Source: Jiangella endophytica (lineage in GTDB: Bacteria; Actinomycetota; Actinomycetes; Jiangellales; Jiangellaceae). Taken from it: 64,000 bases of DNA. Where the stretch lies: NCBI RefSeq assembly GCF_003427025.1, contig NZ_QVAI01000006.1, forward strand, positions 186,001 to 250,000, written 5' to 3'. The notes under the pieces are model-generated. The model saw nothing but the letters and a program-made list of their open reading frames with translations, was not told where the DNA came from and did no database searches. Made by a program: the position numbers and the translations under genes. Within the stretch, counting starts at the first letter, position 1, and each line of letters starts with the position of its first letter. Shown here one piece after another: positions 1 through 64,000 of the stretch.

Positions 1-777
1 GTTCGACGTGGTGAACGGCGTCATCCCGTCGACATCGAGCGCGGTGCCGGCGGAGACCGCGGGCGCCGCGTCGCTCGGCGCCGGCAGCCGCAGCGCGTCC
101 CGTGCCTCGCGGACGTCGGCCAGGGTCCGCCCGAACCGCCGGCCGCCGACCGCCGTGAGGACGGCCAACCCGGCCACGGCAGCGGTCAGCAGCAGCACCT
201 GCCGCCGTGACGGCCGCCCGGCGTCGGGGGTGGCGTCAGGACCGGCCTCCGCGCCACGTCCATCGCTGCCGGGTCCGGCCGGGCCCGCATCGCTCGTCGA
301 TAGGTCTGTTCCCGCACCGGCCGCCGCGGCCCGGAGCCGCGCCACCAGCAGAGTGAGCCCGGCAGCCCCCACGGCGACGCCGGCGAGCGTCGGCACCACC
401 CACCCCGCCGTCGCCGTCGGCCGTCCCACCGCGGCGACGACCGCCACCGCCCCCAGCGCCAGGAGCACTGCCACACCGGCCCGGCGCCGCCACAGCTCCA
501 GCAGCCCGCCCGCCGCCGAGAGCACCAGCAGCACCCCGGCCATCCCGGCCAGCAGCACCTGCTTGTCGTTCTCGCCGAACGTGCGGATGGCGAAGCTCTT
601 CAACCACTCCGGCGTCAGGTCGACGAAGGTGTTGCCGACGGCCAGGAACGGTGCCGCGGCCGGCTCCACCACCAGCGCCGCGACCAGCTCGCCGACGCCC
701 AGAGTGAGACCGCCGGCCGCGATCCCGGCCAGTACGGCCAGGCCTCGGGTCCCCCACCGGTGCGTCGTCGCGCTCAT
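1..777 (-). CDS. Membrane-anchored molybdopterin-dependent oxidoreductase (sulfite-oxidase/YedY fold), N-terminal part
   Basis: The reading frame runs from an ATG at 777 off the left edge of the window, so about 259 N-terminal residues are visible. They contain several hydrophobic segments: one near residues 10-40, one around 70-95 and further ones up to about 130. An acidic/Pro linker follows, then another hydrophobic segment next to an Arg-rich patch, and finally a VDGMTPFTTSN segment. This resembles the PF-T-PN-FYRIDT entry motif of actinobacterial sulfite-oxidase-type molybdoenzymes. The family joins an N-terminal membrane domain to a periplasmic molybdopterin domain and reduces an oxidised or oxoanion substrate. 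The catalytic Cys lies beyond the window, so activity cannot be checked. The upstream gene on the other strand is unrelated. Confidence 0.8.
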   Translation of the reverse strand, partial: MSATTHRWGTRGLAVLAGIAAGGLTLGVGELVAALVVEPAAAPFLAVGNTFVDLTPEWLKSFAIRTFGENDKQVLLAGMAGVLLVLSAAGGLLELWRRRAGVAVLLALGAVAVVAAVGRPTATAGWVVPTLAGVAVGAAGLTLLVARLRAAAAGAGTDLSTSDAGPAGPGSDGRGAEAGPDATPDAGRPSRRQVLLLTAAVAGLAVLTAVGGRRFGRTLADVREARDALRLPAPSDAAPAVSAGTALDVDGMTPFTTSN

Positions 778-1574
778 GCCCGGTGTTCGGCACGGTCCCG
801 GGCACGGATTGGTCGCGGTTCGGGAATCAGCCGTTCGGCCCGTCGTCCACAGGGCCATCGGGATCCGCCGGTTGTCCACATTTCCCGATCTCCCGATGGC
901 GCTCGGCGACGCCGTCAGCAAGAGTGGACGCATGCCGAACAACTGTGCGAAACTGAGTTACCAGAAGGACACTTATAGCGACGGTCGAGATGCTGTCGCC
1001 GGGCTCGATGCTCGCCGACCGCACCCTCCAGCCGGTCGAGTACGGCGCGGCGGCCATCCCGCACTTCTGGCTGGTCGAGTTGTGCCCAGAGCTCAGTCCG
1101 GCGGCGCACGCCCCGCCCGGCGGGACCCGACGGCGACGGCGCATCGGAAGCCGGAGACCCATCAGAAGCGGCCGGCCGGGCAAGCCGTGGCACGGGCGGC
1201 GCGACCGACGGCACCCGCCGCGCCACGGCGACGCGGCCGCCGCTGCGAGCCCGGCGGCACCGGCAGCGCGGGCCATCCCAGCCACACGAGCCACCCCCAG
1301 CGACACGGGCCGCGGCAACGCACCCCCGGGCGCCCGCAACGCGCTGAACAGCTCCGATACCCGGGAACGCGACCACAGCAGGGCGTTCGCCGACACCGAG
1401 GTCGGCACATGAACGGCCGGCCAAACGGCCGCGATCAAGGGCGCGGTTCCGGGCCGACATCGAGGTCGCGGAGCTGGCTCCGAACCGTTGATCCCGCCGA
1501 CCGGGCGGGCGTAGGCTTTTCCGCGACCCCCAGTCGGGGTGATCACAATCCAACCGCTGCTACGGGAGCTCCCT
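778..1574. other. Long intergenic region between divergent genes, no intact gene
   Basis: About 800 bases separate the divergent molybdoenzyme and ABC exporter. Open frames occur on both strands but have Arg/Pro/Ala-rich shadow composition. The one recognisable protein-like stretch is a short Uma2-like remnant at 978-1085, listed separately. Promoters for both flanking genes must lie here, but I could not assign them with confidence. Confidence 0.6.
978..1085 (+). pseudogene. Remnant of a Uma2/DUF820-family nuclease-like gene
   Basis: Translation from 981 reads T-V-E-M-L-S-P-G-S, then A-D-R-T-L-Q-P-V-E-Y, then IPHFWLVEL. This is the core block of the Uma2 (DUF820) family, normally VEI-SPGS-xx-DR-xxKP-xxYAxAGIPHYWxVEL, which includes the conserved Glu of the PD-(D/E)XK-like fold. 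Nothing upstream or downstream in any frame continues the family (usual length about 180-200 residues), so only about 35 codons survive. An open frame from 990 to 1412 continues past it but turns into low-complexity Arg/Pro sequence. This is best read as a decayed insertion-prone gene, not a functional short protein. Confidence 0.6.
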
Positions 1575-4500
1575 GTGCCCAGCCGCACCGCGTCCGCGCG
1601 TCCCTCAGCCCAGACCTCCAAGCCGTCAACGCCGTCGCTGGCCGCCGCGTCAGCCGAACCCTCACAGCCGCCCGGCACCTTCCGCCGGCTCGCTCCCTAT
1701 CTCCTCCGCCATCGCGGCACCTTGATCGTCTCTGTCGTCGTGGCCTTGGCCTGGGCGGTCGCCGTCGCCGCCGTCCCGGTGACCCAGGGCCGGGTGGTCG
1801 ACGACGCCATCGACACCCGGTCCGCGCCGCTGATGCCGTTGATCCTGCTGCTCATCGGCCTGGCGGTGGCCCGTTTCATCCTGTCCAGCTGGTGGCGCTA
1901 CGTCGGTGGCGTGACCGCCTTCCGCATCCAGGACGACCTGCGCCACGACGTGTACGACACGTTGCAGCGCCTCGACTTCACCGGCCACGCACAGTTGCAA
2001 AGCGGCCAGCTGGTGTCGCGCATCAGCGGCGACCTGCGCTATGTCCACATGCTGCTCAGCTGGATCCCGCAGGTGGCGGCGACACTGCTGTCGTCGCTGC
2101 TCGCGGTGATCGTCATGTTCACGCTGTCCCCGCTGATCGCCGCGCTGGTGGTCGCGGTCATCGTGGTGGTGTTCGCGGTCACCAACCGGCAGCGCCGCCA
2201 GGTGTACGCGGCCGGCTGGGACGCCCAGGACCGCGAGGCGGAGATGACCTCCCGCGTCGAGGAGGCCGTCACCGGTGTCCGCGTGGTCCGCGCGTTCGGC
2301 CAGCAGCCGGCCGAGACCGCGCGGCTGCACGGCGCGCTGCTCGACATGTTCCAGGCCCGGGTCCGGGCGGTCCGGCTGCGGGCGCCGTTCATCGCGTCGC
2401 TGCAGGGCGCGCCGCTGTTCGGCCAGGTGCTGGTGCTGCTGGCCGGCGGCCTGCTGGTCATCGAGGGCCAGCTCACCATCGGCGTGTTCCTCGCCTGCAC
2501 CGGCTACCTCGCGGAGCTGATCGGCGCCGCTCGCGTCGCCGGCATGGTGCTGACCAACGCGCCGCTGTGCAAGGCGGCCACCGAGCGGGTCGGTGAGCTG
2601 CTCGACCTGCAGGCCGAGATCACCGAGCCGCTGCGCCCGGTCCCGGCCGACGAGCGGGGCGGCGCGGTCTCGTTCCACCAGCTCCGGTTCGCCTACGCCG
2701 ACGGCGACGGTCACCAGGTGCTGCGCCGCTTCAGCCTCGAGGTCAAACCGGGCGAGACGGTCGCGCTGGTCGGGCCGTCCGGCTGCGGCAAGTCGACGGC
2801 GCTGTCGATGCTGCCGCGGTTCTTCGACGCCGACGCCGGCACGGTCACCGTCGACGGCATCGACGTGCGCCGGTGGTCGCTGCCGGAGCTGCGCCGCCGC
2901 ATCGGGGTGGTGTTCGAGAACAGCTTCCTGTTCTCCGACAGCATCGCCGCGAACATCGCCTACGGCCGCCCCGACGCCGGCATCGACGAGATCCGCGCGG
3001 CCGCCCGCGCGGCGCTGGCCGACGAGTTCATCGACGCGCTGCCCGACGGCTACGACACCGTGGTCGGCGAGCAGGGCATCACGTTGTCCGGCGGGCAGCG
3101 GCAGCGGGTCGCGCTGGCCCGGGCGCTGCTGGCCGAGCCGGACATCCTGCTGCTCGACGACGCCACCTCGTCGGTCGACGTCAAGGTCGAGGAGCTCATC
3201 CACGCCAACCTCGAGCCGTTCCTCGCCAGCCGCACCGTCCTGCTGGTCGCCTACCGCGAGTCCACGCTCCGGCTGGCCGACCGCGTCGTGCTGGTCGACG
3301 ACGGCCGGGTCGTCGACGAGGGTGGGCACGCCGAGCTGCTGGAACGCAACGCGCTGTACCGCGATCTGTTCGGCGACGGTCCCGGCACCGAGGTCGCCGA
3401 CCGGACGACGGACCTGATGTCGCACGCCCGCGCCGGACGGTTCGAGGCCACGGCGTCGGCATGGGAGTCGCGGCAGGACGCCACCGGCTCGCTGCCCAGC
3501 CTGCAGCTCGCGGTGCCGCCCGCGGTCGCCGAACGCATCGCCGCGCTGCCGCCGCCGCAGGACCCGCCGAACGTCGACCTCGAACGCGAAGGCGGCACCC
3601 GCGGCCCGCTGCGGCTGCCGTCATTCCTGCGCCCGTACGTCGGCGGCCTGCTGGTCGGCCTCGCGCTGGTCATCCTGGAGGCGGCGATCACGCTGGCCAA
3701 CCCGATGCTCGTGCAGGAGGCGGTCGACGACGGCATGCGCGCGGGCTCGGCCAGCGTGCTGCTGTGGGTGTGCCTCGCGGCGGCGGTGCTGGTCGGGCTG
3801 CTCTGGGTGGACCAGCGCACGGGCTACCTGTGGACGACGCGCAGTACCGAGCGGCTGCTGCTGGCGATGCGGGTCCGCATCTTCGGCCAGCTGCAACGTC
3901 TGGGCATCGACTTCTACGACCGCACGCAGGCCGGCCGGGTCATGACCCGCATCACCTCCGACGTCGACGCGATCGCGCAGCTGTTCCAGGTCGGGCTGAT
4001 CAACGCCGTCGTCAGCGTCGCCACGTTCGCCGGCATGACGGTGGTCGTCGTCGCGCTGGACCCGATGCTGGCTCTGGTCGTGCTGGGGGTCGTGCCGTTC
4101 GCCGGCGCCGTCACCTGGTGGTACCGGCGGCGCGCCTCGGTCGCCTACGACGACGCCCGCGAGCTGCTGTCGACGATCAACGCCGACGTGCAGGAGAGCA
4201 TGGCCGGCATCCGGGTGACGCACGCGTTCCGGCGCGAGGCGGTCAACCTCGGGCGGTTCGCCGGACTCGGCCGCCAGTACGTCACGGCCAGCCTGCGCGG
4301 GCTGTACGCGACATCGGTGTACGTGGCCGCGATCGAGCTGCTCTCGGTGCTGGCCATCGCGGCCGTGCTCTGGGTGGGAGCGCAGCGCATCGAGGCAGGC
4401 ACGCTGGCGCTCGGCACGCTGATCGCGTTCCTGCTGTATCTCGCCCAGGTGTTCGCGCCGGTGCAGCAGCTGTCGTCGGTGTTCGACGTCTACCAGCGGG

Positions 4501-5297
4501 CGCGCACGGGGCTCGTCCGGGTCCGCGCGCTGCTGGCGTTGGAGACGTCCACGCCGGTGCGGCCCGACGCGATGCCCGTCGACGCGATCGCGGGCGACCT
4601 CCGGTTCGAGCAGGTCCGGCTGCGCTACGCCAGCGCCGCCACCGACGCCGTCCGCGACGTCGACCTGCACGTGCCGGCCGGTCAGCGGGTCGCGTTCGTC
4701 GGGCGAACCGGCGCCGGGAAGTCGACGCTGTCGAAGCTGGTCGCGCGGTTCTACGACCCCACCGACGGTCGCGTGCTGGTCGACGGCCGGCCGCTCGACG
4801 ACCTGGACGTCACCAGCTATCGGCAGCACCTGGGGTACGTGCCGCAGGAGCCGTTCCTGTTCTCACGCACCATCCGCGACAACATCGCCTACGCGCGGCC
4901 CGACGCCAGCGACGCCGAGGTCGAGGCGGCCGCCCGCGCCGTCGGGGCGCACGAGTTCGTCACCCGGCTCCCGGGCGGCTATCACCACGTGGTGGCCGAA
5001 CGGGGCCGCTCGCTGTCGGCCGGCCAACGGCAGCTGGTGTGCCTGGCCCGGGCACTGCTCGGCGACCCGTCGATCCTCATCCTCGACGAGGCGACGTCCA
5101 ACCTGGACCTCGCCAGCGAGCGGAAGGTCAACCAGGCCATGCGGGTGGCGTCGGCCGGCCGCACCACGATCGTCGTCACGCACCGTCCGCAGTCGCTGCA
5201 CTGGGTCGACCGTGTCGTCGAGGTGGCCGACGGCCGCATCACCACCGACGAGCCGGCCCCGCGCTACGTCGAGCGAGTGCTGAGCCGGGCGAGCTGA
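1575..5297 (+). CDS. Fused (two-half) ABC exporter, TMD-NBD-TMD-NBD, with degenerate first nucleotide site
   Basis: A single protein of about 1240 residues carries two complete type-IV ABC exporter halves: TMD1, NBD1, TMD2 and NBD2. This resembles the fused multidrug exporter Rv0194 of mycobacteria, and a heterodimeric exporter is the common alternative form. NBD1 has Walker A GPSGCGKST (about residue 400) and signature LSGGQ. Its Walker B ends LLLDDATS, with Asp replacing the catalytic Glu, and its switch region is LVAYREST, with Tyr where the H-loop His belongs. NBD2 is canonical: GRTGAGKST, LSAGQ, ILILDEATS and TTIVVTHR. Only one site should therefore hydrolyse ATP efficiently. The frame opens at 1539, but a GTG at 1575 has GGGAG about 6 bases upstream and is preferred. 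The exported substrate is unknown; lipids or drugs are likely. Confidence 0.9.
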   Translation: MPSRTASARPSAQTSKPSTPSLAAASAEPSQPPGTFRRLAPYLLRHRGTLIVSVVVALAWAVAVAAVPVTQGRVVDDAIDTRSAPLMPLILLLIGLAVARFILSSWWRYVGGVTAFRIQDDLRHDVYDTLQRLDFTGHAQLQSGQLVSRISGDLRYVHMLLSWIPQVAATLLSSLLAVIVMFTLSPLIAALVVAVIVVVFAVTNRQRRQVYAAGWDAQDREAEMTSRVEEAVTGVRVVRAFGQQPAETARLHGALLDMFQARVRAVRLRAPFIASLQGAPLFGQVLVLLAGGLLVIEGQLTIGVFLACTGYLAELIGAARVAGMVLTNAPLCKAATERVGELLDLQAEITEPLRPVPADERGGAVSFHQLRFAYADGDGHQVLRRFSLEVKPGETVALVGPSGCGKSTALSMLPRFFDADAGTVTVDGIDVRRWSLPELRRRIGVVFENSFLFSDSIAANIAYGRPDAGIDEIRAAARAALADEFIDALPDGYDTVVGEQGITLSGGQRQRVALARALLAEPDILLLDDATSSVDVKVEELIHANLEPFLASRTVLLVAYRESTLRLADRVVLVDDGRVVDEGGHAELLERNALYRDLFGDGPGTEVADRTTDLMSHARAGRFEATASAWESRQDATGSLPSLQLAVPPAVAERIAALPPPQDPPNVDLEREGGTRGPLRLPSFLRPYVGGLLVGLALVILEAAITLANPMLVQEAVDDGMRAGSASVLLWVCLAAAVLVGLLWVDQRTGYLWTTRSTERLLLAMRVRIFGQLQRLGIDFYDRTQAGRVMTRITSDVDAIAQLFQVGLINAVVSVATFAGMTVVVVALDPMLALVVLGVVPFAGAVTWWYRRRASVAYDDARELLSTINADVQESMAGIRVTHAFRREAVNLGRFAGLGRQYVTASLRGLYATSVYVAAIELLSVLAIAAVLWVGAQRIEAGTLALGTLIAFLLYLAQVFAPVQQLSSVFDVYQRARTGLVRVRALLALETSTPVRPDAMPVDAIAGDLRFEQVRLRYASAATDAVRDVDLHVPAGQRVAFVGRTGAGKSTLSKLVARFYDPTDGRVLVDGRPLDDLDVTSYRQHLGYVPQEPFLFSRTIRDNIAYARPDASDAEVEAAARAVGAHEFVTRLPGGYHHVVAERGRSLSAGQRQLVCLARALLGDPSILILDEATSNLDLASERKVNQAMRVASAGRTTIVVTHRPQSLHWVDRVVEVADGRITTDEPAPRYVERVLSRAS

Positions 5298-5299
5298 AT

Positions 5300-5336
5300 C
5301 ACCCGGCCGGCCGGGGGTCACCCGGCCGGCCGGGGA
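5300..5336. terminator. Tandem CCGGCCGG palindromes between convergent genes
   Basis: Between the convergent ABC exporter and TIM-barrel gene there are two near-identical copies of an 18-base unit, TCACCCGGCCGGCCGGGG. Each contains the self-complementary core CCGGCCGG. The copies can fold individually or together as GC-rich hairpins and probably stop transcription from both sides. No U-tract is present, as is usual in high-GC actinobacteria. Confidence 0.5.
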
Positions 5337-5339
5337 GCT

Positions 5340-6629
5340 TCAGCGAGCCATGTTCGCCATGTTGGTGCCACTGATGACGGCGTGCCGCAGGGAACGGCCC
5401 GGGTCACCGGCGCCACCGGGCGCGCTGTCGTCCTCGTAGTTGGGGTTGTGGTAGCCGCGCGGACGGTGCCGCCGGAAGATCGCGTCGTAGTCGATGTCGC
5501 TGCGCGGGTCGCCGAACGGGATCATCCGGTAGCCCTCGCCGACGCCGACCGGCTGGTCATCGCGCCGCTCGCCGTCCTTGGCGTGGTAGAGCGGGTAGCG
5601 CAGCGGCTGGGCCGCGATCTGGTCGATCGGGCTGAAGATGCTTTCGCGGCGCTGGCCGTCCCAGTCGTAATACCAGCGGAATCGGTGCTGGGCCGAGTGC
5701 GCCCAGTAGATGTCGATCTCGCAGAGGCACTTCGTGCTGGGCGTGATGTCCAGGTAGTACTGCATCCGGCGGATGCCGGACTCGCCGCGCACCATCTGCG
5801 GCTGCGGCAGTGGCGCACCGGTGACACGGTCGACCGTCACCTGGACCATGGGGCCGTCCTGCAGGAAGCCGTACGCGTCGGCGTGATTGTGCGGGTACAT
5901 GCGGATGCGGTGGGCGTTCCAGGACAGGTCGTTGATCGCCTCCCACTTCTGGGCGGCGAGGTCCCAGGCCTCCTTGGTGCCACTGCCGGTCGGGTCACCG
6001 CCGGTGCCCATGTAGGGCATGCCGAGGATCGAGGCGAACTCGAGCTCGACCTGGAAGCGGTCGTAGTCGTCGGCCGTCATGCCGCCGTTCGGGCCGCCCG
6101 GCCAGCTGTTCGGGATGAAGCCGTGGTTGCCGATCGCCTCCAGCCCGGCCTCGTCGAGGAAGCCTCGCAGCGTCCGTGCGTAGTTCAGATAGGCCGGGAA
6201 GTTCTGCCGGAGCAAGGTGCTGCCCTGGGTGAGCGGGGGAACGTTGCCGCCCTGGTTCTCGGCGTTCTGGCTGTAGCCGGCGAACTCCACCTGCTTGAAG
6301 CCGGCGTTCGCCAGGAACAGGAACACCTCACGGAAGCCGCCGGGCAGCGGCACGAGCGGGCCGAGGTCGTCCGGGTCGACCGGGAAGTTCGGGCCGCCGA
6401 GATACCCCGTGGTCGGTGCCGGGTTGTTCCAGATGCCGCGCCGCGCGGTCGCGTCGCGCTGGGTGTACAGGATGGTGCCGCGTTTGCCAGGGGGCAGCAG
6501 CGGGTTGGGCACGTTGCTCACCAGCGGACCGGCCAGCGCCGGCGCGGCCGGTGCGATGGCGGCTGCCGCGAGCGTGCCGGCGCTGATCGTCAGCAGCCGG
6601 CGCCGGCTCAACCTGTGTTCCTGAGCCAT
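5340..6629 (-). CDS. Tat-exported sugar phosphate isomerase/epimerase-like TIM-barrel protein
   Basis: The protein has 429 residues. It begins with a twin-arginine-type signal (SRRRLLTISAGT, then an Ala-rich hydrophobic stretch ending PALAGP), so it is probably exported folded. The mature part resembles the xylose-isomerase-like TIM barrel, AP_endonuc_2 superfamily. Family-like pieces are VFLFLANAGFKQVEFAGYS, IGNHGF, an LGMPYMGTGGDP strand, a MYPHNHADAYGF strand and CEIDIYWAHSA. These supply His, Asp and Glu candidates for a metal site. The substrate is unknown, and such proteins are often tied to sugar or inositol catabolism. A GAGGAGACG ribosome site sits just upstream of the ATG. It stands alone, convergent with the ABC exporter. 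Confidence 0.75.
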   Translation of the reverse strand: MAQEHRLSRRRLLTISAGTLAAAAIAPAAPALAGPLVSNVPNPLLPPGKRGTILYTQRDATARRGIWNNPAPTTGYLGGPNFPVDPDDLGPLVPLPGGFREVFLFLANAGFKQVEFAGYSQNAENQGGNVPPLTQGSTLLRQNFPAYLNYARTLRGFLDEAGLEAIGNHGFIPNSWPGGPNGGMTADDYDRFQVELEFASILGMPYMGTGGDPTGSGTKEAWDLAAQKWEAINDLSWNAHRIRMYPHNHADAYGFLQDGPMVQVTVDRVTGAPLPQPQMVRGESGIRRMQYYLDITPSTKCLCEIDIYWAHSAQHRFRWYYDWDGQRRESIFSPIDQIAAQPLRYPLYHAKDGERRDDQPVGVGEGYRMIPFGDPRSDIDYDAIFRRHRPRGYHNPNYEDDSAPGGAGDPGRSLRHAVISGTNMANMAR

Positions 6630-6853
6630 GGTCGTCTCCTCGCTCCGTCGAAAGTGCGGGACCGTTGCTCGAGATGCTCACTGCACCGGAGCCGGCTGCG
6701 GCCAAGGACTTTCTACGAGAGCTGTGGAAAGCCGCCCCGATGTTGGGGAAACACTAGCGGCATCTTGCCGTAACTTCGACCCACCTAGATCGAGATTGTC
6801 CGGTTTGTGCCATGGCAGCGCCGTGACCGCGGTCCGCCGTGCCACAGTGGGGC

Positions 6854-7225
6854 ATGCCGGTGCCCGCGCACGTCCGCCGCCGCTGCCAGGACCTCCTCGA
6901 GGACGGCGAGCAGATCGGCTACCTCATCCCCATCACGGCCGTCTGGTTCGGCAGCGTGATGTCCGGCGTCGACTGCTACGTCGCGGTCACCGATCGGCGC
7001 ATCGCCGTGCTCACCGGCGGCCTGCTGCGTCGCGACCGGCCGATGGAGGTCAACCTGCGCTACCCGCGCACGACCCGGCTCGGCCCGGTCGAGTACGGCC
7101 CGGCACCGACGTTCCGGCTCGGGGAACGGCTCTACGAGATCGAGAACGAGTACGTGCCGGCGGTGCATGCGGCCGACGCGGAGTTGGACGGCCTGCTGCC
7201 CGAGGACCCGTTCCCGGACGGGTGA
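6854..7225 (+). CDS. Small PH-domain-like hypothetical protein
   Basis: About 123 residues with no signal peptide. The pattern of short beta-strands (YVAVTDRRIAVLTGGLLRRDRPMEV and LYEIENEYVPAV) resembles bacterial PH-like domains that read 'vavTdrRlli'. The basic middle and acidic C-terminal tail are the other visible features. The frame is open from a GTG at 6839; the ATG at 6854 is an equally possible start, and neither has a convincing ribosome site. It is divergent from the TIM-barrel gene and followed by a gene-free stretch. Function is not known. Confidence 0.55.
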   Translation: MPVPAHVRRRCQDLLEDGEQIGYLIPITAVWFGSVMSGVDCYVAVTDRRIAVLTGGLLRRDRPMEVNLRYPRTTRLGPVEYGPAPTFRLGERLYEIENEYVPAVHAADAELDGLLPEDPFPDG

Positions 7226-7743
7226 CCGCCCAGCCGACAGCCTCATGGGCAACCCGGCGACAGGCCCGGCCGGCCGCGGCCCCCGCCGGCGCAGGCGTCG
7301 AGAGTTCCATGACGACTGGCGAGAACACCGCGAGGCGCCGCCTGGACGGCGCACAGTAGGCCACGGACCCGGGAGACGCGCCCGGACGAGGGAGCGTCCG
7401 ATGGAGGTGGGGCGGCAGTGAGTTCGGCTTCCGCGCGAACCCCTGACCAGAGGTTGGTGCCCGGCAACGACGACCCACCCGTCATCACGATGCCGACCGC
7501 CGGTGCATCGACGCGAACCGGGGCGGCAGTCAGCGCTGATGAACGACGGTGATCATCAACGATCGCGTACGAGACCAGGCGTCGTCCCGCTCCACCAGGC
7601 GCGCACGCCTCGCGGTGCACCTGAACGCCTCATGACGGCCCGCCGCCCGCTCCCGAGAACCCGGGGCGCAACCGACCGGCCGGGACGCCGAGGGCCGGTG
7701 CCACCGGTCCGCATCCCGTCGAGGCGGCGGAGCGAGGCCGCGA
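7226..7743. other. Gene-free region between convergent genes
   Basis: About 520 bases between two converging genes. I see no credible coding frame on either strand. The distal part carries a member of a dispersed palindromic repeat family (7549-7625), listed separately. Confidence 0.6.
7549..7625. repeat. Dispersed palindromic repeat, copy A
   Basis: This runs as GGTGATCATCAACGATCGCG, then a variable part, then CCCGCTCCACCAGGC and GCCT. The same order of elements recurs at 44772-44847 with high identity. The CGCTCCACCAGG core also recurs near 15.6 kb and 24.35 kb. It lies between convergent genes, which fits a role as a bidirectional transcription stop. Confidence 0.6.
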
Positions 7744-8433
7744 TCAGCCCAGCCGGGAGGCCTTGTAGAAGCCCTCGATGTGCTCGGCGACGAGCTTGGC
7801 CGCGCTGTCGCCGTCGCCGTCGGCGATAGCGGCGAGGACGGCGCGGTGCTGGGCGCGCAGGAGGGCCGCGACCGGCGTCCAGTCGGGCACGTGGGGCGCG
7901 GCGGCGATGACGTAGCCGTGAATCGCCTCGCGCAGCGACGCCATGATGGTCGAGACCAGCACGTTGCCGGCCAGCGTGGCCAGCGCGACGTGGAATTCGG
8001 CGTCGAGGAGGTGGAAACGCTCCCGCGGCAGGTCGGGTTCGTCCATGGCGTCGAGCAGCTGCTGCGCCGCCGCGACCTGCGACGGAGTGGCACGGCCGGA
8101 CGCCTCGCGCACGGCCCACGACTCCAGCAGCACCCGGGTCTGGACGATGTCGCCCATCGGCAGGTGGCTGGTCGCGAGATGCAGCCGCAGGGCGGCGGTC
8201 AGCGGCGAGCCCGGGTCGGCGACGATGACGGCGCCGGCGTCGGGGCCGGAGCCGACCGAGGTGCGGACGACGCCCATGGCCTCGAGGACGCGGATCGCCT
8301 CGCGCACCGACGGCCGGCTGACGCCGAGCTGGCCGGCGAGGGCGCGCTCGCCGGGCAGGCGGTCGCCCAGCCTCAGCTTCCCGGCCGCCAGGTCGGCCTC
8401 CACCTGGTGGAGCACCAGCTCGTGGGTCCTCAC
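7744..8433 (-). CDS. FadR/LldR-type GntR-family transcriptional regulator
   Basis: 229 residues. An N-terminal winged helix (about 1-70) contains the GntR signature GDRLPGERALAGQLGVSRPSVREAIRVLEAMGVV. A helical FCD ligand domain follows, with Asp/His candidates for its metal and carboxylate site (DAEFHVALATLAGN, QHRAVLAAI, AEHIEGF). It diverges from a hydroxyacid oxidase and an FAH hydrolase. A palindrome typical of FadR-family operators lies in the 61-bp gap. The likely role is repression of that pair until a hydroxy- or oxo-acid effector appears. Confidence 0.88.
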   Translation of the reverse strand: MRTHELVLHQVEADLAAGKLRLGDRLPGERALAGQLGVSRPSVREAIRVLEAMGVVRTSVGSGPDAGAVIVADPGSPLTAALRLHLATSHLPMGDIVQTRVLLESWAVREASGRATPSQVAAAQQLLDAMDEPDLPRERFHLLDAEFHVALATLAGNVLVSTIMASLREAIHGYVIAAAPHVPDWTPVAALLRAQHRAVLAAIADGDGDSAAKLVAEHIEGFYKASRLG

Positions 8434-8454
8434 GCAAGAACCCTACTGATACCT

Positions 8455-8469
8455 TGTGGTCTGACCACA
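8455..8469. promoter_or_regulatory. Palindromic FadR/GntR-family operator
   Basis: TGTGGTCTGACCACA is a perfect inverted repeat around one central base. It matches the TGGTnnnACCA core bound by FadR-subfamily regulators. It lies 21 bases upstream of the regulator's start and 25 bases upstream of the oxidase start, so one site could control both directions. Confidence 0.75.
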
Positions 8470-8494
8470 TGGCTGACGTCCACGGAGCCGCTCC

Positions 8495-9706
8495 ATGACC
8501 GACCGACAACTCCCCCGCTGGTCCGAGCTCAGGCCGTTGCTTCGCACCAAACGGCCCACGCTGAACCCGACCGACCGCCGGCTGGCGAATGCCCTGACCA
8601 TCGCCGACCTGCGGCGCATCGCGCGGCTGCGCACGCCGCGGTCGGTGTTCGACTACACCGACGGCGCGGCCGAGGCCGAGATCAGCCTGCGCCGGGCCCG
8701 GTCGCTGTTCGCGAACCTGGAGTTCCGGCCGTCGGTGCTGCACGACGTGTCCGAGGTCGACACCACGACGACGATGCTGGGCCAGCCCGCCGCCCAGCCG
8801 TTCGCGTTCGCGCCCACCGGCTTCACCCGGATGATGAACCACGAGGGCGAGAGCGCGGTCGCCCGGGTCGCCGAGCGCGCGGGCATCCCGTATGCGCTGT
8901 CGACGATGGGCACGACGTCCATCGAGGACGTCGCCGCCGCGGCGCCGCGGGCGCGCAAGTGGTTCCAGCTGTACGTGTGGAAGGACCGCTCGGCCGGCGA
9001 GGACCTGGTGAAACGGGCCGCGAACGCCGGGTTCGAGGCGCTGGTGCTCACCGTCGACGTGCCGGTGGCGGGCGCCCGGCTGCGCGACGTCCGCAATGGC
9101 TTCACCATCCCGCCGACGCTGACGGCGAAGACGGTGCTCGACGCCGCCGCCCACCCGGCGTGGTGGATGAACATGCTGACCACGAAGCCGCTGCAGTTCG
9201 CCTCGCTGACGTCGTGGAAGGGCACCATCGCCGAGCTGCTGGACATGCTCTTCGACCCGACGATGACCATCGACGACCTCGCGTGGCTGCGGTCGATCTG
9301 GTCCGGGCCGCTCATCGTGAAGGGCGTCCAGACCGTGGACGACGCCCGGCGGGTGGTCGACGCGGGGGCTGACGCGATCGTGCTGTCCAACCACGGCGGC
9401 CGCCAGCTCGACCGCGCGCCGGTGCCGCTGCGCATCCTGCCCGAGGTCGCCGCTGCCGTCGGCGACCGCACCGAGATCTACCTCGACACGGGCATCACCA
9501 GCGGCGCGGACATCGTCGCGGCGAAGGCTCTGGGCGCCGACGCCTGCATGGTCGGCCGTGCCTACCTGTACGGGCTGATGGCCGGTGGCGAGCGCGGCGT
9601 GGCCCGGGCCGCGGAGATCCTGACCACCGAGGTCCGGCGCACCATGCAGCTGCTCGGTGCTCGTACGGTGGACGAGCTGAACCCCAGCCACGTCCGGCTG
9701 CCCTGA
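8495..9706 (+). CDS. FMN-dependent alpha-hydroxy-acid oxidase/dehydrogenase (LldD/MftD family)
   Basis: 403 residues covering the whole FMN-dependent 2-hydroxyacid oxidase barrel. Visible motifs are [15 protein letters not shown] near the N-terminus, the FMN-contacting Lys in [12 protein letters not shown], the catalytic His in [10 protein letters not shown] (about residue 310), and the late [13 protein letters not shown] loop. The enzyme oxidises a 2-hydroxyacid such as lactate to the 2-oxoacid. The N-terminal block also resembles MftD-like proteins, but no mycofactocin genes occur in this window. A GGAG sits about 7 bases before the ATG. It forms an apparent operon with the FAH hydrolase 41 bases downstream, and the pair may handle a hydroxyacid or deoxy-sugar-acid pathway. 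Confidence 0.87.
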
Positions 9707-9747
9707 CTCGCACACCCGCACCAGACCACCCGACACGAGGAGACGAC

Positions 9748-10599
9748 ATGCAACTGCTGCGCATCGGCGACCGGGGCGCGGAACGTCCCGCCGTCCGCGC
9801 CGACGACGGCACGGTCTACGACCTGAGCTCGGTCACCGGCGACATCGACGGCGCGTTCCTGGCCGGCGACGGCGTCGCGCGGGTCCGTGCCGCGCTGGCC
9901 GAGGGCGCGCTGCCGCAGCTGCCGGGCGACGACGCGCGCATCGGCGCCCCGATCGCCCGGCCCGGCAAGGTGGTGTGCATCGGGCTGAACTACCGCGACC
10001 ACGCAGCCGAGACCGGCGCCGCGCTGCCGGAAGAGCCGATCATCTTCATGAAGGCGCCGAACACGGTCGTCGGGCCGAACGACACGGTGCTGGTGCCGCG
10101 CGGCAGCGTCAAGACCGACTGGGAGGTCGAGCTGGGCGTCGTCATCGGCCAGGAGGCCCGTTATCTGGACGCCCCCGAGGACGCCTCGGGCGTCATCGCC
10201 GGCTACGTCATCTCCAACGACGTCTCCGAGCGGGCGTTCCAGCTCGAGCGCGGCGGCCAGTGGGACAAGGGCAAGTCGTGCGAGACGTTCAACCCGCTCG
10301 GCCCGTGGCTGGTGCCGGCCGACGAGGTCGACGACCCCGGCAAGCTGGGGCTGCGGCTGTGGGTGAACGGCGAGAAGCGGCAGGACGGCACCACGGCCGA
10401 CCTGATCTTCGGCATCGAGCACGTCATCTGGTACCTGAGCCAGTTCATGGTGCTCGAGCCGGGCGATCTGGTGAACACCGGCACGCCGGCCGGCGTCGCG
10501 ATGGGGATGCCCGGCCAGCCCTACCTGCGAGCCGGCGACGTCGTGGAGCTGGAGATCGACGGCCTCGGCCGGCAGCGCCAGGTCTTCACCGACGCCTGA
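9748..10599 (+). CDS. Fumarylacetoacetate hydrolase-family protein
   Basis: 283 residues. The C-terminal FAH fold (about 65-280) has the metal-binding ExE in WEVELGVVIG, the Asp in ISNDVSER, the KGKSCETFNPLGPWLV strand and the closing NTGTPAGVAMG motif. Family members hydrolyse or isomerise 2,4-dioxo- or acylpyruvate-type acids. Examples are 2,4-diketo-3-deoxy-sugar acids, acylpyruvates and the homoprotocatechuate intermediate. GAGGAGAC lies just before the ATG. Its place behind a hydroxyacid oxidase suggests that the oxidase makes an oxoacid which this enzyme cleaves, but the exact substrate is open. Confidence 0.87.
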   Translation: MQLLRIGDRGAERPAVRADDGTVYDLSSVTGDIDGAFLAGDGVARVRAALAEGALPQLPGDDARIGAPIARPGKVVCIGLNYRDHAAETGAALPEEPIIFMKAPNTVVGPNDTVLVPRGSVKTDWEVELGVVIGQEARYLDAPEDASGVIAGYVISNDVSERAFQLERGGQWDKGKSCETFNPLGPWLVPADEVDDPGKLGLRLWVNGEKRQDGTTADLIFGIEHVIWYLSQFMVLEPGDLVNTGTPAGVAMGMPGQPYLRAGDVVELEIDGLGRQRQVFTDA

Positions 10600-10625
10600 G
10601 CCACACCCGTTCCCCGAACACGCGA

Positions 10626-10657
10626 GGGGCCGGCCGCCTGAATCAGGCGCCGGCCCC
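10626..10657. terminator. Strong GC hairpin between convergent FAH and lsr2 genes
   Basis: GGGGCCGGC(C)GCCTGA, one A, then TCAGGCGCCGGCCCC forms a 15-bp stem with a single bulged C. It is followed by TTCCC. Lying between convergent genes, it should stop transcription from either side. Confidence 0.8.
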
Positions 10658-10712
10658 TTCCCGCGTCAAATCCCCCGTGCATCTCCGCGGTGATGCGTTG
10701 ACGACTCCGTCA

Positions 10713-11048
10713 TCACCCGTGAGCGGACTCGTACTTCGCCAGGATGTCGGACGGGATGCGACCCCGGTCGGACACCTTTAGGCCCTGGTCGCGAGCCCAT
10801 TCCCGAATGGCCGTCGTGTCGGTGCGGTTGGCCCGGCCACCGGTGGCAGCGGCTCGGCCACGCCCCCGCCTGGCCGACGCCCGGCGCGCCGAGGCGACGT
10901 AAGGTGCCAGCGCGTCGCGCAGTTTGCCGGCGTTCTTGGACGACAGATCGATCTCGTACGTGGCTCCGTCCAAGGCGAAGCTCACGGTCTCGGTGGCTTC
11001 ACCGCCATCGAGATCGTCGAGCAGAATCACCTGAACCTTTTGCGCCAT
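10713..11048 (-). CDS. lsr2: Nucleoid-associated protein Lsr2
   Basis: 111 residues, the usual Lsr2 length. The N-terminal oligomerisation domain starts MAQKVQVILLDDLDGGEATETVSF and ends with a helix (NAGKLRDALAPYVASAR). A basic, Gly/Arg-rich linker follows. The C-terminal DNA-binding domain carries the AT-hook-like RGRIPSDILAKYESAHG and the TTAIREWARDQGLKVSDRG segment. Lsr2 bridges AT-rich DNA and silences horizontally acquired genes. It lies downstream of lysS and the argA-type gene, as in mycobacteria, but has its own probable promoter. Confidence 0.97.
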   Translation of the reverse strand: MAQKVQVILLDDLDGGEATETVSFALDGATYEIDLSSKNAGKLRDALAPYVASARRASARRGRGRAAATGGRANRTDTTAIREWARDQGLKVSDRGRIPSDILAKYESAHG

Positions 11049-11099
11049 CGTTGATCCTTCCTGCGGGGGTGCACTCGAAGATTAGGTGTGACAACACTA

Positions 11100-11128
11100 T
11101 TGTTACGCCTTGGAACACTGATTTTCAA
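11100..11128 (-). promoter_or_regulatory. Candidate lsr2 promoter
   Basis: Read on the minus strand, TTGAAA (11128-11123) is followed by 17 bases and then TAACAA (11105-11100), about 50 bases before the lsr2 ATG. An imperfect GTGACAA/TTGTTAC inverted repeat overlaps the -10 element and could be an autoregulatory site. The -35 overlaps the stop codon of the upstream acetyltransferase gene. Confidence 0.4.
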
Positions 11129-11712
11129 TTCGTCTGCCGCGAGTCGGCCCGCCCGTTTTGTGTTGCGGTACCCATTCGACGTAGCATCCGCACGTTACCC
11201 AGAGTATTCGGCTTCACCCGGTCGAGGTCGAGGAACTCGGCAACGCCTTCGTCAGCCGACCGCAACAACTGTGCGTAGACGTCCGTGTCTACCGGCGTAC
11301 CTTGCACGCGTTCGAATCCGTGTCGGGCGAAGAAGTCGACCTCGAACGTGAGACAGAACACCCGTACGACACCGAGTTCTTCGGCCACCCGCAGCAAACG
11401 GGACAGCAGCACGTGGCCGACACCATGCCGCCGCCATTCCGCCGCGACGGCGAGGGTGCGGACCTCCGCGAGATCCTCCCACATGACGTGCAACGCACCA
11501 CACCCGATGACGGTGCCTGGCACGTCGTCCGAAACCGTTTCGGCCACCCAGAACTCCTGGATGTCCTCATATAGGGTGACCGTCTCTTTGGATAGCAGGA
11601 TCCGCTGTGCCGCGTATCCGTCCAGCAAGGCACGGATGTGCCGTACATCGGCGGTACGGGCCCGCCGCACCCGAAAGCGCTGATCCGGCTCGATATCAGC
11701 CGGCGGCGTCAT
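11125..11712 (-). CDS. argA: Stand-alone amino-acid N-acetyltransferase (N-acetylglutamate synthase type)
   Basis: 195 residues, GNAT fold. It shows VRRARTADVRHIRALLDGYA, then EFWVAETV..VIGCGALHV, then LAEVRTLAVAAEWRRHGVGHVLLSRLLRVAEELGV with the acetyl-CoA Q/R-x-x-G-x-G/A loop in the form RRHGVG. FCLTFEVDFFARHGFERV follows. This is the arrangement of short actinobacterial N-acetylglutamate synthases (Rv2747 type), which start arginine biosynthesis from glutamate and acetyl-CoA. The start ATG overlaps the lysS stop as ATGA, so translation is probably coupled. No other arginine genes are nearby. Assignment as ArgA rests on family resemblance. Confidence 0.75.
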   Translation of the reverse strand: MTPPADIEPDQRFRVRRARTADVRHIRALLDGYAAQRILLSKETVTLYEDIQEFWVAETVSDDVPGTVIGCGALHVMWEDLAEVRTLAVAAEWRRHGVGHVLLSRLLRVAEELGVVRVFCLTFEVDFFARHGFERVQGTPVDTDVYAQLLRSADEGVAEFLDLDRVKPNTLGNVRMLRRMGTATQNGRADSRQTN

Positions 11713-13205
11713 TCCGGCTTCACCAGCGGGAACAAGATCGTCTCGCGAATGCCCGAGTCGGTGAGCAGGATCATCAGCCGGTCGATTCCCAGCCCCATGC
11801 CGCCGGTGGGTGGCATGCCGTATTCGAGGGCGCGCAGGAAGTCCTCGTCGAGCTGCATGGCCTCGGGGTCGCCGGCGGCCGCCTTGAGCGACTGCGCCGT
11901 CAGCCGCTCCCGCTGCACCACGGGGTCGACGAGTTCCGAGTACGCGACGCCCATCTCGACGCCGCGGATGATGAGGTCCCACGCCTCCGTGAGCCGCGGG
12001 TCGTCGCGATGCGGCCGGGCCAGCGGCCGCACCTCTTCCGGATAGTCGCGGATGAACGTGGGTGCCAGGAACGTGTGCTCGGCCAGCTTCTCGAACAGCT
12101 CGAGGACGACCTCGCCGTGCCCCCAGGACGGGTCCAGCCCGACCTCGTACTTCTCGGCCAGCTCGCGCAGCCGCTCGACCGGGGTGTCGATGCTGATCTG
12201 CTCGCCGACGGCCTGCGAGACGGCCTCGTGCAGGGTGACGTGCTGCCACGGCGCTTCGAGGTCGATCTCGCCGCCCCGGCCGTCGGGCACGACGGTGGCG
12301 CCAACGGCCCGCGCGGCGTCGACCACCAGATCGCGGGTGAGCTCGGCCATCGTGTCGTAGTCGCCGTACGCCGCATAGGCCTCGAGCATCGTGAACTCGG
12401 GGCTGTGCGTGGAATCGATACCCTCGTTCCGAAAGATTCGGCCGATCTCGTAGACCTTGTCGACGCCGCCGACGATGGCCCGCTTGAGGTACAGCTCCAG
12501 GGCGATACGCAACGTCATCGGAATGTCGAACGCATTCAGGTGCGTCTGGAATGGACGCGCCGACGCGCCGCCGTGGATGAGCTGCAGAACCGGCGTCTCG
12601 ACCTCGAGGTAGCCGTGCCGATGCAACGTTTCTCGCACCGCCCGGGTGACGGCGGCGCGAGTTCGCACCATGGTCCGGGCGTCTGGATTGACGATGAGGT
12701 CGACGTAACGCTGCCGGACCCGGGTTTCCTCATTCAAATCCTTGTGCGCCACCGGCAGCGGCCGCAGCGCCTTGGAAAGCATGGTCCAGCGGTCGGCCGA
12801 CACCGACAGCTCGCCGCGCTTACTGACGATGACCTCACCCTCGACGCCGACGTGATCGCCGATGTCGACCAGATGCTTCCACGACGCCAGGCTCTCCTCG
12901 CCGACCCGGTCGAGGGAGAGCATGACCTGGAGTTCGGCGCCATCGCCTTCGCGCAGCCGGGCAAAACAGAGTTTGCCGGTGTTGCGCAGGAAGATCACCC
13001 GGCCGGCGACGGACGCGCGGTCGCCGGTTTCCTCGCCAGGGGGCAAGTCGGGATAAGCCGCCCGCAGCGCGCCGAAGGTGTGGCTGCGCGGGAATCCGAG
13101 ACGATAGGGCGGCTGCCCCGAGGCCAGCAGCTCCGCGCGCTTCTCGCGCCGGATACGCATCTGCTCGGGCAAATCCTGTTCGTCGCTCGGCGGCAGTCCA
13201 CTCAT
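11709..13205 (-). CDS. lysS: Lysyl-tRNA synthetase, class II
   Basis: About 498 residues, normal length. The OB-fold anticodon domain comes first (VAGRVIFLRNTGKLCFARLREGDG, about 60-150). The class II core follows: motif 1 around RQRYVDLIVNPDARTMVRTRAAV, the GGASARPFQTHLN substrate loop, motif 2 FRNEGIDSTHSPEFTMLEAYAAYGDY, and motif 3 GMGLGIDRLMILLTDSGIRETILFPL. The frame also allows a TTG at 13214, but the ATG at 13205 is preceded by TAGGCT 8 bases away, which fits a leaderless start. It overlaps the argA-type gene downstream by 4 bases. Confidence 0.95.
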   Translation of the reverse strand: MSGLPPSDEQDLPEQMRIRREKRAELLASGQPPYRLGFPRSHTFGALRAAYPDLPPGEETGDRASVAGRVIFLRNTGKLCFARLREGDGAELQVMLSLDRVGEESLASWKHLVDIGDHVGVEGEVIVSKRGELSVSADRWTMLSKALRPLPVAHKDLNEETRVRQRYVDLIVNPDARTMVRTRAAVTRAVRETLHRHGYLEVETPVLQLIHGGASARPFQTHLNAFDIPMTLRIALELYLKRAIVGGVDKVYEIGRIFRNEGIDSTHSPEFTMLEAYAAYGDYDTMAELTRDLVVDAARAVGATVVPDGRGGEIDLEAPWQHVTLHEAVSQAVGEQISIDTPVERLRELAEKYEVGLDPSWGHGEVVLELFEKLAEHTFLAPTFIRDYPEEVRPLARPHRDDPRLTEAWDLIIRGVEMGVAYSELVDPVVQRERLTAQSLKAAAGDPEAMQLDEDFLRALEYGMPPTGGMGLGIDRLMILLTDSGIRETILFPLVKPE

Positions 13206-13312
13206 GAGGGACAAGCCTAGGCCTTATGCGCACCTCCTCGTTCACGGGCAGCCGCGCACCGGTTGCCGCCGATGCGACGGAACTGTCACGCTGGAGGGTG
13301 GAGGTGAGGTCG

Positions 13313-13666
13313 ATGAGCACTGTGGAAGTCGTCGACCGTGGCGCCCGCGAGATCGTCGTGTTCCTCTCCGGCGTGGTCGGCACCGACCCCGACGACGCGT
13401 TCGGCCCGGCCATCGACCGGGTCGACCGCCTGGAGCAGCTGAACGCGCTCAACCACGTGGTCGTCAACATGCACCAGGTCACCGGCATGAGCGACGCCGC
13501 CTTCGAGTTCCTGCGCGAGCTGTCCTCGCGCGGCCGGTCGAAGGGATTCGAGGTGTCATTCGCCGCCGTGAGCGGGCCGGCGCACCGGGCCATCGAAGCG
13601 CACGGCTGGTCGTTCGTCGAGCACAGCCCCGATGTGCCGGCCGGGCGGCGCGACTACCGCTCGTAG
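13313..13666 (+). CDS. STAS-domain-like protein
   Basis: About 117 residues resembling anti-sigma-factor antagonist/STAS folds. It reads EIVVFLSGVVGTDPDDAFGPAIDRV, then HVVVNMHQVTGMSDAAFEFLREL (helix 2 with the Ser seen near the switch position), then FEVSFAAVSGPAHRAIEAHGW. The ATG at 13313 follows GGAGGTGAGG, a strong ribosome site; a longer frame from 13226 has none. No anti-sigma kinase or phosphatase is adjacent, so the partner is unknown. It diverges from lysS and runs convergently into the epimerase gene, overlapping its end by 13 bases. Confidence 0.6.
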   Translation: MSTVEVVDRGAREIVVFLSGVVGTDPDDAFGPAIDRVDRLEQLNALNHVVVNMHQVTGMSDAAFEFLRELSSRGRSKGFEVSFAAVSGPAHRAIEAHGWSFVEHSPDVPAGRRDYRS

Positions 13667-14586
13667 AACCCCTGCCGCCAGCTCGCGTGCTCCGGCTTCC
13701 AGCCGAGCTCGCGCCGCGCCTTGGCGTTCGACGAGCCGCGCAGTGCGGTCATGAACGTCACGCCGAACTCGCCGATCAGCGGCCGGGCCAGCCGGGCCGG
13801 CAGCCTGAGCGGCTTCTTCGCGCCGATCGCGGCGGCCAGCGTGGTCAGGACGTCCGCGGCCGGCGCGGGATCGTCGTCGACGATGTTGTAGACGCCCGGC
13901 GCGCCGCCCTCGATCGCGGCCAGCGTGGCGCGAGCGGCGTCGTCGATGTGGAGGATCGACCACACCGCGGTGCCGCCGCCCACGATCGGCAGCCGGCGCT
14001 TGCGCAGCAGGTCCGCGACATCGCCGGTCAAGCCGGTTCCGTGGCCGTAGAAGCTGCCGTAGCGCAGCGCCAGCCCGTCGATGCCCGAGGTGCCGGTGGT
14101 GGCCTGCTCGACGTACTGGATCGCGCGCAACGCCTCGACGGCGCCGGTCGGCGGAGGCGAGGCCAGCGGTTCGTCCTCGGTCTTCACCGGGCCGCCGATG
14201 CGCGCGTTGGGCCAGCCGGTGTAGCTCTGCGCGACGAAGCGGGTGGCGCCGGCCTCCAGCGCCGCGGCGAGCAGGTGATCGGTGCCCTCGGTCCGCAGCA
14301 GGTTGGTGGCGTGGAAGCCCTTGTCGATGCGCTTCAGGTCGCCCATCCCGTCGCCCAGCGCGGTCTGCTGGTGGACGACGACGTCCGGCCTCGCGGCGCG
14401 AACCGCGGCCTGGACACTGGCGGCGTCCAGCCCGTCCATCACCGCACCCTCGGCGCCGGCGGCGCGCAGCTCGGCGATCTTGGACTCCGACCGGGTGGTG
14501 CCGGTCACCTCGTGTCCAGCCTGCACCAGCAGCGGGACGAGGGAGCGTCCCAAGGCGCCGGTGGCGCCGGCCAGGAAGACTCGCAT
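13654..14586 (-). CDS. NAD-dependent epimerase/dehydratase-family protein, ECF41 target
   Basis: 310 residues, extended SDR fold. The nucleotide loop is FLAGATGALGRSLVPLLVQAGHEVTGTTR. Other family positions are a DVVVHQQTAL strand, VAQSYTGW, a LRYGSFYGHGTG segment and WSILHIDDAARATLAAIEGG. The usual YxxxK pair is not obvious, since the helix reads ALRAIQYVEQ, so catalysis may differ. It is divergent from an ECF41 sigma factor and preceded by that sigma group's promoter consensus. That makes it the COE-type partner gene (carboxymuconolactone decarboxylase, oxidoreductase or epimerase) typical of this group. The metabolic substrate is unknown. Confidence 0.85.
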   Translation of the reverse strand: MRVFLAGATGALGRSLVPLLVQAGHEVTGTTRSESKIAELRAAGAEGAVMDGLDAASVQAAVRAARPDVVVHQQTALGDGMGDLKRIDKGFHATNLLRTEGTDHLLAAALEAGATRFVAQSYTGWPNARIGGPVKTEDEPLASPPPTGAVEALRAIQYVEQATTGTSGIDGLALRYGSFYGHGTGLTGDVADLLRKRRLPIVGGGTAVWSILHIDDAARATLAAIEGGAPGVYNIVDDDPAPAADVLTTLAAAIGAKKPLRLPARLARPLIGEFGVTFMTALRGSSNAKARRELGWKPEHASWRQGFYER

Positions 14587-14619
14587 GTCGTTCTCCTCTT
14601 CTCGTGTCCTGCCCCCTCC

Positions 14620-14646
14620 GACGAGGGCACCCGCCGTCCTGTGACA
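14620..14646 (-). promoter_or_regulatory. ECF41-type promoter driving the epimerase gene
   Basis: Read on the minus strand, TGTCACA (14646-14640) is followed by exactly 16 bases and then CGTC (14623-14620). This is the -35/-10 pair described for ECF41 sigma factors. It lies about 34 bases upstream of the epimerase ATG and points away from the sigma gene. A GAGGAG ribosome site follows. Confidence 0.85.
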
Positions 14647-14657
14647 GGATCGGCGGC

Positions 14658-15569
14658 GTGACCGATCTCGCGGTCGCCCACGACGACCTGCGGCCGCTGA
14701 TGTTCTCGGTGGCCTACCGCATGCTGGGCAGCGTCAGTGAGGCCGAGGACGTCGTGCAGGAGGCGTTCCTGCGCATGTACCGCGCCGGCGAGTCCGGCAC
14801 CCGGGCCGACAACCCCGAGGCGTACGCCACCACCGTCACCACCCGGCTGGCCATCGACGCACTGCGCTCGGCCCGGCACCGGCGCGAGCAGTACGTCGGG
14901 TCGTGGCTGCCGGAGCCGCTGCTGGCCGGCGACGACGACCCCGCCCGGCGGGTCGAGCAGACCGAGTCGCTGTCGACGGCGTTCCTCGTGGTGCTCGAGA
15001 CGCTCTCGCCGGTCGAGCGGGCGGTGTTCCTGCTGCGCGAGGTGTTCGGCTACGCCTACGACGAGATCGCCGCGATCGTGGAGCGCAGCGAGGCCAACTG
15101 CCGGCAACTGATGACCCGCGCCCGCAAGCACATCGAGGCGCGGCGCCCGCGGTTCGAGCCGTCGCCCGATCGCCGGGACGAGCTGGCCCGCACCTTCCTC
15201 GCCGCCATGAACGACGGCGACGTCGGCGCGCTGGAACGGCTGCTCGCCGAGGACGTCGTGTTCGAGGGCGACGGCGGCGGCAAGACCGCGGCGGTGCGCA
15301 AGCCCCTGGTCGGCGCGCTGCAGGTGGCGCGGTTCCTGGCCAACCTCGGCCGCACGGGCGCGCAGATCGGGGCGACGGTGGCGCCGGTGACGGTGAACGG
15401 CCAGCCCGGCGCCCGGGTGTCCGGGCCCGACGGCGCCGTGGTCGGCGTGCTGTCGCTGACCATCGTCGACGGCCGCATCACCGGCGTGCACAACCAGATC
15501 AACCCCGACAAGCTGCAGCACCTGGGGCCGGTCGGCGACCTCAACGCCCTGCTCCGCGCCCCGAAATGA
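14658..15569 (+). CDS. ECF41-group sigma factor with C-terminal SnoaL-like domain (SigJ-like)
   Basis: 303 residues. Region sigma2 is MFSVAYRMLGSVSEAEDVVQEAFLRMYRA and sigma4 is LSPVERAVFLLREVFGYAYDEIAAIVERSEANCRQLMTRARKHIE. A roughly 120-residue SnoaL-like tail follows. All three ECF41 signatures are visible: WLPEP in the linker, DGGGK in the tail and NPDKL near the end. In this group the tail replaces an anti-sigma factor and tunes activity. I chose the GTG at 14658 because the protein then begins at the conserved sigma2 boundary; an upstream GTG/ATG frame from 14604 would overlap the divergent promoter. Confidence 0.93.
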   Translation: MTDLAVAHDDLRPLMFSVAYRMLGSVSEAEDVVQEAFLRMYRAGESGTRADNPEAYATTVTTRLAIDALRSARHRREQYVGSWLPEPLLAGDDDPARRVEQTESLSTAFLVVLETLSPVERAVFLLREVFGYAYDEIAAIVERSEANCRQLMTRARKHIEARRPRFEPSPDRRDELARTFLAAMNDGDVGALERLLAEDVVFEGDGGGKTAAVRKPLVGALQVARFLANLGRTGAQIGATVAPVTVNGQPGARVSGPDGAVVGVLSLTIVDGRITGVHNQINPDKLQHLGPVGDLNALLRAPK

Positions 15570-15742
15570 TCACGTTGAGTGGGGGTGTTCCCGCTCTACC
15601 ACCCATGCATGCCTAGTGGGACGTGAACTCGCCTGGGCCGGGCTCGGAAAGCGCTTGCCGCACACACCACCAGGCGTTCTCACGCTTCACCAGGCATGCA
15701 TGGGTGGTAGAGCGAACACACCCCACTGAACGTGATCATTTC
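15563..15742. repeat. Long inverted repeat between convergent genes, dispersed palindrome copy C
   Basis: The left arm 15563-15626 begins GAAATGATCACGTTGAGTGG and continues through CGCTCTACCACCCATGCATG. The right arm 15681-15742 is its reverse complement with a few mismatches and about 54 loop bases. Each arm contains the stop codon of its neighbour: the sigma gene TGA at 15567-15569 on the left, and part of the coaX stop at 15741-15743 on the right. A very stable hairpin and bidirectional terminator is expected. Confidence 0.8.
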
Positions 15743-16520
15743 AGGCGGGGTGGTTGCGGTCGAAGACCAGCCGCAGGCCCATCAGCGTCAGCCACGGCTC
15801 GTGGAACTCGATCGTCGCCGCCTCGTCCAGCACCAACGGCGCCAGCCCACCCGTCCCGATCACCGTGACACCGTCGATTCCCACCCCCAGCTCCGCCGCC
15901 ATGCGGGTGACGATGCCGTCGACCTGGGCGCTGAAGCCGTACAGTGCGCCGGACTGCAGCGCCTCGACCGTGTTCTTGGCGATGACCGACCGGGGCCGGA
16001 CCAGTTCGACCCGGCGCAGCTGGGCCGCGGCGTTGCGCAGTGCCTCCAGCGACACGTCGATGCCGGGAGCGATCGCGCCGCCGATGTACTCACCGCGCGC
16101 CGAGACGACGTCGAACGTGGTGGCGGTGCCGAAGTCGACGATGATGCACGGCCGCCCCGTGCCGTACTTGTGCATGGCGGCGAGCGCGTTGACGATGCGG
16201 TCGGTGCCGACCTCGCGCGGGTTGTCCATGAGGATCGGCACGCCGGTCTTGACCCCCGGCTCGACCAGCAGCGCCGGCACGTCGGCGAAGTAGCGCTCCG
16301 TCAGCCACCGCACCTGGCGCTGCACCACGGGGACCGTCGAGCAGATGGCGACGCCGTCGATCGGCTCGTCGGTCCCCGCGAACAGCCCGCGCAGCAGCGC
16401 CATGAACTCGTCGGTGGTGCGCGACGGCACGGTCGCCACGCGCCAGTGGTGCCGCACCTCGAGGCCGTCGAGCAGCCCGATGACGGTCTCGGTGTTACCG
16501 ACGTCGATCGCCAGCAGCAT
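15741..16520 (-). CDS. coaX: Type III pantothenate kinase
   Basis: 259 residues, normal CoaX length. The N-terminal ASKHA phosphate loop is MLLAIDVGNTETVIGLLDG. The catalytic-site strand PREVGTDRIVNALAAMHKYG includes the conserved Asp. IIVDFGTATTFDVV and GGAIAPGIDVSLEAL complete the fold, and VIGTGGLAPLV lies near the end. It phosphorylates pantothenate in the first CoA step and, as a type III enzyme, is usually insensitive to CoA feedback. It is the last gene of the panC-nadB-nadC-coaX run, starting 4 bases after the nadC stop. Its own stop lies inside the long inverted repeat. Confidence 0.95.
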   Translation of the reverse strand: MLLAIDVGNTETVIGLLDGLEVRHHWRVATVPSRTTDEFMALLRGLFAGTDEPIDGVAICSTVPVVQRQVRWLTERYFADVPALLVEPGVKTGVPILMDNPREVGTDRIVNALAAMHKYGTGRPCIIVDFGTATTFDVVSARGEYIGGAIAPGIDVSLEALRNAAAQLRRVELVRPRSVIAKNTVEALQSGALYGFSAQVDGIVTRMAAELGVGIDGVTVIGTGGLAPLVLDEAATIEFHEPWLTLMGLRLVFDRNHPA

Positions 16521-16524
16521 GCGC

Positions 16525-17415
16525 TCAGTGTGCCTCGACGGCGACCACGTCGAGGCCGAGGTCCAGGGCCTGGACCGAGTGCGTCAGCGCCCCGGTGGAC
16601 AGGTAGTCGACGCCGGTGGCGGCGTAGGCACCGGCCTGCACCAGCGTCAGCCCGCCACTGACCTCGAGCCGGGCCCGTCCGTCGACGACCTTCACGGCCT
16701 CGAGCACGTCGTCGACGCTGAAGTTGTCCAGCAGGACGAGGTCGGCGCCGGCCTCGACCGCCTCGCGGGCGCCGTCGACGTCGTCGACCTCGACCTCGAC
16801 GGCGATGCCCGGGTAGGCCCGCCGGACCGCCTGGAAGGCCGCCGTGATGCCGCCGGCCGCGGCGATGTGGTTGTCCTTGATCAGCGCCGACTCGGACAGC
16901 GTCGACCGGTGGTTGACCCCGCCGCCCACCCGCACCGCGTACTTCTCCAGCGGGCGCAGCAGCGGCGTGGTCTTGCGGGTGTCGCGGACGGCGGCCGGGG
17001 TGCCGGCCAGTGCGTCGACCCACGCTCGGGTGGCGGTGGCGATGCCGGACAGCCGGCTGGCGAGGTTCAGTGCGGTCCGCTCGGCCAGCAGCAGCTGGCG
17101 GGTGCGGCCGTGCACGGTCAGGACCTTCGACCCGGCCTGGATCTCCGCGCCGTCGGCGGCGTGCCGCTCGATCTCGACGCCGGCGTCGGTGGCCGCGAAG
17201 ACCGCCTGGGCCACCGGCAGCCCGGCGAGCACGCCGGCCTCACGCGCGCCGAGGACGGCGACCGCCAGCTGGCCGGCGGGCACCGTGGCGGCGGTGGTGA
17301 CGTCCTCGCCGCCGCCGAGGTCCTCTTCCAGGGTGGCCCGGACGAGGTCGTCGACGTATCGGGGATCGAGACCCGCCTCGCTCAGCGCGAGTGCCACGGG
17401 CTCGGGCAAACTCAT
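16525..17415 (-). CDS. nadC: Nicotinate-nucleotide pyrophosphorylase (quinolinate phosphoribosyltransferase)
   Basis: 296 residues. Family motifs are ALEEDLGGGEDVTT-like VRATLEEDLGGGEDVTTAA, LLAERTALNLASRLSGIAT, VRDTRKTTPLLRPLEKYAVRVGGGVNHR (substrate-binding Arg/Lys cluster), LIKDNHIAAAGG and VDYLSTGALTHSV. It converts quinolinate and PRPP to nicotinate mononucleotide in de novo NAD synthesis. It starts 2 bases after the nadB stop and is 4 bases from coaX, so the three are almost certainly co-transcribed. No nadA is present in the window, so quinolinate synthase must be encoded elsewhere. Confidence 0.96.
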   Translation of the reverse strand: MSLPEPVALALSEAGLDPRYVDDLVRATLEEDLGGGEDVTTAATVPAGQLAVAVLGAREAGVLAGLPVAQAVFAATDAGVEIERHAADGAEIQAGSKVLTVHGRTRQLLLAERTALNLASRLSGIATATRAWVDALAGTPAAVRDTRKTTPLLRPLEKYAVRVGGGVNHRSTLSESALIKDNHIAAAGGITAAFQAVRRAYPGIAVEVEVDDVDGAREAVEAGADLVLLDNFSVDDVLEAVKVVDGRARLEVSGGLTLVQAGAYAATGVDYLSTGALTHSVQALDLGLDVVAVEAH

Positions 17416-17417
17416 CG

Positions 17418-19046
17418 TTACTCCTTCATGGGCTCATATGTCGTCGTGAGCACGCCGTCCGGGTCCACGACGCTGACCAGGTGGCCGCGCCAGCGGGGGT
17501 CGTCCCGGTCCGGGAAGTCCTCACGCCAATGGCCACCACGCGTCTCCTCGCGCATGGCGGCATGCCGACCGAGCGTAACGGCCACAGTGTGGAGATTTGT
17601 CGTCTCCCAGGAATCCGGGGTCATTCGCTCACTCATGGGATCGGCGGCGAGGCTCGCCAGCCGGGCGGCGAGCGTCGTCAGCGACGATTCCGAGCGGAGC
17701 ACACCGGCGCCGGCGGTCATGGCCGACTGCACGAACGGCCGGGCGTCGGCCGGGAGCAGACCGACCGGGCCGCTGCGCTCGACCGGGTCGCCGGGGTGGG
17801 CGTCGCCCAGCGACGACGCGAGGTCCTCGGCGATGCGGTGGCCCCAGACCAGCCCTTCGAGCAGTGAGTTCGACGCGAGCCGGTTGGCGCCGTGCACCCC
17901 GGTGCAGGACACCTCGCCGCACGCGTACAGGCCGGGCACGCTGGTGCGGCCGCGGCGGTCGGTGCGCACGCCGCCGCTGGCGTAGTGCTGGGCCGGCGCG
18001 ACGGGCACGAGATCGGTGGCCGGGTCGATGCCGTAGGAGCGGCAGCGGGCGACGATCGTCGGGAACCGCTCCTCGAGGAACGCCGCGCCGAGGTGCCGTG
18101 CGTCGAGCCAGACGTGCTCCGCGCCGGTCTCGGCCATGGCCGTCATGACGCCCTTGGCGACGACGTCGCGCGGGGCCAGCTCGGCCAGCTCGTGCCGGCC
18201 CTTCATGAACCGGCGGCCTTCGACGTCGCGCAGGACGGCGCCCTCGCCGCGGACCGCCTCGGAGATCAGCGGCTGCTGGCCCTTCGCGGAGCGGCCGAGC
18301 CAGAGCACCGTCGGGTGGAACTGGACGAACTCGAGGTCGGCCACCTGCGCACCGGCCCGCAGCGCGGCCGCGACGCCGTCGCCGGTGGCGACCGGCGGGT
18401 TGGTCGTCGACGCGTAGACCTGGCCGAGCCCGCCGGTGGCCAGCACGACCGCCCGGCCGAGTGCGGCGCCGACGCCGCTCTGGCGCCCGGCGCCGATGAC
18501 GTGCAGGACAACGCCGCAGGCCCGGCCGGCGGCGTCGGTGAGGACGTCGGTGACCAGCGCGTGCTCGACGACCTCGATCTGCGGGTCCTCGCGGACCGCG
18601 GCCAGTGCCTCCAGCAGCGCCCGCGAGATCTCCTTGCCGGTCTGGTCGCCGCCGGAGTGCGCGATGCGGTCGCGGTGGTGGCCGCCCTCGCGGGTCAGCG
18701 CGATGGAGCCGTCGGCGGCCAGCTCGAACTCCGCGCCCAGCTCGACGAGCTCGCGGACCCGCCGCGGGCCCTCGGTCACCAGCGTGCGGACGGCGGCCTC
18801 GTCGCACAGCCCGACGCCGGCGACGAGGGTGTCACGCAGGTGCTGCTCGGGACTGTCCTCCGGGCCGAGCGCCGCGGCGATGCCGCCCTGTGCCCACGCC
18901 GTCGCGCTGTCGGACAGCAAGGTCTTCGTCACGAGGAGGACCCGGCCGGCCTTGCGGGCCTCCAGCGCCGTGGTCAGTCCGGCGATGCCGCTGCCGACCA
19001 CGACGACGTCGGCGGACACCGTCCAGCCTGGGTCTTCTGTGCGCAT
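17418..19046 (-). CDS. nadB: L-aspartate oxidase
   Basis: About 542 residues. The FAD-binding loop is VVVVGSGIAGLTTALEA near the N-terminus. SATAWAQGGIAAAL, the active-site Arg region EGGHHRDRIAHSGGDQTGKEI, ATGGLGQVY and the late ASGGVRTDRRGRTSVPGLYACGEVSCTGVHGANRLASNSLLEGLV block follow. It oxidises L-aspartate to iminoaspartate for quinolinate synthesis. The frame opens at a GTG at 19073; the ATG at 19046, just before the FAD fold, is equally plausible, and neither has a clear ribosome site. It lies 53 bases downstream of panC. Confidence 0.95.
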   Translation of the reverse strand: MRTEDPGWTVSADVVVVGSGIAGLTTALEARKAGRVLLVTKTLLSDSATAWAQGGIAAALGPEDSPEQHLRDTLVAGVGLCDEAAVRTLVTEGPRRVRELVELGAEFELAADGSIALTREGGHHRDRIAHSGGDQTGKEISRALLEALAAVREDPQIEVVEHALVTDVLTDAAGRACGVVLHVIGAGRQSGVGAALGRAVVLATGGLGQVYASTTNPPVATGDGVAAALRAGAQVADLEFVQFHPTVLWLGRSAKGQQPLISEAVRGEGAVLRDVEGRRFMKGRHELAELAPRDVVAKGVMTAMAETGAEHVWLDARHLGAAFLEERFPTIVARCRSYGIDPATDLVPVAPAQHYASGGVRTDRRGRTSVPGLYACGEVSCTGVHGANRLASNSLLEGLVWGHRIAEDLASSLGDAHPGDPVERSGPVGLLPADARPFVQSAMTAGAGVLRSESSLTTLAARLASLAADPMSERMTPDSWETTNLHTVAVTLGRHAAMREETRGGHWREDFPDRDDPRWRGHLVSVVDPDGVLTTTYEPMKE

Positions 19047-19099
19047 GCGGCGGGGTATGCGTACTCCGGTCACGCGCCAAGAGCCTACGCCCCGGGGTG

Positions 19100-19936
19100 T
19101 CAGGGCAGGTCGACGTCGATGTTGTCGATGAGTCGCGTGGTGCCGGCGCGGGCGGCGACGAGCAGCCGGGCCGGCCCGCTGACGGGGTCGGGTGCGAGGT
19201 CGGCGGAGCGCAGCTCCAGGTAGTCGAGGTCGACGCCCGACAGCTCGGAACGTGCGGCGGCGAGGACGGCCCCGGGCCCGCCGGCCGCCGCGGCCGCGCC
19301 CGCCTCCAGCGCCCGGGCCAGCACGGGCGCGGCGGCCCGCTCGTCCGCCGAGAGGTACCGGTTGCGGCTGGACAGCGCCAGCCCGTCGGCCTCGCGGACC
19401 GTGGGCACGCCGACGATCTCGTACGGCAGCTCGAGGTCGGCCACCATGCGGCCGACCAGGACCAGCTGCTGGTAGTCCTTCTCGCCGAACAGCGCGTAGC
19501 TGGGCACGGTGAGGTTGAGCAGCTTCGCGACGACCGTCAGCACGCCGGCGAAGTGGCCGGGCCGCACCGCGCCCTCCAGCTGCCCGCCCAACGGTCCGGG
19601 CGCGACGGTGACCTGCGGCTCGCCGTACGGGTACAGCTCCTCCGTCGCCGGTGCGAAGACGACGTCGACGCCCTCCTCGGCGCAGGCGGCGAGGTCGGCG
19701 CCGAACGGGCGCGGGTAGCGGTCGAAGTCCTCGCCCGGGCCGAACTGCAGCGGGTTCACGAAGATCGTCACCAGCACGACACCGCCGGTGCCGACAAGGT
19801 CGCGGGCGGCGCGGATGAGGGCACGGTGGCCCGCATGCAGCGCGCCCATCGTCATGACGACGGCGCTCTCGTTCTCGCCGCGCGACAACGCCTCGGCGAG
19901 CTCATCGCGGGTACGGGCGACGATGGGGTCGGTCAC
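19100..19936 (-). CDS. panC: Pantothenate synthetase
   Basis: 278 residues. It has [18 protein letters not shown] (the HxGH nucleotide-binding motif), [40 protein letters not shown] and the KMSKS-like region in [11 protein letters not shown]. It joins pantoate and beta-alanine using ATP. The open frame extends further upstream, but the GTG at 19936 gives the family N-terminus and is preceded by TACCGT 6 bases away, a leaderless-type start. PanD, which supplies beta-alanine, is encoded about 22 kb away on the same strand, and panB is not in the window. Confidence 0.96.
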
Positions 19937-19955
19937 GCCGCCACGGTACCGGGCG

Positions 19956-20978
19956 TCACTGGACGACGATCGCCTGAACCTCCGCGACCGGCAGCTCGAA
20001 CGTCGCCGAGGTGGTCTGCGGGTCGAGCGGACCGCGCGGCTCGCCGTTGGCGAACCACTCGATGGTCCACTCGCTCTCCGCCAGCACACTCGCGACCCCG
20101 CCCGGCAGACGCGCGCTGGACCGGGTGAACGTCAGCGAGCAGTCGGACGTGGCGCCCGATATCCAGGCGACGCCGTGGCCGTCGCAGGAGACCGGCGCCG
20201 CGTTGCTGGCGGAGAAGTTCATCGAGCTCAGGACCGCGTCGACCCGGGCCTCGTTGTCGCCGGCCTCGGCGTGCACCTCGAGCTCGACCGGACCGTCGTC
20301 GAGCCACATCCAGGTGGGCACGTTGACGACGGTGGCGCCGTCGCCGCCGCGCCGCGGGTTCCAGCCGATCTGCGGGTCGGGCAGCGTCATCTCGTCGTAG
20401 GCGACCTGGACCAGGATCTCCGGCGGGATCGGCGGGACGGGCACCGGCTCGCCCGGCATCACGTAGACGCCGGGGTTCTCGTCGAACCACTCGTCGGCGT
20501 ACTCGGCGAACCCCTCGATGTCGCCGTCGTAGTCGGCGCTGGAGCACATGCCGCCCCACCAGTGGCCCTCGGTGTCGTCCTTGTACTTCTCGTAGCCGGA
20601 GTACGGCGGGAGCGGGTTGCCGTCGGGGTCGCGCCCGTTGCCGTACCGCTGGACGTAGTCGTAGTAATCCTTGCCGGTCATGCTCTGGATGTAACGGCAC
20701 GGCGGCATGACGGTGACGTTCTCGGCCGGGATCTCGTAGCCGTCGCCGCCGCCGGTCGTGCCCGATCCCCAGACGGTGATGGTGATGGCGCCGTCGCCGC
20801 CACCGGGCGTCGATCCGCCGTCCTCGTCGTCGCAGCTGCCGATGCTGCACCGCGGTCCCGCCGGCGCCGGGTCCGCCGCCGCCGGCGGGACCGCGGCCGC
20901 CGTCAGGCCGGTGGCGACGAGCAGGGCGGGCGCGGCGCCCATGACGACGCGCCGGAGGGTCGGGTGTCGGTTCAGCAT
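19956..20978 (-). CDS. Secreted protein of unknown function
   Basis: 340 residues. It begins with a classical signal peptide: basic start, hydrophobic stretch [17 protein letters not shown], then ADPAPAG. A Gly/Asp-rich linker with two Cys ([12 protein letters not shown]) follows. The mature part is rich in Trp, Tyr and Asp. Further Cys residues appear at MPPCRYI, GMCSSAD, VSCDGHG and SDCSLT, probably as disulfides. No enzyme family is recognised. Its ATG lies inside the end of the lipoprotein gene with a 7-base overlap, so the two are translated together and may act as a cell-surface pair. Confidence 0.75.
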
Positions 20979-21628
20979 GATGCGTCCTCGTCGAGTGTGT
21001 TCTCGTTGACCCGCCAGCCGTTGCCGTCGTTGGCCAGCACGGCGCGCAGGGGGATGACCGGGTGTTGATCGACGCCTTCGGGGACCCGCTCCTCGCCGTC
21101 GTCGATCAGCACGACGTCGGAGCCGTCGACGCAGCCGCCGAGCACGACCAGGGTGTCGCTGCTCTCCTCGACGACCGGGGTGATGACCATCTGACCGCCG
21201 TAGCGGATGCCGTTGTCGACCTGGTAGTCCAGCGAGCGCTCGACACCGTCGACGACCGTCGCGACGGCCAGCCCCACGAGCTGCTCGCTGAGCCGCACCT
21301 CGGCCAGCGACCAGCGCCACTCCCGGGCGAACTCGACGTACGTGGCCAGCGCGGCCTCCTCGGCCGGGCCGGACGGCGGTGGAGTGACGATGGTGACGCC
21401 GGCCTCGGGGAAGGCGTGCTCGGTCGGGCCGGCCGGTTCGTCCGTCGGTTCGTCCGTCGGCGTGGCCGTCGGGTCGGCCGACGGCTCGGTACCGGGCGTC
21501 GACGCGGTCGCCTCGTCGAGGCCGGTGGGTTCCTCGCCGCCGCTCTCGCCGCAGCCGGCCAGCGTCAGGACACCGGCGCAGAAGGTGAGCATGGTCGCAC
21601 GCAGTCGGCGCTGCGAACGGGCAGACAC
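20972..21628 (-). CDS. Secreted lipoprotein of unknown function
   Basis: 218 residues. A signal peptide ends in the lipobox LAGC (Cys at about residue 26). A Thr/Pro/Glu-rich spacer (STPGTEPSADPTATPTDEPTDEPAG) reaches from the membrane. The globular part reads ALATYVEFAREWRWSLAEVRLSEQLVGLAV, then VVLGGCVDGSDVVLIDDGEERVPEGVDQHPVIPLRAVLANDGNGWRVNENTL. This layout resembles NTF2/DUF6318-like small lipoproteins, but the match is loose. It is the first gene of a two-gene unit with the secreted protein and is divergent from an ABC-2 exporter. Confidence 0.75.
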   Translation of the reverse strand: MSARSQRRLRATMLTFCAGVLTLAGCGESGGEEPTGLDEATASTPGTEPSADPTATPTDEPTDEPAGPTEHAFPEAGVTIVTPPPSGPAEEAALATYVEFAREWRWSLAEVRLSEQLVGLAVATVVDGVERSLDYQVDNGIRYGGQMVITPVVEESSDTLVVLGGCVDGSDVVLIDDGEERVPEGVDQHPVIPLRAVLANDGNGWRVNENTLDEDASC

Positions 21629-21732
21629 GCGCTGTCGCTCCTCGCGAACCGGACGGCCTTACGTGTGCCCGGTGGCAACGTAACACAAAACCCTGTGACA
21701 GCAGTCAGCGGGCTGAGTAACGTACGGCGACT

Positions 21733-22527
21733 GTGCGCCTGTTCGCCACTCTCGTCATCCTCGGCTTCCGCCGGTGGTCGACGTATCGCCTGGCGACCGC
21801 GGCCGGTGCGTTCACGAACACCGTCTTCGGCCTGATCAAGGCGTCCATCACCGTCGGCGCCATCGGGGCGGCCGGCGGCACGCTGGCCGGCTACGACGCG
21901 CTCACCGGCGCCACCTACGCGTGGATCGTGCAGGCCCTCATCGCGCCGGTCAACGTGTTCAACTGGAACGAGCTGGCGCTGCGCATCCGCGACGGCGACA
22001 TCGCCATCGACCTCGCCCGGCCGCTCGACCCGCAGTTCGCCTACCTCGCCGGGTTCCTCGGCCGCGCCGCACACCAGTTCATCCCGCGCGGCGCGCCACC
22101 GCTGCTGGCCGGCGCGCTGATCACCGGGCTGGCGCTGCCGTCGACGCCACTGCCGTACCTGCTCGGGCTGGTGAGCATCACGTTGGGCATCTCGGTGTCG
22201 TTCGCGACCTGGTGGCTGGTGAACCTGGCGGCGTTCTGGCTGATCGAACTGCGCGGCGTGCTCACCCTGAATGTCGTGGCCATGGGCATCCTCTCCGGCC
22301 TGGTGATCCCGGTGCACTGGTTCCCGGACTGGCTGGCCACGATCGCCGGGCTGACGCCGTACCCGTCGATGCTGCAGGCGCCCGCCGACGTCGTCATGGC
22401 GCGCGCCGAGGGGACGGCGGCGCTCGGCATCCTGGCCGTCCAGGCGGCCTGGCTGACCGGCGTCCTGCTGCTGGGCCGGCTGGTGTTCGCGCGCGGCGCC
22501 CGGAAGCTGGTGGTGCAGGGTGGGTGA
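21733..22527 (+). CDS. ABC-2 exporter permease subunit 1
   Basis: 264 residues with about six hydrophobic segments and the amphipathic first helix typical of ABC-2 permeases (FATLVILGFRRWSTYRLATAAGAFTNTVFGLIK). The match is to the ABC2_membrane_6 type, whose members always come as two different permeases with one ATPase. Some have been characterised as viologen exporters. It is the first of three overlapping genes. The start is GTG, with a TAACGT hexamer 9 bases upstream and no ribosome site. Confidence 0.85.
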   Translation: MRLFATLVILGFRRWSTYRLATAAGAFTNTVFGLIKASITVGAIGAAGGTLAGYDALTGATYAWIVQALIAPVNVFNWNELALRIRDGDIAIDLARPLDPQFAYLAGFLGRAAHQFIPRGAPPLLAGALITGLALPSTPLPYLLGLVSITLGISVSFATWWLVNLAAFWLIELRGVLTLNVVAMGILSGLVIPVHWFPDWLATIAGLTPYPSMLQAPADVVMARAEGTAALGILAVQAAWLTGVLLLGRLVFARGARKLVVQGG

Positions 22528-23323
22528 GCGGCTTCGCCCGTACCAGGTGCTGGTCGGGTCGCGGATGCGGTCGCAGACGGCGTACCGGCGCTCGTTCGTG
22601 TCCGACCTACTGGGCAGCGTCAGCATCGGGCTGATGGAGTTCGCCGAGGTCTACGTCGTCTTCTCCAACGTCGACGTTCTCGGCGAGCTGGACTTCGCCG
22701 CCGCGGTGCTGCTGTTCGCACTGGCCAACGTGGGCTTCAGCGTGGCCGACCTGCTGGTCGGGCACGTCGACAACCTGCCGGTCTACCTGCGTGCGGGGAC
22801 GCTGGACGCGTACCTGCTCCGCCCGCTGCCGGTGCTGGCCCAGCTGATCACCAGCGACGTGTCGCTGCGCCGGCTCGGCCGGGTGGTCGTGTCGGTCGTC
22901 CTGCTCGTCGTGGCGCTGCCGCTCAACGACATCGACTGGACGGCGGCCAAGGTCGCGCTGCTCGTGCTGACGCCGCTGACCGCCGCAGCGGTCTTCGCCG
23001 GGCTGTTCGTCTGCGCGTCGGCCGTGCAGTTCTGGCTGGTCGAGGGGTCGGAGTTCGCCAACGCCTTCACCTACGGCGGTGCCTACGCGTCCGGCTACCC
23101 GGCCAGCATCTTCAGCCTGCCGATGCGGCTGCTGTTCACGTTCGTCGTGCCGGCCACGTTCACCGCCTACCTGCCGGTGCTGGTGCTGCTGGATCTGCCC
23201 GGCCCGGCGGGCACGCCGCAGTGGCTGGGCTGGTGCGCGCCGCTGGCCGCCCTCGCCGTCTGGACCGTCGCCCTGCTGGGCTGGCGGGCCGGCCTCCGCC
23301 ACTACACCGGGACGGGATCATGA
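22520..23323 (+). CDS. ABC-2 exporter permease subunit 2
   Basis: 267 residues, six hydrophobic segments. It pairs with the preceding permease: FVSDLLGSVSIGLMEFAEVYVVF, VGHVDNLPVYLRAGTLDAYLLRPLPVLAQLI and GYPASIFSLPMRLLFTFVVPATFTAYLP are typical of the second subunit in this family. It starts at a GTG inside the end of the first permease (8-base overlap) and ends in an ATGA overlap with the ATPase, so all three should be made in fixed ratio. Confidence 0.85.
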   Translation: MGERLRPYQVLVGSRMRSQTAYRRSFVSDLLGSVSIGLMEFAEVYVVFSNVDVLGELDFAAAVLLFALANVGFSVADLLVGHVDNLPVYLRAGTLDAYLLRPLPVLAQLITSDVSLRRLGRVVVSVVLLVVALPLNDIDWTAAKVALLVLTPLTAAAVFAGLFVCASAVQFWLVEGSEFANAFTYGGAYASGYPASIFSLPMRLLFTFVVPATFTAYLPVLVLLDLPGPAGTPQWLGWCAPLAALAVWTVALLGWRAGLRHYTGTGS

Positions 23324-24327
23324 CCGAGCCGATCATCCAGGTGCGCGACCTGCGCCGCGAGTTCGTCATTCGCAGCCCGGCCGGCCGCCTGCGCCGTGCG
23401 CGCACCGTCGTCGCCGCCGTCGACGGCCTGACCTTCGACCTCGCCGACGGCGCCGCCGTCGGGTACATCGGCGCGAACGGCGCCGGGAAGTCCACCACCA
23501 TCAAGATGCTCACCGGGATCCTGGTGCCGACGGCGGGGACGGTGCGCACCTGCGGGCTGGACCCGGTGCGCCGGCGCCGCGAGCTGGCCCGGCAGATCGG
23601 CGTCGTCTTCGGCCAGCGCAGCCAGCTCTGGTGGGACCTGCCGCTGGCGGAGTCGTTCCGCGCGCTCGCGGCCATCCACCGGCTGCCGGACGCGACCTGG
23701 CCGAACCGCCGCGACGAGCTGGTCGACCGGCTGGACCTCGGCACGTTCCTGGCGTCGCCGGTGCGGCAGCTCTCGCTCGGCCAGCGGATCCGCGGGGAGA
23801 TCGCGGCCGCGCTGCTGCACTCGCCGCGGCTGCTCATCCTCGATGAGCCGACCATCGGCCTGGACGTGCTGAGCAAGGAGCGGCTGCGGGTGTTCCTCTC
23901 CGAACAGCGCGCCCTGCACGGCACGACGCTACTGCTCACCACCCACGACATGGACGACGTGCAACGGCTCACCGACCGCATCCTGGTGGTCGACCACGGC
24001 CGGCTCGTGTACGACGGGACGCTGCCCGGCCTGACCGCGCGGGTCGGCGCCGAGCGTGTCATGGTGGTCGACCTGGTCGAGCCGGTGCCGGACCTCGGCG
24101 CGGTCGACGGCACCCGCTGCGTCGCCGTCGAGTCCGACGGCCTGCGGCACCGGCTGGCGTTCACCCCGGAGCGGACCACGGCCGGCGCGGTTCTGGAGGC
24201 GGTCGGGCGCCGAGGCCAGGTGCGTGACCTCGCCATCGAGGAACCCGACATCGAGGACGTCGTGCGCCGCCTCTACCTCGCCCAGGTCGCCGCCGACGGC
24301 GGCAGCGGATCCCGGCACAGGTCCTGA
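23320..24327 (+). CDS. ABC-2 exporter ATP-binding subunit
   Basis: 335 residues. Walker A is GANGAGKST, the Q-loop region is FGQRSQLWWDLP, the signature is LSLGQ, Walker B is LLILDEPT, and the switch His lies in LLTTHDMDDV. The GQRSQLWWDLPLAESF segment is characteristic of ATPases that serve paired ABC2_membrane_6 permeases. A roughly 80-residue C-terminal regulatory tail follows the NBD. The start ATG overlaps the permease stop as ATGA; an open frame extends upstream but within the permease. Substrate unknown. Confidence 0.93.
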   Translation: MTEPIIQVRDLRREFVIRSPAGRLRRARTVVAAVDGLTFDLADGAAVGYIGANGAGKSTTIKMLTGILVPTAGTVRTCGLDPVRRRRELARQIGVVFGQRSQLWWDLPLAESFRALAAIHRLPDATWPNRRDELVDRLDLGTFLASPVRQLSLGQRIRGEIAAALLHSPRLLILDEPTIGLDVLSKERLRVFLSEQRALHGTTLLLTTHDMDDVQRLTDRILVVDHGRLVYDGTLPGLTARVGAERVMVVDLVEPVPDLGAVDGTRCVAVESDGLRHRLAFTPERTTAGAVLEAVGRRGQVRDLAIEEPDIEDVVRRLYLAQVAADGGSGSRHRS

Positions 24328-24333
24328 CACACC

Positions 24334-24419
24334 CGGAAATGATCACGTTGAGTTGGGGTGTCCCCGCTCCACCAGGCAGGCATGCCTATGGAAGCGAACG
24401 GACGCCTGGTGGGAGGGGG
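24334..24419. repeat. Dispersed palindromic repeat, copy D, between convergent genes
   Basis: It opens with GAAATGATCACGTTGAGT, the same head as the 15.6 kb inverted repeat. It continues with CCCCGCTCCACCAGGC and the reverse-complementary GCCTGGTGGGAGGGGG. The stem CTCCACCAGGC/GCCTGGTGGGAG can fold within the copy. The neighbours converge here, so a bidirectional terminator is likely. Confidence 0.7.
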
Positions 24420-24441
24420 CCCCACGGCCACCACAGACGCC

Positions 24442-25827
24442 TCAGCGACGACGGTCCCTCAGCAGCACCATGAGCAGGGCGCCGGCCGCGGCCAGGCCGG
24501 CACCGACGCCGAGCATGACGTCGGTGGCCCGGGCGAGGTCCGGTCCCGCCGCGCCCACCACCGCCACCGCCACCGCGACACCGACCGCCGCGCCGATGTA
24601 GCGCGCCGCGCTGTTGGCGCCGGAACCCATCGCCGCGCTGCGCGCCGGAACACCGTCGACCGCGAGCTTCGGCAGGATGCCGTTGACCAGTCCGCTGCCG
24701 ACCCCCGCGACGACGAGCCCGGGCAGCAGCCGCTGCCACGAACCGGCCTCGAGGAACCCGAGCAGTGCCGCGGTGCCGACGGCGGACAGTCCGAGCCCGG
24801 TGGCGACGATCGCCCAGCCGGGCCAGTGCCGGGCCAGCCGGCGCACCTCGAGCGCCACGACGAACGCGATGCCCGCCCACAGCGACGAGAGCAGCGCCGT
24901 CGACAGCGCCGACAGGCCGAGGCCCTGCTGGATCAGCGTCGGCAGATAGCTGAAGAACCCGATGACGGCGATGCCGGTGAGCAGCGCGCCGACGGTCGCC
25001 GCCACGAAGTCGCGCCGGGCGAACAGGCGTAGGTCCAGCATCGGCTCCCGGCCTCGTCGCTCCACGGCGACGAACGCGCCGAGCAGCACGACGGCGGCCA
25101 CCGCGAATCCCACGGCCGGCGCCGACACCCCGTCGCGGACCTGGATCAACGCCGTGAACAGTGCCGCCAGTCCGAGCCCCAGCGTGGCCACACCGAGCCC
25201 GTCGAACCGCCGCCGCACCGCAGCGCGCGACTCGTCCAGCACGACCGCGCCGATGCCCGCGATGACGAGCGCGAGCAGCGCGAACACCCCGTACGCCGTG
25301 CGCCAGCCGCCGGGCGCGGGGGTCGCGGCGACGATCGGCCCGACGGCGATGCCGGCGCTGACCATCGCGCCCCAGACGGTGGTGGCGCGCAGCCGCGCGT
25401 GGCCGTCCGGGTGGGCGTGCGCGATCAGGCCGAGGCTGCTGGCCAGCAGCGCCGCGCTGGCCGCGCCCTGGACCACGCGGGCGACGACGAACACCGTCGC
25501 CGTCGGGGCGAGCGCACCGGCGACCATCGCGGCGGCCAGCACGCCCAGACCGGTGACGAACACCCGCTTGCGGCCGACGTCGTCGGCGACGCTCCCGGCC
25601 GCCAGGCTCAGCGCGGCCAGACCCAGCGGCACGCCGTTGAGCGTCCACGTCTGCGCCGCGTGACCGAGGTCCAGGCTCGCGCTGATGTCGCGGAGCGTCG
25701 CGAGCGGTGCGGTGTAGTTCATCAGCACCAGCAGCGTCGCCGCGCTGGCCACGAGCAGTGTCGCCCGGGGCGGACGGCTGGTGGCGGCCGGCGCGGCGGT
25801 CTGGAGGGTGGCGGGCGGCAGGGACAT
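24442..25827 (-). CDS. MFS drug/metabolite exporter (DHA-type)
   Basis: 461 residues with about 12-14 hydrophobic helices. Major-facilitator motif A is present as AGSVADDVGRKRVFVTGLG and motif C-like GAMVSAGIAVGPIV follows. The central charged loop (VERRGREPMLDLRLFARRDF) resembles DHA2-like exporters. The ATG at 25827 has CAGGAG about 9 bases upstream; a longer frame would run into the operator region. It diverges from an HxlR regulator across two identical-pattern operators and is presumably repressed until an electrophile or drug is sensed. Confidence 0.88.
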   Translation of the reverse strand: MSLPPATLQTAAPAATSRPPRATLLVASAATLLVLMNYTAPLATLRDISASLDLGHAAQTWTLNGVPLGLAALSLAAGSVADDVGRKRVFVTGLGVLAAAMVAGALAPTATVFVVARVVQGAASAALLASSLGLIAHAHPDGHARLRATTVWGAMVSAGIAVGPIVAATPAPGGWRTAYGVFALLALVIAGIGAVVLDESRAAVRRRFDGLGVATLGLGLAALFTALIQVRDGVSAPAVGFAVAAVVLLGAFVAVERRGREPMLDLRLFARRDFVAATVGALLTGIAVIGFFSYLPTLIQQGLGLSALSTALLSSLWAGIAFVVALEVRRLARHWPGWAIVATGLGLSAVGTAALLGFLEAGSWQRLLPGLVVAGVGSGLVNGILPKLAVDGVPARSAAMGSGANSAARYIGAAVGVAVAVAVVGAAGPDLARATDVMLGVGAGLAAAGALLMVLLRDRRR

Positions 25828-25844
25828 GGCGGGACGGCTCCTGA

Positions 25845-25897
25845 GTTCGTTGACTGAACCTTTGGGCAGCATACGCCTGTAGGTTCGATGAATGAAC
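25845..25897. promoter_or_regulatory. Twin operators for the HxlR regulator
   Basis: Two copies of GTTCG-n-TGA-n-TGAAC lie at 25845-25859 and 25883-25897, each a GTTC-N7-GAAC palindrome. The copies are 38 bases apart. The first lies in the leader of the MFS gene. The second lies just upstream of a TAGACT hexamer 6 bases before the regulator ATG. A dimer at each site could repress both directions. Confidence 0.75.
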
Positions 25898-25919
25898 CCT
25901 GGAGTCGTAGACTGGGCGC

Positions 25920-26438
25920 ATGGCGCTCGGAACCGACTACAGCGGTCAGGACTGCTCGCTGGCCAGGGCGCTGGAACTGGTCGGCGAGCGGTGGACCCCG
26001 CTCATCCTGCGCGACGCCTTCGTCGGCGTCCGCCGCTACCGCGACTTCCTCGCCCACCTCGACATCCCGCGCGCCGTCCTGGCCGCCCGGCTGCAGGCGC
26101 TGGTCGACGCCGGCGTCATGACCAAGGTGCGCTACCAGGACGCCCCGCCCCGCGACGAGTACGTGCTCACCGCCAAGGGCCGTGAGCTGTGGCCGGCCCT
26201 GCACCTGCTCAGCCAGTGGGGCGAGCGCCATCTGAGCGAACTGGGGCCGAGGCGGGTCTATACCCACCTGCCCTGCGGCTCCCGGCTCGAGGCGGGAAGA
26301 TGCCCCTCGTGCGGCACCGTGCGGCCCGAGGACGTCGAGGTCCGACTCGGTCCCGGCGCCGTCACCTCGCGGACCGACGCGGTCAGCGTCGCGCTGCGCG
26401 AGCCGCGCCGGCTGCTGGAGCCGTTGCGCACCTCCTGA
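25920..26438 (+). CDS. HxlR-family transcriptional regulator with C-terminal zinc-ribbon-like tail
   Basis: 172 residues. The HxlR winged helix occupies about 10-105: C-S-LARALELVGERWTPLILRDAFVGVRRYRDFL, then IPRAVLAARLQALVDAGVM, then the YVLTAKGRELWPAL wing. The early Cys (QDCS) is the redox or electrophile-sensing position of many family members. An extra tail with H-L-P-C and CPSCG could bind zinc. The start is an ATG with TAGACT 6 bases before it, so it is probably leaderless. It is divergent from the MFS exporter it likely controls, and its stop abuts the DUF2520 stop with no gap. Confidence 0.88.
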   Translation: MALGTDYSGQDCSLARALELVGERWTPLILRDAFVGVRRYRDFLAHLDIPRAVLAARLQALVDAGVMTKVRYQDAPPRDEYVLTAKGRELWPALHLLSQWGERHLSELGPRRVYTHLPCGSRLEAGRCPSCGTVRPEDVEVRLGPGAVTSRTDAVSVALREPRRLLEPLRTS

Positions 26439-27332
26439 TCAGGGCACGGACGGTGGCTCCGCGAGCACGTCGAGCAGCGCCTCGGCGTCGCTCGCCTTGA
26501 GCCGCCCGGCGGCCAGCGCCCGGCCGGCCGTGCGCCGGGCCAGCGCGAGGTAGGTGCTCACCGACTCGGGCCTGAACTCGGCGATCTCGGCGAGGTGGCT
26601 GGCGACGGTGCCGGCGTCGCCGCGCGAGACCGGCCCGGTGAGCGCGTCGTCGCCCTGGCGCAGGCTGTTGTCCAAGGCCGCGGAGAGCAGCGGTGCCAGC
26701 ACCTTGTCGGGCTCGGCGACGCCGGTCGAGCGCAGCAGGTCCATGGCCTCGTTGACCAGCGTGACCAGGTGGTTCGCCCCGTGCGTGAGCGCCGCGTGGT
26801 ACAGCGCGCGGCGCTCTTCGGCGACGCGGATCGGTTCGGCGCCCATCTCGACGACGAGCGCCTCGGCGACCGGCCAGAGCGGCTCCGGCGCCGTGACGCC
26901 GAACGTCGCGCCGGACAGCCGCTGCAGGTCGACCGACGTGCCGGTGAACGTCATGGCCGGGTGCAGCGCCAGCGGCAGGGCGCCCGCCTTCGTCGCGGGA
27001 TCGAGGACGCCCACGCCGTAGCGACCGCAGGTGTGCGCGACCAACTGCCCGGGCCGGATGGTGTTGGTGCTGGCCAGCCCTTCGACCAGCGCCGGCAGCG
27101 CGTCGTCGGGGACGGCGAGCAGCACCAGCCCGGCGCGGGCGAACACCTGCGGCACGTCGACCAACGGCACGTCCGGCAACAGCGCGCCGGCCCGGGTGCG
27201 GCTGGTGAGCGAGACGCCGTAGCCGGCGACCACGTGGTGGCCGGCCCTGGCCAGCGCAGCGCCCAGCACGGCGCCCACCCGCCCAGTGCCGACGACGCCG
27301 ACGTCGAGTCGCGCCGGCCGTTCCTCCGTCAC
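26439..27332 (-). CDS. DUF2520 Rossmann-fold oxidoreductase-like protein
   Basis: 297 residues. The N-terminal NAD(P)-binding fold is VGVVGTGRVGAVLGAALARAGHHVV. The FARAGLVLLAVPDDALPALV strand, the HPAMTFTGT segment and the C-terminal helical DUF2520 domain (ALTHGANHLVTLVNEAMDLL, PLLSAALDNSL) follow. In most actinobacteria this gene sits immediately before panC. Here it is about 6.5 kb upstream of panC in the same direction. Its function is not established; an oxidoreductase linked to pantothenate synthesis has been proposed from context. TAGCCT lies 7 bases before the GTG start. Confidence 0.88.
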   Translation of the reverse strand: MTEERPARLDVGVVGTGRVGAVLGAALARAGHHVVAGYGVSLTSRTRAGALLPDVPLVDVPQVFARAGLVLLAVPDDALPALVEGLASTNTIRPGQLVAHTCGRYGVGVLDPATKAGALPLALHPAMTFTGTSVDLQRLSGATFGVTAPEPLWPVAEALVVEMGAEPIRVAEERRALYHAALTHGANHLVTLVNEAMDLLRSTGVAEPDKVLAPLLSAALDNSLRQGDDALTGPVSRGDAGTVASHLAEIAEFRPESVSTYLALARRTAGRALAAGRLKASDAEALLDVLAEPPSVP

Positions 27333-27350
27333 CCGACCAAGGCTAGATCA

Positions 27351-27457
27351 CCCCCGCCCGCGACCCGAGTTGATCTTGGAGAAGTTCGTCCATCTAACGG
27401 ACATTTCACCCCACGAATGCCGAACTTCTCCAAGATCAACCTCGGGTGAGGGCGGGG
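27351..27457. terminator. Long inverted repeat downstream of the MacB-like permease
   Basis: CCCGAGTTGATCTTGGAGAA with the following GTTCG (27364-27388) pairs with its reverse complement at 27421-27446 apart from one bulged base. Outer CCCCGCCC and GGGCGGGG extend the stem. The loop is about 32 bases. It follows the stop of the permease and precedes the DUF2520 start on the same strand, so it is a likely terminator. The TTGATCTTGGAGAAGTT core looks like a mobile or repeated intergenic word. Confidence 0.65.
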
Positions 27458-29593
27458 TCACTCGGAGGCGAGCGCCATCACCGGAGACGTCCGGGCGGCG
27501 CGCTGGCCCGGCGCGATCGACGCCAGCACGCCGAGTGCCGTCGCGACGGCGGCGCTGATCGCCAGCTGCCCCCATGGCACGACGAACTCCAGCTCCTCGA
27601 CGCTGGCCACGGCGGCCCAGGCGAACAGCGCGCCGGCCGCCGACCCGACGACGGCCGCCACCGCGCCCATGAGCGCCGCCTCGACGCCGAGCATCACCCG
27701 GGTCTGCCTGCGGGTCAGGCCGAGCGCTCGCAGCAGCCCGATCTCCCGGGTCCGTTCGTGCACCGACAGCGACAACGTGTTGGCGATCCCGATGAACGCG
27801 ATCACCAGGGCCAGGGCCAGGATCGCCAACACCACGTTCACGGCCTCGTTCAGGTCCTGCTCGAAGTCGGCCCGGCGCTGGGCGAAGCTCTGCACGGACA
27901 GCTCGGGGTGGTCCGCGGTCGCCGCGACGATGGCCGCCCGCGCGTCCTCCCCGTCGACGCCGCCGGCCGCGTTCACCGCCAACAGGCCGTTCCCGTCCTG
28001 GACGACGGAGCCGATCTCCGGCAGCTCCTCGATGGCCCGGGTCACGTCACCCGGGATCGGTTCGGCCGCGGCGGTCCGGACGGCGAAGTCGGCCGGCACC
28101 CGCCCGTCGACGACGACCCGCACGCTCTGCCGGGAGGACTCCACGACGGTGAGAAAGCCGGCCACCGTCGTGACGCCGATCAGCAACGCCGCCGTCGTGG
28201 CCGCCACCCGGCGCGGATTGCGCACCGCGTTCGCCGTGGCCAGCTCGGCCGTCGACCGTGACCCGCCGGCCAGCCGGGCGGCCACCGCGCCGATCGCCCG
28301 GACCAGCGGCGGCACCACCTTCGGGCCGAGGATCAGCAGGCCGAGGAAGCAGACCGCCGCGCCGAACACGACGAGGACCAGCCCGGCCCCGCCGCCGGAC
28401 GTCCCCGCCGCCGCGCCCGCGACCAGCACCAGCCCGCCGGCCGCCAGCCCCAGCACACCGAGGACGATCCGCGCCCGCCCGGCGGTCCGGCTGTCCGCGC
28501 CGTCCGGCACGGCCTGCAGCGCGGCCAGCGGCGCCACCCGGGTCGCCGCGCGGGCCGGCAGCAGCGCCGACCCAACGGTCATCAGCACGCCGATCACGAC
28601 CGACCACGCCACCGTCGTCGCCGTCACCGTCAGCACCAGCGCCGCGCCCAGGAACGACCCGGCGACCAGCGCCGTCAGCGCGCCGACAGCGACACCGGCG
28701 AGGCTGCCGGCCAGTCCGACCGCGACCGACTCGGCGAGTACACCGCGCAGCACCTGCCGTCGCGTCGCGCCGACGGTGCGCAGCAGCGCCAGCTCGCGGG
28801 TGCGCTGGGCGACCAGGATCCGGAACGTGTTGGCGATGACGAACGCGGCCACGATCAGCGACACCGCGCCCAGCATCAGCAGCGGTATCCGCAGCGCCTC
28901 CTGCCGCGACGACTGGTCGATCAGCCACTGCCCCAGCTGTGCGCCGGTCAGCACCTCGGCGCCGGCGGGGAGCGCGGCCCGGACGGCATCCGCGTCGGCG
29001 CCGTCGTCCAGCCGCAGGTCCACCCGGGTGGCGCCGGCCGGGTCGGCGAACTCGCGGACGACGGCCCAGCCGGCGGTCAGCTCCGGGTCGTCGCCGGCGT
29101 CGGACGACGGCTCGGCCAGCCCGGCGATCGGCAGCGCGACCACCTCGTCCGCGTCCGCCGTCGCCACCGCGATCTCGTCACCGGCCGCGAGCCCGAGCCG
29201 ATCGGCCGACCGCCGGTCCAGCAGCACGCCGTCGTCCGGCACATCGGCGCCCAGTGGCGCCGCGACCAGCCGGGCGTAGCCGAACGGATCGATCCGGCCG
29301 TCGTCGTCGACGGTGTACAGCTCCACCTCGCGCCGTGGCGCGGCCGCGGCGACCCCGTCGACGTCGGCGATGGCCGCGACCTCGGCCTGAGGCAGCGGAC
29401 CGTCCTCCGGCGCCAGCACCGCGAGGTCGACGCCGTCGGCGTCGGCGGCCAGCTCGCGGCGGCTGCCCTCGTCGAGTGAGTCGGTGAGGATCAGCGTCGC
29501 CGCGGTGAACCCCACCGACAGCACGACGACCAGGCCGGTCAGCACCAGCCGCAACAGGTGGGCACGCAGCCCCGCCAGCACGATCGACCGCAT
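27458..29593 (-). CDS. MacB/FtsX-type ABC transporter permease
   Basis: 711 residues. An N-terminal membrane helix (LVLTGLVVVLSVGFTAATLILTDSL) is followed by an extracytoplasmic domain of about 200 residues. Two FtsX-like membrane modules then appear. The first is LLMLGAVSLIVAAFVIANTFRILVAQRTRELALLRTVGATRRQVLRGVL. The second, near the C-terminus, is VVLAILALALVIAFIGIANTLSLSVHERTREIGLLRALGLTRRQTRVML. Such proteins transmit ATP-driven motion to the cell surface rather than forming a simple channel. It starts 2 bases after its ATPase gene ends. Substrate or partner unknown. Confidence 0.9.
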   Translation of the reverse strand: MRSIVLAGLRAHLLRLVLTGLVVVLSVGFTAATLILTDSLDEGSRRELAADADGVDLAVLAPEDGPLPQAEVAAIADVDGVAAAAPRREVELYTVDDDGRIDPFGYARLVAAPLGADVPDDGVLLDRRSADRLGLAAGDEIAVATADADEVVALPIAGLAEPSSDAGDDPELTAGWAVVREFADPAGATRVDLRLDDGADADAVRAALPAGAEVLTGAQLGQWLIDQSSRQEALRIPLLMLGAVSLIVAAFVIANTFRILVAQRTRELALLRTVGATRRQVLRGVLAESVAVGLAGSLAGVAVGALTALVAGSFLGAALVLTVTATTVAWSVVIGVLMTVGSALLPARAATRVAPLAALQAVPDGADSRTAGRARIVLGVLGLAAGGLVLVAGAAAGTSGGGAGLVLVVFGAAVCFLGLLILGPKVVPPLVRAIGAVAARLAGGSRSTAELATANAVRNPRRVAATTAALLIGVTTVAGFLTVVESSRQSVRVVVDGRVPADFAVRTAAAEPIPGDVTRAIEELPEIGSVVQDGNGLLAVNAAGGVDGEDARAAIVAATADHPELSVQSFAQRRADFEQDLNEAVNVVLAILALALVIAFIGIANTLSLSVHERTREIGLLRALGLTRRQTRVMLGVEAALMGAVAAVVGSAAGALFAWAAVASVEELEFVVPWGQLAISAAVATALGVLASIAPGQRAARTSPVMALASE

Positions 29594-29595
29594 CC

Positions 29596-30366
29596 TCAGC
29601 CACCCAGCCGGCGCAGGCCGTCGATGACGGCGTCGGGCGTGGGGTCGGCGATCTCGCCGGCGACGTGCCCGTCGGCCAGCATGACGACGCGGTCCGCCGA
29701 CGACGCCGCGACCGGGTCGTGCGTCACCATGACGACGGTCCCGCCCAGCTCGCGCACGCTGGTGCGCAGGATCGCCAGCACCTCGCCGCCGGAGCGCGAG
29801 TCCAGGTTGCCGGTCGGCTCGTCGGCGAAGATCACCTCGGGCCGGTTGATCAGCGCACGGGCGACGGCGACGCGCTGCTGCTGGCCGCCGGAGAGCTCGC
29901 TCGGCCGGTGCCGCAGCCGGTCGCCGATGCCCAGTACGTCGACGACCTCCGCGAACCAGTCCCGGTCCACCCGGCGCCCGGCCAGCTTCAGCGGCAGCAG
30001 CACGTTGGCCTCCGCGTCCAGCGTCGGCAGCAGGTTGAACGCCTGGAAGACGAAGCCCAGCCGCTCGCGCCGCAGCAGCGTCAGCTCGGTGTCGTTCAGC
30101 GCGGTGAGGTCGGTGTCGCCGAGCAGCGCCCGGCCCGACGTCGCGGTGTCGAGCCCGGCCAGGCAGTGCACGAGCGTCGACTTGCCGGAACCGGACGGGC
30201 CCATGATCGCGGTGAACCGGCCGGCCGCGAACGCGACGTCCACGGCGTCGAGCGCCCGGACGGCGGTGTCGCCGCTGCCGTGCAGTTTCGTCAGGCCGAC
30301 GGCGCGGACCGCCGGCGCGAGGACGGCGCTCGGGGCGCCGGGGAAGTCAGAGGTCTGAAGGCTCAC
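29596..30366 (-). CDS. MacB/LolD-type ABC transporter ATP-binding protein
   Basis: 256 residues. Walker A is GPSGSGKST, the Q-loop region is FVFQAFNLLPTL, the signature is LSGGQQQRVAVARAL, Walker B is VIFADEPTGNLDS and the switch is VVMVTHDPVAA. The ADEPTGNLD block identifies the MacB/LolD subfamily that works with FtsX-like permeases. It is followed directly by the permease gene and is divergent from the adenosine-deaminase-like gene. Confidence 0.93.
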   Translation of the reverse strand: MSLQTSDFPGAPSAVLAPAVRAVGLTKLHGSGDTAVRALDAVDVAFAAGRFTAIMGPSGSGKSTLVHCLAGLDTATSGRALLGDTDLTALNDTELTLLRRERLGFVFQAFNLLPTLDAEANVLLPLKLAGRRVDRDWFAEVVDVLGIGDRLRHRPSELSGGQQQRVAVARALINRPEVIFADEPTGNLDSRSGGEVLAILRTSVRELGGTVVMVTHDPVAASSADRVVMLADGHVAGEIADPTPDAVIDGLRRLGG

Positions 30367-30467
30367 GGTCCCAGCCTCGCGAGAACGGCGCCGCGAATCG
30401 TCGGACCTGCGGGTGGACCCGGCCTACGACGAAGGTCGCACGCCGCACGCTCGGTAGGGTCGTGCGC

Positions 30468-31448
30468 GTGCCGATCCGCGCCGTCGAGACGCTGCCGAAG
30501 GTCCAGTCGCACCTGCACCTCACCGGCGCCATGCGCCCGGCCACGCTGGTCGAACTGGCGCGCCGGCACGGCAGCGAGGTGCCGCCGCCGGCCCCGCTGA
30601 CCGGCGGCCCGCACGAGTGGGCGGTCTTCCAGGGCCGCTACGACGCCGCCCGCGCGGCGATCCGCACGCCGGATGACGTCGAGCGGGTGGTCCGCGAGGC
30701 GGCCGAGGACGACGCCGCCGGTGGCTGCGGCTGGTCCGAGCTGCAGGTCGACCCGACCTCGTACGCGCCGGCACTGGGCGGGCTGGAGGCCGCGGTCGAG
30801 GCGGTCCTGGCTGCGGCCGCCGCGGCGCCGCTGCCGATGGGCGTCGTCGTCGCATCCAGCTGGGCCCGGTCCGGCGAGCACGCGACGACGCTGGCCCGGC
30901 TGGCCGCCCGGTACGCCGGCGACGGCGTGGTCGGGTTCGGGCTCTCCAACGACGAGCGGCTGGGCCGGGTCGAGGACTTCGCACCGGCGTTCCGTGCCGC
31001 GGCCGACGCCGGCCTGCTGCGCACCCCGCACGGCGGGTTCTTCACCGGGCCGGCACACGTGCGGGCCTGCGTCGAGCTGCTGGGCGCGACCCGCGTCGGG
31101 CACGGCACGGCGGCCGTGGCGTCGCCGGCCGTCCTGGAGCTGCTGGCCGAGCGCGGGGTGGCGCTGGAGCTGTGCCCGACGTCGTACCCGCCGTTCGGCG
31201 TGCACGCCTTGGACGAGCTGCCGGTGCGGACGCTGCTCGCGGCCGGCGTGCCCGTGGCGATCGGCAGCGACGACCCGCTGCTGTTCGCGGTCGGCCTGGC
31301 CGGGCAGTACGCGCTGTGCCGCGACGTGCTCGGGCTGAGCGACGCGGAACTGGCGGCGCTCGCCCGCGGCTCGATCACGTCGTCGGCGGCGCCGGAGCCG
31401 CTGCGGCGCGGCATGCTGGCCGGCGTCGACACCTGGCTCGCGGCCTGA
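30468..31448 (+). CDS. Adenosine-deaminase-like metal-dependent hydrolase lacking the catalytic Glu
   Basis: 326 residues, amidohydrolase barrel. Zinc ligands are visible: the HLHL pair in KVQSHLHLTGAM, the His of LRTPHGGFFTG and the Asp of AIGSDDPLLF. The VGHGT His and ELCPTSYPP strand are also conserved. In adenosine deaminases the third motif reads HAGE or HGGE, and its Glu is the proton donor. Here that position is Phe (HGGFF). The protein may bind purine nucleosides or deaminate poorly, or it may have another reaction. The GTG at 30468 has TAGGGT 7 bases upstream and suits a leaderless start better than the GTG at 30462. Confidence 0.8.
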   Translation: MPIRAVETLPKVQSHLHLTGAMRPATLVELARRHGSEVPPPAPLTGGPHEWAVFQGRYDAARAAIRTPDDVERVVREAAEDDAAGGCGWSELQVDPTSYAPALGGLEAAVEAVLAAAAAAPLPMGVVVASSWARSGEHATTLARLAARYAGDGVVGFGLSNDERLGRVEDFAPAFRAAADAGLLRTPHGGFFTGPAHVRACVELLGATRVGHGTAAVASPAVLELLAERGVALELCPTSYPPFGVHALDELPVRTLLAAGVPVAIGSDDPLLFAVGLAGQYALCRDVLGLSDAELAALARGSITSSAAPEPLRRGMLAGVDTWLAA

Positions 31449-31472
31449 CCGTCGGCCGCCGGGCGCTCACGG

Positions 31473-31883
31473 CTACGCCTCCGGCCGGAACTCCTCGAAG
31501 TGGTGCTTCCTGGCCCCCTCGACCACGGCGCGGCTGGCGCGCGAGGTGACGACGGCCCAGTTGGTGGCGCCGAACAGCAGCTGCGCCCGGTGCCAGTCGC
31601 AGCCGACCCGCTCGTTGTTCTCGCGACCGGCGTCCTCGATCGAGTGGTCGCGTGCCCGGGCGATCGCGCCGGACTCGGCCTCGACCTGGTACTGATGACG
31701 CACCACCGTGCCCGTCCACGGACCGAAGCGCAGCTCCGTCATCCGCGGCGACGCCAGCGGAACTCCGTCCACGCACCAGTCGGCCCGCCGCTCGTCGGGG
31801 CGCAGCGTCGGCACCAACCGCAGCTCGCCCCACGGTGTGGGGCCGTCGGCGAGCAGGGTCGGCGAGTACTCGTCGTGGAACAC
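31473..31883 (-). CDS. Conserved-looking hypothetical protein downstream of the LacI regulator
   Basis: About 136 residues from a GTG at 31883 (FHDEYSPTLLADGPTPWGELRLVPTLRPDERRADW). It has a coherent mix of Trp, His and acidic residues and no signal peptide or membrane segment. The frame is open upstream, and PLSPDPWHPLPAGELAV also looks coding. A CTG at 31928 would overlap the LacI stop as CTGA and may be the true start. No family is recognised. It is co-directional with the LacI gene and convergent with the deaminase-like gene. Confidence 0.55.
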   Translation of the reverse strand: MFHDEYSPTLLADGPTPWGELRLVPTLRPDERRADWCVDGVPLASPRMTELRFGPWTGTVVRHQYQVEAESGAIARARDHSIEDAGRENNERVGCDWHRAQLLFGATNWAVVTSRASRAVVEGARKHHFEEFRPEA

Positions 31884-31924
31884 CGCCAGCTCGCCGGCCG
31901 GCAGCGGGTGCCAGGGATCGGGGC

Positions 31925-32983
31925 TCAGGGGGTAGCCGGCCGCGCCGACGTCGTACCCACCCGCAGCTGGACCGGCAGGTGCACGTTCGGCGGCTGCCGC
32001 CCGGCGAGGAGGTCGGTGACCATGCGCCCGCTCAGCCGGCCCTTCTCCGCGATCGGCTGCACGACCGTGGTCAGCACCCGCTCGCCCAGCCACGGGGTGT
32101 CGATGCCGTCGTAGCCGACGACGGTGAGGTCGTCCGGGACGCGCAGCCCGAGCGCCTCGGCCGCCCTGATGACGCCGACGGCGAGCAGGTCGCTCTGCGC
32201 GATGATCGCGGTCGGCCGCTCCGGCGCGGCGAGCAGCAGCCGACCGGCCCGCTCTCCCTCCTCGACGACGTTGCTCGGCGCCTCGGCGACCGGCACCGGC
32301 CCGAACACGTCCTCGGTGGCGGCCAGCCGGGCCCGGCAGTCGGCGAATCCGACGAGGGCCCGGCGGGCGTCGTCGACCAGGCCGCTGCGGCCGTCGAGGC
32401 GCAGCGGCAGCGCGGCGACGGCGACCCGGTGGTGGCCCAGCGCCGCGACGTGGCGGGCCAGCTCGGCCGCGCCCCCGTAGTCGTCGATGTCGAGCACGGT
32501 GATACCGGGGAGGTCTGGCCCGTCGACCGCGACCACCGGCACGCCGCGGCGCAGGAACAGGTCCAGCAGTGGGTCGTCGTCGCGGCCGCAGGTGGCGAAG
32601 ACGACGGCGTCGACCGGCATCCGCGACACCTGTTCCGGTGTCGGGCTGCCGTGCTGGGCGTCGCCGGAGAGCAGCAGCAGGCCGGTGCCGGACGGGCTGA
32701 GCGCCTCGGCGATGCCGTCGAGCAGCGCGACCGCGACCGGGTCGCGGAACGCGTAGAGCAGCCGCTCGCCGACGACGGCGCCGACGATGCCGGACCGGCC
32801 GCGGCGCAGCGACCGGGCCAACGGGTCGGGCCCGGCGTAGCCCAGCTCGCGCGCCGCGGCCAGCACCCGTTCGCGGGTCGACTCGGCCACCGGCCCGGAG
32901 CCGCTGTACGCCAGCGACGCGGTGGACGGCGACACTCCGGCCCGCGCGGCCACCGCCGCCAGCGTCGCCCGGTGCTCACCCAC
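31925..32983 (-). CDS. LacI-family transcriptional regulator
   Basis: 352 residues. The helix-turn-helix is TLAAVAARAGVSPSTASLAYSGSGPVAESTRERVLAAARELGY, followed by the hinge PDPLARSLRRGRSGIVGAVV. A periplasmic-binding-type ligand domain ends TVVGYDGIDTPWLGERVLTTVVQP. The second-helix Ser-Leu-Ala-Tyr replaces the common S-R-A-L pattern, which may reflect an unusual operator. The GTG at 32983 has AGGGGAG 7 bases upstream; a longer frame would cover the operator region. It is divergent from an MFS transporter with a doubled perfect palindrome between them. Confidence 0.9.
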   Translation of the reverse strand: MGEHRATLAAVAARAGVSPSTASLAYSGSGPVAESTRERVLAAARELGYAGPDPLARSLRRGRSGIVGAVVGERLLYAFRDPVAVALLDGIAEALSPSGTGLLLLSGDAQHGSPTPEQVSRMPVDAVVFATCGRDDDPLLDLFLRRGVPVVAVDGPDLPGITVLDIDDYGGAAELARHVAALGHHRVAVAALPLRLDGRSGLVDDARRALVGFADCRARLAATEDVFGPVPVAEAPSNVVEEGERAGRLLLAAPERPTAIIAQSDLLAVGVIRAAEALGLRVPDDLTVVGYDGIDTPWLGERVLTTVVQPIAEKGRLSGRMVTDLLAGRQPPNVHLPVQLRVGTTSARPATP

Positions 32984-33039
32984 GTCGGCTCCCCTCGGAA
33001 ATATCGTGCTTGCATCCGATCCTTGGCCATAGCAGAATA

Positions 33040-33067
33040 TCGAATCGATTCGATCGAATCGATTCGA
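33040..33067. promoter_or_regulatory. Doubled LacI-family operator
   Basis: TCGAATCGATTCGA, a perfect 14-bp palindrome with the central CG typical of LacI-family sites, occurs twice with no gap (33040-33053 and 33054-33067). It is almost centred between the regulator start (57 bases away) and the MFS start (59 bases away). Two dimers or a tetramer could bind side by side. Confidence 0.8.
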
Positions 33068-33125
33068 CCACGCGAATCCCGACGCCAGACTCGTGACGAA
33101 CTGCCTGACACCCGAGGATCCCTCC

Positions 33126-34352
33126 GTGAACCACTCCGCTCCGGCGCAGTCGCCCGACCTCGCCCGTGTCGTCCGCGCCCGCAACGCCGTCGCCACGGTG
33201 TTCGCCCTCAACGGGCTGGCCATCGCGAGCTGGATGGCGCGCATCCCCGAGGTGCGCGACCTGCTCGGCCTGACGCCCGGCGAGATCGGCCGCGTGCTGC
33301 TGGCGCTGGCCGCGGGGTCGCTCGTCGCGCTGCCCACGTCGGGGTTCGTCGTCAGCAAGATCGGCGCGGCCCGGACGGTGGCCGGCGGCTCCGTGCTGGT
33401 CGCCCTCGGCCTGTCGCTGGCCGGGCTGGGCGCCGACACACTCGGCACGGTCCCCGTGGTCGCCGCCGGGCTGGCGCTCATCGGCTACGGCTCGGGCTCC
33501 TGGGACGTCGCGATGAACGTCGAGGGCGCGGCGGTCGAGCGGCTGCTCGGCCGGACGATCATGCCGCGGTTCCACGCGGCGTTCAGCCTCGGCACGGTGG
33601 CCGGGGCCGGCCTCGGTGCGGGCGCGGCGGCCGTCGGCGTGCCCGTCGTGGCCCATCTGGCCACCGTCAGCGTGCTCGCGATGGTCGTCGCCATCGCGGC
33701 CACCCGCAGTTTCCTGCCGCACGCCGCCGAAGTCGACTCCGACGACGGCGCGACGGCCGAGCAGATCTCCGTCTGGACCGCCTGGCGCGAGCCGCGCACG
33801 CTCGTCATCGGCCTCATGGTCATGTGCGCCGCGCTGATCGAGGGCATCGCCAACGACTGGCTGGCGCTCGGCCTGGTCGACGGCTACGAGGTCAGCAACG
33901 CCGTCGGCGCGGTCGGCTTCGCGGTCTTCCTCGCCGCCATGACCGCGGGGAGGACGGCCGGCACGCAACTGGTCGACCGCTTCGGCCGGCTGCCGGTGCT
34001 GCGCACCAGCGCCGTGCTGGCCACCGCCGGCGTGCTGCTGGTGGTGTACGGCGGGTCGCTCACCGTCGCCCTGATCGGCACGGTCGTCTGGGGCTTCGGC
34101 GCCGCGCTGGGCTTCCCGCTCGGCATGAGCGCCGCCTCCGACGACCCACGCCGGGCCGCCGCCCGCGTCAGCGTGGTCGCGTCGGTCGGCTACACGGCGT
34201 TCCTCGCCGGCCCGCCCATCCTCGGCTGGCTGGGCGACCACGAGGGCGTGCTGAACGCGCTGCTCGTCGTCGCCATCGCCGCGGTCGTGGCCGGACTGGT
34301 CTCCCCGGCGGCTCGCGAGCAGCGACCCGCCCGGGTCGACGTCGGCGACTAG
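33126..34352 (+). CDS. MFS transporter (YbjJ-like)
   Basis: 408 residues, 12 hydrophobic segments. FALNGLAIASWMARIPEVRDLLGLTPGEIGRVLLALAAGSLVALPTSGFVVSKIGAARTV and GYGSGSWDVAMNVEGAAVERLLGRTIMPRFHAAFSLGTVAGAG are typical of the YbjJ-like and sugar-related MFS branch. It is controlled by the divergent LacI regulator, so the substrate may be a sugar or its derivative. The GTG at 33126 is about 10 bases after GAGG; a GTG at 33093 also opens the frame. Confidence 0.85.
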   Translation: MNHSAPAQSPDLARVVRARNAVATVFALNGLAIASWMARIPEVRDLLGLTPGEIGRVLLALAAGSLVALPTSGFVVSKIGAARTVAGGSVLVALGLSLAGLGADTLGTVPVVAAGLALIGYGSGSWDVAMNVEGAAVERLLGRTIMPRFHAAFSLGTVAGAGLGAGAAAVGVPVVAHLATVSVLAMVVAIAATRSFLPHAAEVDSDDGATAEQISVWTAWREPRTLVIGLMVMCAALIEGIANDWLALGLVDGYEVSNAVGAVGFAVFLAAMTAGRTAGTQLVDRFGRLPVLRTSAVLATAGVLLVVYGGSLTVALIGTVVWGFGAALGFPLGMSAASDDPRRAAARVSVVASVGYTAFLAGPPILGWLGDHEGVLNALLVVAIAAVVAGLVSPAAREQRPARVDVGD

Positions 34353-34707
34353 TCGCCTGGTCCCGAAGTCCGACACCCGAGCCGGCTGGCGTTCGCCCGC
34401 CCAGCGCCACGATGGTGACGACTGTGCTCCCGCCCCGGTGCGCCACCGGGTGAGCTCAGTGGGTGAGATCGCTGTTCTTGCTGAGCGGCCTCGCTGTCGC
34501 CAGGTCCGCTGCTCGCCGGTCGCTGGTCGGTTGGCGCGCGGTGCTCGGCGGGTGAGGCCGCTCCAAGGCTTCCTGACCCGGCGTGAGCGCACCTGACCCG
34601 GCACGGGACCACATCGGGGCGCCGGTCCGGCCCCGATCCTGTCCTGACACGGGTGAGGAGCACGCCCGCTGTCGTACCAGTCTCGGAGCTTCGGGGATCC
34701 AGCTTCG
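34353..34707. other. Gene-free region between convergent MFS and VOC genes
   Basis: About 355 bases without a credible gene. GAGCGGCCTC at 34483-34492 and GAGGCCGCTC at 34554-34563 form a spaced inverted repeat. CTGACCCGGC occurs twice around 34576-34605. Both are consistent with terminator debris, and no stronger signal was found. Confidence 0.5.
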
Positions 34708-35118
34708 CTACGGCCCGACGAAGTCGGCGGCGGTCATGCCCGCGGGATGGCCGGGCGGCCACTGGACGAGCTCGATGCGGTAGCCGTCGGGGTCGGTCAC
34801 CCACGACGTGAACATGCCCTCGCCCATGTCGACCGGCGGCTCGGCCGTGACGCCCTTCGCCGCGAGGTCAGCGACCGTCGCCGTCAGGTCGTCGGTCTGG
34901 ACGACGAGGTGGTTGACGGCGCCGGTGTCGGTGACCGGCCGGGCCGGGTCGTGCACCAGCTCGAGGCTGATGAACGGGTCGCCGGGCAGTTGGAGCATGG
35001 TCAGGCTGCCGAACGGCGTCTCGGGGACGCGGCCCGCCTCCGCGTATCCGAGCGCGGCGTAGAAGGCGAGCGAGCGGTCGAGATCGGTGACCCGGAGGCC
35101 GAGGTGCAGCATGCGCAT
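34708..35118 (-). CDS. VOC-family (glyoxalase-like) protein
   Basis: 136 residues with two beta-alpha-beta-beta-beta modules. Metal-ligand positions are visible: His in MLHLGLRV, Glu in ISLELVHD, His in NHLVVQT and Glu in YRIELVQW. The set resembles lactoylglutathione lyase (LGYAEAGRVPETPFGSLTMLQLPGD). Actinobacteria lack glutathione and use mycothiol, so the substrate may be a different thiol adduct. The ATG at 35118 has TAGCGT 7 bases upstream; the GTG at 35127 overlaps that hexamer. Confidence 0.8.
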   Translation of the reverse strand: MRMLHLGLRVTDLDRSLAFYAALGYAEAGRVPETPFGSLTMLQLPGDPFISLELVHDPARPVTDTGAVNHLVVQTDDLTATVADLAAKGVTAEPPVDMGEGMFTSWVTDPDGYRIELVQWPPGHPAGMTAADFVGP

Positions 35119-35139
35119 GGCCGGCACGCTAGTCCATCG

Positions 35140-35814
35140 CTACGACGCTCCCGGCCGCACCAGCCCGGTCTCGTAGGCCAGCACCACCAGCTGGACGCGG
35201 TCGCGCAGACCGACCTTGGCCAGTACCCGGCCGATGTGCGTCTTCACCGTCGCCTCGGTGACGAACAGGGTCGCCGCGATCTCGGCGTTGGACCGGCCGC
35301 GCACCACCTCGCGGACGATCTCGTGCTCGCGCTGGGTCAGCCCGGCCCAGACGGCGTCCGGCGGCGTCGCGTCCTCCGGCAGGTGGCCGGCGAAGCGTTC
35401 GAGCAGCCGCCGGGTGGTGCTCGGCGCCACCACGGCGTCGCCCGAGTGCACCGTGCGGACGGCGTCGAGCAGCGTCGGCGGCGGGGCGTCCTTGAGCAGG
35501 AACCCGCTGGCCCCGGCCTTGATCGCGGCGAACGCATACTCGTCGAGGTCGAACGTGGTCAGCACGATCACCTTCGGCGCGTCGTCGCGCGAACGCAGCC
35601 GTCGGGTGGCCTCGACGCCGTCGAGGACGGGCATCCGCACGTCCATGAGCACGACGTCGGCCGCCGTGACGGCGAGTGCGTGCAGCGCGGCGTCGCCGTC
35701 GCCTGCCTCGCCGACCACCTCGAGGTCCGGCTGCGAGTCGATGACCATCCGGAATCCCGCCCGGACCAGCTGCTGGTCGTCCACCAGGAAGACCTTGACC
35801 GGTTGCACGCTCAT
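35140..35814 (-). CDS. NarL/FixJ-family response regulator
   Basis: 224 residues. The receiver domain (about 1-120) has the acidic DDQQ pair, the phospho-acceptor Asp in VVLMDVRMPVLDGVEA, Thr in IVLTTFDLDEYAFAAIKAGASGFLLKD and the Lys of that last segment. A LuxR-type HTH closes the protein (GLTQREHEIVREVVRGRSNAEIAATLFVTEATVKTHIGRVLAKVGLRDRVQLV). It is the downstream partner of the histidine kinase, overlapping it by 4 bases. Target genes are not evident nearby. Confidence 0.94.
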   Translation of the reverse strand: MSVQPVKVFLVDDQQLVRAGFRMVIDSQPDLEVVGEAGDGDAALHALAVTAADVVLMDVRMPVLDGVEATRRLRSRDDAPKVIVLTTFDLDEYAFAAIKAGASGFLLKDAPPPTLLDAVRTVHSGDAVVAPSTTRRLLERFAGHLPEDATPPDAVWAGLTQREHEIVREVVRGRSNAEIAATLFVTEATVKTHIGRVLAKVGLRDRVQLVVLAYETGLVRPGAS

Positions 35815-36995
35815 TTCCCCTCGCCATAGGGCAGGTCGAGGTCGACCCGCCAGCCTCCGCCGGTCGCCGGTCCCGCCGTCACCGTGCCGCCGTACATCGT
35901 CATCCGCTCCCGCATGCCCGCCAGTCCCTGGCCGAGCCCGTCGCTCGGCGCCGCCGCGCCCCGGCCGTCGTCGCTGACCCGCGCGGTCAGTCGCTCCGCG
36001 TCGAACACCAGCGCCACCGACGCCCGCGCCGCCGGTCCGGCGTGCTTGAGCGCGTTGGTGAGCGCCTCCTGGATCACCCGGTACACCGCCAGCGACGGCC
36101 CCGCCGGCAGCGGCCGCGGCGACCCCGTGACGTCGAGGTACACCGGCAGCCCGGCCTGCCGCACCGACGTGACCAGCTCCGGCAGGGTGCCGAGCCCCGG
36201 CTGCGGGCGGATGGACCCGCCGTCACCGTCGTCATCCGCCGTGCGGAGCACCCCGAGCAACCGGCGCATCTCGGCGAGCGCTCCGCGGCCGGTGTCGCCG
36301 ATGGTCTTCAGCGCGTCGAGCGCCGCCCGCGGATCGTGGTCGCCGGCGTACCGGCCGCCGTCGGCCTGCACGACGATGACGGACAGGTTGTGCGCCACGA
36401 CGTCGTGCATCTCGCGGGCGATGCGGGACCGCTCCTCCGCGGCCGCGAGCTGGGCCCGCTGGTCGCGTTCGCGCTCGGCCTGGTGCGCCCGCTCGACCAG
36501 TTCGGCGACGTAGGCCTGCCGCACCCGCCGCACATCGCCCATGGCCCAGGCGCCGACCACCACGGCCGACAGCGACAGCAGGCTGGCGACGAACGCCTGG
36601 GTTCCGTCGGTGGCGGGCGAGAACTCGCGGGTGATGGCCAGGACGACGCCCAGCAGCCCGGCCGCGAGCCCGGCCCGGCTCGCCCAGCGCGAGCCGTAGG
36701 CGCTGATGGAGTACAACCCGATCAGCAGGATGACGTCCACCGGGGTCAGCGACAGGCCGGTCGCCCACTGCACCAGCCCGCAGAGCACCAGCACCCCGAA
36801 CGACTCGACCGGCCGCTTGCGCCGGAAGACCAGTGCCAGGCACATGACGACGCCCAGGCTGAGGTGCGCCCACGTGGGGTCGTAGGCCGCCGCGCTGAAC
36901 ACCACGACCGTGAGCAGCAGCCCGAGCGCGATGACGGCGTCCGGCACCACGGGGCGCCGGCGCACCCACGCGTAGAACCGGTCCCTTCGCCTCAC
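35811..36995 (-). CDS. NarL-type sensor histidine kinase (HisKA_3), membrane-bound
   Basis: 394 residues. The N-terminal half has about five to six membrane helices with little outside sequence, so the signal may be in or near the membrane. The HisKA_3 box is ERSRIAREMHDVVAHNLSVIVVQADGG with the phospho-accepting His. The HATPase block includes YRVIQEALTNALKHA and VSDDGRGAA followed by GLAGMRERMTMYGG. The start GTG has TAGCCT 7 bases upstream and no ribosome site. It is paired with the overlapping response regulator. Confidence 0.93.
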   Translation of the reverse strand: MRRRDRFYAWVRRRPVVPDAVIALGLLLTVVVFSAAAYDPTWAHLSLGVVMCLALVFRRKRPVESFGVLVLCGLVQWATGLSLTPVDVILLIGLYSISAYGSRWASRAGLAAGLLGVVLAITREFSPATDGTQAFVASLLSLSAVVVGAWAMGDVRRVRQAYVAELVERAHQAERERDQRAQLAAAEERSRIAREMHDVVAHNLSVIVVQADGGRYAGDHDPRAALDALKTIGDTGRGALAEMRRLLGVLRTADDDGDGGSIRPQPGLGTLPELVTSVRQAGLPVYLDVTGSPRPLPAGPSLAVYRVIQEALTNALKHAGPAARASVALVFDAERLTARVSDDGRGAAAPSDGLGQGLAGMRERMTMYGGTVTAGPATGGGWRVDLDLPYGEGK

Positions 36996-37055
36996 GGGAA
37001 GCAGGCTAGCCCGGAACCCGCGCGCGAGCCGCGTCGTCGCGCGTCGACGCCGGCC

Positions 37056-38030
37056 TCATGGCCGCGGCCGCGGTTGCGGTTCGCCGCCGGTGGCGGCCCG
37101 GGCCAGACGGTCGCCGTCGGCCGTGCGGTAGTAGAGGACGGAGCGTCCGGCGCGGCGGCGACGCACCAGCTGGGCGTCCAGCAGCACCTTGAGGTGGTCG
37201 CCGACCGACCCCAGCGCGAACCCGGTCACCGCGACCAGCTGGGTCGTGCTCATCGGGTCGTCGAGCAGGCTCAGCAGTGTCGCGCGGGCCGGCCCGATCA
37301 ACCGGCCGAGCGCCCCCGGCGCGGTGCGGCGGCCCTCCGCCAGCGCCCCGGCGCACGGGTAGACGATCGAGTAGCGGTTCGGCCGGCGCCAGCCGACCCA
37401 GCCGCGGGCACCGGTGACGGGGATGAACAACAGCTCCCCCTGCGTCAGGTCGCGTGGCGGATAGTCGTAGGCATTGATCCGCAGCCGTCCCTCGCCGAGC
37501 CAGCGCATCCCCGGCCGCAGGTCGTCCAGCGCCGACGCCCACCCGCTGCCGCTCAGCCGGCGGGTCCGGGCGATGACGTCGGCCTCGAACGCCCGGACCC
37601 GGCGTGGCCAGTCCGGTTCGATCGCCTCGGTCCACACCCAGTCGAGCAGGTCGGCGATCCGGTCGGGCAGGTCGGGCACGTCGAGCACCGGGTCGTCGTC
37701 GGCGAGGTCGGCACGCAGCGCGGCCGCCGGTGTTGTGCGGATACGGCGCAGTTCGTCGTCGAAAGCCGGTTCGTCGTCGAGCGGCGGCGCGCACAGGAAG
37801 TCGGCCAGCCAGGTGGGCAGCAGCGCGGCCCGCACGAACGCCCGGCCCGCGGGATCGGCGGCCAACCGGTTCTGGAACGCCGCCCGCGACTGCGCGGGGC
37901 GGACCAGCTGGCCGGGGCGGTTGGGCCGCTCCCCGGTGAGGACCCTGATGGCCGCGATGGTCTCGGCCAGCGCCGACACCCGGAACCGGCCGCCGGCGAG
38001 GACGTCGGCGTCGATCAGCCAGATGCCCAT
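37056..38030 (-). CDS. ArsR-type regulator with N-terminal DUF5937-like domain
   Basis: 324 residues. A large N-terminal domain (about 1-225, RFRVSALAETIAAIRVLTGERP..WLADFLCAPP) precedes a winged helix at the C-terminus: LIGPARATLLSLLDDPMSTTQLVAVTGFALGSVGDHLKVLLDAQLVRRRRAGRSVLYYRTADGDRL. This order is seen in many actinobacterial ArsR/DUF5937 proteins. It is divergent from an MFS gene that has been destroyed by deletion, so the regulator may have lost its natural target. Confidence 0.8.
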   Translation of the reverse strand: MGIWLIDADVLAGGRFRVSALAETIAAIRVLTGERPNRPGQLVRPAQSRAAFQNRLAADPAGRAFVRAALLPTWLADFLCAPPLDDEPAFDDELRRIRTTPAAALRADLADDDPVLDVPDLPDRIADLLDWVWTEAIEPDWPRRVRAFEADVIARTRRLSGSGWASALDDLRPGMRWLGEGRLRINAYDYPPRDLTQGELLFIPVTGARGWVGWRRPNRYSIVYPCAGALAEGRRTAPGALGRLIGPARATLLSLLDDPMSTTQLVAVTGFALGSVGDHLKVLLDAQLVRRRRAGRSVLYYRTADGDRLARAATGGEPQPRPRP

Positions 38031-38089
38031 GTTTCGCCTCCACCCGAAACTCTACCGGGCTCGGAACGACGCTGCCCAGACTGCCGGCC

Positions 38090-38921
38090 ATGCGCACCTA
38101 CCGCGAGCTGTTCCGCACCCCGGAGTTCACCGCGCTGTTCGCCGCGTCGTGCGCGCAGGTCGTCGCCCCGGACGACGCTGGTGGCCGGTACGGCGCTGGC
38201 GCTCGGATCGCTCCTGGTCGTCCGGCTGGGCCTGAGCTCCCGGCCGCCGCGCAGCTCGGGTCGTCCGTCGCCGGCGATCACCTGGCGGATCAACCGCGAG
38301 CTGCTCTCCTCCCGGGCCAGGCGCGCCGTCTACCTCGCGATGTGGGTGCCCAACGGCCTGGTGGTGGGCTGCGAGGCGCTGTTCGTCCCGTACGCGCCGC
38401 ACGCCGCCGCCGTCCTGTTCGTCGCGACCGCCCTGGGCATGCTGGCCGGCGACCTGGCCGCCGGACGGTTCCTGTCACCGGCGACCCGGCAGCGCTACGT
38501 CACGCCGCTGCGGTTCGCCCTCGCCGTGCCGTACCTGCTGTTCGTGCTCCCCCTGAGTCTGCCGGTCGCCGCCGTCGCGGCCGCAGTCGCGTCCGTCGGC
38601 TTCATGTCGACGCTGCTGCTGCAGGAACGACTGATCGCACTGACCGGCGAGGAGGTGCGCGGTCAGGCCCTGGGGCTGCACGCCTCGGGCATGAAGGCGA
38701 TGCAGGCGGCGGGTGCGACGCTGGCCGGCCTGGTCGCCGTGGTCGTTCCGGCCGGGCCGGCGATGGCCACGATGGCGGCGCTCTCGATCGCCGTCACGGT
38801 CGCGCTCACCCCGGGCCTGCGGCTGTCCGATCCCACCCCGAGACCTCGACCGTCAGGAGCCGACCCATGCACGTTCCCCCACCGCGGACCGCGGCCGGCG
38901 AGGTCCACCTCGCCTTCATGA
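38090..38921 (+). pseudogene. MFS transporter broken by an internal deletion and frameshift
   Basis: The first 26 codons (MRTYRELFRTPEFTALFAAS, then CAQVVA) are the standard N-terminus of an actinobacterial MFS family. At about 38168 the sequence jumps to a late part of the same family in another frame: TTLVAGTALALGSLLVVRLGL, MWVPNGLVVGCEALFVPYAPHAA and so on to the C-terminus. Roughly 130-150 central residues, about four helices, are missing. The two halves cannot be read as one protein. The 3' end overlaps the start of the reductase gene. Confidence 0.82.
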
Positions 38922-39487
38922 TGTCCCTCGACGGCTACGTCGCCGGCCCCGGCCACAGCATGGACTTCATGGACGGCACGACGGTCCGTGACGGCGTGCA
39001 CCAGGAGTACATCGAGAGCACCGGCGCGATCCTGGCCGGACGCGATGCCTACGACGCCATGGACGGTGACCTGCGGCCCTACGGCGGCGCGTGGATCGGG
39101 CCGATCTTCGTCCTCACCCACCACCCCGACGACGCTCGCGCCGCCGAGGACGTCACGATCCTCGACTGCCCCGTGGAGGAAGCGGTGCGCATCGGCCTCG
39201 ACGCGGCGGGCGGCAGGAACCTGCAGGTGTTCTCCCCGACCATCGGCCGGCAGTTGCTCCGGCTGGGACTGGTCGACGAGATCGACGTCCACGTGGCGCC
39301 GGTCCTGCTCGGCGACGGCATCAGGCTCTACGACGCGCCCGGCGGCGAGCTCGTCCAGCTGGCCCGCGACGGCGACGACCCCAGGTGCGCGGTGCGCCTT
39401 CGCTACCGGCCGGCGTCCTCGGAGTCGCGGGTGCGGCGCAGCCAGAGCAGCCCGAGTATCGGCAGCACCAGCGGCACGAACCCGTAG
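38867..39487 (+). CDS. RibD C-terminal/dihydrofolate-reductase-like protein
   Basis: 206 residues. VHLAFMMSLDGYVAGPGHSMDF, AILAGRDAYDAM, IFVLTHHPDD and the closing LLRLGLVDEIDVHVAPVLLGDGIRLYD block match RibD_C-type pyrimidine or pterin reductases of about 180 residues. AGGAG lies 7 bases before the ATG. The family end is expected near LRYR, but the frame reads on for about 28 extra residues, antisense to the end of the next gene. It was probably in one operon with the now broken MFS gene. Confidence 0.83.
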   Translation: MHVPPPRTAAGEVHLAFMMSLDGYVAGPGHSMDFMDGTTVRDGVHQEYIESTGAILAGRDAYDAMDGDLRPYGGAWIGPIFVLTHHPDDARAAEDVTILDCPVEEAVRIGLDAAGGRNLQVFSPTIGRQLLRLGLVDEIDVHVAPVLLGDGIRLYDAPGGELVQLARDGDDPRCAVRLRYRPASSESRVRRSQSSPSIGSTSGTNP

Positions 39488-39816
39488 CCGCGCCCGTACA
39501 GCGACCAGACCGTGTCGTCCGGGAAGTCGCCCGGGTCGAACGCCGTGACCGTCCCGACCGTCAGCACGCCGACCAGCTCCACCGTGACGGCGGTCAGGGC
39601 CACCCGGCGGGCCGCCACGCCGGGACGGGCCAGCGCCACCGTCGCGACGATGTACACCACGGCGGCGAACGCCGACAGGAGGTACGCCACCGGCGCCTCG
39701 TCGAACTTCGTCGCGATCTGCACGGCGGCCCGGGCCGACGCCGCCAGCGCGAACACCGCGTAGACGGCGATGAGCAGCCGGCCCGGCCCGCTGGACCGCC
39801 TGGTCGCCGCACTCAC
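39403..39816 (-). CDS. Small integral membrane protein
   Basis: 137 residues with four hydrophobic segments (LLIAVYAVFALAASARAAV, VAYLLSAFAAVVYIVATVAL, VALTAVTVELVGVLTVGTVTAF and FVPLVLPILGLLWL). The loop FDPGDFPDDTVWSLYGRGYGFVP is a recognisable conserved-type segment of small actinobacterial membrane proteins. No function is known. It starts at a GTG that overlaps the stop of the preceding membrane gene by 4 bases. Its last 85 bases are antisense to the reductase gene. Confidence 0.8.
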   Translation of the reverse strand: MSAATRRSSGPGRLLIAVYAVFALAASARAAVQIATKFDEAPVAYLLSAFAAVVYIVATVALARPGVAARRVALTAVTVELVGVLTVGTVTAFDPGDFPDDTVWSLYGRGYGFVPLVLPILGLLWLRRTRDSEDAGR

Positions 39817-40178
39817 GTGGCGCCCGCGTCCCAGATCTGCTGCATGCGCACCACCAGGACCGGCACCACCAGCGCGGCCACGACCAGCACCGACGTGCCC
39901 CACCGGGACTTCTCGGCGAGCGCCCAGAACAGCCCCAGCGGCACGATGATCAGGTTCATCAGCAGGTAGCCGATGAACGTCGCGGTCTCGTCCGGCGTGC
40001 CGTCCGCGATCATCAGGACGACCGCCACCACGACCTGGATCAGGATCAGCAGCTCGACCACCCCGGCGCCGATGACGTACGGCTCGCGCGGGGGCCGGTT
40101 GCGCACCACGGCCACCAGCGCCCACGCGGCGTAGGCGAGCGAGGCGACGATGACGGCCCAGTCGACGACGGCAACCAT
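39813..40178 (-). CDS. Small integral membrane protein
   Basis: 121 residues with four hydrophobic segments (WAVIVASLAYAAWALVAVV, YVIGAGVVELLILIQVVVAVVLM, FIGYLLMNLIIVPLGLFWAL and SVLVVAALVVPVLVV). It is translationally coupled to the following membrane protein. The two have matching topology and probably form a pair. It lies 11 bases after the DUF885 gene and may be part of its transcript. Function unknown. Confidence 0.8.
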   Translation of the reverse strand: MVAVVDWAVIVASLAYAAWALVAVVRNRPPREPYVIGAGVVELLILIQVVVAVVLMIADGTPDETATFIGYLLMNLIIVPLGLFWALAEKSRWGTSVLVVAALVVPVLVVRMQQIWDAGAT

Positions 40179-40189
40179 GGCTCAGTCCG

Positions 40190-41875
40190 TCACGGGAGCC
40201 GGGCCAGCTCGTCGGCGAGGTCGTCGAGACCCAGCGAGCCCATCGAGAGCGCGGCCATGTGCCACGCTTTGAGATCGAAGTCCGCGCCCTGGGACGCCCG
40301 TGCGGCGTCGCGGCCGGAGAGCCACGCCCGCTCACCCAGCTTGTAGCTGATGGCCTGGCCCGGCACGCCCAGGTACCGGATGATCTCGGAGTCGAGGAAG
40401 GCGGCGTCGCGGCCGTTGAAGGCGCCGAAGAACTCGCGCGCCAGCTCCGGCGTCCACACCTCGCCGGGATGGAACGTCTCGCCGTTCGGGATGCGCAGCC
40501 GCAGGTGCATGCCGATGTCGACGATCACCCGGATGGCCCGCATGATCTGCGCGTCCAAGTAGCCCAGCCGCCGGGCCGGGTCGGTGAGGTAGCCCAGCTC
40601 GTCCATGAGTCGCTCGGCGTAGAGCGCCCAGCCCTCGGTCGTCGCGCTCACCGAGCCGAGGCTGACCTGGTAGCGCGAGAGCTGGTCGGCCACGTGCACC
40701 CACTGGGCGAGCTGCAGGTGGTGTCCGGGGACACCCTCGTGGTACCAGGTGCTGACCAGGCCCCAGACCGGGAACCGGGTCTCGCCCAGCGTGGGCAGCC
40801 AGGTGCGGCCCGGCCGACTGAAGTCCAGCGACGGGCGGGTGTAGTACGGCGCCGCGGCGCTGCCCGGCGGGGCGATCATCGCCTCGACGTGCTTGATCGG
40901 CTCGGCGAGGTCGACGTGGGTGCCGTCGAGGTCGGCCATCGCGTCGTTCATGAGGTTCTGCAGCCAGTCGCGGACCGCGTCGACGCCCTCGATCGCCTCG
41001 CCGTGCTCGTCGAGGTGGCGCATGACGGCGAGCGGCGTGTGGCCGGGCAGGACGGCGTCGGCGGCCTGCTTCATCTCGTCGCCGATGCGGTGGAACTCCG
41101 ACCAGCCGTAGGCGTAGGCGTCCTCGAGGTCGAGGTCGGCGCCGGTCCACCGGCGGGCCAGCGCCGCGTAGCGTTCGCGGCCGACGCCGTCGGGCGTGCC
41201 CTCGGCGGCCGGGCGGTAGGTCGTCGCCAGGTAGTCGCGCAGCTCGGCCAGGCCGGCGGTGGCCTGCGCGGCCGCTGCGGTCAACTCGCCGCGCTGCGGC
41301 TCCGGCCCGCCGCCGGCGAACGTGGTGTACCAGTCCGTCGACAGCCAGGTACCGAGCTGCTCGACGACGGCGTCGACCTGGCGCGGCGCGGCGTACTTGC
41401 CCTGCCGGTCGCCCTCCTCGAGCGCGGCGCGGTACCCGCGGGCGGCGCCGGGGACGTTGCGCAGCCGGCGGCCGATGACCGCCCAGTCGTCGTCGGTCGC
41501 GGTGGGCATGATCTGGAAGATCGACCGCAGCGACTGCACCGGCGTGAGGATGTTGCTGAGATCGCGCAGTCCCTCGCCGGCGTCGTGCACGGCCAGCGCC
41601 GCCGTCAGCCGCTCGCGCAGCAGCCGGGCCGCACGGCGCTCCTGCGCCGGCAGGCCGCCGTCGGCCGCGGCCGCCCGCTCCGCGGCATCGAGCTCGGCCA
41701 GCGTGGCGCGGGCGGCGCCGGCCTCGGCCTGCTGACCCTCCGGCGACAGATCGGGCATCGTGTCGACGCCGGGCCGGATGCCGAGCGCCGTCCCGACGGT
41801 CGGGTCGAGGTCGGCGATGGTCTCGACGTAACGGTCGGCGATCTTCCGGGGCGTGTCGGCGTCGTCGTGAGGCAC
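40190..41875 (-). CDS. DUF885 family protein, predicted zinc-metallopeptidase-like
   Basis: 561 residues, cytosolic with no signal peptide. The DUF885 hallmark WYHEGVPGHHLQLAQW supplies a HExxxGHH-type metal site at about residue 390. The surrounding blocks SVSATTEGWALYAERLMDELGYL and FHPGEVWTPELAREFFGAFNGRDAAFLDSEIIRYLGVPGQAISYKLGERAWL are also family-typical. Related proteins are gluzincin-like peptidases. The start GTG has CATGAT 6 bases before it. It heads a run that includes two small membrane proteins. Confidence 0.87.
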   Translation of the reverse strand: MPHDDADTPRKIADRYVETIADLDPTVGTALGIRPGVDTMPDLSPEGQQAEAGAARATLAELDAAERAAAADGGLPAQERRAARLLRERLTAALAVHDAGEGLRDLSNILTPVQSLRSIFQIMPTATDDDWAVIGRRLRNVPGAARGYRAALEEGDRQGKYAAPRQVDAVVEQLGTWLSTDWYTTFAGGGPEPQRGELTAAAAQATAGLAELRDYLATTYRPAAEGTPDGVGRERYAALARRWTGADLDLEDAYAYGWSEFHRIGDEMKQAADAVLPGHTPLAVMRHLDEHGEAIEGVDAVRDWLQNLMNDAMADLDGTHVDLAEPIKHVEAMIAPPGSAAAPYYTRPSLDFSRPGRTWLPTLGETRFPVWGLVSTWYHEGVPGHHLQLAQWVHVADQLSRYQVSLGSVSATTEGWALYAERLMDELGYLTDPARRLGYLDAQIMRAIRVIVDIGMHLRLRIPNGETFHPGEVWTPELAREFFGAFNGRDAAFLDSEIIRYLGVPGQAISYKLGERAWLSGRDAARASQGADFDLKAWHMAALSMGSLGLDDLADELARLP

Positions 41876-41924
41876 CGGCCCATCATGCCTCGCGTGCCGT
41901 CACGCCGTGCGGCAGCCCCGCGGG

Positions 41925-42392
41925 TCAGCCCGTGACGACGGTTGGTCGCCGGCCGCGAGGGCTGACGTCGGTCTCCGATGTGGGCGTGTCGCCGCGCAGC
42001 TGGGCGGCCGCGCCGGGCACCGGCTCGGCGGGGTCGGCGCCGGTGGCGACGATGCGGTTGGCGGCGTCGACGTGCACCACGCGCGGCTCGAGCCGCCGCG
42101 CCTCGGCGTCGTCGACCAGGCCGTAGCTGATCAGGATGACGAGGTCGCCGGGCTGCACGAGCCGGGCGGCGGCGCCGTTGATGCCGATGACGCCGGACCC
42201 GCGCGGACCGGGGATGACGTATGTGGTGAGGCGGGCGCCGTTGGTGATGTCGACGATGTCGACCTGCTCACCGGGCAGGAGGTCGGCGGCGTCGAGGAGG
42301 TCTTCGTCGACGGTGACCGATCCCACGTAGTGCAGGTCGGCCTGCGTGACGGTGGCGCGGTGGATCTTGCCCTTCATCATGGTGCGGAACAC
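41925..42392 (-). CDS. panD: Aspartate 1-decarboxylase precursor
   Basis: 155 residues. [77 protein letters not shown] matches PanD. Self-cleavage at the Gly-Ser of YVGS makes the pyruvoyl cofactor. It makes beta-alanine for PanC. The C-terminus runs about 28 residues beyond the usual end of about 127 ([20 protein letters not shown]). I chose the GTG at 42392 because it gives the standard N-terminus. It lies 4 bases after ydbT, so panD is in an operon with two PH-domain membrane proteins and not with panC. Confidence 0.95.
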
Positions 42393-42396
42393 GGGT

Positions 42397-43842
42397 TCAC
42401 TCCTGGTCTCGCTCGCTCGATGCGGCCGGGGGGCCGTCACCGTCGGCGTGGCCGTCGGGTCGGGGTGCCGACTGCTGCCGGTACCTCGCCATCCATTGTT
42501 CTGGAACATCGGTCTTGCGTGCCAATCGAGCCCGCTCGGCCTGTTCCTCGGCGATGGCGCGGGCCTCGTCGGGCAGCCGGTGCGCGATGACCGCGTCGAC
42601 CGGGCCGGGCGTGGTGTCGATGTGCACGGACGCCAGCCCGAGCCGGCGCTGCACCGGTCCCTGCACGATGCGCACGCTCTGCGTCTTCGCGTGCGGGACG
42701 GTGGTGAGGTTGCGGTAGAGCACGCCCTCACGCACGACGACGACGTGGTCGTCGACGCCGTAGGCCAGCTTCTTCCAGCCGAACGGCCGCAACCAGCGGG
42801 CCGGCCGCGGGGCGTGCGTCAACGGCACGGACAACGGGTCCGAACCCGGCAACACGTGCCGCAACACCTCGGCCGCCTCCTCGTACGTCGCCACCGGAAG
42901 CAGCGTTGACGTCCGCTGGCTGTCGTCGGACGACTCGCCGCTGTACCCCGCGACGTCGACGTCCAGCCGCACCCAGCCCTTCCCTCTCCACAACAACGGC
43001 TGGCGCATGGCTACTCCCTGCACCCGGCCGGGCGGGACGGTCTGGTGCTGGGTGTCGAGCAGGCCCTTGCGGATGCGGTAGCCGTCGGGCGACTCGGCCA
43101 GGACGAACGCGAAGTTGCGGCCCAGCTGCGCCCACAGCGCGGCGCCGATGGCGATGACGCCGGGCAGCATGGACGACAGCACCCCGACGGTGACGTCGCT
43201 GTCGCGGTAGAACAGGAACGCGATGCCGATGCCGGCGATGAACACGACGCCGGTGATGAACGCGCCCGACAGCACCGTCGACCACACGAGCCGGTCCAGC
43301 GGCACCTGGTGCACGACCCGCTCCGGCGCCTCCGGCGTGTCTGCGTCGATGCCGGCGGCCCGGGCCAGCAGCTCGGCCCGCAGCCGCACCGCGTCGTCGA
43401 CGGCCAGGTACTGCAGCGGCGCCTCGGCCTTGCCGCCGCCGGCCACCTCCAGCCGCAGCTCGGAGACGCCGAGCATCCGCCCGGCCAGCGGCCGGTTGAT
43501 GTCGACGGCCTGCAGGCGGTCCAGCCGGACCCGGCGCGAGCGGCGGTTCAGCATGCCGGAGTCGATGCGCAGCGCGTCGCCGTCGAAGCCGTACCGGGTG
43601 AACCACCAGGACAGCAGCCCGGCGATCATGCCGACGACGGCGAACGCCAGGACCGTGAGGCCGAACCGGCCCATCTCGCCGGAGCGCAGCGCGTCCTGCC
43701 CGCCGATGCCGATGGCCAGCGCCAGGAAGCCCCAGCCGCGCAGCAGCGGGGTCAGCGGGTGCAGGCGGCGGAAGTGCTCCGGTGTCGGGTCGACCCGGGC
43801 GGCCTTCGTGCCACCGGCCTCGCTTCCCGGCGTGGTGGTCAC
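42397..43842 (-). CDS. PH-domain membrane protein, YdbT-like
   Basis: 481 residues. The layout is two hydrophobic hairpins (about 35-75 and 190-240) alternating with beta-rich bPH_2 domains: [86 protein letters not shown] and [42 protein letters not shown]. This is the YdbT arrangement. The tail is charged and disordered-looking. It overlaps its YdbS-like partner by 4 bases. In Bacillus the YdbS/YdbT pair is linked to resistance to amylocyclicin-type peptides; a similar role here is inference. Confidence 0.85.
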
Positions 43843-44333
43843 AGACCGGCCGCCTGGGCCTCACCCAGCGCCGACAACCGGTCGCGCAGCCGCGCAGCCT
43901 CGGCGGCCGGCAGGCCGGGGATCTTCGCGTCGGTGGCCGGCGAGGCGGTGTGCAGCTGGACGGTGGCCAGCCCGTACCGCCGCTCGAGCGGCCCCGACGC
44001 GACATCGACGAACTGCATGCGGCCGTACGGCACCACCGTCAGCCGGCGGTACATGACGCCATGGGTGACCAGCAGGTCGTCCAGCCGCTCGGCGTAGCCC
44101 CAGGCGCGCCAGTTGCGCGGGATCAGCCACAGCCCCCAGACCAGCGCGATCAGTCCCGCGCCTACGGCGATGAACACGGCCGGCGGCCCGAAGATCAGCC
44201 CCAGCACCACGCCGACGACGGTGGTGAGGACGATGACGGTGATCAGCAGCACCAGCCGGCGCAGGTCGACGAGCTTGCGCGACACCTGCTGCCAGGCCTC
44301 GCCGGGTGGCGCGAAGAGCTCCTCCTGGTCCAC
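43839..44333 (-). CDS. PH-domain membrane protein, YdbS-like
   Basis: 164 residues. Two adjacent membrane helices (LVLLITVIVLTTVVGVVLGLIFG and AVFIAVGAGLIALVWGLWLI) precede one bPH_2 domain (YAERLDDLLVTHGVMYRRLTVVPYGRMQFVDVASGPLERRYGLATVQLHTAS). The GTG at 44333 has TAGCCT 7 bases upstream, a leaderless-type start; a longer frame to 44441 looks non-coding. It is the first gene of the ydbS-ydbT-panD unit. Confidence 0.85.
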   Translation of the reverse strand: MDQEELFAPPGEAWQQVSRKLVDLRRLVLLITVIVLTTVVGVVLGLIFGPPAVFIAVGAGLIALVWGLWLIPRNWRAWGYAERLDDLLVTHGVMYRRLTVVPYGRMQFVDVASGPLERRYGLATVQLHTASPATDAKIPGLPAAEAARLRDRLSALGEAQAAGL

Positions 44334-44521
44334 GGCGTCGAGGCTACCCCGCCTGGTCGCGACCGGCGCCGACGCTCGCTGCCGACACGGCCGGCGCGGG
44401 CCGCCGAGTGCGTTTCGGGCCGACCGTCGCCTCGACGTCACCGGCCGCCGCAGGCCGGCGCGGGCCGGCGCGGGCGGCCGAGTGGGTTTCTGGACGTTGG
44501 CCTGGCGTGTGACCGTTGGCC

Positions 44522-44648
44522 GTCCCCCTGCTGCCCATTCTCTTAGCCGCGTGGCCGCGCCTCAAGCGGACCTGCTGGGCGCTTCGCGCCGACGATGACC
44601 GCTTGACCCGCGGCCGTGCGGCCAAGAACTGGCAGCTATCAGGGGGAC
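44522..44648. repeat. Long imperfect inverted repeat, possible structured RNA or MITE-like element
   Basis: The left arm (44522-44569) starts GTCCCCCTGCTGCCCATTCT and ends CTCAAGCGG. The right arm (44599-44648) is its reverse complement with several mismatches and a small insertion (CCGCTTG through GGCCAAGAACTGGCAG to AGGGGGAC). The 29-base loop itself contains a small GGCGC/GCGCC hairpin. No flanking target-site duplication was evident, so it may be an RNA-forming element and not a transposon relic. Confidence 0.55.
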
Positions 44649-44771
44649 GGGGCGAATCTGGGCACAGCTCAGGCCCCGCAGCCGACGCCACCCTCCAACC
44701 GGCGACAGTGAGCCGGCCTCCGGCGACCGTCGCCTCGACCCCTGTCCGCCGCCGTGGGCCGGCGGACAGCG

Positions 44772-44847
44772 GTGATCATCAACCATCGCGTACTTCACCA
44801 GGCGTTCTCCCGCTCCACCAGGCATGCATGCCTCGCAGAGCGAACAC
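44772..44847. repeat. Dispersed palindromic repeat, copy B
   Basis: GGTGATCATCAACCATCGCG, ACCAGGCGTTCTCCCGCTCC and ACCAGGCATGCATGCCTCGC follow in order. This aligns along its whole length with copy A at 7549-7625. The ACCAGGCATGCATGCCT portion is itself palindromic and is shared with the 15.6 kb repeat. Confidence 0.65.
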
Positions 44848-44936
44848 AGTCCTAGGTAAGGCCCCCGATTCGCCGGGAAATCTCACCCAGTGGATGCCAC
44901 ACGCGCGACGACAGCCACGGCCCAGCGCCCTGGACC

Positions 44937-45024
44937 CACGGCCCCACGGCGCCACGGCCCCACTGCGCCACGGCGCCACGGCCCCACTGCGCCACGGCCC
45001 CACGGCCCCACGGCCCCACGGCCC
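44937..45024. repeat. 8-bp minisatellite with higher-order pattern
   Basis: Eleven consecutive 8-base units built from three variants: A = CACGGCCC, B = CACGGCGC and C = CACTGCGC. The order is A-BAC-BAC-A-A-A-A, so a 24-base superunit is duplicated and then followed by a homogeneous run. The array is non-coding and likely to vary in copy number between strains. Confidence 0.85.
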
Positions 45025-45382
45025 CAGGAGCGTCGTCGGCGGTCGGGGCCACCGTTCCTGGGCCGGCTGACCAGGTCGGTGCAGCTCACGCGATCCGCCG
45101 GGCCACCTCAGTGCGCCAGGCCCTCGGGGCACCTGGGCGGCTGGTTGGTTCGGTCCGCCCGGACGGGCCGGGCGCACCGTGCTTCGAGTCTGCGCCGTTC
45201 GCCGTTTCGCGCCGTTTCACAGCTGCGTGTTGGCACACCACCTCGCCGACCTGCAGGACGACGACGCCGTCCGGGACGTCGCTGACACGTCGAAAGCGGA
45301 TCCTGGATCGCGGGGTCCCAGCCGGAAACAGGAACGGTGTCCGCGAACGCGAGGGGAACCTGATCAGGGCGAGCGCCTGCGC

Positions 45383-46006
45383 TCAGCCGTACGCCGGCGG
45401 AACCAGTTCGCCGGCCGCCACCGCGACGCCGAGGGTGTTGCCGGGCGGCGCCAGCGGGCACGTCCACGCGGGGTCGTAGGCGCAGGACGGGTTGTAGGCG
45501 AAGTTGAGGTCGACGACGAGCGCGTCGTGGACCGAACCGCCGAGGTCGGCACCCTTGACGGTGTCGAGCAGATAGCGCCCGCCGCCGTAGGTGGCGCGGC
45601 CGGCGCCGGCGTCCTTGATCGGCACGAACACCCCGCCGCCGTAGGAGTCGAGCCACCAGACGTCGAGGTCGCCGATGGGTAGGTGCAGCCGCCCGGCCAG
45701 CTCGAACGGCACGATGCCGTCGGTGGCCGTCGGCACCTCGATCCGCTGCGGCTCGACGTCGGGGTCGACCGGCAGCACGAAGCGCAGGTCTGGGTCGTAC
45801 GGCGCGTGCCGCAGCCCCGCGTACCCGTCGCGCGCCTCGGGCGGGACGGGTGACGCGGGATGGCTGCGGACCAGCTCGTCGCGGCCGGCGGCCCAGATCT
45901 CGTGGGCCCGCGCCGGGTCCGTCTCGCTCTCGGCCCGCACGCGGGCGTAGAGCGCGTGGACCCGGCGCCGCCAGTCGAGGACGTCGAGCGCGCTGATCGA
46001 GGTCAG
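45383..46006 (-). CDS. DUF1684 family protein
   Basis: 207 residues. The N-terminal helix SALDVLDWRRRVHALYARVR is typical of DUF1684. The C-terminal half ends with the family block RATYGGGRYLLDTVKGADLG, then VDLNFAYNPSCAYDPAWTCPLAPPGNTLGVAVAAGE. Biochemical function is not established. No ATG, GTG or TTG suits the N-terminus; a CTG at 46006 overlaps the stop of the upstream binding-protein gene (CTGA) and is preceded by AAGGGG at good spacing. I take this as the start. It seems to be the last gene of the osmoprotectant transporter unit. Confidence 0.75.
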   Translation of the reverse strand: MTSISALDVLDWRRRVHALYARVRAESETDPARAHEIWAAGRDELVRSHPASPVPPEARDGYAGLRHAPYDPDLRFVLPVDPDVEPQRIEVPTATDGIVPFELAGRLHLPIGDLDVWWLDSYGGGVFVPIKDAGAGRATYGGGRYLLDTVKGADLGGSVHDALVVDLNFAYNPSCAYDPAWTCPLAPPGNTLGVAVAAGELVPPAYG

Positions 46007-46974
46007 AGCAGCCCCTTCTCCTCGAGGTACGCCTGCGCGACGTCGGCGGCCTGCTGCCGCTCGGCGTCGACCTGGGCGTTCAGCGTCGCGAGGTCCTCGG
46101 TGGTGAGCACCTCGGCCAGCTGGTTGAGCACCTCGGCGATGGCGGGGTCGCCCGCGCTCTCGGTGTTGACGACCGGCACGAGGTTGTCGGCGGCCTGCAG
46201 GCCCTTGTCGTCCTCGAGGGTCACCAGGTCGAACTGGTCGAGCGTGCCGTCGGTGGTGCCGACCAGGCCGAGCTGCGCGTCGCCCCGCTGGACCGCCTGC
46301 TTGGTCTCGCTGGTGCTGAACCCGGTGGCCAGCGGCGGGTCGACGATGTCGAGGCCGTAGACCGACTCGAGGCCCGGCTCGCAGAACGGGCGGTCGGGGC
46401 ACTCCTCGACCGCGGCCAGCGTGATGGGCTGGCCCAGCGCCGCGAGGTCGGACAGCGTGGTCAGGTTGTTCTGCTGGGCGAACTCCTTGGTGACGGCGAA
46501 CGCGTTCTGGCTGGCGGCCTGGGCGGGGTCGAGGATGGTCAGCCCGCGCTCCTCGGCCAGCGGCCGGGCGGCGTCGACCGTCTCCTGCGCGTCGGACGTG
46601 GCGATGGGCGCGTTGGACGCGGCGTCAGGCCCGTTGATGGCGCCGTTGAGGAACTCGGCGAACGTGGCCAGGTACTCGGGCACGACGTCGATCTCGCCGC
46701 TCTCGAGCGCCGGCTCGTAGATCTCGCGGGCGTCGACGGACTGGATGTCGACGTTGTAGCCGGCGTTCTCGAGCAGCGCCGCGTACATCTCCTGCATGAT
46801 CACCATCTCGGTGAAGTTGGCGCCGCCGACGGTGAGGTCGCCCCCACCGCTGGCGGTGGCCGTCGAGTCGCCGCCACCGTCCTCGAACGGGTCGTCGTCG
46901 CCGCCGCACGCCGTCAGCGACAGCGCCAGGCCGGCCGCGGCCGCCAGAACGGCCGCTCGTCTCCGCATGGTCAT
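46003..46974 (-). CDS. Osmoprotectant (glycine betaine/choline-type) ABC transporter substrate-binding lipoprotein
   Basis: About 323 residues. The signal peptide ends with the lipobox LTAC (Cys near residue 20), followed by a Gly/Asp/Ser linker. The mature domain is of OpuAC/ProX type: LTVGGANFTEMVIMQEMYAALLENAGYNVDIQSVDAREIYEPALESGEIDVVPEYLATF, with a closing hinge RGDAQLGLVGTTDGTLDQFDLVTLEDDKG. It captures quaternary amines or similar solutes outside the membrane. A GTG at 46992 and ATGs at 46974 and 46968 are all possible starts. It lies 101 bases after the second permease. Confidence 0.9.
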   Translation of the reverse strand: MTMRRRAAVLAAAAGLALSLTACGGDDDPFEDGGGDSTATASGGGDLTVGGANFTEMVIMQEMYAALLENAGYNVDIQSVDAREIYEPALESGEIDVVPEYLATFAEFLNGAINGPDAASNAPIATSDAQETVDAARPLAEERGLTILDPAQAASQNAFAVTKEFAQQNNLTTLSDLAALGQPITLAAVEECPDRPFCEPGLESVYGLDIVDPPLATGFSTSETKQAVQRGDAQLGLVGTTDGTLDQFDLVTLEDDKGLQAADNLVPVVNTESAGDPAIAEVLNQLAEVLTTEDLATLNAQVDAERQQAADVAQAYLEEKGLL

Positions 46975-47075
46975 GACAATCACCGGTGTCACCTTCTGTG
47001 TCCCGTGCCGGGCATCGGCCCCAGCACGCGTGTCCGGCGAGCACCTTCACAGCGCCCGCGTGTGTACCCAGTCAA

Positions 47076-47810
47076 CTACGCGCCACTGACAACCTCGTCC
47101 TGGACCAGCGGCATTCCCCGATCACGATCGGGTCTCGACCGGCGCCGCCGCGCCCGGCGCATGGGGTCGACGGCGCGCTGCAGCCACGCCATCAGGCCCT
47201 CGACCACCAGCGCGAGCAGGCAGACGATGATCGCTCCGCCGATCAGTTCCGGTACGTCCTGACGGCCGAAGCCGCTGGTGATGATGCGGCCCAGACCTGG
47301 TCCGGAGATGACCGCCGCGAGGGTCGCGGTGGCCACGATCTGCACGGTCGCCAGCCGGATGCCACCCATGATGAGCGGGATGGCGAGCGGCAGCTCGACG
47401 CCGCGCAGCAACTGCGGGCCGCTCATGCCCATGCCGCGGGCCGCCTCGACGGCGTCGCGGTCGACCTCGCGCATGCCCACGTAGGCGTTGGTGAGGATCG
47501 GCGGGATGCCGAACAGCACCAGCGCGATGATCGTCGTCCAGTACGACAGCCCCAGCGGCGTCATGTAGAGCAGCGCGAGAATGGCGAACGTCGGCACCGC
47601 GCGGCCGACGTTGCTGATGTTGATGGCGAGCGTGCCGCCGCGGCCGAGGTGCCCGAGCCACAGCCCGATCGGCAGCGCGATGAGGCAGGCGAGCAACACC
47701 GACACCGCGCTGATCCACACGTGCTCGACGAGCCGGGCGCCGACCCCCGTCGGGCCGGCCCAGTTCTCTGCGTCGAGCAGCCAGGTCAGGCCGTCGAGCA
47801 GCCCGTTCAT
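47076..47810 (-). CDS. Osmoprotectant ABC transporter permease 2 (OpuCB/OpuCD type)
   Basis: 244 residues with about six hydrophobic segments. The cytoplasmic coupling loop EVDRDAVEAARGMGMSGPQLLRGVELPLAIPLIMGGIRLATVQIVATATLAAVI is the EAA motif of the ProW/OpuC permease family. It overlaps the first permease by 4 bases, so the two subunits are likely made together as a heterodimer. Confidence 0.92.
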   Translation of the reverse strand: MNGLLDGLTWLLDAENWAGPTGVGARLVEHVWISAVSVLLACLIALPIGLWLGHLGRGGTLAINISNVGRAVPTFAILALLYMTPLGLSYWTTIIALVLFGIPPILTNAYVGMREVDRDAVEAARGMGMSGPQLLRGVELPLAIPLIMGGIRLATVQIVATATLAAVISGPGLGRIITSGFGRQDVPELIGGAIIVCLLALVVEGLMAWLQRAVDPMRRARRRRSRPDRDRGMPLVQDEVVSGA

Positions 47811-48511
47811 GCGGTCACCGTCCGTCGCCAGGGCGTGAGCCAGCGTTGCAGGCCGAGCAGCAGCGCGTCGGCGATCAGCGCCAGCACCACGCAGAGCACC
47901 GACGCCGTGAGCACCTCGGCGTGGAAGTTGCTGCTCAGGCCGCGGTTGATGAGGTTGCCCAGACCACCGTGGTTGACGATCATGCCGATCGTCGTCAGCG
48001 CCACCGTCGACACCGTCGCCACGCGCAGCGCCGCGAAGATCGACGGCATCGCCAGCGGCAGTTCCACCTGGCGCAGCAGCCGCAGGCCGTCGTAGCCCAT
48101 GCCGACCGCCGCCTCACGGACGTCGGCGGGCACCGCGTCGAGGCCGGTCAGGATGCCGCGGACCAGGATCGTCAGCGAGTACAGCACCAGTCCGACGACC
48201 ACCGTGCTGGTCGAGATGCCGGTGAAGGGCAGCAGCAGCGAGAACATCGCCAGCGACGGCAGCGTGTACAACGCCGTCGAGGTGCCGAGGATCGCGCCGC
48301 GCAGCCAGCGGACCCGGCGCGCGACGACGGCCAGCACCAGGGCGACGACGAATCCGATGACCACCGAGATCACGGTGATGGTGACGTGCTGGACGAGCGC
48401 GTCGGTGATGTCGTCGCGGCGGGTCCTGAGGTACTCACCACACACCCAGTCGTTGCGCACGAGACAGTTGTCGGTCAGGGTTGCGGTATGAACGGGCCCG
48501 GAGAGCGCCAT
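47807..48511 (-). CDS. Osmoprotectant ABC transporter permease 1 (OpuCB/OpuCD type)
   Basis: 234 residues. A 35-residue N-terminal extension containing CLVRNDWVCGEYL precedes about six hydrophobic helices and the EAA loop DVREAAVGMGYDGLRLLRQVELPLAMPSIFAALRVATVSTVALTTIGMIV. The open frame extends far upstream, antisense to the ATPase gene. The ATG at 48511 is the first sensible start and lies only 24 bases from the divergent ATPase start. Confidence 0.9.
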   Translation of the reverse strand: MALSGPVHTATLTDNCLVRNDWVCGEYLRTRRDDITDALVQHVTITVISVVIGFVVALVLAVVARRVRWLRGAILGTSTALYTLPSLAMFSLLLPFTGISTSTVVVGLVLYSLTILVRGILTGLDAVPADVREAAVGMGYDGLRLLRQVELPLAMPSIFAALRVATVSTVALTTIGMIVNHGGLGNLINRGLSSNFHAEVLTASVLCVVLALIADALLLGLQRWLTPWRRTVTA

Positions 48512-48535
48512 TCCGTTGACGCTACCGAAGAACCG

Positions 48536-49690
48536 ATGATTCGTCTCGACCGCGTCTCCAAGAGGTACCCCGACGGCACCGTCGCGGTGCAGGAGCTGAC
48601 CCTCGAGGTCGGGCGCGGCGAGCTGGTCGTCCTCGTCGGGCCGTCGGGCTGCGGCAAGACCACCACCATGAAGATGGTCAACCGCCTGGTCGAGCCGACC
48701 GGCGGGCGCATCGTGGTCGACGGCGTCGACGTCACCGACGCCGACCCGGTCGCGCTGCGCCGCGGCATCGGCTACGTCATCCAGAACGTCGGGCTCTTCC
48801 CGCACCGCACCATCGAAGAGAACATCGCCGTCGTGCCCGAGCTGGTCGGCTGGAAGCGCTCGCGCCGCCACGAGCGGGCCCGCGAGCTGATGGAGCTGGT
48901 CGGACTGGACCCCGCGGTGCACGGCAAGCGGTACCCGCACGAGCTCTCCGGCGGCCAGCGGCAGCGCGTCGGCGTGGCCCGGGCGCTCGCCGTCGACCCG
49001 CCGGTCCTGCTGATGGACGAGCCGTTCAGCGCCGTCGACCCCGTGGTCCGGTCGCAGCTGCAGGACGAGTTCCTGCGGCTGCAGGACGACGTCCGCAAGA
49101 CCATCCTGTTCGTCACGCACGACATCGAGGAGGCGGTCCGGCTGGGCGACCGCATCGCGGTGTTCAAGCAGGGCGGCCTGCTCGAGCAGTACGACACGCC
49201 GGCGGCCATCCTCGGCGCGCCGGAGACGGACTTCGTGGCCGATTTCGTCGGCGCCGACCGCGGCCTCAAGCGGCTCTCCGTCACCGCCATCACGCCGGCC
49301 GACCTCGAGCACCCGCCGGTGGTCCGCGTCGACGACGAGCTCGCCGCGGCCAATGTCGCGCTCGGCGACGATCGCTGGGGCGTCGTGCTCGACGGCGAGG
49401 GCGGGCTGGCCGGCTGGGTCGGCCACGACATGCTGACCGGCTCCGGAAAGGTCCGCGAGCGCGCGCGGCGCATGGAGGCGTGGGTGCAGCTCGACGACAC
49501 CCTCAAGGTGGCGTTCGCGGAGATGCTGCAGTGGAACGCCGGCTGGATCGCCGTTCTGGACGACGACGACCACTACGTGGGCGTGCTGACCCCGGCGACG
49601 CTGCATGCGGCGCTACGGCGGTCGGTGGAGGCCGAGGCGAAGGACGTCGCCCGGGCCGAGGTGGTGCTCGAGACGGTGCAGAACGCCTGA
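48536..49690 (+). CDS. Osmoprotectant ABC transporter ATP-binding protein with C-terminal CBS region
   Basis: 384 residues. The NBD has Walker A GPSGCGKTT, a Q-loop IGYVIQNVGLFPH, the signature LSGGQRQRVGVARAL, Walker B LLMDEPFSAVD and the switch FVTHDIEEAV. A C-terminal region of about 120 residues resembles the CBS pair that senses ionic strength in OpuA/OpuC ATPases (WGVVLDGEGGLAGWVGHDML, AEMLQWNAGWIAVLDDDDHYVGVLTPATLHAAL). It is transcribed away from its own permeases, which is unusual. The ATG at 48488 would overlap the divergent gene; the ATG at 48536 starts right at the NBD. Confidence 0.92.
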   Translation: MIRLDRVSKRYPDGTVAVQELTLEVGRGELVVLVGPSGCGKTTTMKMVNRLVEPTGGRIVVDGVDVTDADPVALRRGIGYVIQNVGLFPHRTIEENIAVVPELVGWKRSRRHERARELMELVGLDPAVHGKRYPHELSGGQRQRVGVARALAVDPPVLLMDEPFSAVDPVVRSQLQDEFLRLQDDVRKTILFVTHDIEEAVRLGDRIAVFKQGGLLEQYDTPAAILGAPETDFVADFVGADRGLKRLSVTAITPADLEHPPVVRVDDELAAANVALGDDRWGVVLDGEGGLAGWVGHDMLTGSGKVRERARRMEAWVQLDDTLKVAFAEMLQWNAGWIAVLDDDDHYVGVLTPATLHAALRRSVEAEAKDVARAEVVLETVQNA

Positions 49691-49708
49691 CCGTCCGGGA
49701 GGCACTCC

Positions 49709-50290
49709 CTAGGCGCTGCGCTCCTGGCGCTGCACCGGAGCGGACTTCTTGTGGTCGGCCTCGGGCAGGAGGTCGGTGTTCTTGTCCTCCCACTTGATGA
49801 GGTCGACCACCGTCGGCGCCTCGGAGAGGTCCGGCCACAGGTCGTTCCACTCAGCACCCTCGGCCAGCCGAGCCAGCTCGACGCTCGGGGTGGAGGCGCC
49901 GGGACGGGCGCTGCGGGCGGCCGCGATCTCGGCCTCCAGCAGGTCCAGCTTGGACCGCATGACGTCGATGCGCTCGGACGCGACGTCGAGCAGGCCGACC
50001 ATGTGGTCGGTGAACTCGCGGTGCTCGTCGGAATAGCGGGCGTGCGCCTCGGAGTACTCCGCCGCCTGCTCGGCGCGGACCGTGGCCACCTCGATGCGCA
50101 GCCGGCGCTCGAGCCGGAGCACGAACGCCCCCAGGACCGCCGCCCCGACGGCGCCCACGGCGGCCGCGATGCGCGGCCAAGGCCCGTCGAGGACCAGGGC
50201 GGCTGCCGTCAGCGCGATGGCCGCCGCGGGCGCGGCGACGGCGAGCAGACGGACAGCGGTGAGACGACGGCGGTGACGGACGGAGGCCAT
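49709..50290 (-). CDS. Membrane-anchored coiled-coil hypothetical protein
   Basis: 193 residues. Two close N-terminal membrane helices (LLAVAAPAAAIALTAAALVL and IAAAVGAVGAAVLGAFVLRL) are followed by a long charged helical stretch (EVATVRAEQAAEYSEAHARYSDEHREFTDHMVGLLDVASERIDVMRSKLDLLEAEIAAAR), probably coiled coil. A Trp-containing segment (EWNDLWPDLSEAPTVVDLIKWEDK) and a basic tail close the protein. No family is recognised. TACGGT lies 7 bases before the ATG at 50290, which favours this start over the one further upstream. Confidence 0.7.
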   Translation of the reverse strand: MASVRHRRRLTAVRLLAVAAPAAAIALTAAALVLDGPWPRIAAAVGAVGAAVLGAFVLRLERRLRIEVATVRAEQAAEYSEAHARYSDEHREFTDHMVGLLDVASERIDVMRSKLDLLEAEIAAARSARPGASTPSVELARLAEGAEWNDLWPDLSEAPTVVDLIKWEDKNTDLLPEADHKKSAPVQRQERSA

Positions 50291-50466
50291 GGGCGTCACC
50301 GTACCTTCTTGTACGGCGCGAATCGGACTTCACACGCCGCGCCACACCGGGAACTTCAGTCCCGCGTTCACCAGCGTTCCTGTCGTCGGTCGCGGCCGGC
50401 GACGCCCGGCGGTCCGGGTGATCTCGGGACGCGAAGCCGGGGTGTCACCTGGGCTACGGTTCCGGC

Positions 50467-51324
50467 ATGCCGAGCCTTCTCGTCAACGGGGTCGACCTCG
50501 CCTACGACGACGCCGGGTCCGGGCCCGCCGTCGTGTTCTCGCACGCCGGGCTGACCGACCGCCGACTGTGGGACCACCAGTTCGCCGCGCTCGCCGAGCG
50601 GCATCGGGTGGTCCGTTACGACTGGCGCGGCCACGGCGAGTCCGGCGCCGCCGCCGGGGAGTTCGCCCACCACGCCGACCTGCTGGCGCTGCTGGACGCG
50701 CTGGGCATCGAGCGGGCGGCCCTGGTCGGCTGCTCGATGGGCGGCGCCTACTCCGTCGACGTCGCGCTGGCGGCGCCGGAGCGGGTGACGGCACTCGCGC
50801 TGATCGCATCCGGACTGTCCGGGCACGAGTGGCCGCCCGAGATGGGCGCGCTGGCCCGCGAACTGGTCCTCGCCGCGGTCCCGGCCGACCGGCTGCAGCA
50901 GTACCGCGAGCACACCGCCACGCACATCGACCCGGCGGACGTCGCGGCGATGGCCGAGGCGCAGCTGCGCCTCACCGCCGTCGGGCCGGGGCGCGAGCCG
51001 TCCGATCTGGACCCGGACGTGTGGGAGCACATGGTGCGTATGTGCCGCCTGGTGTTCGAGCGCGAGTGGTCCGCGCCGGCGCACACCGAACTGGCCGCCG
51101 ACCCGCCGGCGAAGGCGCGGCTGCACGAGATCGCGGTGCCGGCACTGGTCGTCAACGGCCTGGCCGACCTGTCGTACATCCAGGACGTATCCGGCCTGCT
51201 CGCCGACGGGATCCCCGGCGCGCGGCGGGTCGACCTCGACGACACCGGCCATCTGCCGCCGGTGGAGCGGCCGGCCGAGGTGACGAGGTTGCTGACGGAG
51301 TTCCTGGCCACCCGCACCCCGTAG
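50467..51324 (+). CDS. Alpha/beta hydrolase
   Basis: 285 residues. The nucleophile elbow GCSMGGAYS carries the catalytic Ser. Asp candidates lie in ALVVNGLADLSYI, and the His is in DDTGHLPPVERP. The oxyanion strand VVFSHAGLTDRRLWDHQFAAL and the strand VRYDWRGHGES are those of 3-oxoadipate-enol-lactonase/epoxide-hydrolase-like members. Substrate unknown. TACGGT ends 6 bases before the ATG, and no ribosome site is seen, so the transcript is probably leaderless. Confidence 0.9.
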   Translation: MPSLLVNGVDLAYDDAGSGPAVVFSHAGLTDRRLWDHQFAALAERHRVVRYDWRGHGESGAAAGEFAHHADLLALLDALGIERAALVGCSMGGAYSVDVALAAPERVTALALIASGLSGHEWPPEMGALARELVLAAVPADRLQQYREHTATHIDPADVAAMAEAQLRLTAVGPGREPSDLDPDVWEHMVRMCRLVFEREWSAPAHTELAADPPAKARLHEIAVPALVVNGLADLSYIQDVSGLLADGIPGARRVDLDDTGHLPPVERPAEVTRLLTEFLATRTP

Positions 51325-51402
51325 TCGCCGGGTCTCGCGGGTGGTCTGCCGCCGGGAGAAACTCAGGTGCCCCCGCCCGCGCCGCCTGGGTAGGGTCGGG
51401 TG

Positions 51403-51903
51403 GTGCCCGAGCTGACGCCGCTGCACGCCGGCCACGCCCCGGCGGTCCTGGCCTTCGAGCTGGCGAACCGCGCCTACTTCGCCGCCTCGATCCCCGACCG
51501 CGGCGACGAGTACTTCGACCGGTTCACCGACCGGTTCGACGCTCTGCTGGCCGAGCAGCAGGCCGGTATCTGCGCCTTCCACGTGCTCGTCGCCGACGAC
51601 GGCTCGGTGCTGGGGAGGTTCAACCTGGTCGACATCGAGGACGGCGCAGCGGAACTCGGCTACCGGGTCGCCCAGCACGTCGCCGGCCGCGGCGTGGCGA
51701 CCGCGACCGTCCGCGAGCTGTGCGGGCTGGCGGCGTCGCGGCATGGGCTGCGCACCCTGCGGGCCGCCGCCGCCCTCGGCAATGCCGCGTCCCGGAAGGT
51801 GCTGACCAACGCCGGGTTCGTCCCGGCCGGACCGGCCGACCCGGCGCACCTCGGCGGCAAGCCGGGCACCTGGTACCAGCGCGACCTGGTGCCCGAGCTC
51901 TAG
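51403..51903 (+). CDS. GNAT-family N-acetyltransferase (RimJ-like)
   Basis: 166 residues. DGAAELGYRVAQHVAGRGVATATVRELCGLAASRHGLRTLRAAAALGNAASRKVLTNAGFVPAG is the RimJ/RimL-like acetyl-CoA site and C-terminal block. The first of two adjacent GTGs (51400) is only 3 bases from TAGGGT; the second (51403) is 6 bases away and fits a leaderless start better. It converges with DUF3180, with 2 bases between them. Acceptor unknown. Confidence 0.85.
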   Translation: MPELTPLHAGHAPAVLAFELANRAYFAASIPDRGDEYFDRFTDRFDALLAEQQAGICAFHVLVADDGSVLGRFNLVDIEDGAAELGYRVAQHVAGRGVATATVRELCGLAASRHGLRTLRAAAALGNAASRKVLTNAGFVPAGPADPAHLGGKPGTWYQRDLVPEL

Positions 51904-51905
51904 AA

Positions 51906-52379
51906 CTAGGCGGGGTGGGCGCCGTTCTCCTCGTCGGACGGGGGCGGGACCTCGCCGGCACGTTCCAGCCGGACGGCCGCCACCGTCAGCACCACCGAGG
52001 CCACGACGACGATGGCGGAGAGGATGGCGCGGTTGCGGCCCATCGGGGAGTCGAGCAGGCTCAGGGCCAGCAGCCCGAGCCCGGCGTAGACGCCGACGAG
52101 CAGGGCGCCGAAGTAGGCCGACGCCTTGGCGAGGGCCACCGAGCGGGCCACCCGCAGCGCGTCGATACGGCTGTCGAAGCGCCGCTCGGTGATCCAGCCA
52201 CGCACCGCCCTGGCTCCGGCGAACATGCCGAGGGCCAGGAACAACAGCAGCAACGGCAGCACCCACGGAACCGGCGGGAGCGCGCCCGACGCGGCGTCGA
52301 CGATGCGGCCGATCGACCAGCCGATCGGGACCGCCACCAGGGCGACCCAGATCAGCGAGCCGATCCTCGTTCGCTGCAC
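51906..52379 (-). CDS. DUF3180 membrane protein
   Basis: 157 residues with four hydrophobic helices: WVALVAVPIGWSIGRIVDA, WVLPLLLLFLALGMFAGARAV, ASAYFGALLVGVYAGLGLLALSLL and ILSAIVVVASVVLTVAAV. The sequence MQRTRIGSLIWVALVAVPIGW and the position directly after folK match DUF3180, which follows folK in many actinobacteria. Function is unknown. It ends the purD-folP-folB-folK-DUF3180 run. Confidence 0.88.
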   Translation of the reverse strand: MQRTRIGSLIWVALVAVPIGWSIGRIVDAASGALPPVPWVLPLLLLFLALGMFAGARAVRGWITERRFDSRIDALRVARSVALAKASAYFGALLVGVYAGLGLLALSLLDSPMGRNRAILSAIVVVASVVLTVAAVRLERAGEVPPPSDEENGAHPA

Positions 52380-52398
52380 GGTTGCCGCGACTCGGGCG

Positions 52399-52965
52399 TC
52401 AGGCCGGGATCTCGAGCGCTTCGTCCAGCCGGCGCACGCCGGTGGCGTCGACGGCGGAGCTCAGCTCGACGACGCGGCCCAGTCCGGGCACGGAGAAGTC
52501 GGGGTCGATGTCGGCCCACGGGATGAGCACGAACGCCCGCTCGGCCAGCCGCGGGTGCGGCACGTGCAGGTCTTCGTCGTCGGAGGTGACGTCGCCGACC
52601 GCGAGCACGTCGATGTCGAGCGTGCGCGGGCCGTTGGGGACGTCGCGGGTGCGGCCGTAGGCGGCCTCGGTGGACTGCGAACGCTCCATCAGCGAGCGCG
52701 GCGACAACGTGGTGTCGACGACCAGGACGGCGTTGAGGAACTTCGGCGAGCCCTCCGGGGTGTCCACCGGCTCGGACTCGTAGACGGGCGACACCGCCAC
52801 CGGCACGATCTCGGACGAGTCGGTGAGGGTGTCGACGGCCGCCTGGAGGAACTCGAGGCGATCGCCGAGATTGCTGCCCAGCGCGAACGCCGTGCGCCGC
52901 AGCGGGCGCAGATCACCCGTCAGGGTGTCGGCGTCGACGACGTTGGGGTTGGGGACATTGGTCAC
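52399..52965 (-). CDS. folK: 2-amino-4-hydroxy-6-hydroxymethyldihydropteridine diphosphokinase
   Basis: 188 residues. The family starts at AFALGSNLGDRLEFLQAAVDTL. VSPVYESEPV, NAVLVVDTTLSPRSLMERSQSTEAAYGRTRDVPNGPRTLDIDVLAVGD (the ATP/Mg site with its DxD) and VPHPRLAERAFVLIPWADIDPDF follow. It transfers pyrophosphate from ATP to the pterin alcohol in folate synthesis. A 25-residue N-terminal extension precedes the fold. The start overlaps the folB stop by 4 bases, indicating coupling. Confidence 0.95.
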   Translation of the reverse strand: MTNVPNPNVVDADTLTGDLRPLRRTAFALGSNLGDRLEFLQAAVDTLTDSSEIVPVAVSPVYESEPVDTPEGSPKFLNAVLVVDTTLSPRSLMERSQSTEAAYGRTRDVPNGPRTLDIDVLAVGDVTSDDEDLHVPHPRLAERAFVLIPWADIDPDFSVPGLGRVVELSSAVDATGVRRLDEALEIPA

Positions 52966-53324
52966 GTTCGGGCCCTTCGGATCGTCACGGTCACGTCGTC
53001 GAACGGCACCGTCACCGGCGCCTCCGGCTTGTGCACGGTCACTTCCGCTGCCTCCACCCTGGAATCGTCCAGGCAGAGGTCGGCGATGCGCTGGGCGAGT
53101 GTCTCGACCAGCCGGACCGGCTCCCCCGAAACGAGGCCGACCACCCGCTCAGCAAGACTGCCATAGTCCACGGTGTCGGTCAGGTCGTCGCTTTCGGCTG
53201 CCGCACGGGTATCGACGCTCAGCGCGACGTCGACGCGGAACAGCTGGCCGTTCTCCCGTTCATGGGCGAACCAGCCATGTCGTCCGCGCGCGGTCAGGCC
53301 ACGCAGCTCGATGCGGTCAGTCAC
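52962..53324 (-). CDS. folB: Dihydroneopterin aldolase
   Basis: 120 residues, normal FolB length. IELRGLTARGRHGWFAHERENGQLFRVDVALSVDTRAAAESDDLTDTVDYGSLAERVVGLVSGEPVRLVETLAQRIADLCL contains the tunnelling-fold signature, the Glu/Tyr active-site positions and the late EAAEVTVHKPEAPVTVPFDDVTVTI strand. It makes 6-hydroxymethyldihydropterin, the substrate of FolK. TAGGGT ends 6 bases before the GTG start, so it has its own leaderless-type promoter 66 bases after folP. Confidence 0.95.
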   Translation of the reverse strand: MTDRIELRGLTARGRHGWFAHERENGQLFRVDVALSVDTRAAAESDDLTDTVDYGSLAERVVGLVSGEPVRLVETLAQRIADLCLDDSRVEAAEVTVHKPEAPVTVPFDDVTVTIRRART

Positions 53325-53390
53325 CCGATGACCCTAGCCCCCGCACCGGGTCGTCGTGCACCTGGACCGGGTGGGATTGGCCACGACGGC

Positions 53391-54251
53391 TCACCCTTGC
53401 GCGAGCCGTGCGGCCACCCGCACCGCGTCGAGCGTCGCGGGGACGGTGTGCACGCGGACGCACCAGGCGCCGGCCAGCGCGATGGTCGTCGACAAGGCGT
53501 CGGTGGCGGCGTCGCGGCCGGCCGGCGGGCGGCGTTCGCCGGTCCGCGGATCGGCCAGCAACTCGCCCAGGAACGTCTTGCGGGACGCGGCGACGAGCAG
53601 CGGCAGCTCCAGCGCGTGCAGCTCGGCCAGCCGGGCCAGCAGCGTCCAGTTGTGGTCCCAGGTCTTGGCGAATCCGAGCCCCGGGTCGACGGCGATGTGT
53701 TCGGGCCGCACCCCGGCGGCCAGGGCGGCGTCGACCCGCGGCCGCAGCTCGGCGAGCACGTCGGCGACGACGTCGGCGTAGACGGTTTGTTCCTGCATGT
53801 GGTCGGAGTGGCCGCGCCAGTGCATCAGGACCACCGGCACGTCCGCGTCGGCGACGACGCGCAGCATGTCGGGGTCGGCCAGCCCGCCGGAGACGTCGTT
53901 GACCAGCCGCGCGCCGGCCTCGAGCGCGGGCGCGGCCACCTCGGCGCGCATGGTGTCGACGGAGACGACGGCGCCCGCGGCGGCCAGTTCGCGGATGACC
54001 GGCAGCACCCGGCGGCGCTCCTCGTCGGGCGACGGCCGCTCGGCGCCGGGGCGGGTGGACTCGCCGCCGACGTCGACGAGGTCGGCGCCCTGCTCGATCA
54101 GCTGCAGTCCGTGCTCGATCGCGTCGCCGGGCTCGTACCAGAAGCCGCCGTCGGAGAAGGAGTCGGGCGTGACGTTCACGACGCCCATGACGAGGGAGCG
54201 CGGCGGTCGCGGCAGCCCCGCGACATAGCGCACCGGGCGGCCGTCGCTCAT
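53391..54251 (-). CDS. folP: Dihydropteroate synthase
   Basis: 286 residues. The two DHPS signatures are present: [19 protein letters not shown] and [88 protein letters not shown] and a [13 protein letters not shown] segment complete the barrel. It joins the pterin pyrophosphate to p-aminobenzoate and is the sulfonamide target. Its ATG overlaps the purD stop as ATGA. No folE is present in the window. Confidence 0.95.
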
Positions 54252-55489
54252 CGGCGCTGCAACGCGATGTCGGTGCGGTAGTGGCTGCCGTCGAGCGCGA
54301 TGTGCCCGGCCGCCTCGTACGCCCGGGCTCGTGCCTCGTCGATGTCCGTACCCACGGCCGTGACCGACAGGACCCGGCCGCCGCTGGACACCACGCTGCC
54401 GTCCGGGCCCAGCCGGGTGCCGGCGTGCAGCACCTCGACGCCCTTGACGGCGGCCGCCTCGGCCAGTCCGCCGATGGGGTCGCCGGTGCGCGGCGCGGCC
54501 GGGTAACCGTGCGCCGCGATGACGACGGTGACCGCGGCGCCGTCCTGCCACACCGGCTCGGGATGCTGCGCCAGCGTGCCCGTCGCCGCTGCCCGCAGCA
54601 GCCCGCCCAGACCGGACCGCAGGCGGGCCAGCACGGCCTGCGTCTCGGGGTCGCCGAACCGGGCGTTGAACTCGACCACCCGCACGCCGCGGGAGGTCAG
54701 CGCCAGCCCGGCGTACAGCAGCCCGGCGAACGGGGTGCCGCGGCGCAGCATCTCGTCGATGGTCGGCTGGACGACACGTTCCATGACGTCGGCGACCAGG
54801 CCCTCGGGCGCCCACGGCAGCGGCGTGTAGGCGCCCATGCCGCCGGTGTTGGGACCCGCGTCGCCGTCGTAGGCGCGCTTGAAGTCCTGGGCCGGGGTCA
54901 GCGGCACCGCCACGCGGCCGTCGGTCACGCAGAACAGCGACACCTCGGGGCCGTCGAGGAACTCCTCGATGACCACGCGGCCGCAGGCCTCGGCGTGCGC
55001 CAGCGCGGCCTCGCGGTCGTCGGTGACGACGACGCCCTTCCCGGCGGCGAGGCCGTCGTCCTTGACGACGTACGGCGCGCCGAAGCGGTCCAGCGCGGCC
55101 TCGGCCTCGGCGCGGGTCTCGCAGACGACGGCCATGGCGGTGGGCACCCCGGCCGCGGCCATGATCTCCTTCGCGAAGGCCTTCGACCCCTCCAGCTTCG
55201 CCGCCCGCCCGGACGGCCCGAAGCAGGCGATGCCACGCGCCTTGACGGCGTCGGCGACGCCCGCGACCAGCGGCACCTCCGGGCCCACCACGACGAGGTC
55301 GGCGTCGAGCCGGGCGGCGAGGTCGGCCACCGCTTCCGGCTGGTCGGCGACGACGGAGTGGACGGCGGCGTCCGCGGCGATGCCGGCGTTGCCCGGCGCG
55401 GCGTGCACCTCGGAGACCTCGGGGTCGCGCAGCAGGCAACGCACCAGGGAGTGCTCGCGGGCCCCGGAACCGATGACGAGTACCTTCAC
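54248..55489 (-). CDS. purD: Phosphoribosylamine-glycine ligase
   Basis: 413 residues, standard [29 protein letters not shown] is the N-terminal domain. The ATP-grasp part includes [16 protein letters not shown] and [37 protein letters not shown] and [23 protein letters not shown] follow, then the C-terminal domain. It makes glycinamide ribonucleotide in purine synthesis. TAGGGT lies 8 bases before the GTG start. Placement directly before folP, overlapping by 4 bases, links purine and folate synthesis in one transcript. Confidence 0.96.
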
Positions 55490-55500
55490 GGACGCCGACC

Positions 55501-56415
55501 CTATCGGGCCAGTCGTGCCGCCACCTCCAGTGTCCGCGTCTGGTCCTTGTCCGGGCCCACCGGCAGCACCTGCAGCTCGTCCACGCCGGCGTCGGCGAGA
55601 GCGCGGAACGCCCGGTGGACGGCCTCCTCGTCGCCGGCGATCACCGTCTCGGCCGGCGTCCGCACGCCCTCGCGGTCCAGCTGGGTGCGGTAGCTCGGTA
55701 GCTCCCCGGCGATGCCGAAGTGCCGCTGCACCCAGTCACGAGCGCCGTCCGGGTCGTCCGTCACCGCGACGCACACCCCGGCGACGACGTCCGGCCGCGT
55801 CCCCCGGCCCGCGTCGTCCGACGCGGCGGTGAGCGTCGGGACGACGTGCTCGCCGATCGACCGCGGGCCGGCCCACGTGGTGACGACGCCGTCGGCCAGC
55901 TCGGCGGCCACCCGCAGCATGGCCGGGCCGAGCGCCGCCAGCAGGACCGGCGGCGGCTCCGCGCCGGCGGCAGTGACCTGCCCGTTCACCGTCACCAGGT
56001 CGCCGGAGTACGTGACCGGCTCGCCGCGCAGCAGCGGCCCCAGCGCGGTCAGGTACTCGCGGGTGTGCCGGGCCGGCCGGTCGTACGACAGGCCGTACTG
56101 GCCTTCGACGATCGGCGCGTGGCTCGGGCCGACACCCAGCACCAGCCGCCCGCCCACCGCCGCCTGCGCCGTCACCGCCTGGGCGGCCAGCGCCAGCGGG
56201 TGTCGCGGGTGGGTCCGGACGACGGCGGTGCCCAGCCGCACCCCCGGCACCGCGGGGCCGATCGCCGTCAGCAACGTCAGCGGATCCCAGCCGGACCGCT
56301 CCCCCAGCCACACCGTCTCGTATCCGGCCGCCACCGCGGCCCGGGCCCGTTCCGCCACGGCCGCGACGCTCACGCCGTCGTCGTCGATCCACACTCCGAC
56401 TCGCAGGTTGTCCAT
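55501..56415 (-). CDS. LLM-class F420-dependent oxidoreductase
   Basis: 304 residues, luciferase-like barrel. [93 protein letters not shown] and the C-terminal [30 protein letters not shown] are typical of actinobacterial F420-dependent members (MSMEG-type). The natural substrate is unknown. It begins a short divergent region facing a LysR gene, 92 bases away, and may be that regulator's target. Confidence 0.88.
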
Positions 56416-56507
56416 GCCTGTGAGTCAAGCCGCCGGAACAGCCCGGACCAAGGGCCGGTTGTGCTGTGCAGCGATCACGCCCGGTGATCGGTGCCGGGAG
56501 GTCGAGC

Positions 56508-57389
56508 GTGGAGCTGCGCCAACTCAGGTACTTCGTGACGGTCGCCGAGGAGCTCCACTTCGGCCGCGCGGCCGTCCGGCTGCACATCGTCCAGCCGGCG
56601 GTGAGCCAGCAGATCGGCCGGCTGGAACGGGAGTTCGGCGTCCGGTTGTTCGACCGCTCGTCGCGCCGGGTCCGGCTGACCGACGACGGCCGCCGGCTGC
56701 TGGAGCACGCCCGGCGGGTGCTGGCCGCGGCCGCGGAGACGACGGCGGTGGCCGCGGAACTGGCCGGACGGTCCGACGTGTTGCGGCTGGGTGCGGGCGC
56801 CGGGCTGGAGCGGCGGGTCGAGCGCGGGCTGGCGGCGCTCCGGGCGGACCGCCCCGAGCTCGCGGTGGAGTTCGCCGACGGCCCGGTGAGCACCCATCTC
56901 GACGCACTGCGCCGGGGCGAGCTGCACGCCGTCCTGGTCCGCGGCGCCGTCGCGAGCGACGACGACCTGGTCGCCACCCAGGCATGGTGCGACGAGGTCG
57001 TCGCGGCGCTCCCGGCGGGCCACCCGCGGGCCGGCGCCGAGACCGTCCGCGTCACCGATCTCGCCGGTCACCCGGCCCGGCTGCCCGCGCCGCAGTGCGA
57101 CGGGCCGTTCCACCGGCTGCTGGTCGGTTCCGGGGTGCGGCCGCTGCCGGACCGGCCCGCGGGGACCGTCGAGCGGACCCTGCTGGAGCTGGCCGGAACC
57201 GCCGACCAGTGGGCCCCGGTCCCTGCCGGCGGACCGGCGCCACCGGCCGGTGTGCGCACCCTGCGGTTCGACCCTCCGCTGCCGCTGCCGGGCGTCGTCG
57301 TGACGCCGGCGCGGACGCCCGCGGACTGCCGGGCCGGGCTGGTGGCGGCCTTCGGCGGGCCCGACATCATCGACTACGGTGGACGCTGA
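56508..57389 (+). CDS. LysR-family transcriptional regulator
   Basis: 293 residues. The N-terminal helix-turn-helix is MELRQLRYFVTVAEELHFGRAAVRLHIVQPAVSQQIGRLEREFGVRLFDRSSRRVRLTDDGRRLLEHARRVL. A periplasmic-binding-type effector domain follows. The GTG at 56508 has GGGAGG 8 bases before it; the frame opens at 56466 without a ribosome site. It is divergent from the F420 oxidoreductase. Its stop TGA shares a base with the ATG of the phosphatase gene (TGATG), so the two are co-translated. Confidence 0.92.
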   Translation: MELRQLRYFVTVAEELHFGRAAVRLHIVQPAVSQQIGRLEREFGVRLFDRSSRRVRLTDDGRRLLEHARRVLAAAAETTAVAAELAGRSDVLRLGAGAGLERRVERGLAALRADRPELAVEFADGPVSTHLDALRRGELHAVLVRGAVASDDDLVATQAWCDEVVAALPAGHPRAGAETVRVTDLAGHPARLPAPQCDGPFHRLLVGSGVRPLPDRPAGTVERTLLELAGTADQWAPVPAGGPAPPAGVRTLRFDPPLPLPGVVVTPARTPADCRAGLVAAFGGPDIIDYGGR

Positions 57390-58165
57390 TGAGCGAACGA
57401 TGGATCGACCTCGTCGGCGCGGTCAACGTCCGCGACCTCGGCGGGCTGCCCACCACCGACGGCGGCGTCACTCGGTTCGGCCAGGTGCTGCGCTCCGACA
57501 ACCTGCAGGACCTCATCGACGACGACATCGGCCGGCTCACCGGCGAGCACGGCCTGCGCGACGTCGTCGACCTGCGCACGACCTACGAGGTCACGTCCGA
57601 GGGGCCGGGCCCGCTGACCCGCGTCCCCGAGGTCACCGTCCACCACCTGTCGCTGTATCCCGAGGTCGGCACCACCACCGACGTCGAGGCCGACAGCGTG
57701 CTGCCGTGGACCGGCAAGAGCGGCGACGACGCCATCTGGGTGAACGCCGGCGTCTATTACACGAACTATCTGCGCCACCGGCCCGGCAACGTGGTGGCGG
57801 CGCTGCGCACCATGACGACGTCCGGCGGCGCCACCCTGGTGCACTGCGCGGCGGGCAAGGACCGCACCGGCGTCGTGTGCGCGCTCGCCCTCGCCGTCGT
57901 CGGGGTCGACCGGCAGTCCGTCGTCGACGACTACGTCCAGACCGGCGAGCGCGTCGACGCCATCATGAGCCGCCTCAGGGCCACGGCCACGTACGCCGCC
58001 GACCTCGAGCACCGGTCCAACGACAGCAACATGCCTCGTGCGGAGTCGATGCACACGTTCCTCGACTTCGTCGACACCGAGTTCGGCGGCCCCGCGGGCT
58101 GGCTGCAGCAGCACGGCTGGACCGCCGACGACACCGTCGCGCTCCGCGCCCGCCTCGTCGGCTGA
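57389..58165 (+). CDS. Tyrosine phosphatase-like protein (Y_phosphatase3/PtpB family)
   Basis: 258 residues. The catalytic loop is TLVHCAAGKDRTGVVCALALAVVGVDR (HCxxGKDRTG with nucleophile Cys and Arg). The start SERWIDLVGAVNVRDLGGLPTTDGGVTRFGQVLRSDNLQDL is the family N-terminus. The KDR in the P-loop is typical of lipid/protein dual phosphatases related to mycobacterial PtpB. No secretion signal is seen, so it is probably cytosolic. It is coupled to the LysR gene through TGATG and converges with a GNAT gene. Confidence 0.9.
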   Translation: MSERWIDLVGAVNVRDLGGLPTTDGGVTRFGQVLRSDNLQDLIDDDIGRLTGEHGLRDVVDLRTTYEVTSEGPGPLTRVPEVTVHHLSLYPEVGTTTDVEADSVLPWTGKSGDDAIWVNAGVYYTNYLRHRPGNVVAALRTMTTSGGATLVHCAAGKDRTGVVCALALAVVGVDRQSVVDDYVQTGERVDAIMSRLRATATYAADLEHRSNDSNMPRAESMHTFLDFVDTEFGGPAGWLQQHGWTADDTVALRARLVG

Positions 58166-58167
58166 GC

Positions 58168-58761
58168 TCAGTGGGCGGCCAGCGCCGCCTCCAGCCGCGT
58201 CCGCATGCCCGGCCACTCCTCGCGCACGATCGAGTAGTAGACGGTGTCGCGCCAGCTGCCGTCCGGGCGTCGGACATGGTGGCGCAACACGCCCTCACGC
58301 ACCGCGCCGAGCCGCTCGATCGCGCGCTGCGACCGGACGTTGAGGTGATCGGTCTTCAGCGCGACCCGCTCCAGCCCCAGCGTCTCGAACGCGTGCCCGA
58401 TGACCAGCAGCTTCGTCGCGGTGTTGACCTCGGTGCGCCACCACGCCGGCCCGATCCACGTGGCGCCCACCTCGACCCGCCGGTTCGCCGGGTCGATGTC
58501 CAGGTAGGACGTCGACCCGACCACCCGGCCGTCGGCGCGGCGCCGGATCGCCCACGCCACGACGTCGCCGCGGGCGGCCGCCGCCAGGGCCCGGTCCAGC
58601 CCGCCGGCCAGTCCGTCCGGGCCGATGCGCCACAGCGACAGCCAGCGGAACAGCTCGTCCGGCTCGGACACTGCGGCGTCCAGCCCGGCCAGGTGCGCGG
58701 ACGACAGCGGCTCCAGCTCGATCCAGGTGTTGGTCAACGGCAGGGGAGCGATGGTGGTCAC
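58168..58761 (-). CDS. GNAT-family N-acetyltransferase (RimJ/RimL type)
   Basis: 197 residues. TNTWIELEPLSSAHLAGLDAAV starts the fold. VVGSTSYLDIDPANRRVEVGATWIGPAWWRTEVNTATKLLVIGHAFETLGLERVALKTDHLNVRSQRAIERLGAVREGVLRHHVRRPDGSWRDTVYYSIVREEW is the complete RimL-like acetyl-CoA and acceptor region. The acceptor is unknown; a protein N-terminus or an antibiotic are both possible. The GTG at 58761 is preferred over a longer start at 58803 because it gives the family N-terminus. It ends 2 bases from the phosphatase stop. Confidence 0.87.
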   Translation of the reverse strand: MTTIAPLPLTNTWIELEPLSSAHLAGLDAAVSEPDELFRWLSLWRIGPDGLAGGLDRALAAAARGDVVAWAIRRRADGRVVGSTSYLDIDPANRRVEVGATWIGPAWWRTEVNTATKLLVIGHAFETLGLERVALKTDHLNVRSQRAIERLGAVREGVLRHHVRRPDGSWRDTVYYSIVREEWPGMRTRLEAALAAH

Positions 58762-58841
58762 CGGTTCATCATCGCCGACTTGCCAGCCGTGGTCGTCGCC
58801 CACCAGGGTGGTGGCCGAGCCGCCGAGAAGGGACCCACCGC

Positions 58842-59435
58842 GTGATCATCCGGCCGTACGAGCCCGGCGACACCGACGCGCTCTACGACATCTGCCTGCG
58901 CACCGGCGACAACGGCGGCGACGCCACGGACCAGTTCGCCGACCCGCGGCTGCTCGGCGAGATCTTCGTCGGCCCCTATCTGCGGTACGAGCCTGATCTG
59001 GCGTTCGTCATCGACGACGGCGGGCCGGCCGGCTACGTGCTGGGCGTGCGCGACACCGCGGCGTTCGAGCGGGTCTGCGAACGGGAGTGGTGGCCGCCGC
59101 TGCGGGAGAAGTACCCGCCCGGCTCGTTCCCGGCCGGCTCCCGCGACGCCTACTACGTCGAGCGGCTGCACGAGTCGCGCACAGCCGACCCCGCGATCGT
59201 CGCGGACCACCCCGCTCACCTGCACATCGACCTGCTGCCGCGGGCGCAGGGCCGAGGCATGGGCCGGGCGCTCATGGAGCGGCTACTGGAGGCGCTGTAC
59301 GTCGCCGGCGCGCCCGCCGTCCATCTGGGCGTCGGCGCGGCCAACACCCGCGCCATCGCCTTCTACGAGCGCCTGGGTTTCCGGACGCTGCGGCAGTCGC
59401 CGAACGGCCGCACGATGGGCCGTCCGACGACCTGA
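58842..59435 (+). CDS. GNAT-family N-acetyltransferase (NAT domain resembling O-GlcNAcase-linked members)
   Basis: 197 residues. IIRPYEPGDTDALYDICLRTGDNGGDATDQF begins the fold. HLHIDLLPRAQGRGMGRALMERLLEALYVAGAPAVHLGVGAANTRAIAFYERLGFRTLRQS is the classic GNAT block with Q/R-G-x-G-x-A. The WWPPLREKYPPG segment and the early TGDNGGDAT loop resemble acetyltransferase domains found with NagZ/O-GlcNAcase proteins. Substrate unknown. It is divergent from the previous GNAT gene and converges with purA. Confidence 0.87.
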   Translation: MIIRPYEPGDTDALYDICLRTGDNGGDATDQFADPRLLGEIFVGPYLRYEPDLAFVIDDGGPAGYVLGVRDTAAFERVCEREWWPPLREKYPPGSFPAGSRDAYYVERLHESRTADPAIVADHPAHLHIDLLPRAQGRGMGRALMERLLEALYVAGAPAVHLGVGAANTRAIAFYERLGFRTLRQSPNGRTMGRPTT

Positions 59436-59445
59436 GCGTTCCGCG

Positions 59446-62244
<2,799 letters not shown>

Positions 62245-62449
62245 AGACGCTCCGTTCCGGTCGGACGGCAGTACCCAGCCGCCCGGGCTCAGCCCCACGT
62301 CTACGGGGGGCACGCATGTCAGGCCCAGTATTCACCGTAACCGGTTGGTAACGCGAAACCGTCCGTACCTGCGCCGCGCACGGCATGCTCCCTGGGCCGG
62401 CCGATAGGCTGAGGGCCGCACTACCCACGACCTCAGCAGAGGAGACGCC

Positions 62450-62716
62450 GTGCCCGAGCGCACCGCAGTCGTCGCAAGCAAGGCCGGTCTGCACGCCCGG
62501 CCCGCCGCGGTCTTCGTCAAGGCCGCCGCGGAACAGCCCACCAAGGTGTCGATCCGCAAACCCGACGGAGATCCGGTCGACGCGTCCAGCATCCTGTCGA
62601 TCATGACGCTCGGGGTCGAGCAGGGCGACCAGGTGATTCTGTCCGCCGAGGGCGAGAAGGCCGACGCTGCCCTCGACACCCTCGTCGCGCTGCTGGAACG
62701 CGATCTCGACGAGTAG
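62450..62716 (+). CDS. ptsH: Phosphocarrier protein HPr
   Basis: 88 residues. The phospho-accepting His15 motif is ASKAGLHARPAAVFVKAA. The regulatory Ser region is DASSILSIMTLGVEQGDQV, so the Ser46-type site is present. It passes phosphate from enzyme I to sugar-specific EIIA proteins. A strong GAGGAGAC precedes the GTG start, and TAGGCT lies about 45 bases upstream. No ptsI or EII gene is nearby; the following hairpin isolates it as a single-gene transcript. Confidence 0.95.
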   Translation: MPERTAVVASKAGLHARPAAVFVKAAAEQPTKVSIRKPDGDPVDASSILSIMTLGVEQGDQVILSAEGEKADAALDTLVALLERDLDE

Positions 62717-62791
62717 CCGGTGGCTCCCGGGTCTCGGCCGTAGCGAGCTGGGCCTCGCCCGGTAGGCCAGGAGCCCGGAACACCCTCGCGA

Positions 62792-62832
62792 CGACGCTGC
62801 AGGTGGCCTGTCCACCTGCAGCGTCGCTGTTT
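62792..62832 (+). terminator. Rho-independent terminator after ptsH
   Basis: CGACGCTGCAGGTGG and CCACCTGCAGCGTCG form a perfect 15-bp stem with a CCTGT loop, followed by CTGTTT. This is the strongest classical terminator in the window. Confidence 0.9.
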
Positions 62833-62840
62833 ATCGGTGC

Positions 62841-62870
62841 TTGTGGTCCCGGACATTACTCGGTTATCCT
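62841..62870 (+). promoter_or_regulatory. Candidate promoter of the FadR-type gene
   Basis: TTGTGG (62841-62846) and TATCCT (62865-62870) are separated by 18 bases. They lie just after the ptsH terminator and about 30 bases before the regulator's GTG. The local sequence is more AT-rich than its surroundings. Confidence 0.45.
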
Positions 62871-62901
62871 ACAAATCAACGCCATGCTGGGAGGAGTTCA
62901 C

Positions 62902-63627
62902 GTGGCTCAGGGGGACCAACTCACGCGACTGACGGCGCTGCCGCGCCCGCCGAGCCTGCACGAATCCGTGCAGACGGCGCTGCGCGACTACATCCTCACC
63001 AACGGACTGCGCGCCGGCGACGGCCTACCGGCCGAGGGCGCGCTGGCCCAGCAGCTCGGCGTCAGCCGCAACTCCGTCCGCGAGGCGGTCAAGGGGCTGG
63101 TGTCCCTCGGCATCCTCGAGACCCGGCGAGGCAGCGGCGTGTTCGTCAAGGACTTCTCGCTGTCCCTGCTCATCGACAACCTCCCGTTCAACCTGCTCTT
63201 CGACCTCAGCGAGCTCGACGACCTGCTCGAGGTGCGCCGCGCCGTCGAGAACGACCTCATCGAGCGGGCAGTCCGCAACATGACCGACCGCACCCGGTCC
63301 GAGCTCGAGCAGATCCTCAGCGAGATGAAGGAGAAGTCCGACCGCGGCGCCGACGTCCTCGACGAGGACCGCCGGTTCCACCGGACGTTGTTCGCCGACG
63401 CCGGCAACGCGGTCGCGCTCAAGCTGCTCGACGCGTTCTGGCTGACGATGAGCCGTGCGGTCGCGCAGCGCGCCGAGATCGCCGACGACCGCCCGTCCAA
63501 CACCTACCGGCAGCACGACGCCATCTATCGGGCCGTGCTCGGTGGCGACGTCGCGGCCGTGCTCGACGCTCTGTCCGACCACTACGACCCGATCCTGAGC
63601 CGCCTGGACCGCACCAAGCCGCTCTAG
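62902..63627 (+). CDS. FadR-subfamily GntR transcriptional regulator
   Basis: 241 residues. The winged helix is SLHESVQTALRDYILTNGLRAGDGLPAEGALAQQLGVSRNSVREAVKGLVSLGILETRRGSGVFV. The FCD domain has the metal/carboxylate His and Asp in DEDRRFHRTLFADAGN, RQHDAIYRAVLGGD and LSDHYDPIL. The GTG at 62902 has GGAGGAG 6 bases upstream; an ATG at 62884 and longer frames are also open. The next gene is a Tat-exported beta-helix-type protein, which suggests control of polysaccharide or sugar-acid use. Confidence 0.9.
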   Translation: MAQGDQLTRLTALPRPPSLHESVQTALRDYILTNGLRAGDGLPAEGALAQQLGVSRNSVREAVKGLVSLGILETRRGSGVFVKDFSLSLLIDNLPFNLLFDLSELDDLLEVRRAVENDLIERAVRNMTDRTRSELEQILSEMKEKSDRGADVLDEDRRFHRTLFADAGNAVALKLLDAFWLTMSRAVAQRAEIADDRPSNTYRQHDAIYRAVLGGDVAAVLDALSDHYDPILSRLDRTKPL

Positions 63628-63724
63628 AACCACCCGCACCCTTCCCGGGCGCCGACCCGTCGTGGTCCGCGCTCGGCTTCGCCCTGCTCTCTTCCGTTCG
63701 CATCGATGCATTCGAGGAGTGGCC

Positions 63725-64000
63725 ATGTCCGTGTCGCCGATGACCCGACGTTCATTGCTGGGGGCCGCCGGAGCGGGAGCGGTGGGAGTGGCGGCCGCCG
63801 GTCCCACCGTCGCCGCCGACCCCTCGGGCGCCGAGGCGGAGACGGTGTCGTCGCGGGCGGTGGCCGAACAGCGGCTGGTCAACGGGCGGGTGCGAGCATT
63901 GCGCACCTGCGGCTACGCCGAGGCCGGCGACGGCGGTGGTGCGCTCTACCGGCGGCTCGACGCGGCGCCGGACGAGCCGGAGCGCTGGCACCTGCGCACC
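63725..64000 (+). CDS. Tat-exported protein, probable pectate-lyase-like beta-helix enzyme, N-terminal part
   Basis: Only the first 92 residues are in the window. They comprise a twin-arginine signal (SPMTRRSLLGAAGAGAVGVAAAGPTVAADP) and then SRAVAEQRLVNGRVRALRTCGYAEAGDGGGALYRRLD. The R-T-x-GY-xxx-GDGGGALYR segment is the usual entry of actinobacterial pectate-lyase-superfamily/right-handed beta-helix proteins. GAGGAG precedes the ATG at 63725. It lies 97 bases after the FadR-type regulator in the same direction. The catalytic part is outside the window, so the substrate cannot be assigned. Confidence 0.7.
   Translation, partial: MSVSPMTRRSLLGAAGAGAVGVAAAGPTVAADPSGAEAETVSSRAVAEQRLVNGRVRALRTCGYAEAGDGGGALYRRLDAAPDEPERWHLRT

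What the first reader, a model, noticed from the sequence alone, without database searches (positions are those of the whole stretch)
14587..15569. Complete ECF41 module: sigma factor, exact promoter and epimerase target
The sigma protein has WLPEP, DGGGK and NPDKL, the ECF41 marks. The divergent epimerase carries TGTCACA-N16-CGTC, the published ECF41 consensus, at 14646-14620. The sigma gene's own upstream region shows no copy in its direction, so it is apparently not autoregulated through this site. The physiological role of ECF41-COE pairs is still largely unknown.
Basis: partly seen in the sequence, partly recalled or inferred. Interest (0 to 1): 0.6.

Follow-up and report, generated by a model that had tools for sequence, protein, structure and literature searches.

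The report
ECF41 sigma factor and its target
An unnamed actinobacterium carries a textbook ECF41 sigma factor, a gene switch with a built-in off domain, beside the reductase-like gene it should switch on; the pair is ordinary in kind, but its two promoters seem to overlap so that using one would block the other.

Summary
The ECF41/SigJ gene is 14658-15569 (+); the divergent SDR ('epimerase') gene is 13654-14586 (-). TGTCACA-N16-CGTC lies at 14646-14620 (-), 33 nt from the SDR start. An orthologous locus is found in 19 of 22 genomes of the GTDB family; all 19 keep this arrangement (18 exact motifs, one TGTCATA). None of 28 divergent relatives has an ECF41 motif facing the sigma gene. It belongs to the known ECF41-COE kind (Wecke 2012).

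(1) In 19 of 19 family loci TGN-NNNNAT sits 6-7 nt before the sigma start codon, as for a leaderless gene with an extended -10. In the genus (12 of 12) that -10 overlaps the target's -35 by 2 nt, so the promoters should exclude each other (inferred).
(2) The 'epimerase' lacks the SDR Tyr/Lys pair in 42 of 42 homologues; its nearest named model is the diazo-reductase AvaA7, below cut-off.
(3) Genus-wide the exact motif is enriched (120 sites, reversed control 48) and marks unlinked genes: an FAD oxidase (11 of 12 orthologues) and an SDR (6 of 6).

The parts
13654..14586 (-). Target gene: extended-SDR-fold NAD(P)-binding protein ('epimerase', COE), 310 aa, without the YxxxK pair; SD AGAGGAG just before ATG 14586
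   Evidence: fold; missing Tyr/Lys
14620..14646 (-). ECF41 promoter of the target gene: TGTCACA (14640-14646), 16-nt spacer, CGTC (14620-14623); start of transcript expected near 14612-14614 (inferred)
   Evidence: conservation
14642..14650 (+). Predicted extended -10 of the sigma gene: TGA (14642-14644) and CAGGAT (14645-14650), 7 nt before GTG 14658; overlaps the target's -35
   Evidence: TGN-NNNNAT at 6-7 nt in 19 of 19 family loci; inferred promoter
14658..15569 (+). ECF41 / SigJ-type sigma factor, 303 aa: sigma2 (residues 11-73), WLPEP linker, sigma4 (109-159), SnoaL_2-like extension (178-274), DGGGK, NPDKL
15567..15743 (.). Long imperfect inverted repeat between the convergent sigma and coaX genes; a copy of a dispersed repeat family; its first bases give the sigma stop codon. 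Not part of the ECF41 module

Best explanation
The locus is a two-gene ECF41 module (the confidence given is for this core). The sigma factor is made from its own promoter, which looks like an extended -10 placed so that the transcript starts at or next to the start codon (leaderless; about 0.6). Its SnoaL_2-like extension holds it inactive through the WLPEP-NPDKL contact until a small molecule is sensed. The active sigma factor then directs RNA polymerase to TGTCACA-N16-CGTC and switches on the divergent SDR gene. In this genus the sigma gene's -10 overlaps the target's -35, so a polymerase on the target promoter should block the sigma gene: a self-limiting circuit instead of the positive feedback expected of tandem COE-ECF operons (about 0.45). 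The SDR may pass hydride from NADPH to a reactive compound instead of epimerising a sugar (about 0.3). Shown here by sequence: gene identities, promoter, conservation, missing catalytic pair. Taken from published work on other ECF41s: promoter use, inhibition by the extension. Inferred: leaderless start, mutual exclusion, chemistry, signal.
For: TIGR02957 345 bits (cut-off 323) and PRK09636 SigJ 337 (cut-off 271); SigJ structure 5xe7 E 3.8e-49; SnoaL_2 31.2 bits (cut-off 27). W83, P85-P87, D205-G208, P283 and K285 are invariant in a 26-sequence alignment. Motif before the target in 19 of 19 family loci, 18 exact, and in Nocardioides, Mumia, Agromyces and Solirubrobacter loci. No motif facing the sigma gene in 28 of 28 divergent loci (loose pattern, 250 nt). 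TGN-NNNNAT 6-7 nt before ATG/GTG in 19 of 19, no Shine-Dalgarno-like string in 11 of 19. Promoter use and extension results: PMC3426412, sections 18 (part 1), 21, 22 (part 1), 27 and 30 read. AvaA7-model relatives within 1 kb of an ECF41 gene in 45 of 54 cases in the family.
Against: No expression data. A plain sigma-70 scan finds no promoter in 14500-15800, and the predicted -10 (CAGGAT here, TTGTAT in sister genera) is not a good TANNNT. 8 of 19 loci have an AGGA/GGAG/GAGG string that could be a ribosome site. In the genus the TG and CA of the predicted -10 region are also part of the ECF41 -35, so only the AT is independent; two invariant columns at a neutral rate of 22% is weak by itself. 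The family loci are related, so 19 of 19 is not 19 independent cases. In sister genera the gap is 79-199 nt, so the overlap belongs to the genus only. The AvaA7 model score (272.8) is below its cut-off (400).
Confidence: 0.9

Rival explanations
1. Same ECF41 module, but the overlap of the two promoters has no regulatory meaning: the sigma gene is transcribed from further upstream or at a constant low level, and there is no feedback. (A rival to the interlock, not to the core.)
For: No canonical sigma-70 promoter found; in sister genera the two elements lie apart, so exclusion is not needed for the module to persist.
Against: The AT of the predicted -10 is invariant in 12 of 12 genus members although it is not part of the ECF41 motif, and the 6-7 nt spacing to the start codon is kept in 19 of 19 family loci.
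Confidence: 0.4
2. The neighbouring SDR gene is not the only, or not the main, business of this sigma factor: several ECF41 paralogues share one promoter consensus and form a cross-talking network that includes unlinked genes. (A rival to the one-target reading.)
For: 12 near-full-length ECF41-like matches in the genome, 35-100% identical, one with a stop inside the match. Exact motif: 120 sites in 12 genomes against 48 for the reversed control; conserved before an FAD oxidase (11 of 12 orthologues), an SDR (6 of 6), an MMPL gene and ECF41 genes.
Against: The stretch before CGTC in the FAD set (mostly ATCCGTC) resembles, by eye, the autopromoter of another paralogue (C17 type), so pairs may be insulated. 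The two nearest FAD orthologues outside the genus (56-57% identical) lack the motif. Published ECF41s of R. sphaeroides and S. meliloti had one target.
Confidence: 0.35
3. The exact TGTCACA-N16-CGTC is a chance match.
For: 23 of 100 shuffled windows hold at least one match.
Against: 11 of 11 bases conserved in 12 of 12 genus members against 22% of four-fold sites; motif start 52-63 nt before the target's start codon in 18 of 19 family loci, 92 nt in the other.
Confidence: 0.01

Closest known systems
ECF41 loci of Bacillus licheniformis and Rhodobacter sphaeroides (Wecke et al. 2012, PMC3426412)
   Same: Same sigma architecture, WLPEP motif, promoter TGTCACA-16 nt-CGTC, short leader of the target, COE neighbour as target
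   Different: Those targets are carboxymuconolactone decarboxylases; here a divergent SDR. In that survey 36 of 55 divergent loci also had the motif before the ECF gene (Table 4); here 0 of 28 divergent relatives do
Mycobacterium tuberculosis SigJ (structure 5xe7)
   Same: Homologue over sigma2, sigma4 and the SnoaL_2 extension
   Different: Gene context in M. tuberculosis not examined here
Tandem COE-ECF41 loci of other actinobacteria, one Chloroflexota and one Dormiibacterota record (L029-L045), and this genome's own paralogues on C34 and C7
   Same: Homologous SDR (50-55% identical in the 12 full-length tandem loci among L029-L045) and sigma factor; a loose motif before the SDR in 7 of those 12 and before both own paralogues
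   Different: Sigma gene is downstream of the SDR on the same strand, so it would be switched on by its own promoter; other branches of the sigma tree
AvaA7, NADPH-dependent 3-diazoavenalumate reductase (PMC10777205, passages read)
   Same: The SDR's best NCBIfam model by far: 272.8 bits against 52 for the next
   Different: Below the family's curated cut-off of 400; the window was not searched for an ava-like cluster

Membership tests
ECF41 sigma factors | sigma2 and sigma4 with a conserved WLPEP in the linker | tested here: met
   WLPEP at residue 83 between Pfam r2 (11-73) and r4_2 (109-159). Feature from PMC3426412 section 21
ECF41 sigma factors | C-terminal extension of about 100 aa, SnoaL_2-like, with conserved motifs | tested here: met
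SnoaL_2 31.2 bits, residues 178-274; DGGGK 205 and NPDKL 282.
ECF41 sigma factors | Curated models SigX4 (TIGR02957) / SigJ (PRK09636) | tested here: met
   345.4 against cut-off 323.25 and 337.4 against 271
ECF41 sigma factors | COE gene next door preceded by TGTCACA-16+/-1-CGTC | tested here: met
   consensus from PMC3426412
ECF41 sigma factors | No anti-sigma gene next door | tested here: inconclusive
   Direct neighbours are the SDR and coaX; one gene further lies a STAS-domain protein, a domain known from anti-anti-sigma factors (recalled)
ECF41 sigma factors | Sigma factor activates the COE promoter; extension inhibits it | not testable with these tools
   Needs reporter assays
Classical SDR epimerases / dehydratases | YxxxK catalytic pair | tested here: not met
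   No Tyr and no Lys at the two positions in 42 of 42 homologues (one has a gap at the Tyr position); positions set by the profile alignment to 2p5u. YxxxK as the SDR mark is recalled
AvaA7 equivalogue (NF058621) | Score over the curated cut-off of 400 bits | tested here: not met
   272.8 bits; 0 of 22 family genomes and 0 of 396 phylum genomes (five candidates scored per genome) over the cut-off

The most novel reading that the evidence does not exclude
In this genus the ECF41 sigma gene is leaderless and its promoter is interlocked with the promoter it serves, giving a self-limiting ECF circuit in place of the usual positive feedback. The target is a non-canonical SDR that reduces a reactive (for example diazo- or quinone-like) compound sensed by the SnoaL_2 extension. 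Sister ECF41 paralogues drive unlinked oxidoreductase genes from the same promoter consensus.
Probability: 0.2. Interest if true: 0.6.

Novelty: new member of a known kind. Interest (0 to 1): 0.38.

Why it matters
ECF41 sigma factors are widespread (about 400 proteins from 10 phyla in PMC3426412), and that paper knew no inducing condition for the two it studied. This locus gives two handles: a divergent arrangement, kept across most of a GTDB family and beyond, whose feedback sign can be read from 5'-end mapping, and a target enzyme whose missing SDR catalytic pair and nearest named model (AvaA7) suggest reactive electrophiles as signal or substrate. The conserved sites before unlinked genes would also test how far the one-target rule for ECF41 holds in genomes with a dozen paralogues.

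Tried and rejected
Chance promoter match: rejected by conservation. Upstream sigma start at 14604: rejected, because indels break that frame in congeners. Hidden autoregulatory copy of the motif: none with a loose pattern within 250 nt in 28 of 28 divergent loci. True AvaA7 equivalogue: below cut-off. I looked for the motif before AvaA7-like genes not next to an ECF41 gene in 5 of the 9 such genes: one loose match with an off-consensus -10 (GGTC), four without. Rfam: nothing at gathering scores in 13600-16600. DnaJ-like gene set with the exact motif in 8 genomes: left open, since most of the spacer is conserved in 7 of the 8 and, where a start was called (6 of 8), it is 2-32 nt away. Naming the organism: not achieved. 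A comparison of named Jiangella and Phytoactinopolyspora records with this genome's paralogous loci gave only 64-67% identity, so the guess in my notes that the genus is probably Jiangella is not supported and is dropped.

Rows dropped and limits: L068 (partial 36% match, 3.3 kb away) was left out of the divergent count. L026 is divergent with a 933-nt gap and was kept. L028 gave no motif because its SDR start was misplaced; its printed sequence shows CGTCACA-N16-CGTC (by eye). In one search three own-genome minus-strand rows of eight own rows were trimmed by one base, so their distances are off by one. The gene caller is a simple codon-usage score and its starts are approximate. The 12 sites of the window's own SDR and its orthologues were not put through (108 of 120 were). 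The reversed control was classified for 30 of 48 sites; it contains copies of a dispersed repeat, which raises the control count. In one search I compared the 54 AvaA7-like places with the 51 family ECF41 places at E 1.3e-79 or better; weaker ECF41 genes were not in that comparison. In the family 3 of 22 genomes have no orthologous locus: G012 (tandem type only) and G013, G014 (no match at E 1e-60; 81% and 75% complete).

Full report
WHAT IS THERE. The window is part of an unnamed 7.85-Mb actinobacterial genome (G000, contig 56). The sigma gene runs from GTG 14658 to 15569 and encodes 303 aa. It has Pfam sigma2 (11-73), sigma4 (109-159) and SnoaL_2 (178-274), passes the curated SigX4 and SigJ models, and matches the M. 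tuberculosis SigJ structure over residues 9-286 (5xe7, E 3.8e-49). WLPEP, DGGGK and NPDKL begin at 83, 205 and 282. Divergently, 13654-14586 (-) encodes a 310-aa 'epimerase' (Pfam Epimerase). TGTCACA-N16-CGTC is at 14646-14620 on the minus strand, 33 nt before that gene's ATG.

MORE THAN CHANCE. The exact string alone is not decisive (23 of 100 shuffled windows hold one). Conservation is. The sigma gene has an ortholog (77-90% identical) in 11 of 11 congeners searched and one of 58-68% in 7 of the 10 other genomes of the family; of the remaining three, G012 has only tandem-type relatives, and G013 and G014, 81% and 75% complete, have no match at E 1e-60. All 19 loci are divergent with the same SDR and carry the motif before it, 18 exactly and one as TGTCATA. 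In the 12 genus members all 11 motif bases are invariant, against 50 of 223 four-fold degenerate sites in the two genes. coaX follows the sigma gene in 19 of 19 loci, which speaks for an old, vertically kept locus.

AUTOREGULATION. No ECF41-like motif (loose pattern, 250 nt) faces the sigma gene in any of 28 divergent loci. In the published survey 36 of 55 divergent loci had one before the ECF gene (PMC3426412 Table 4). Tandem COE-ECF loci, where the sigma gene would be co-transcribed from the COE promoter, fall on other branches of the sigma tree (27 divergent and 15 tandem rows, 3 changes; nine forks are drawn open, and the program warns of long branches).

HOW THE SIGMA GENE MAY BE EXPRESSED. 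In 19 of 19 family loci TGN-NNNNAT lies 6-7 nt before the ATG or GTG of the sigma gene. In the genus it reads TGA-CANNAT, in the sister genera TGG- or TGC-TTNNAT. 11 of 19 loci have no Shine-Dalgarno-like string there, while the SDR gene has AGAGGAG. I read this as an extended -10 and a leaderless transcript (inference). In the genus this -10 (14645-14650) shares two bases with the -35 of the SDR promoter (14640-14646), so the two promoters face each other across the same DNA and should not be used at once. In the other genera the gap between the genes is 79-199 nt, so the interlock is specific to the genus. Against this: a standard promoter scan found nothing, the hexamers are poor, and in the genus the TG and CA are also bases of the ECF41 -35, so only the invariant AT is independent evidence there.

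THE TARGET. The SDR model is confident (pLDDT 91), and its best fold matches are UDP-glucose 4-epimerases and other extended SDRs. Yet the positions of the catalytic Tyr and Lys, set by the profile alignment to 2p5u, hold neither residue in 42 of 42 homologues. The best named model is AvaA7, an enzyme that replaces a diazo group by hydride from NADPH (PMC10777205, passages), at 272.8 bits, below the cut-off of 400. In the family 45 of 54 AvaA7-model matches lie within 1 kb of an ECF41 gene from a list of 51. So the COE partner here is a non-canonical SDR; reduction of a reactive compound is a plausible guess, not shown. Whether AvaA7 itself lacks the pair was not tested.

OTHER SITES. The genome has 12 near-full-length ECF41-like matches and 9 exact sites, where the reversed control gives 7, so in this genome alone the count is no evidence. 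Across 12 genus genomes there are 120 exact sites against 48. Of the 108 sites not belonging to the window's SDR or its orthologues, 50 end within 80 nt before a predicted start, 36 lie inside predicted genes, 8 lie 81-150 nt away and 14 elsewhere. Of 30 control sites classified, 2 are within 80 nt; Fisher p 3e-5, sites shared by descent being counted as separate. Clusters shared by many genomes: ECF41 genes themselves (17 sites, 9 genomes); an MMPL transporter divergent from an ECF41 gene (6 genomes); an FAD_binding_4/BBE oxidase with no ECF41 gene among the called neighbours in the own-genome stretch (11 of 12 genus orthologues exact, the twelfth TGTCACG; the two nearest outside the genus have none); and an SDR likewise without one (6 of 6 genus orthologues, none of 7 weaker relatives checked). 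Clusters inside coding sequence also occur, in 2-3 genomes each. In the FAD set the spacer varies while TGTCACA and CGTC stay, so these look like real ECF41-type promoters on unlinked genes. Which paralogue drives them is unknown. A wider ECF41 regulon is not unheard of: a review cites an Azospirillum ECF41 controlling motility (title seen in a reference list; paper not read).

Published truncations: 204 residues of Ecf41Bli is about 20-fold more active than full length, 167 residues inactive (PMC3426412). A cut after NPDKL here would remove only the last 17 of 303 residues. The useful cut is near residue 205, before NPDKL. PMC7730460 (passages) describes NPDKL as the link to the WLPEP linker motif.

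VERDICT. A sound, ordinary ECF41-COE module: new member of a known kind, with a genus-specific promoter overlap and a doubtfully named enzyme as the interesting remainder. Literature searches. Three papers that bear on this group, looked up by id, are not held, so I make no claim that the overlap or the unlinked targets are unpublished.

The confidence of the best explanation is unchanged at 0.9 but is now stated to be for the core module, with lower odds given for each inferred step; no other odds were changed.

Noticed in passing
window 15567-15743: Long imperfect inverted repeat between the convergent sigma and coaX genes, a copy of a dispersed family: 84 matching stretches in this genome (palindromic copies count twice; not all candidates were scored), found in 8 of 12 genus genomes. 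Of 20 own-genome copies fetched, 13 lie between convergent genes, 7 in tandem, 0 divergent; in 11 of the 13 both ends are within 30 nt of the called gene ends. Here and in G003 its first bases supply the sigma stop codon.
   Followed up: partly
L142 3113-3139 and orthologues L273-L283: ECF41-type promoter conserved (11 of 12 exact) before an FAD_binding_4/BBE oxidase gene with no ECF41 gene among the called neighbours in the own-genome stretch.
   Followed up: partly
L134 3155-6319: ECF41 paralogue with back-to-back exact motifs, one before the sigma gene itself and one before a divergent MMPL transporter; same in 6 of 12 genus genomes, this one included.
   Followed up: partly
L141 2666-6775: Two exact motifs 2.7 kb apart, before a DoxX-like gene and before a short-chain dehydrogenase; the SDR site is kept in 6 of 6 genus orthologues.
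   Followed up: partly
window 13226-13666: STAS-domain protein convergent with, and overlapping, the end of the SDR gene; found beside the locus in 11 of 19 family loci within the fetched flanks.
   Followed up: partly
G008 and G009, e.g. L405, L421: A separate dispersed 26-nt repeat (CTGCGTGATCGATGTGAGAACACTGT and close variants) turned up in the reversed-pattern control.
   Followed up: no
L144 3085-3111 and 7 other genus genomes: Exact ECF41 motif, with most of its spacer also conserved in 7 of the 8, shortly before a DnaJ-like gene; promoter or chance could not be told.
   Followed up: partly
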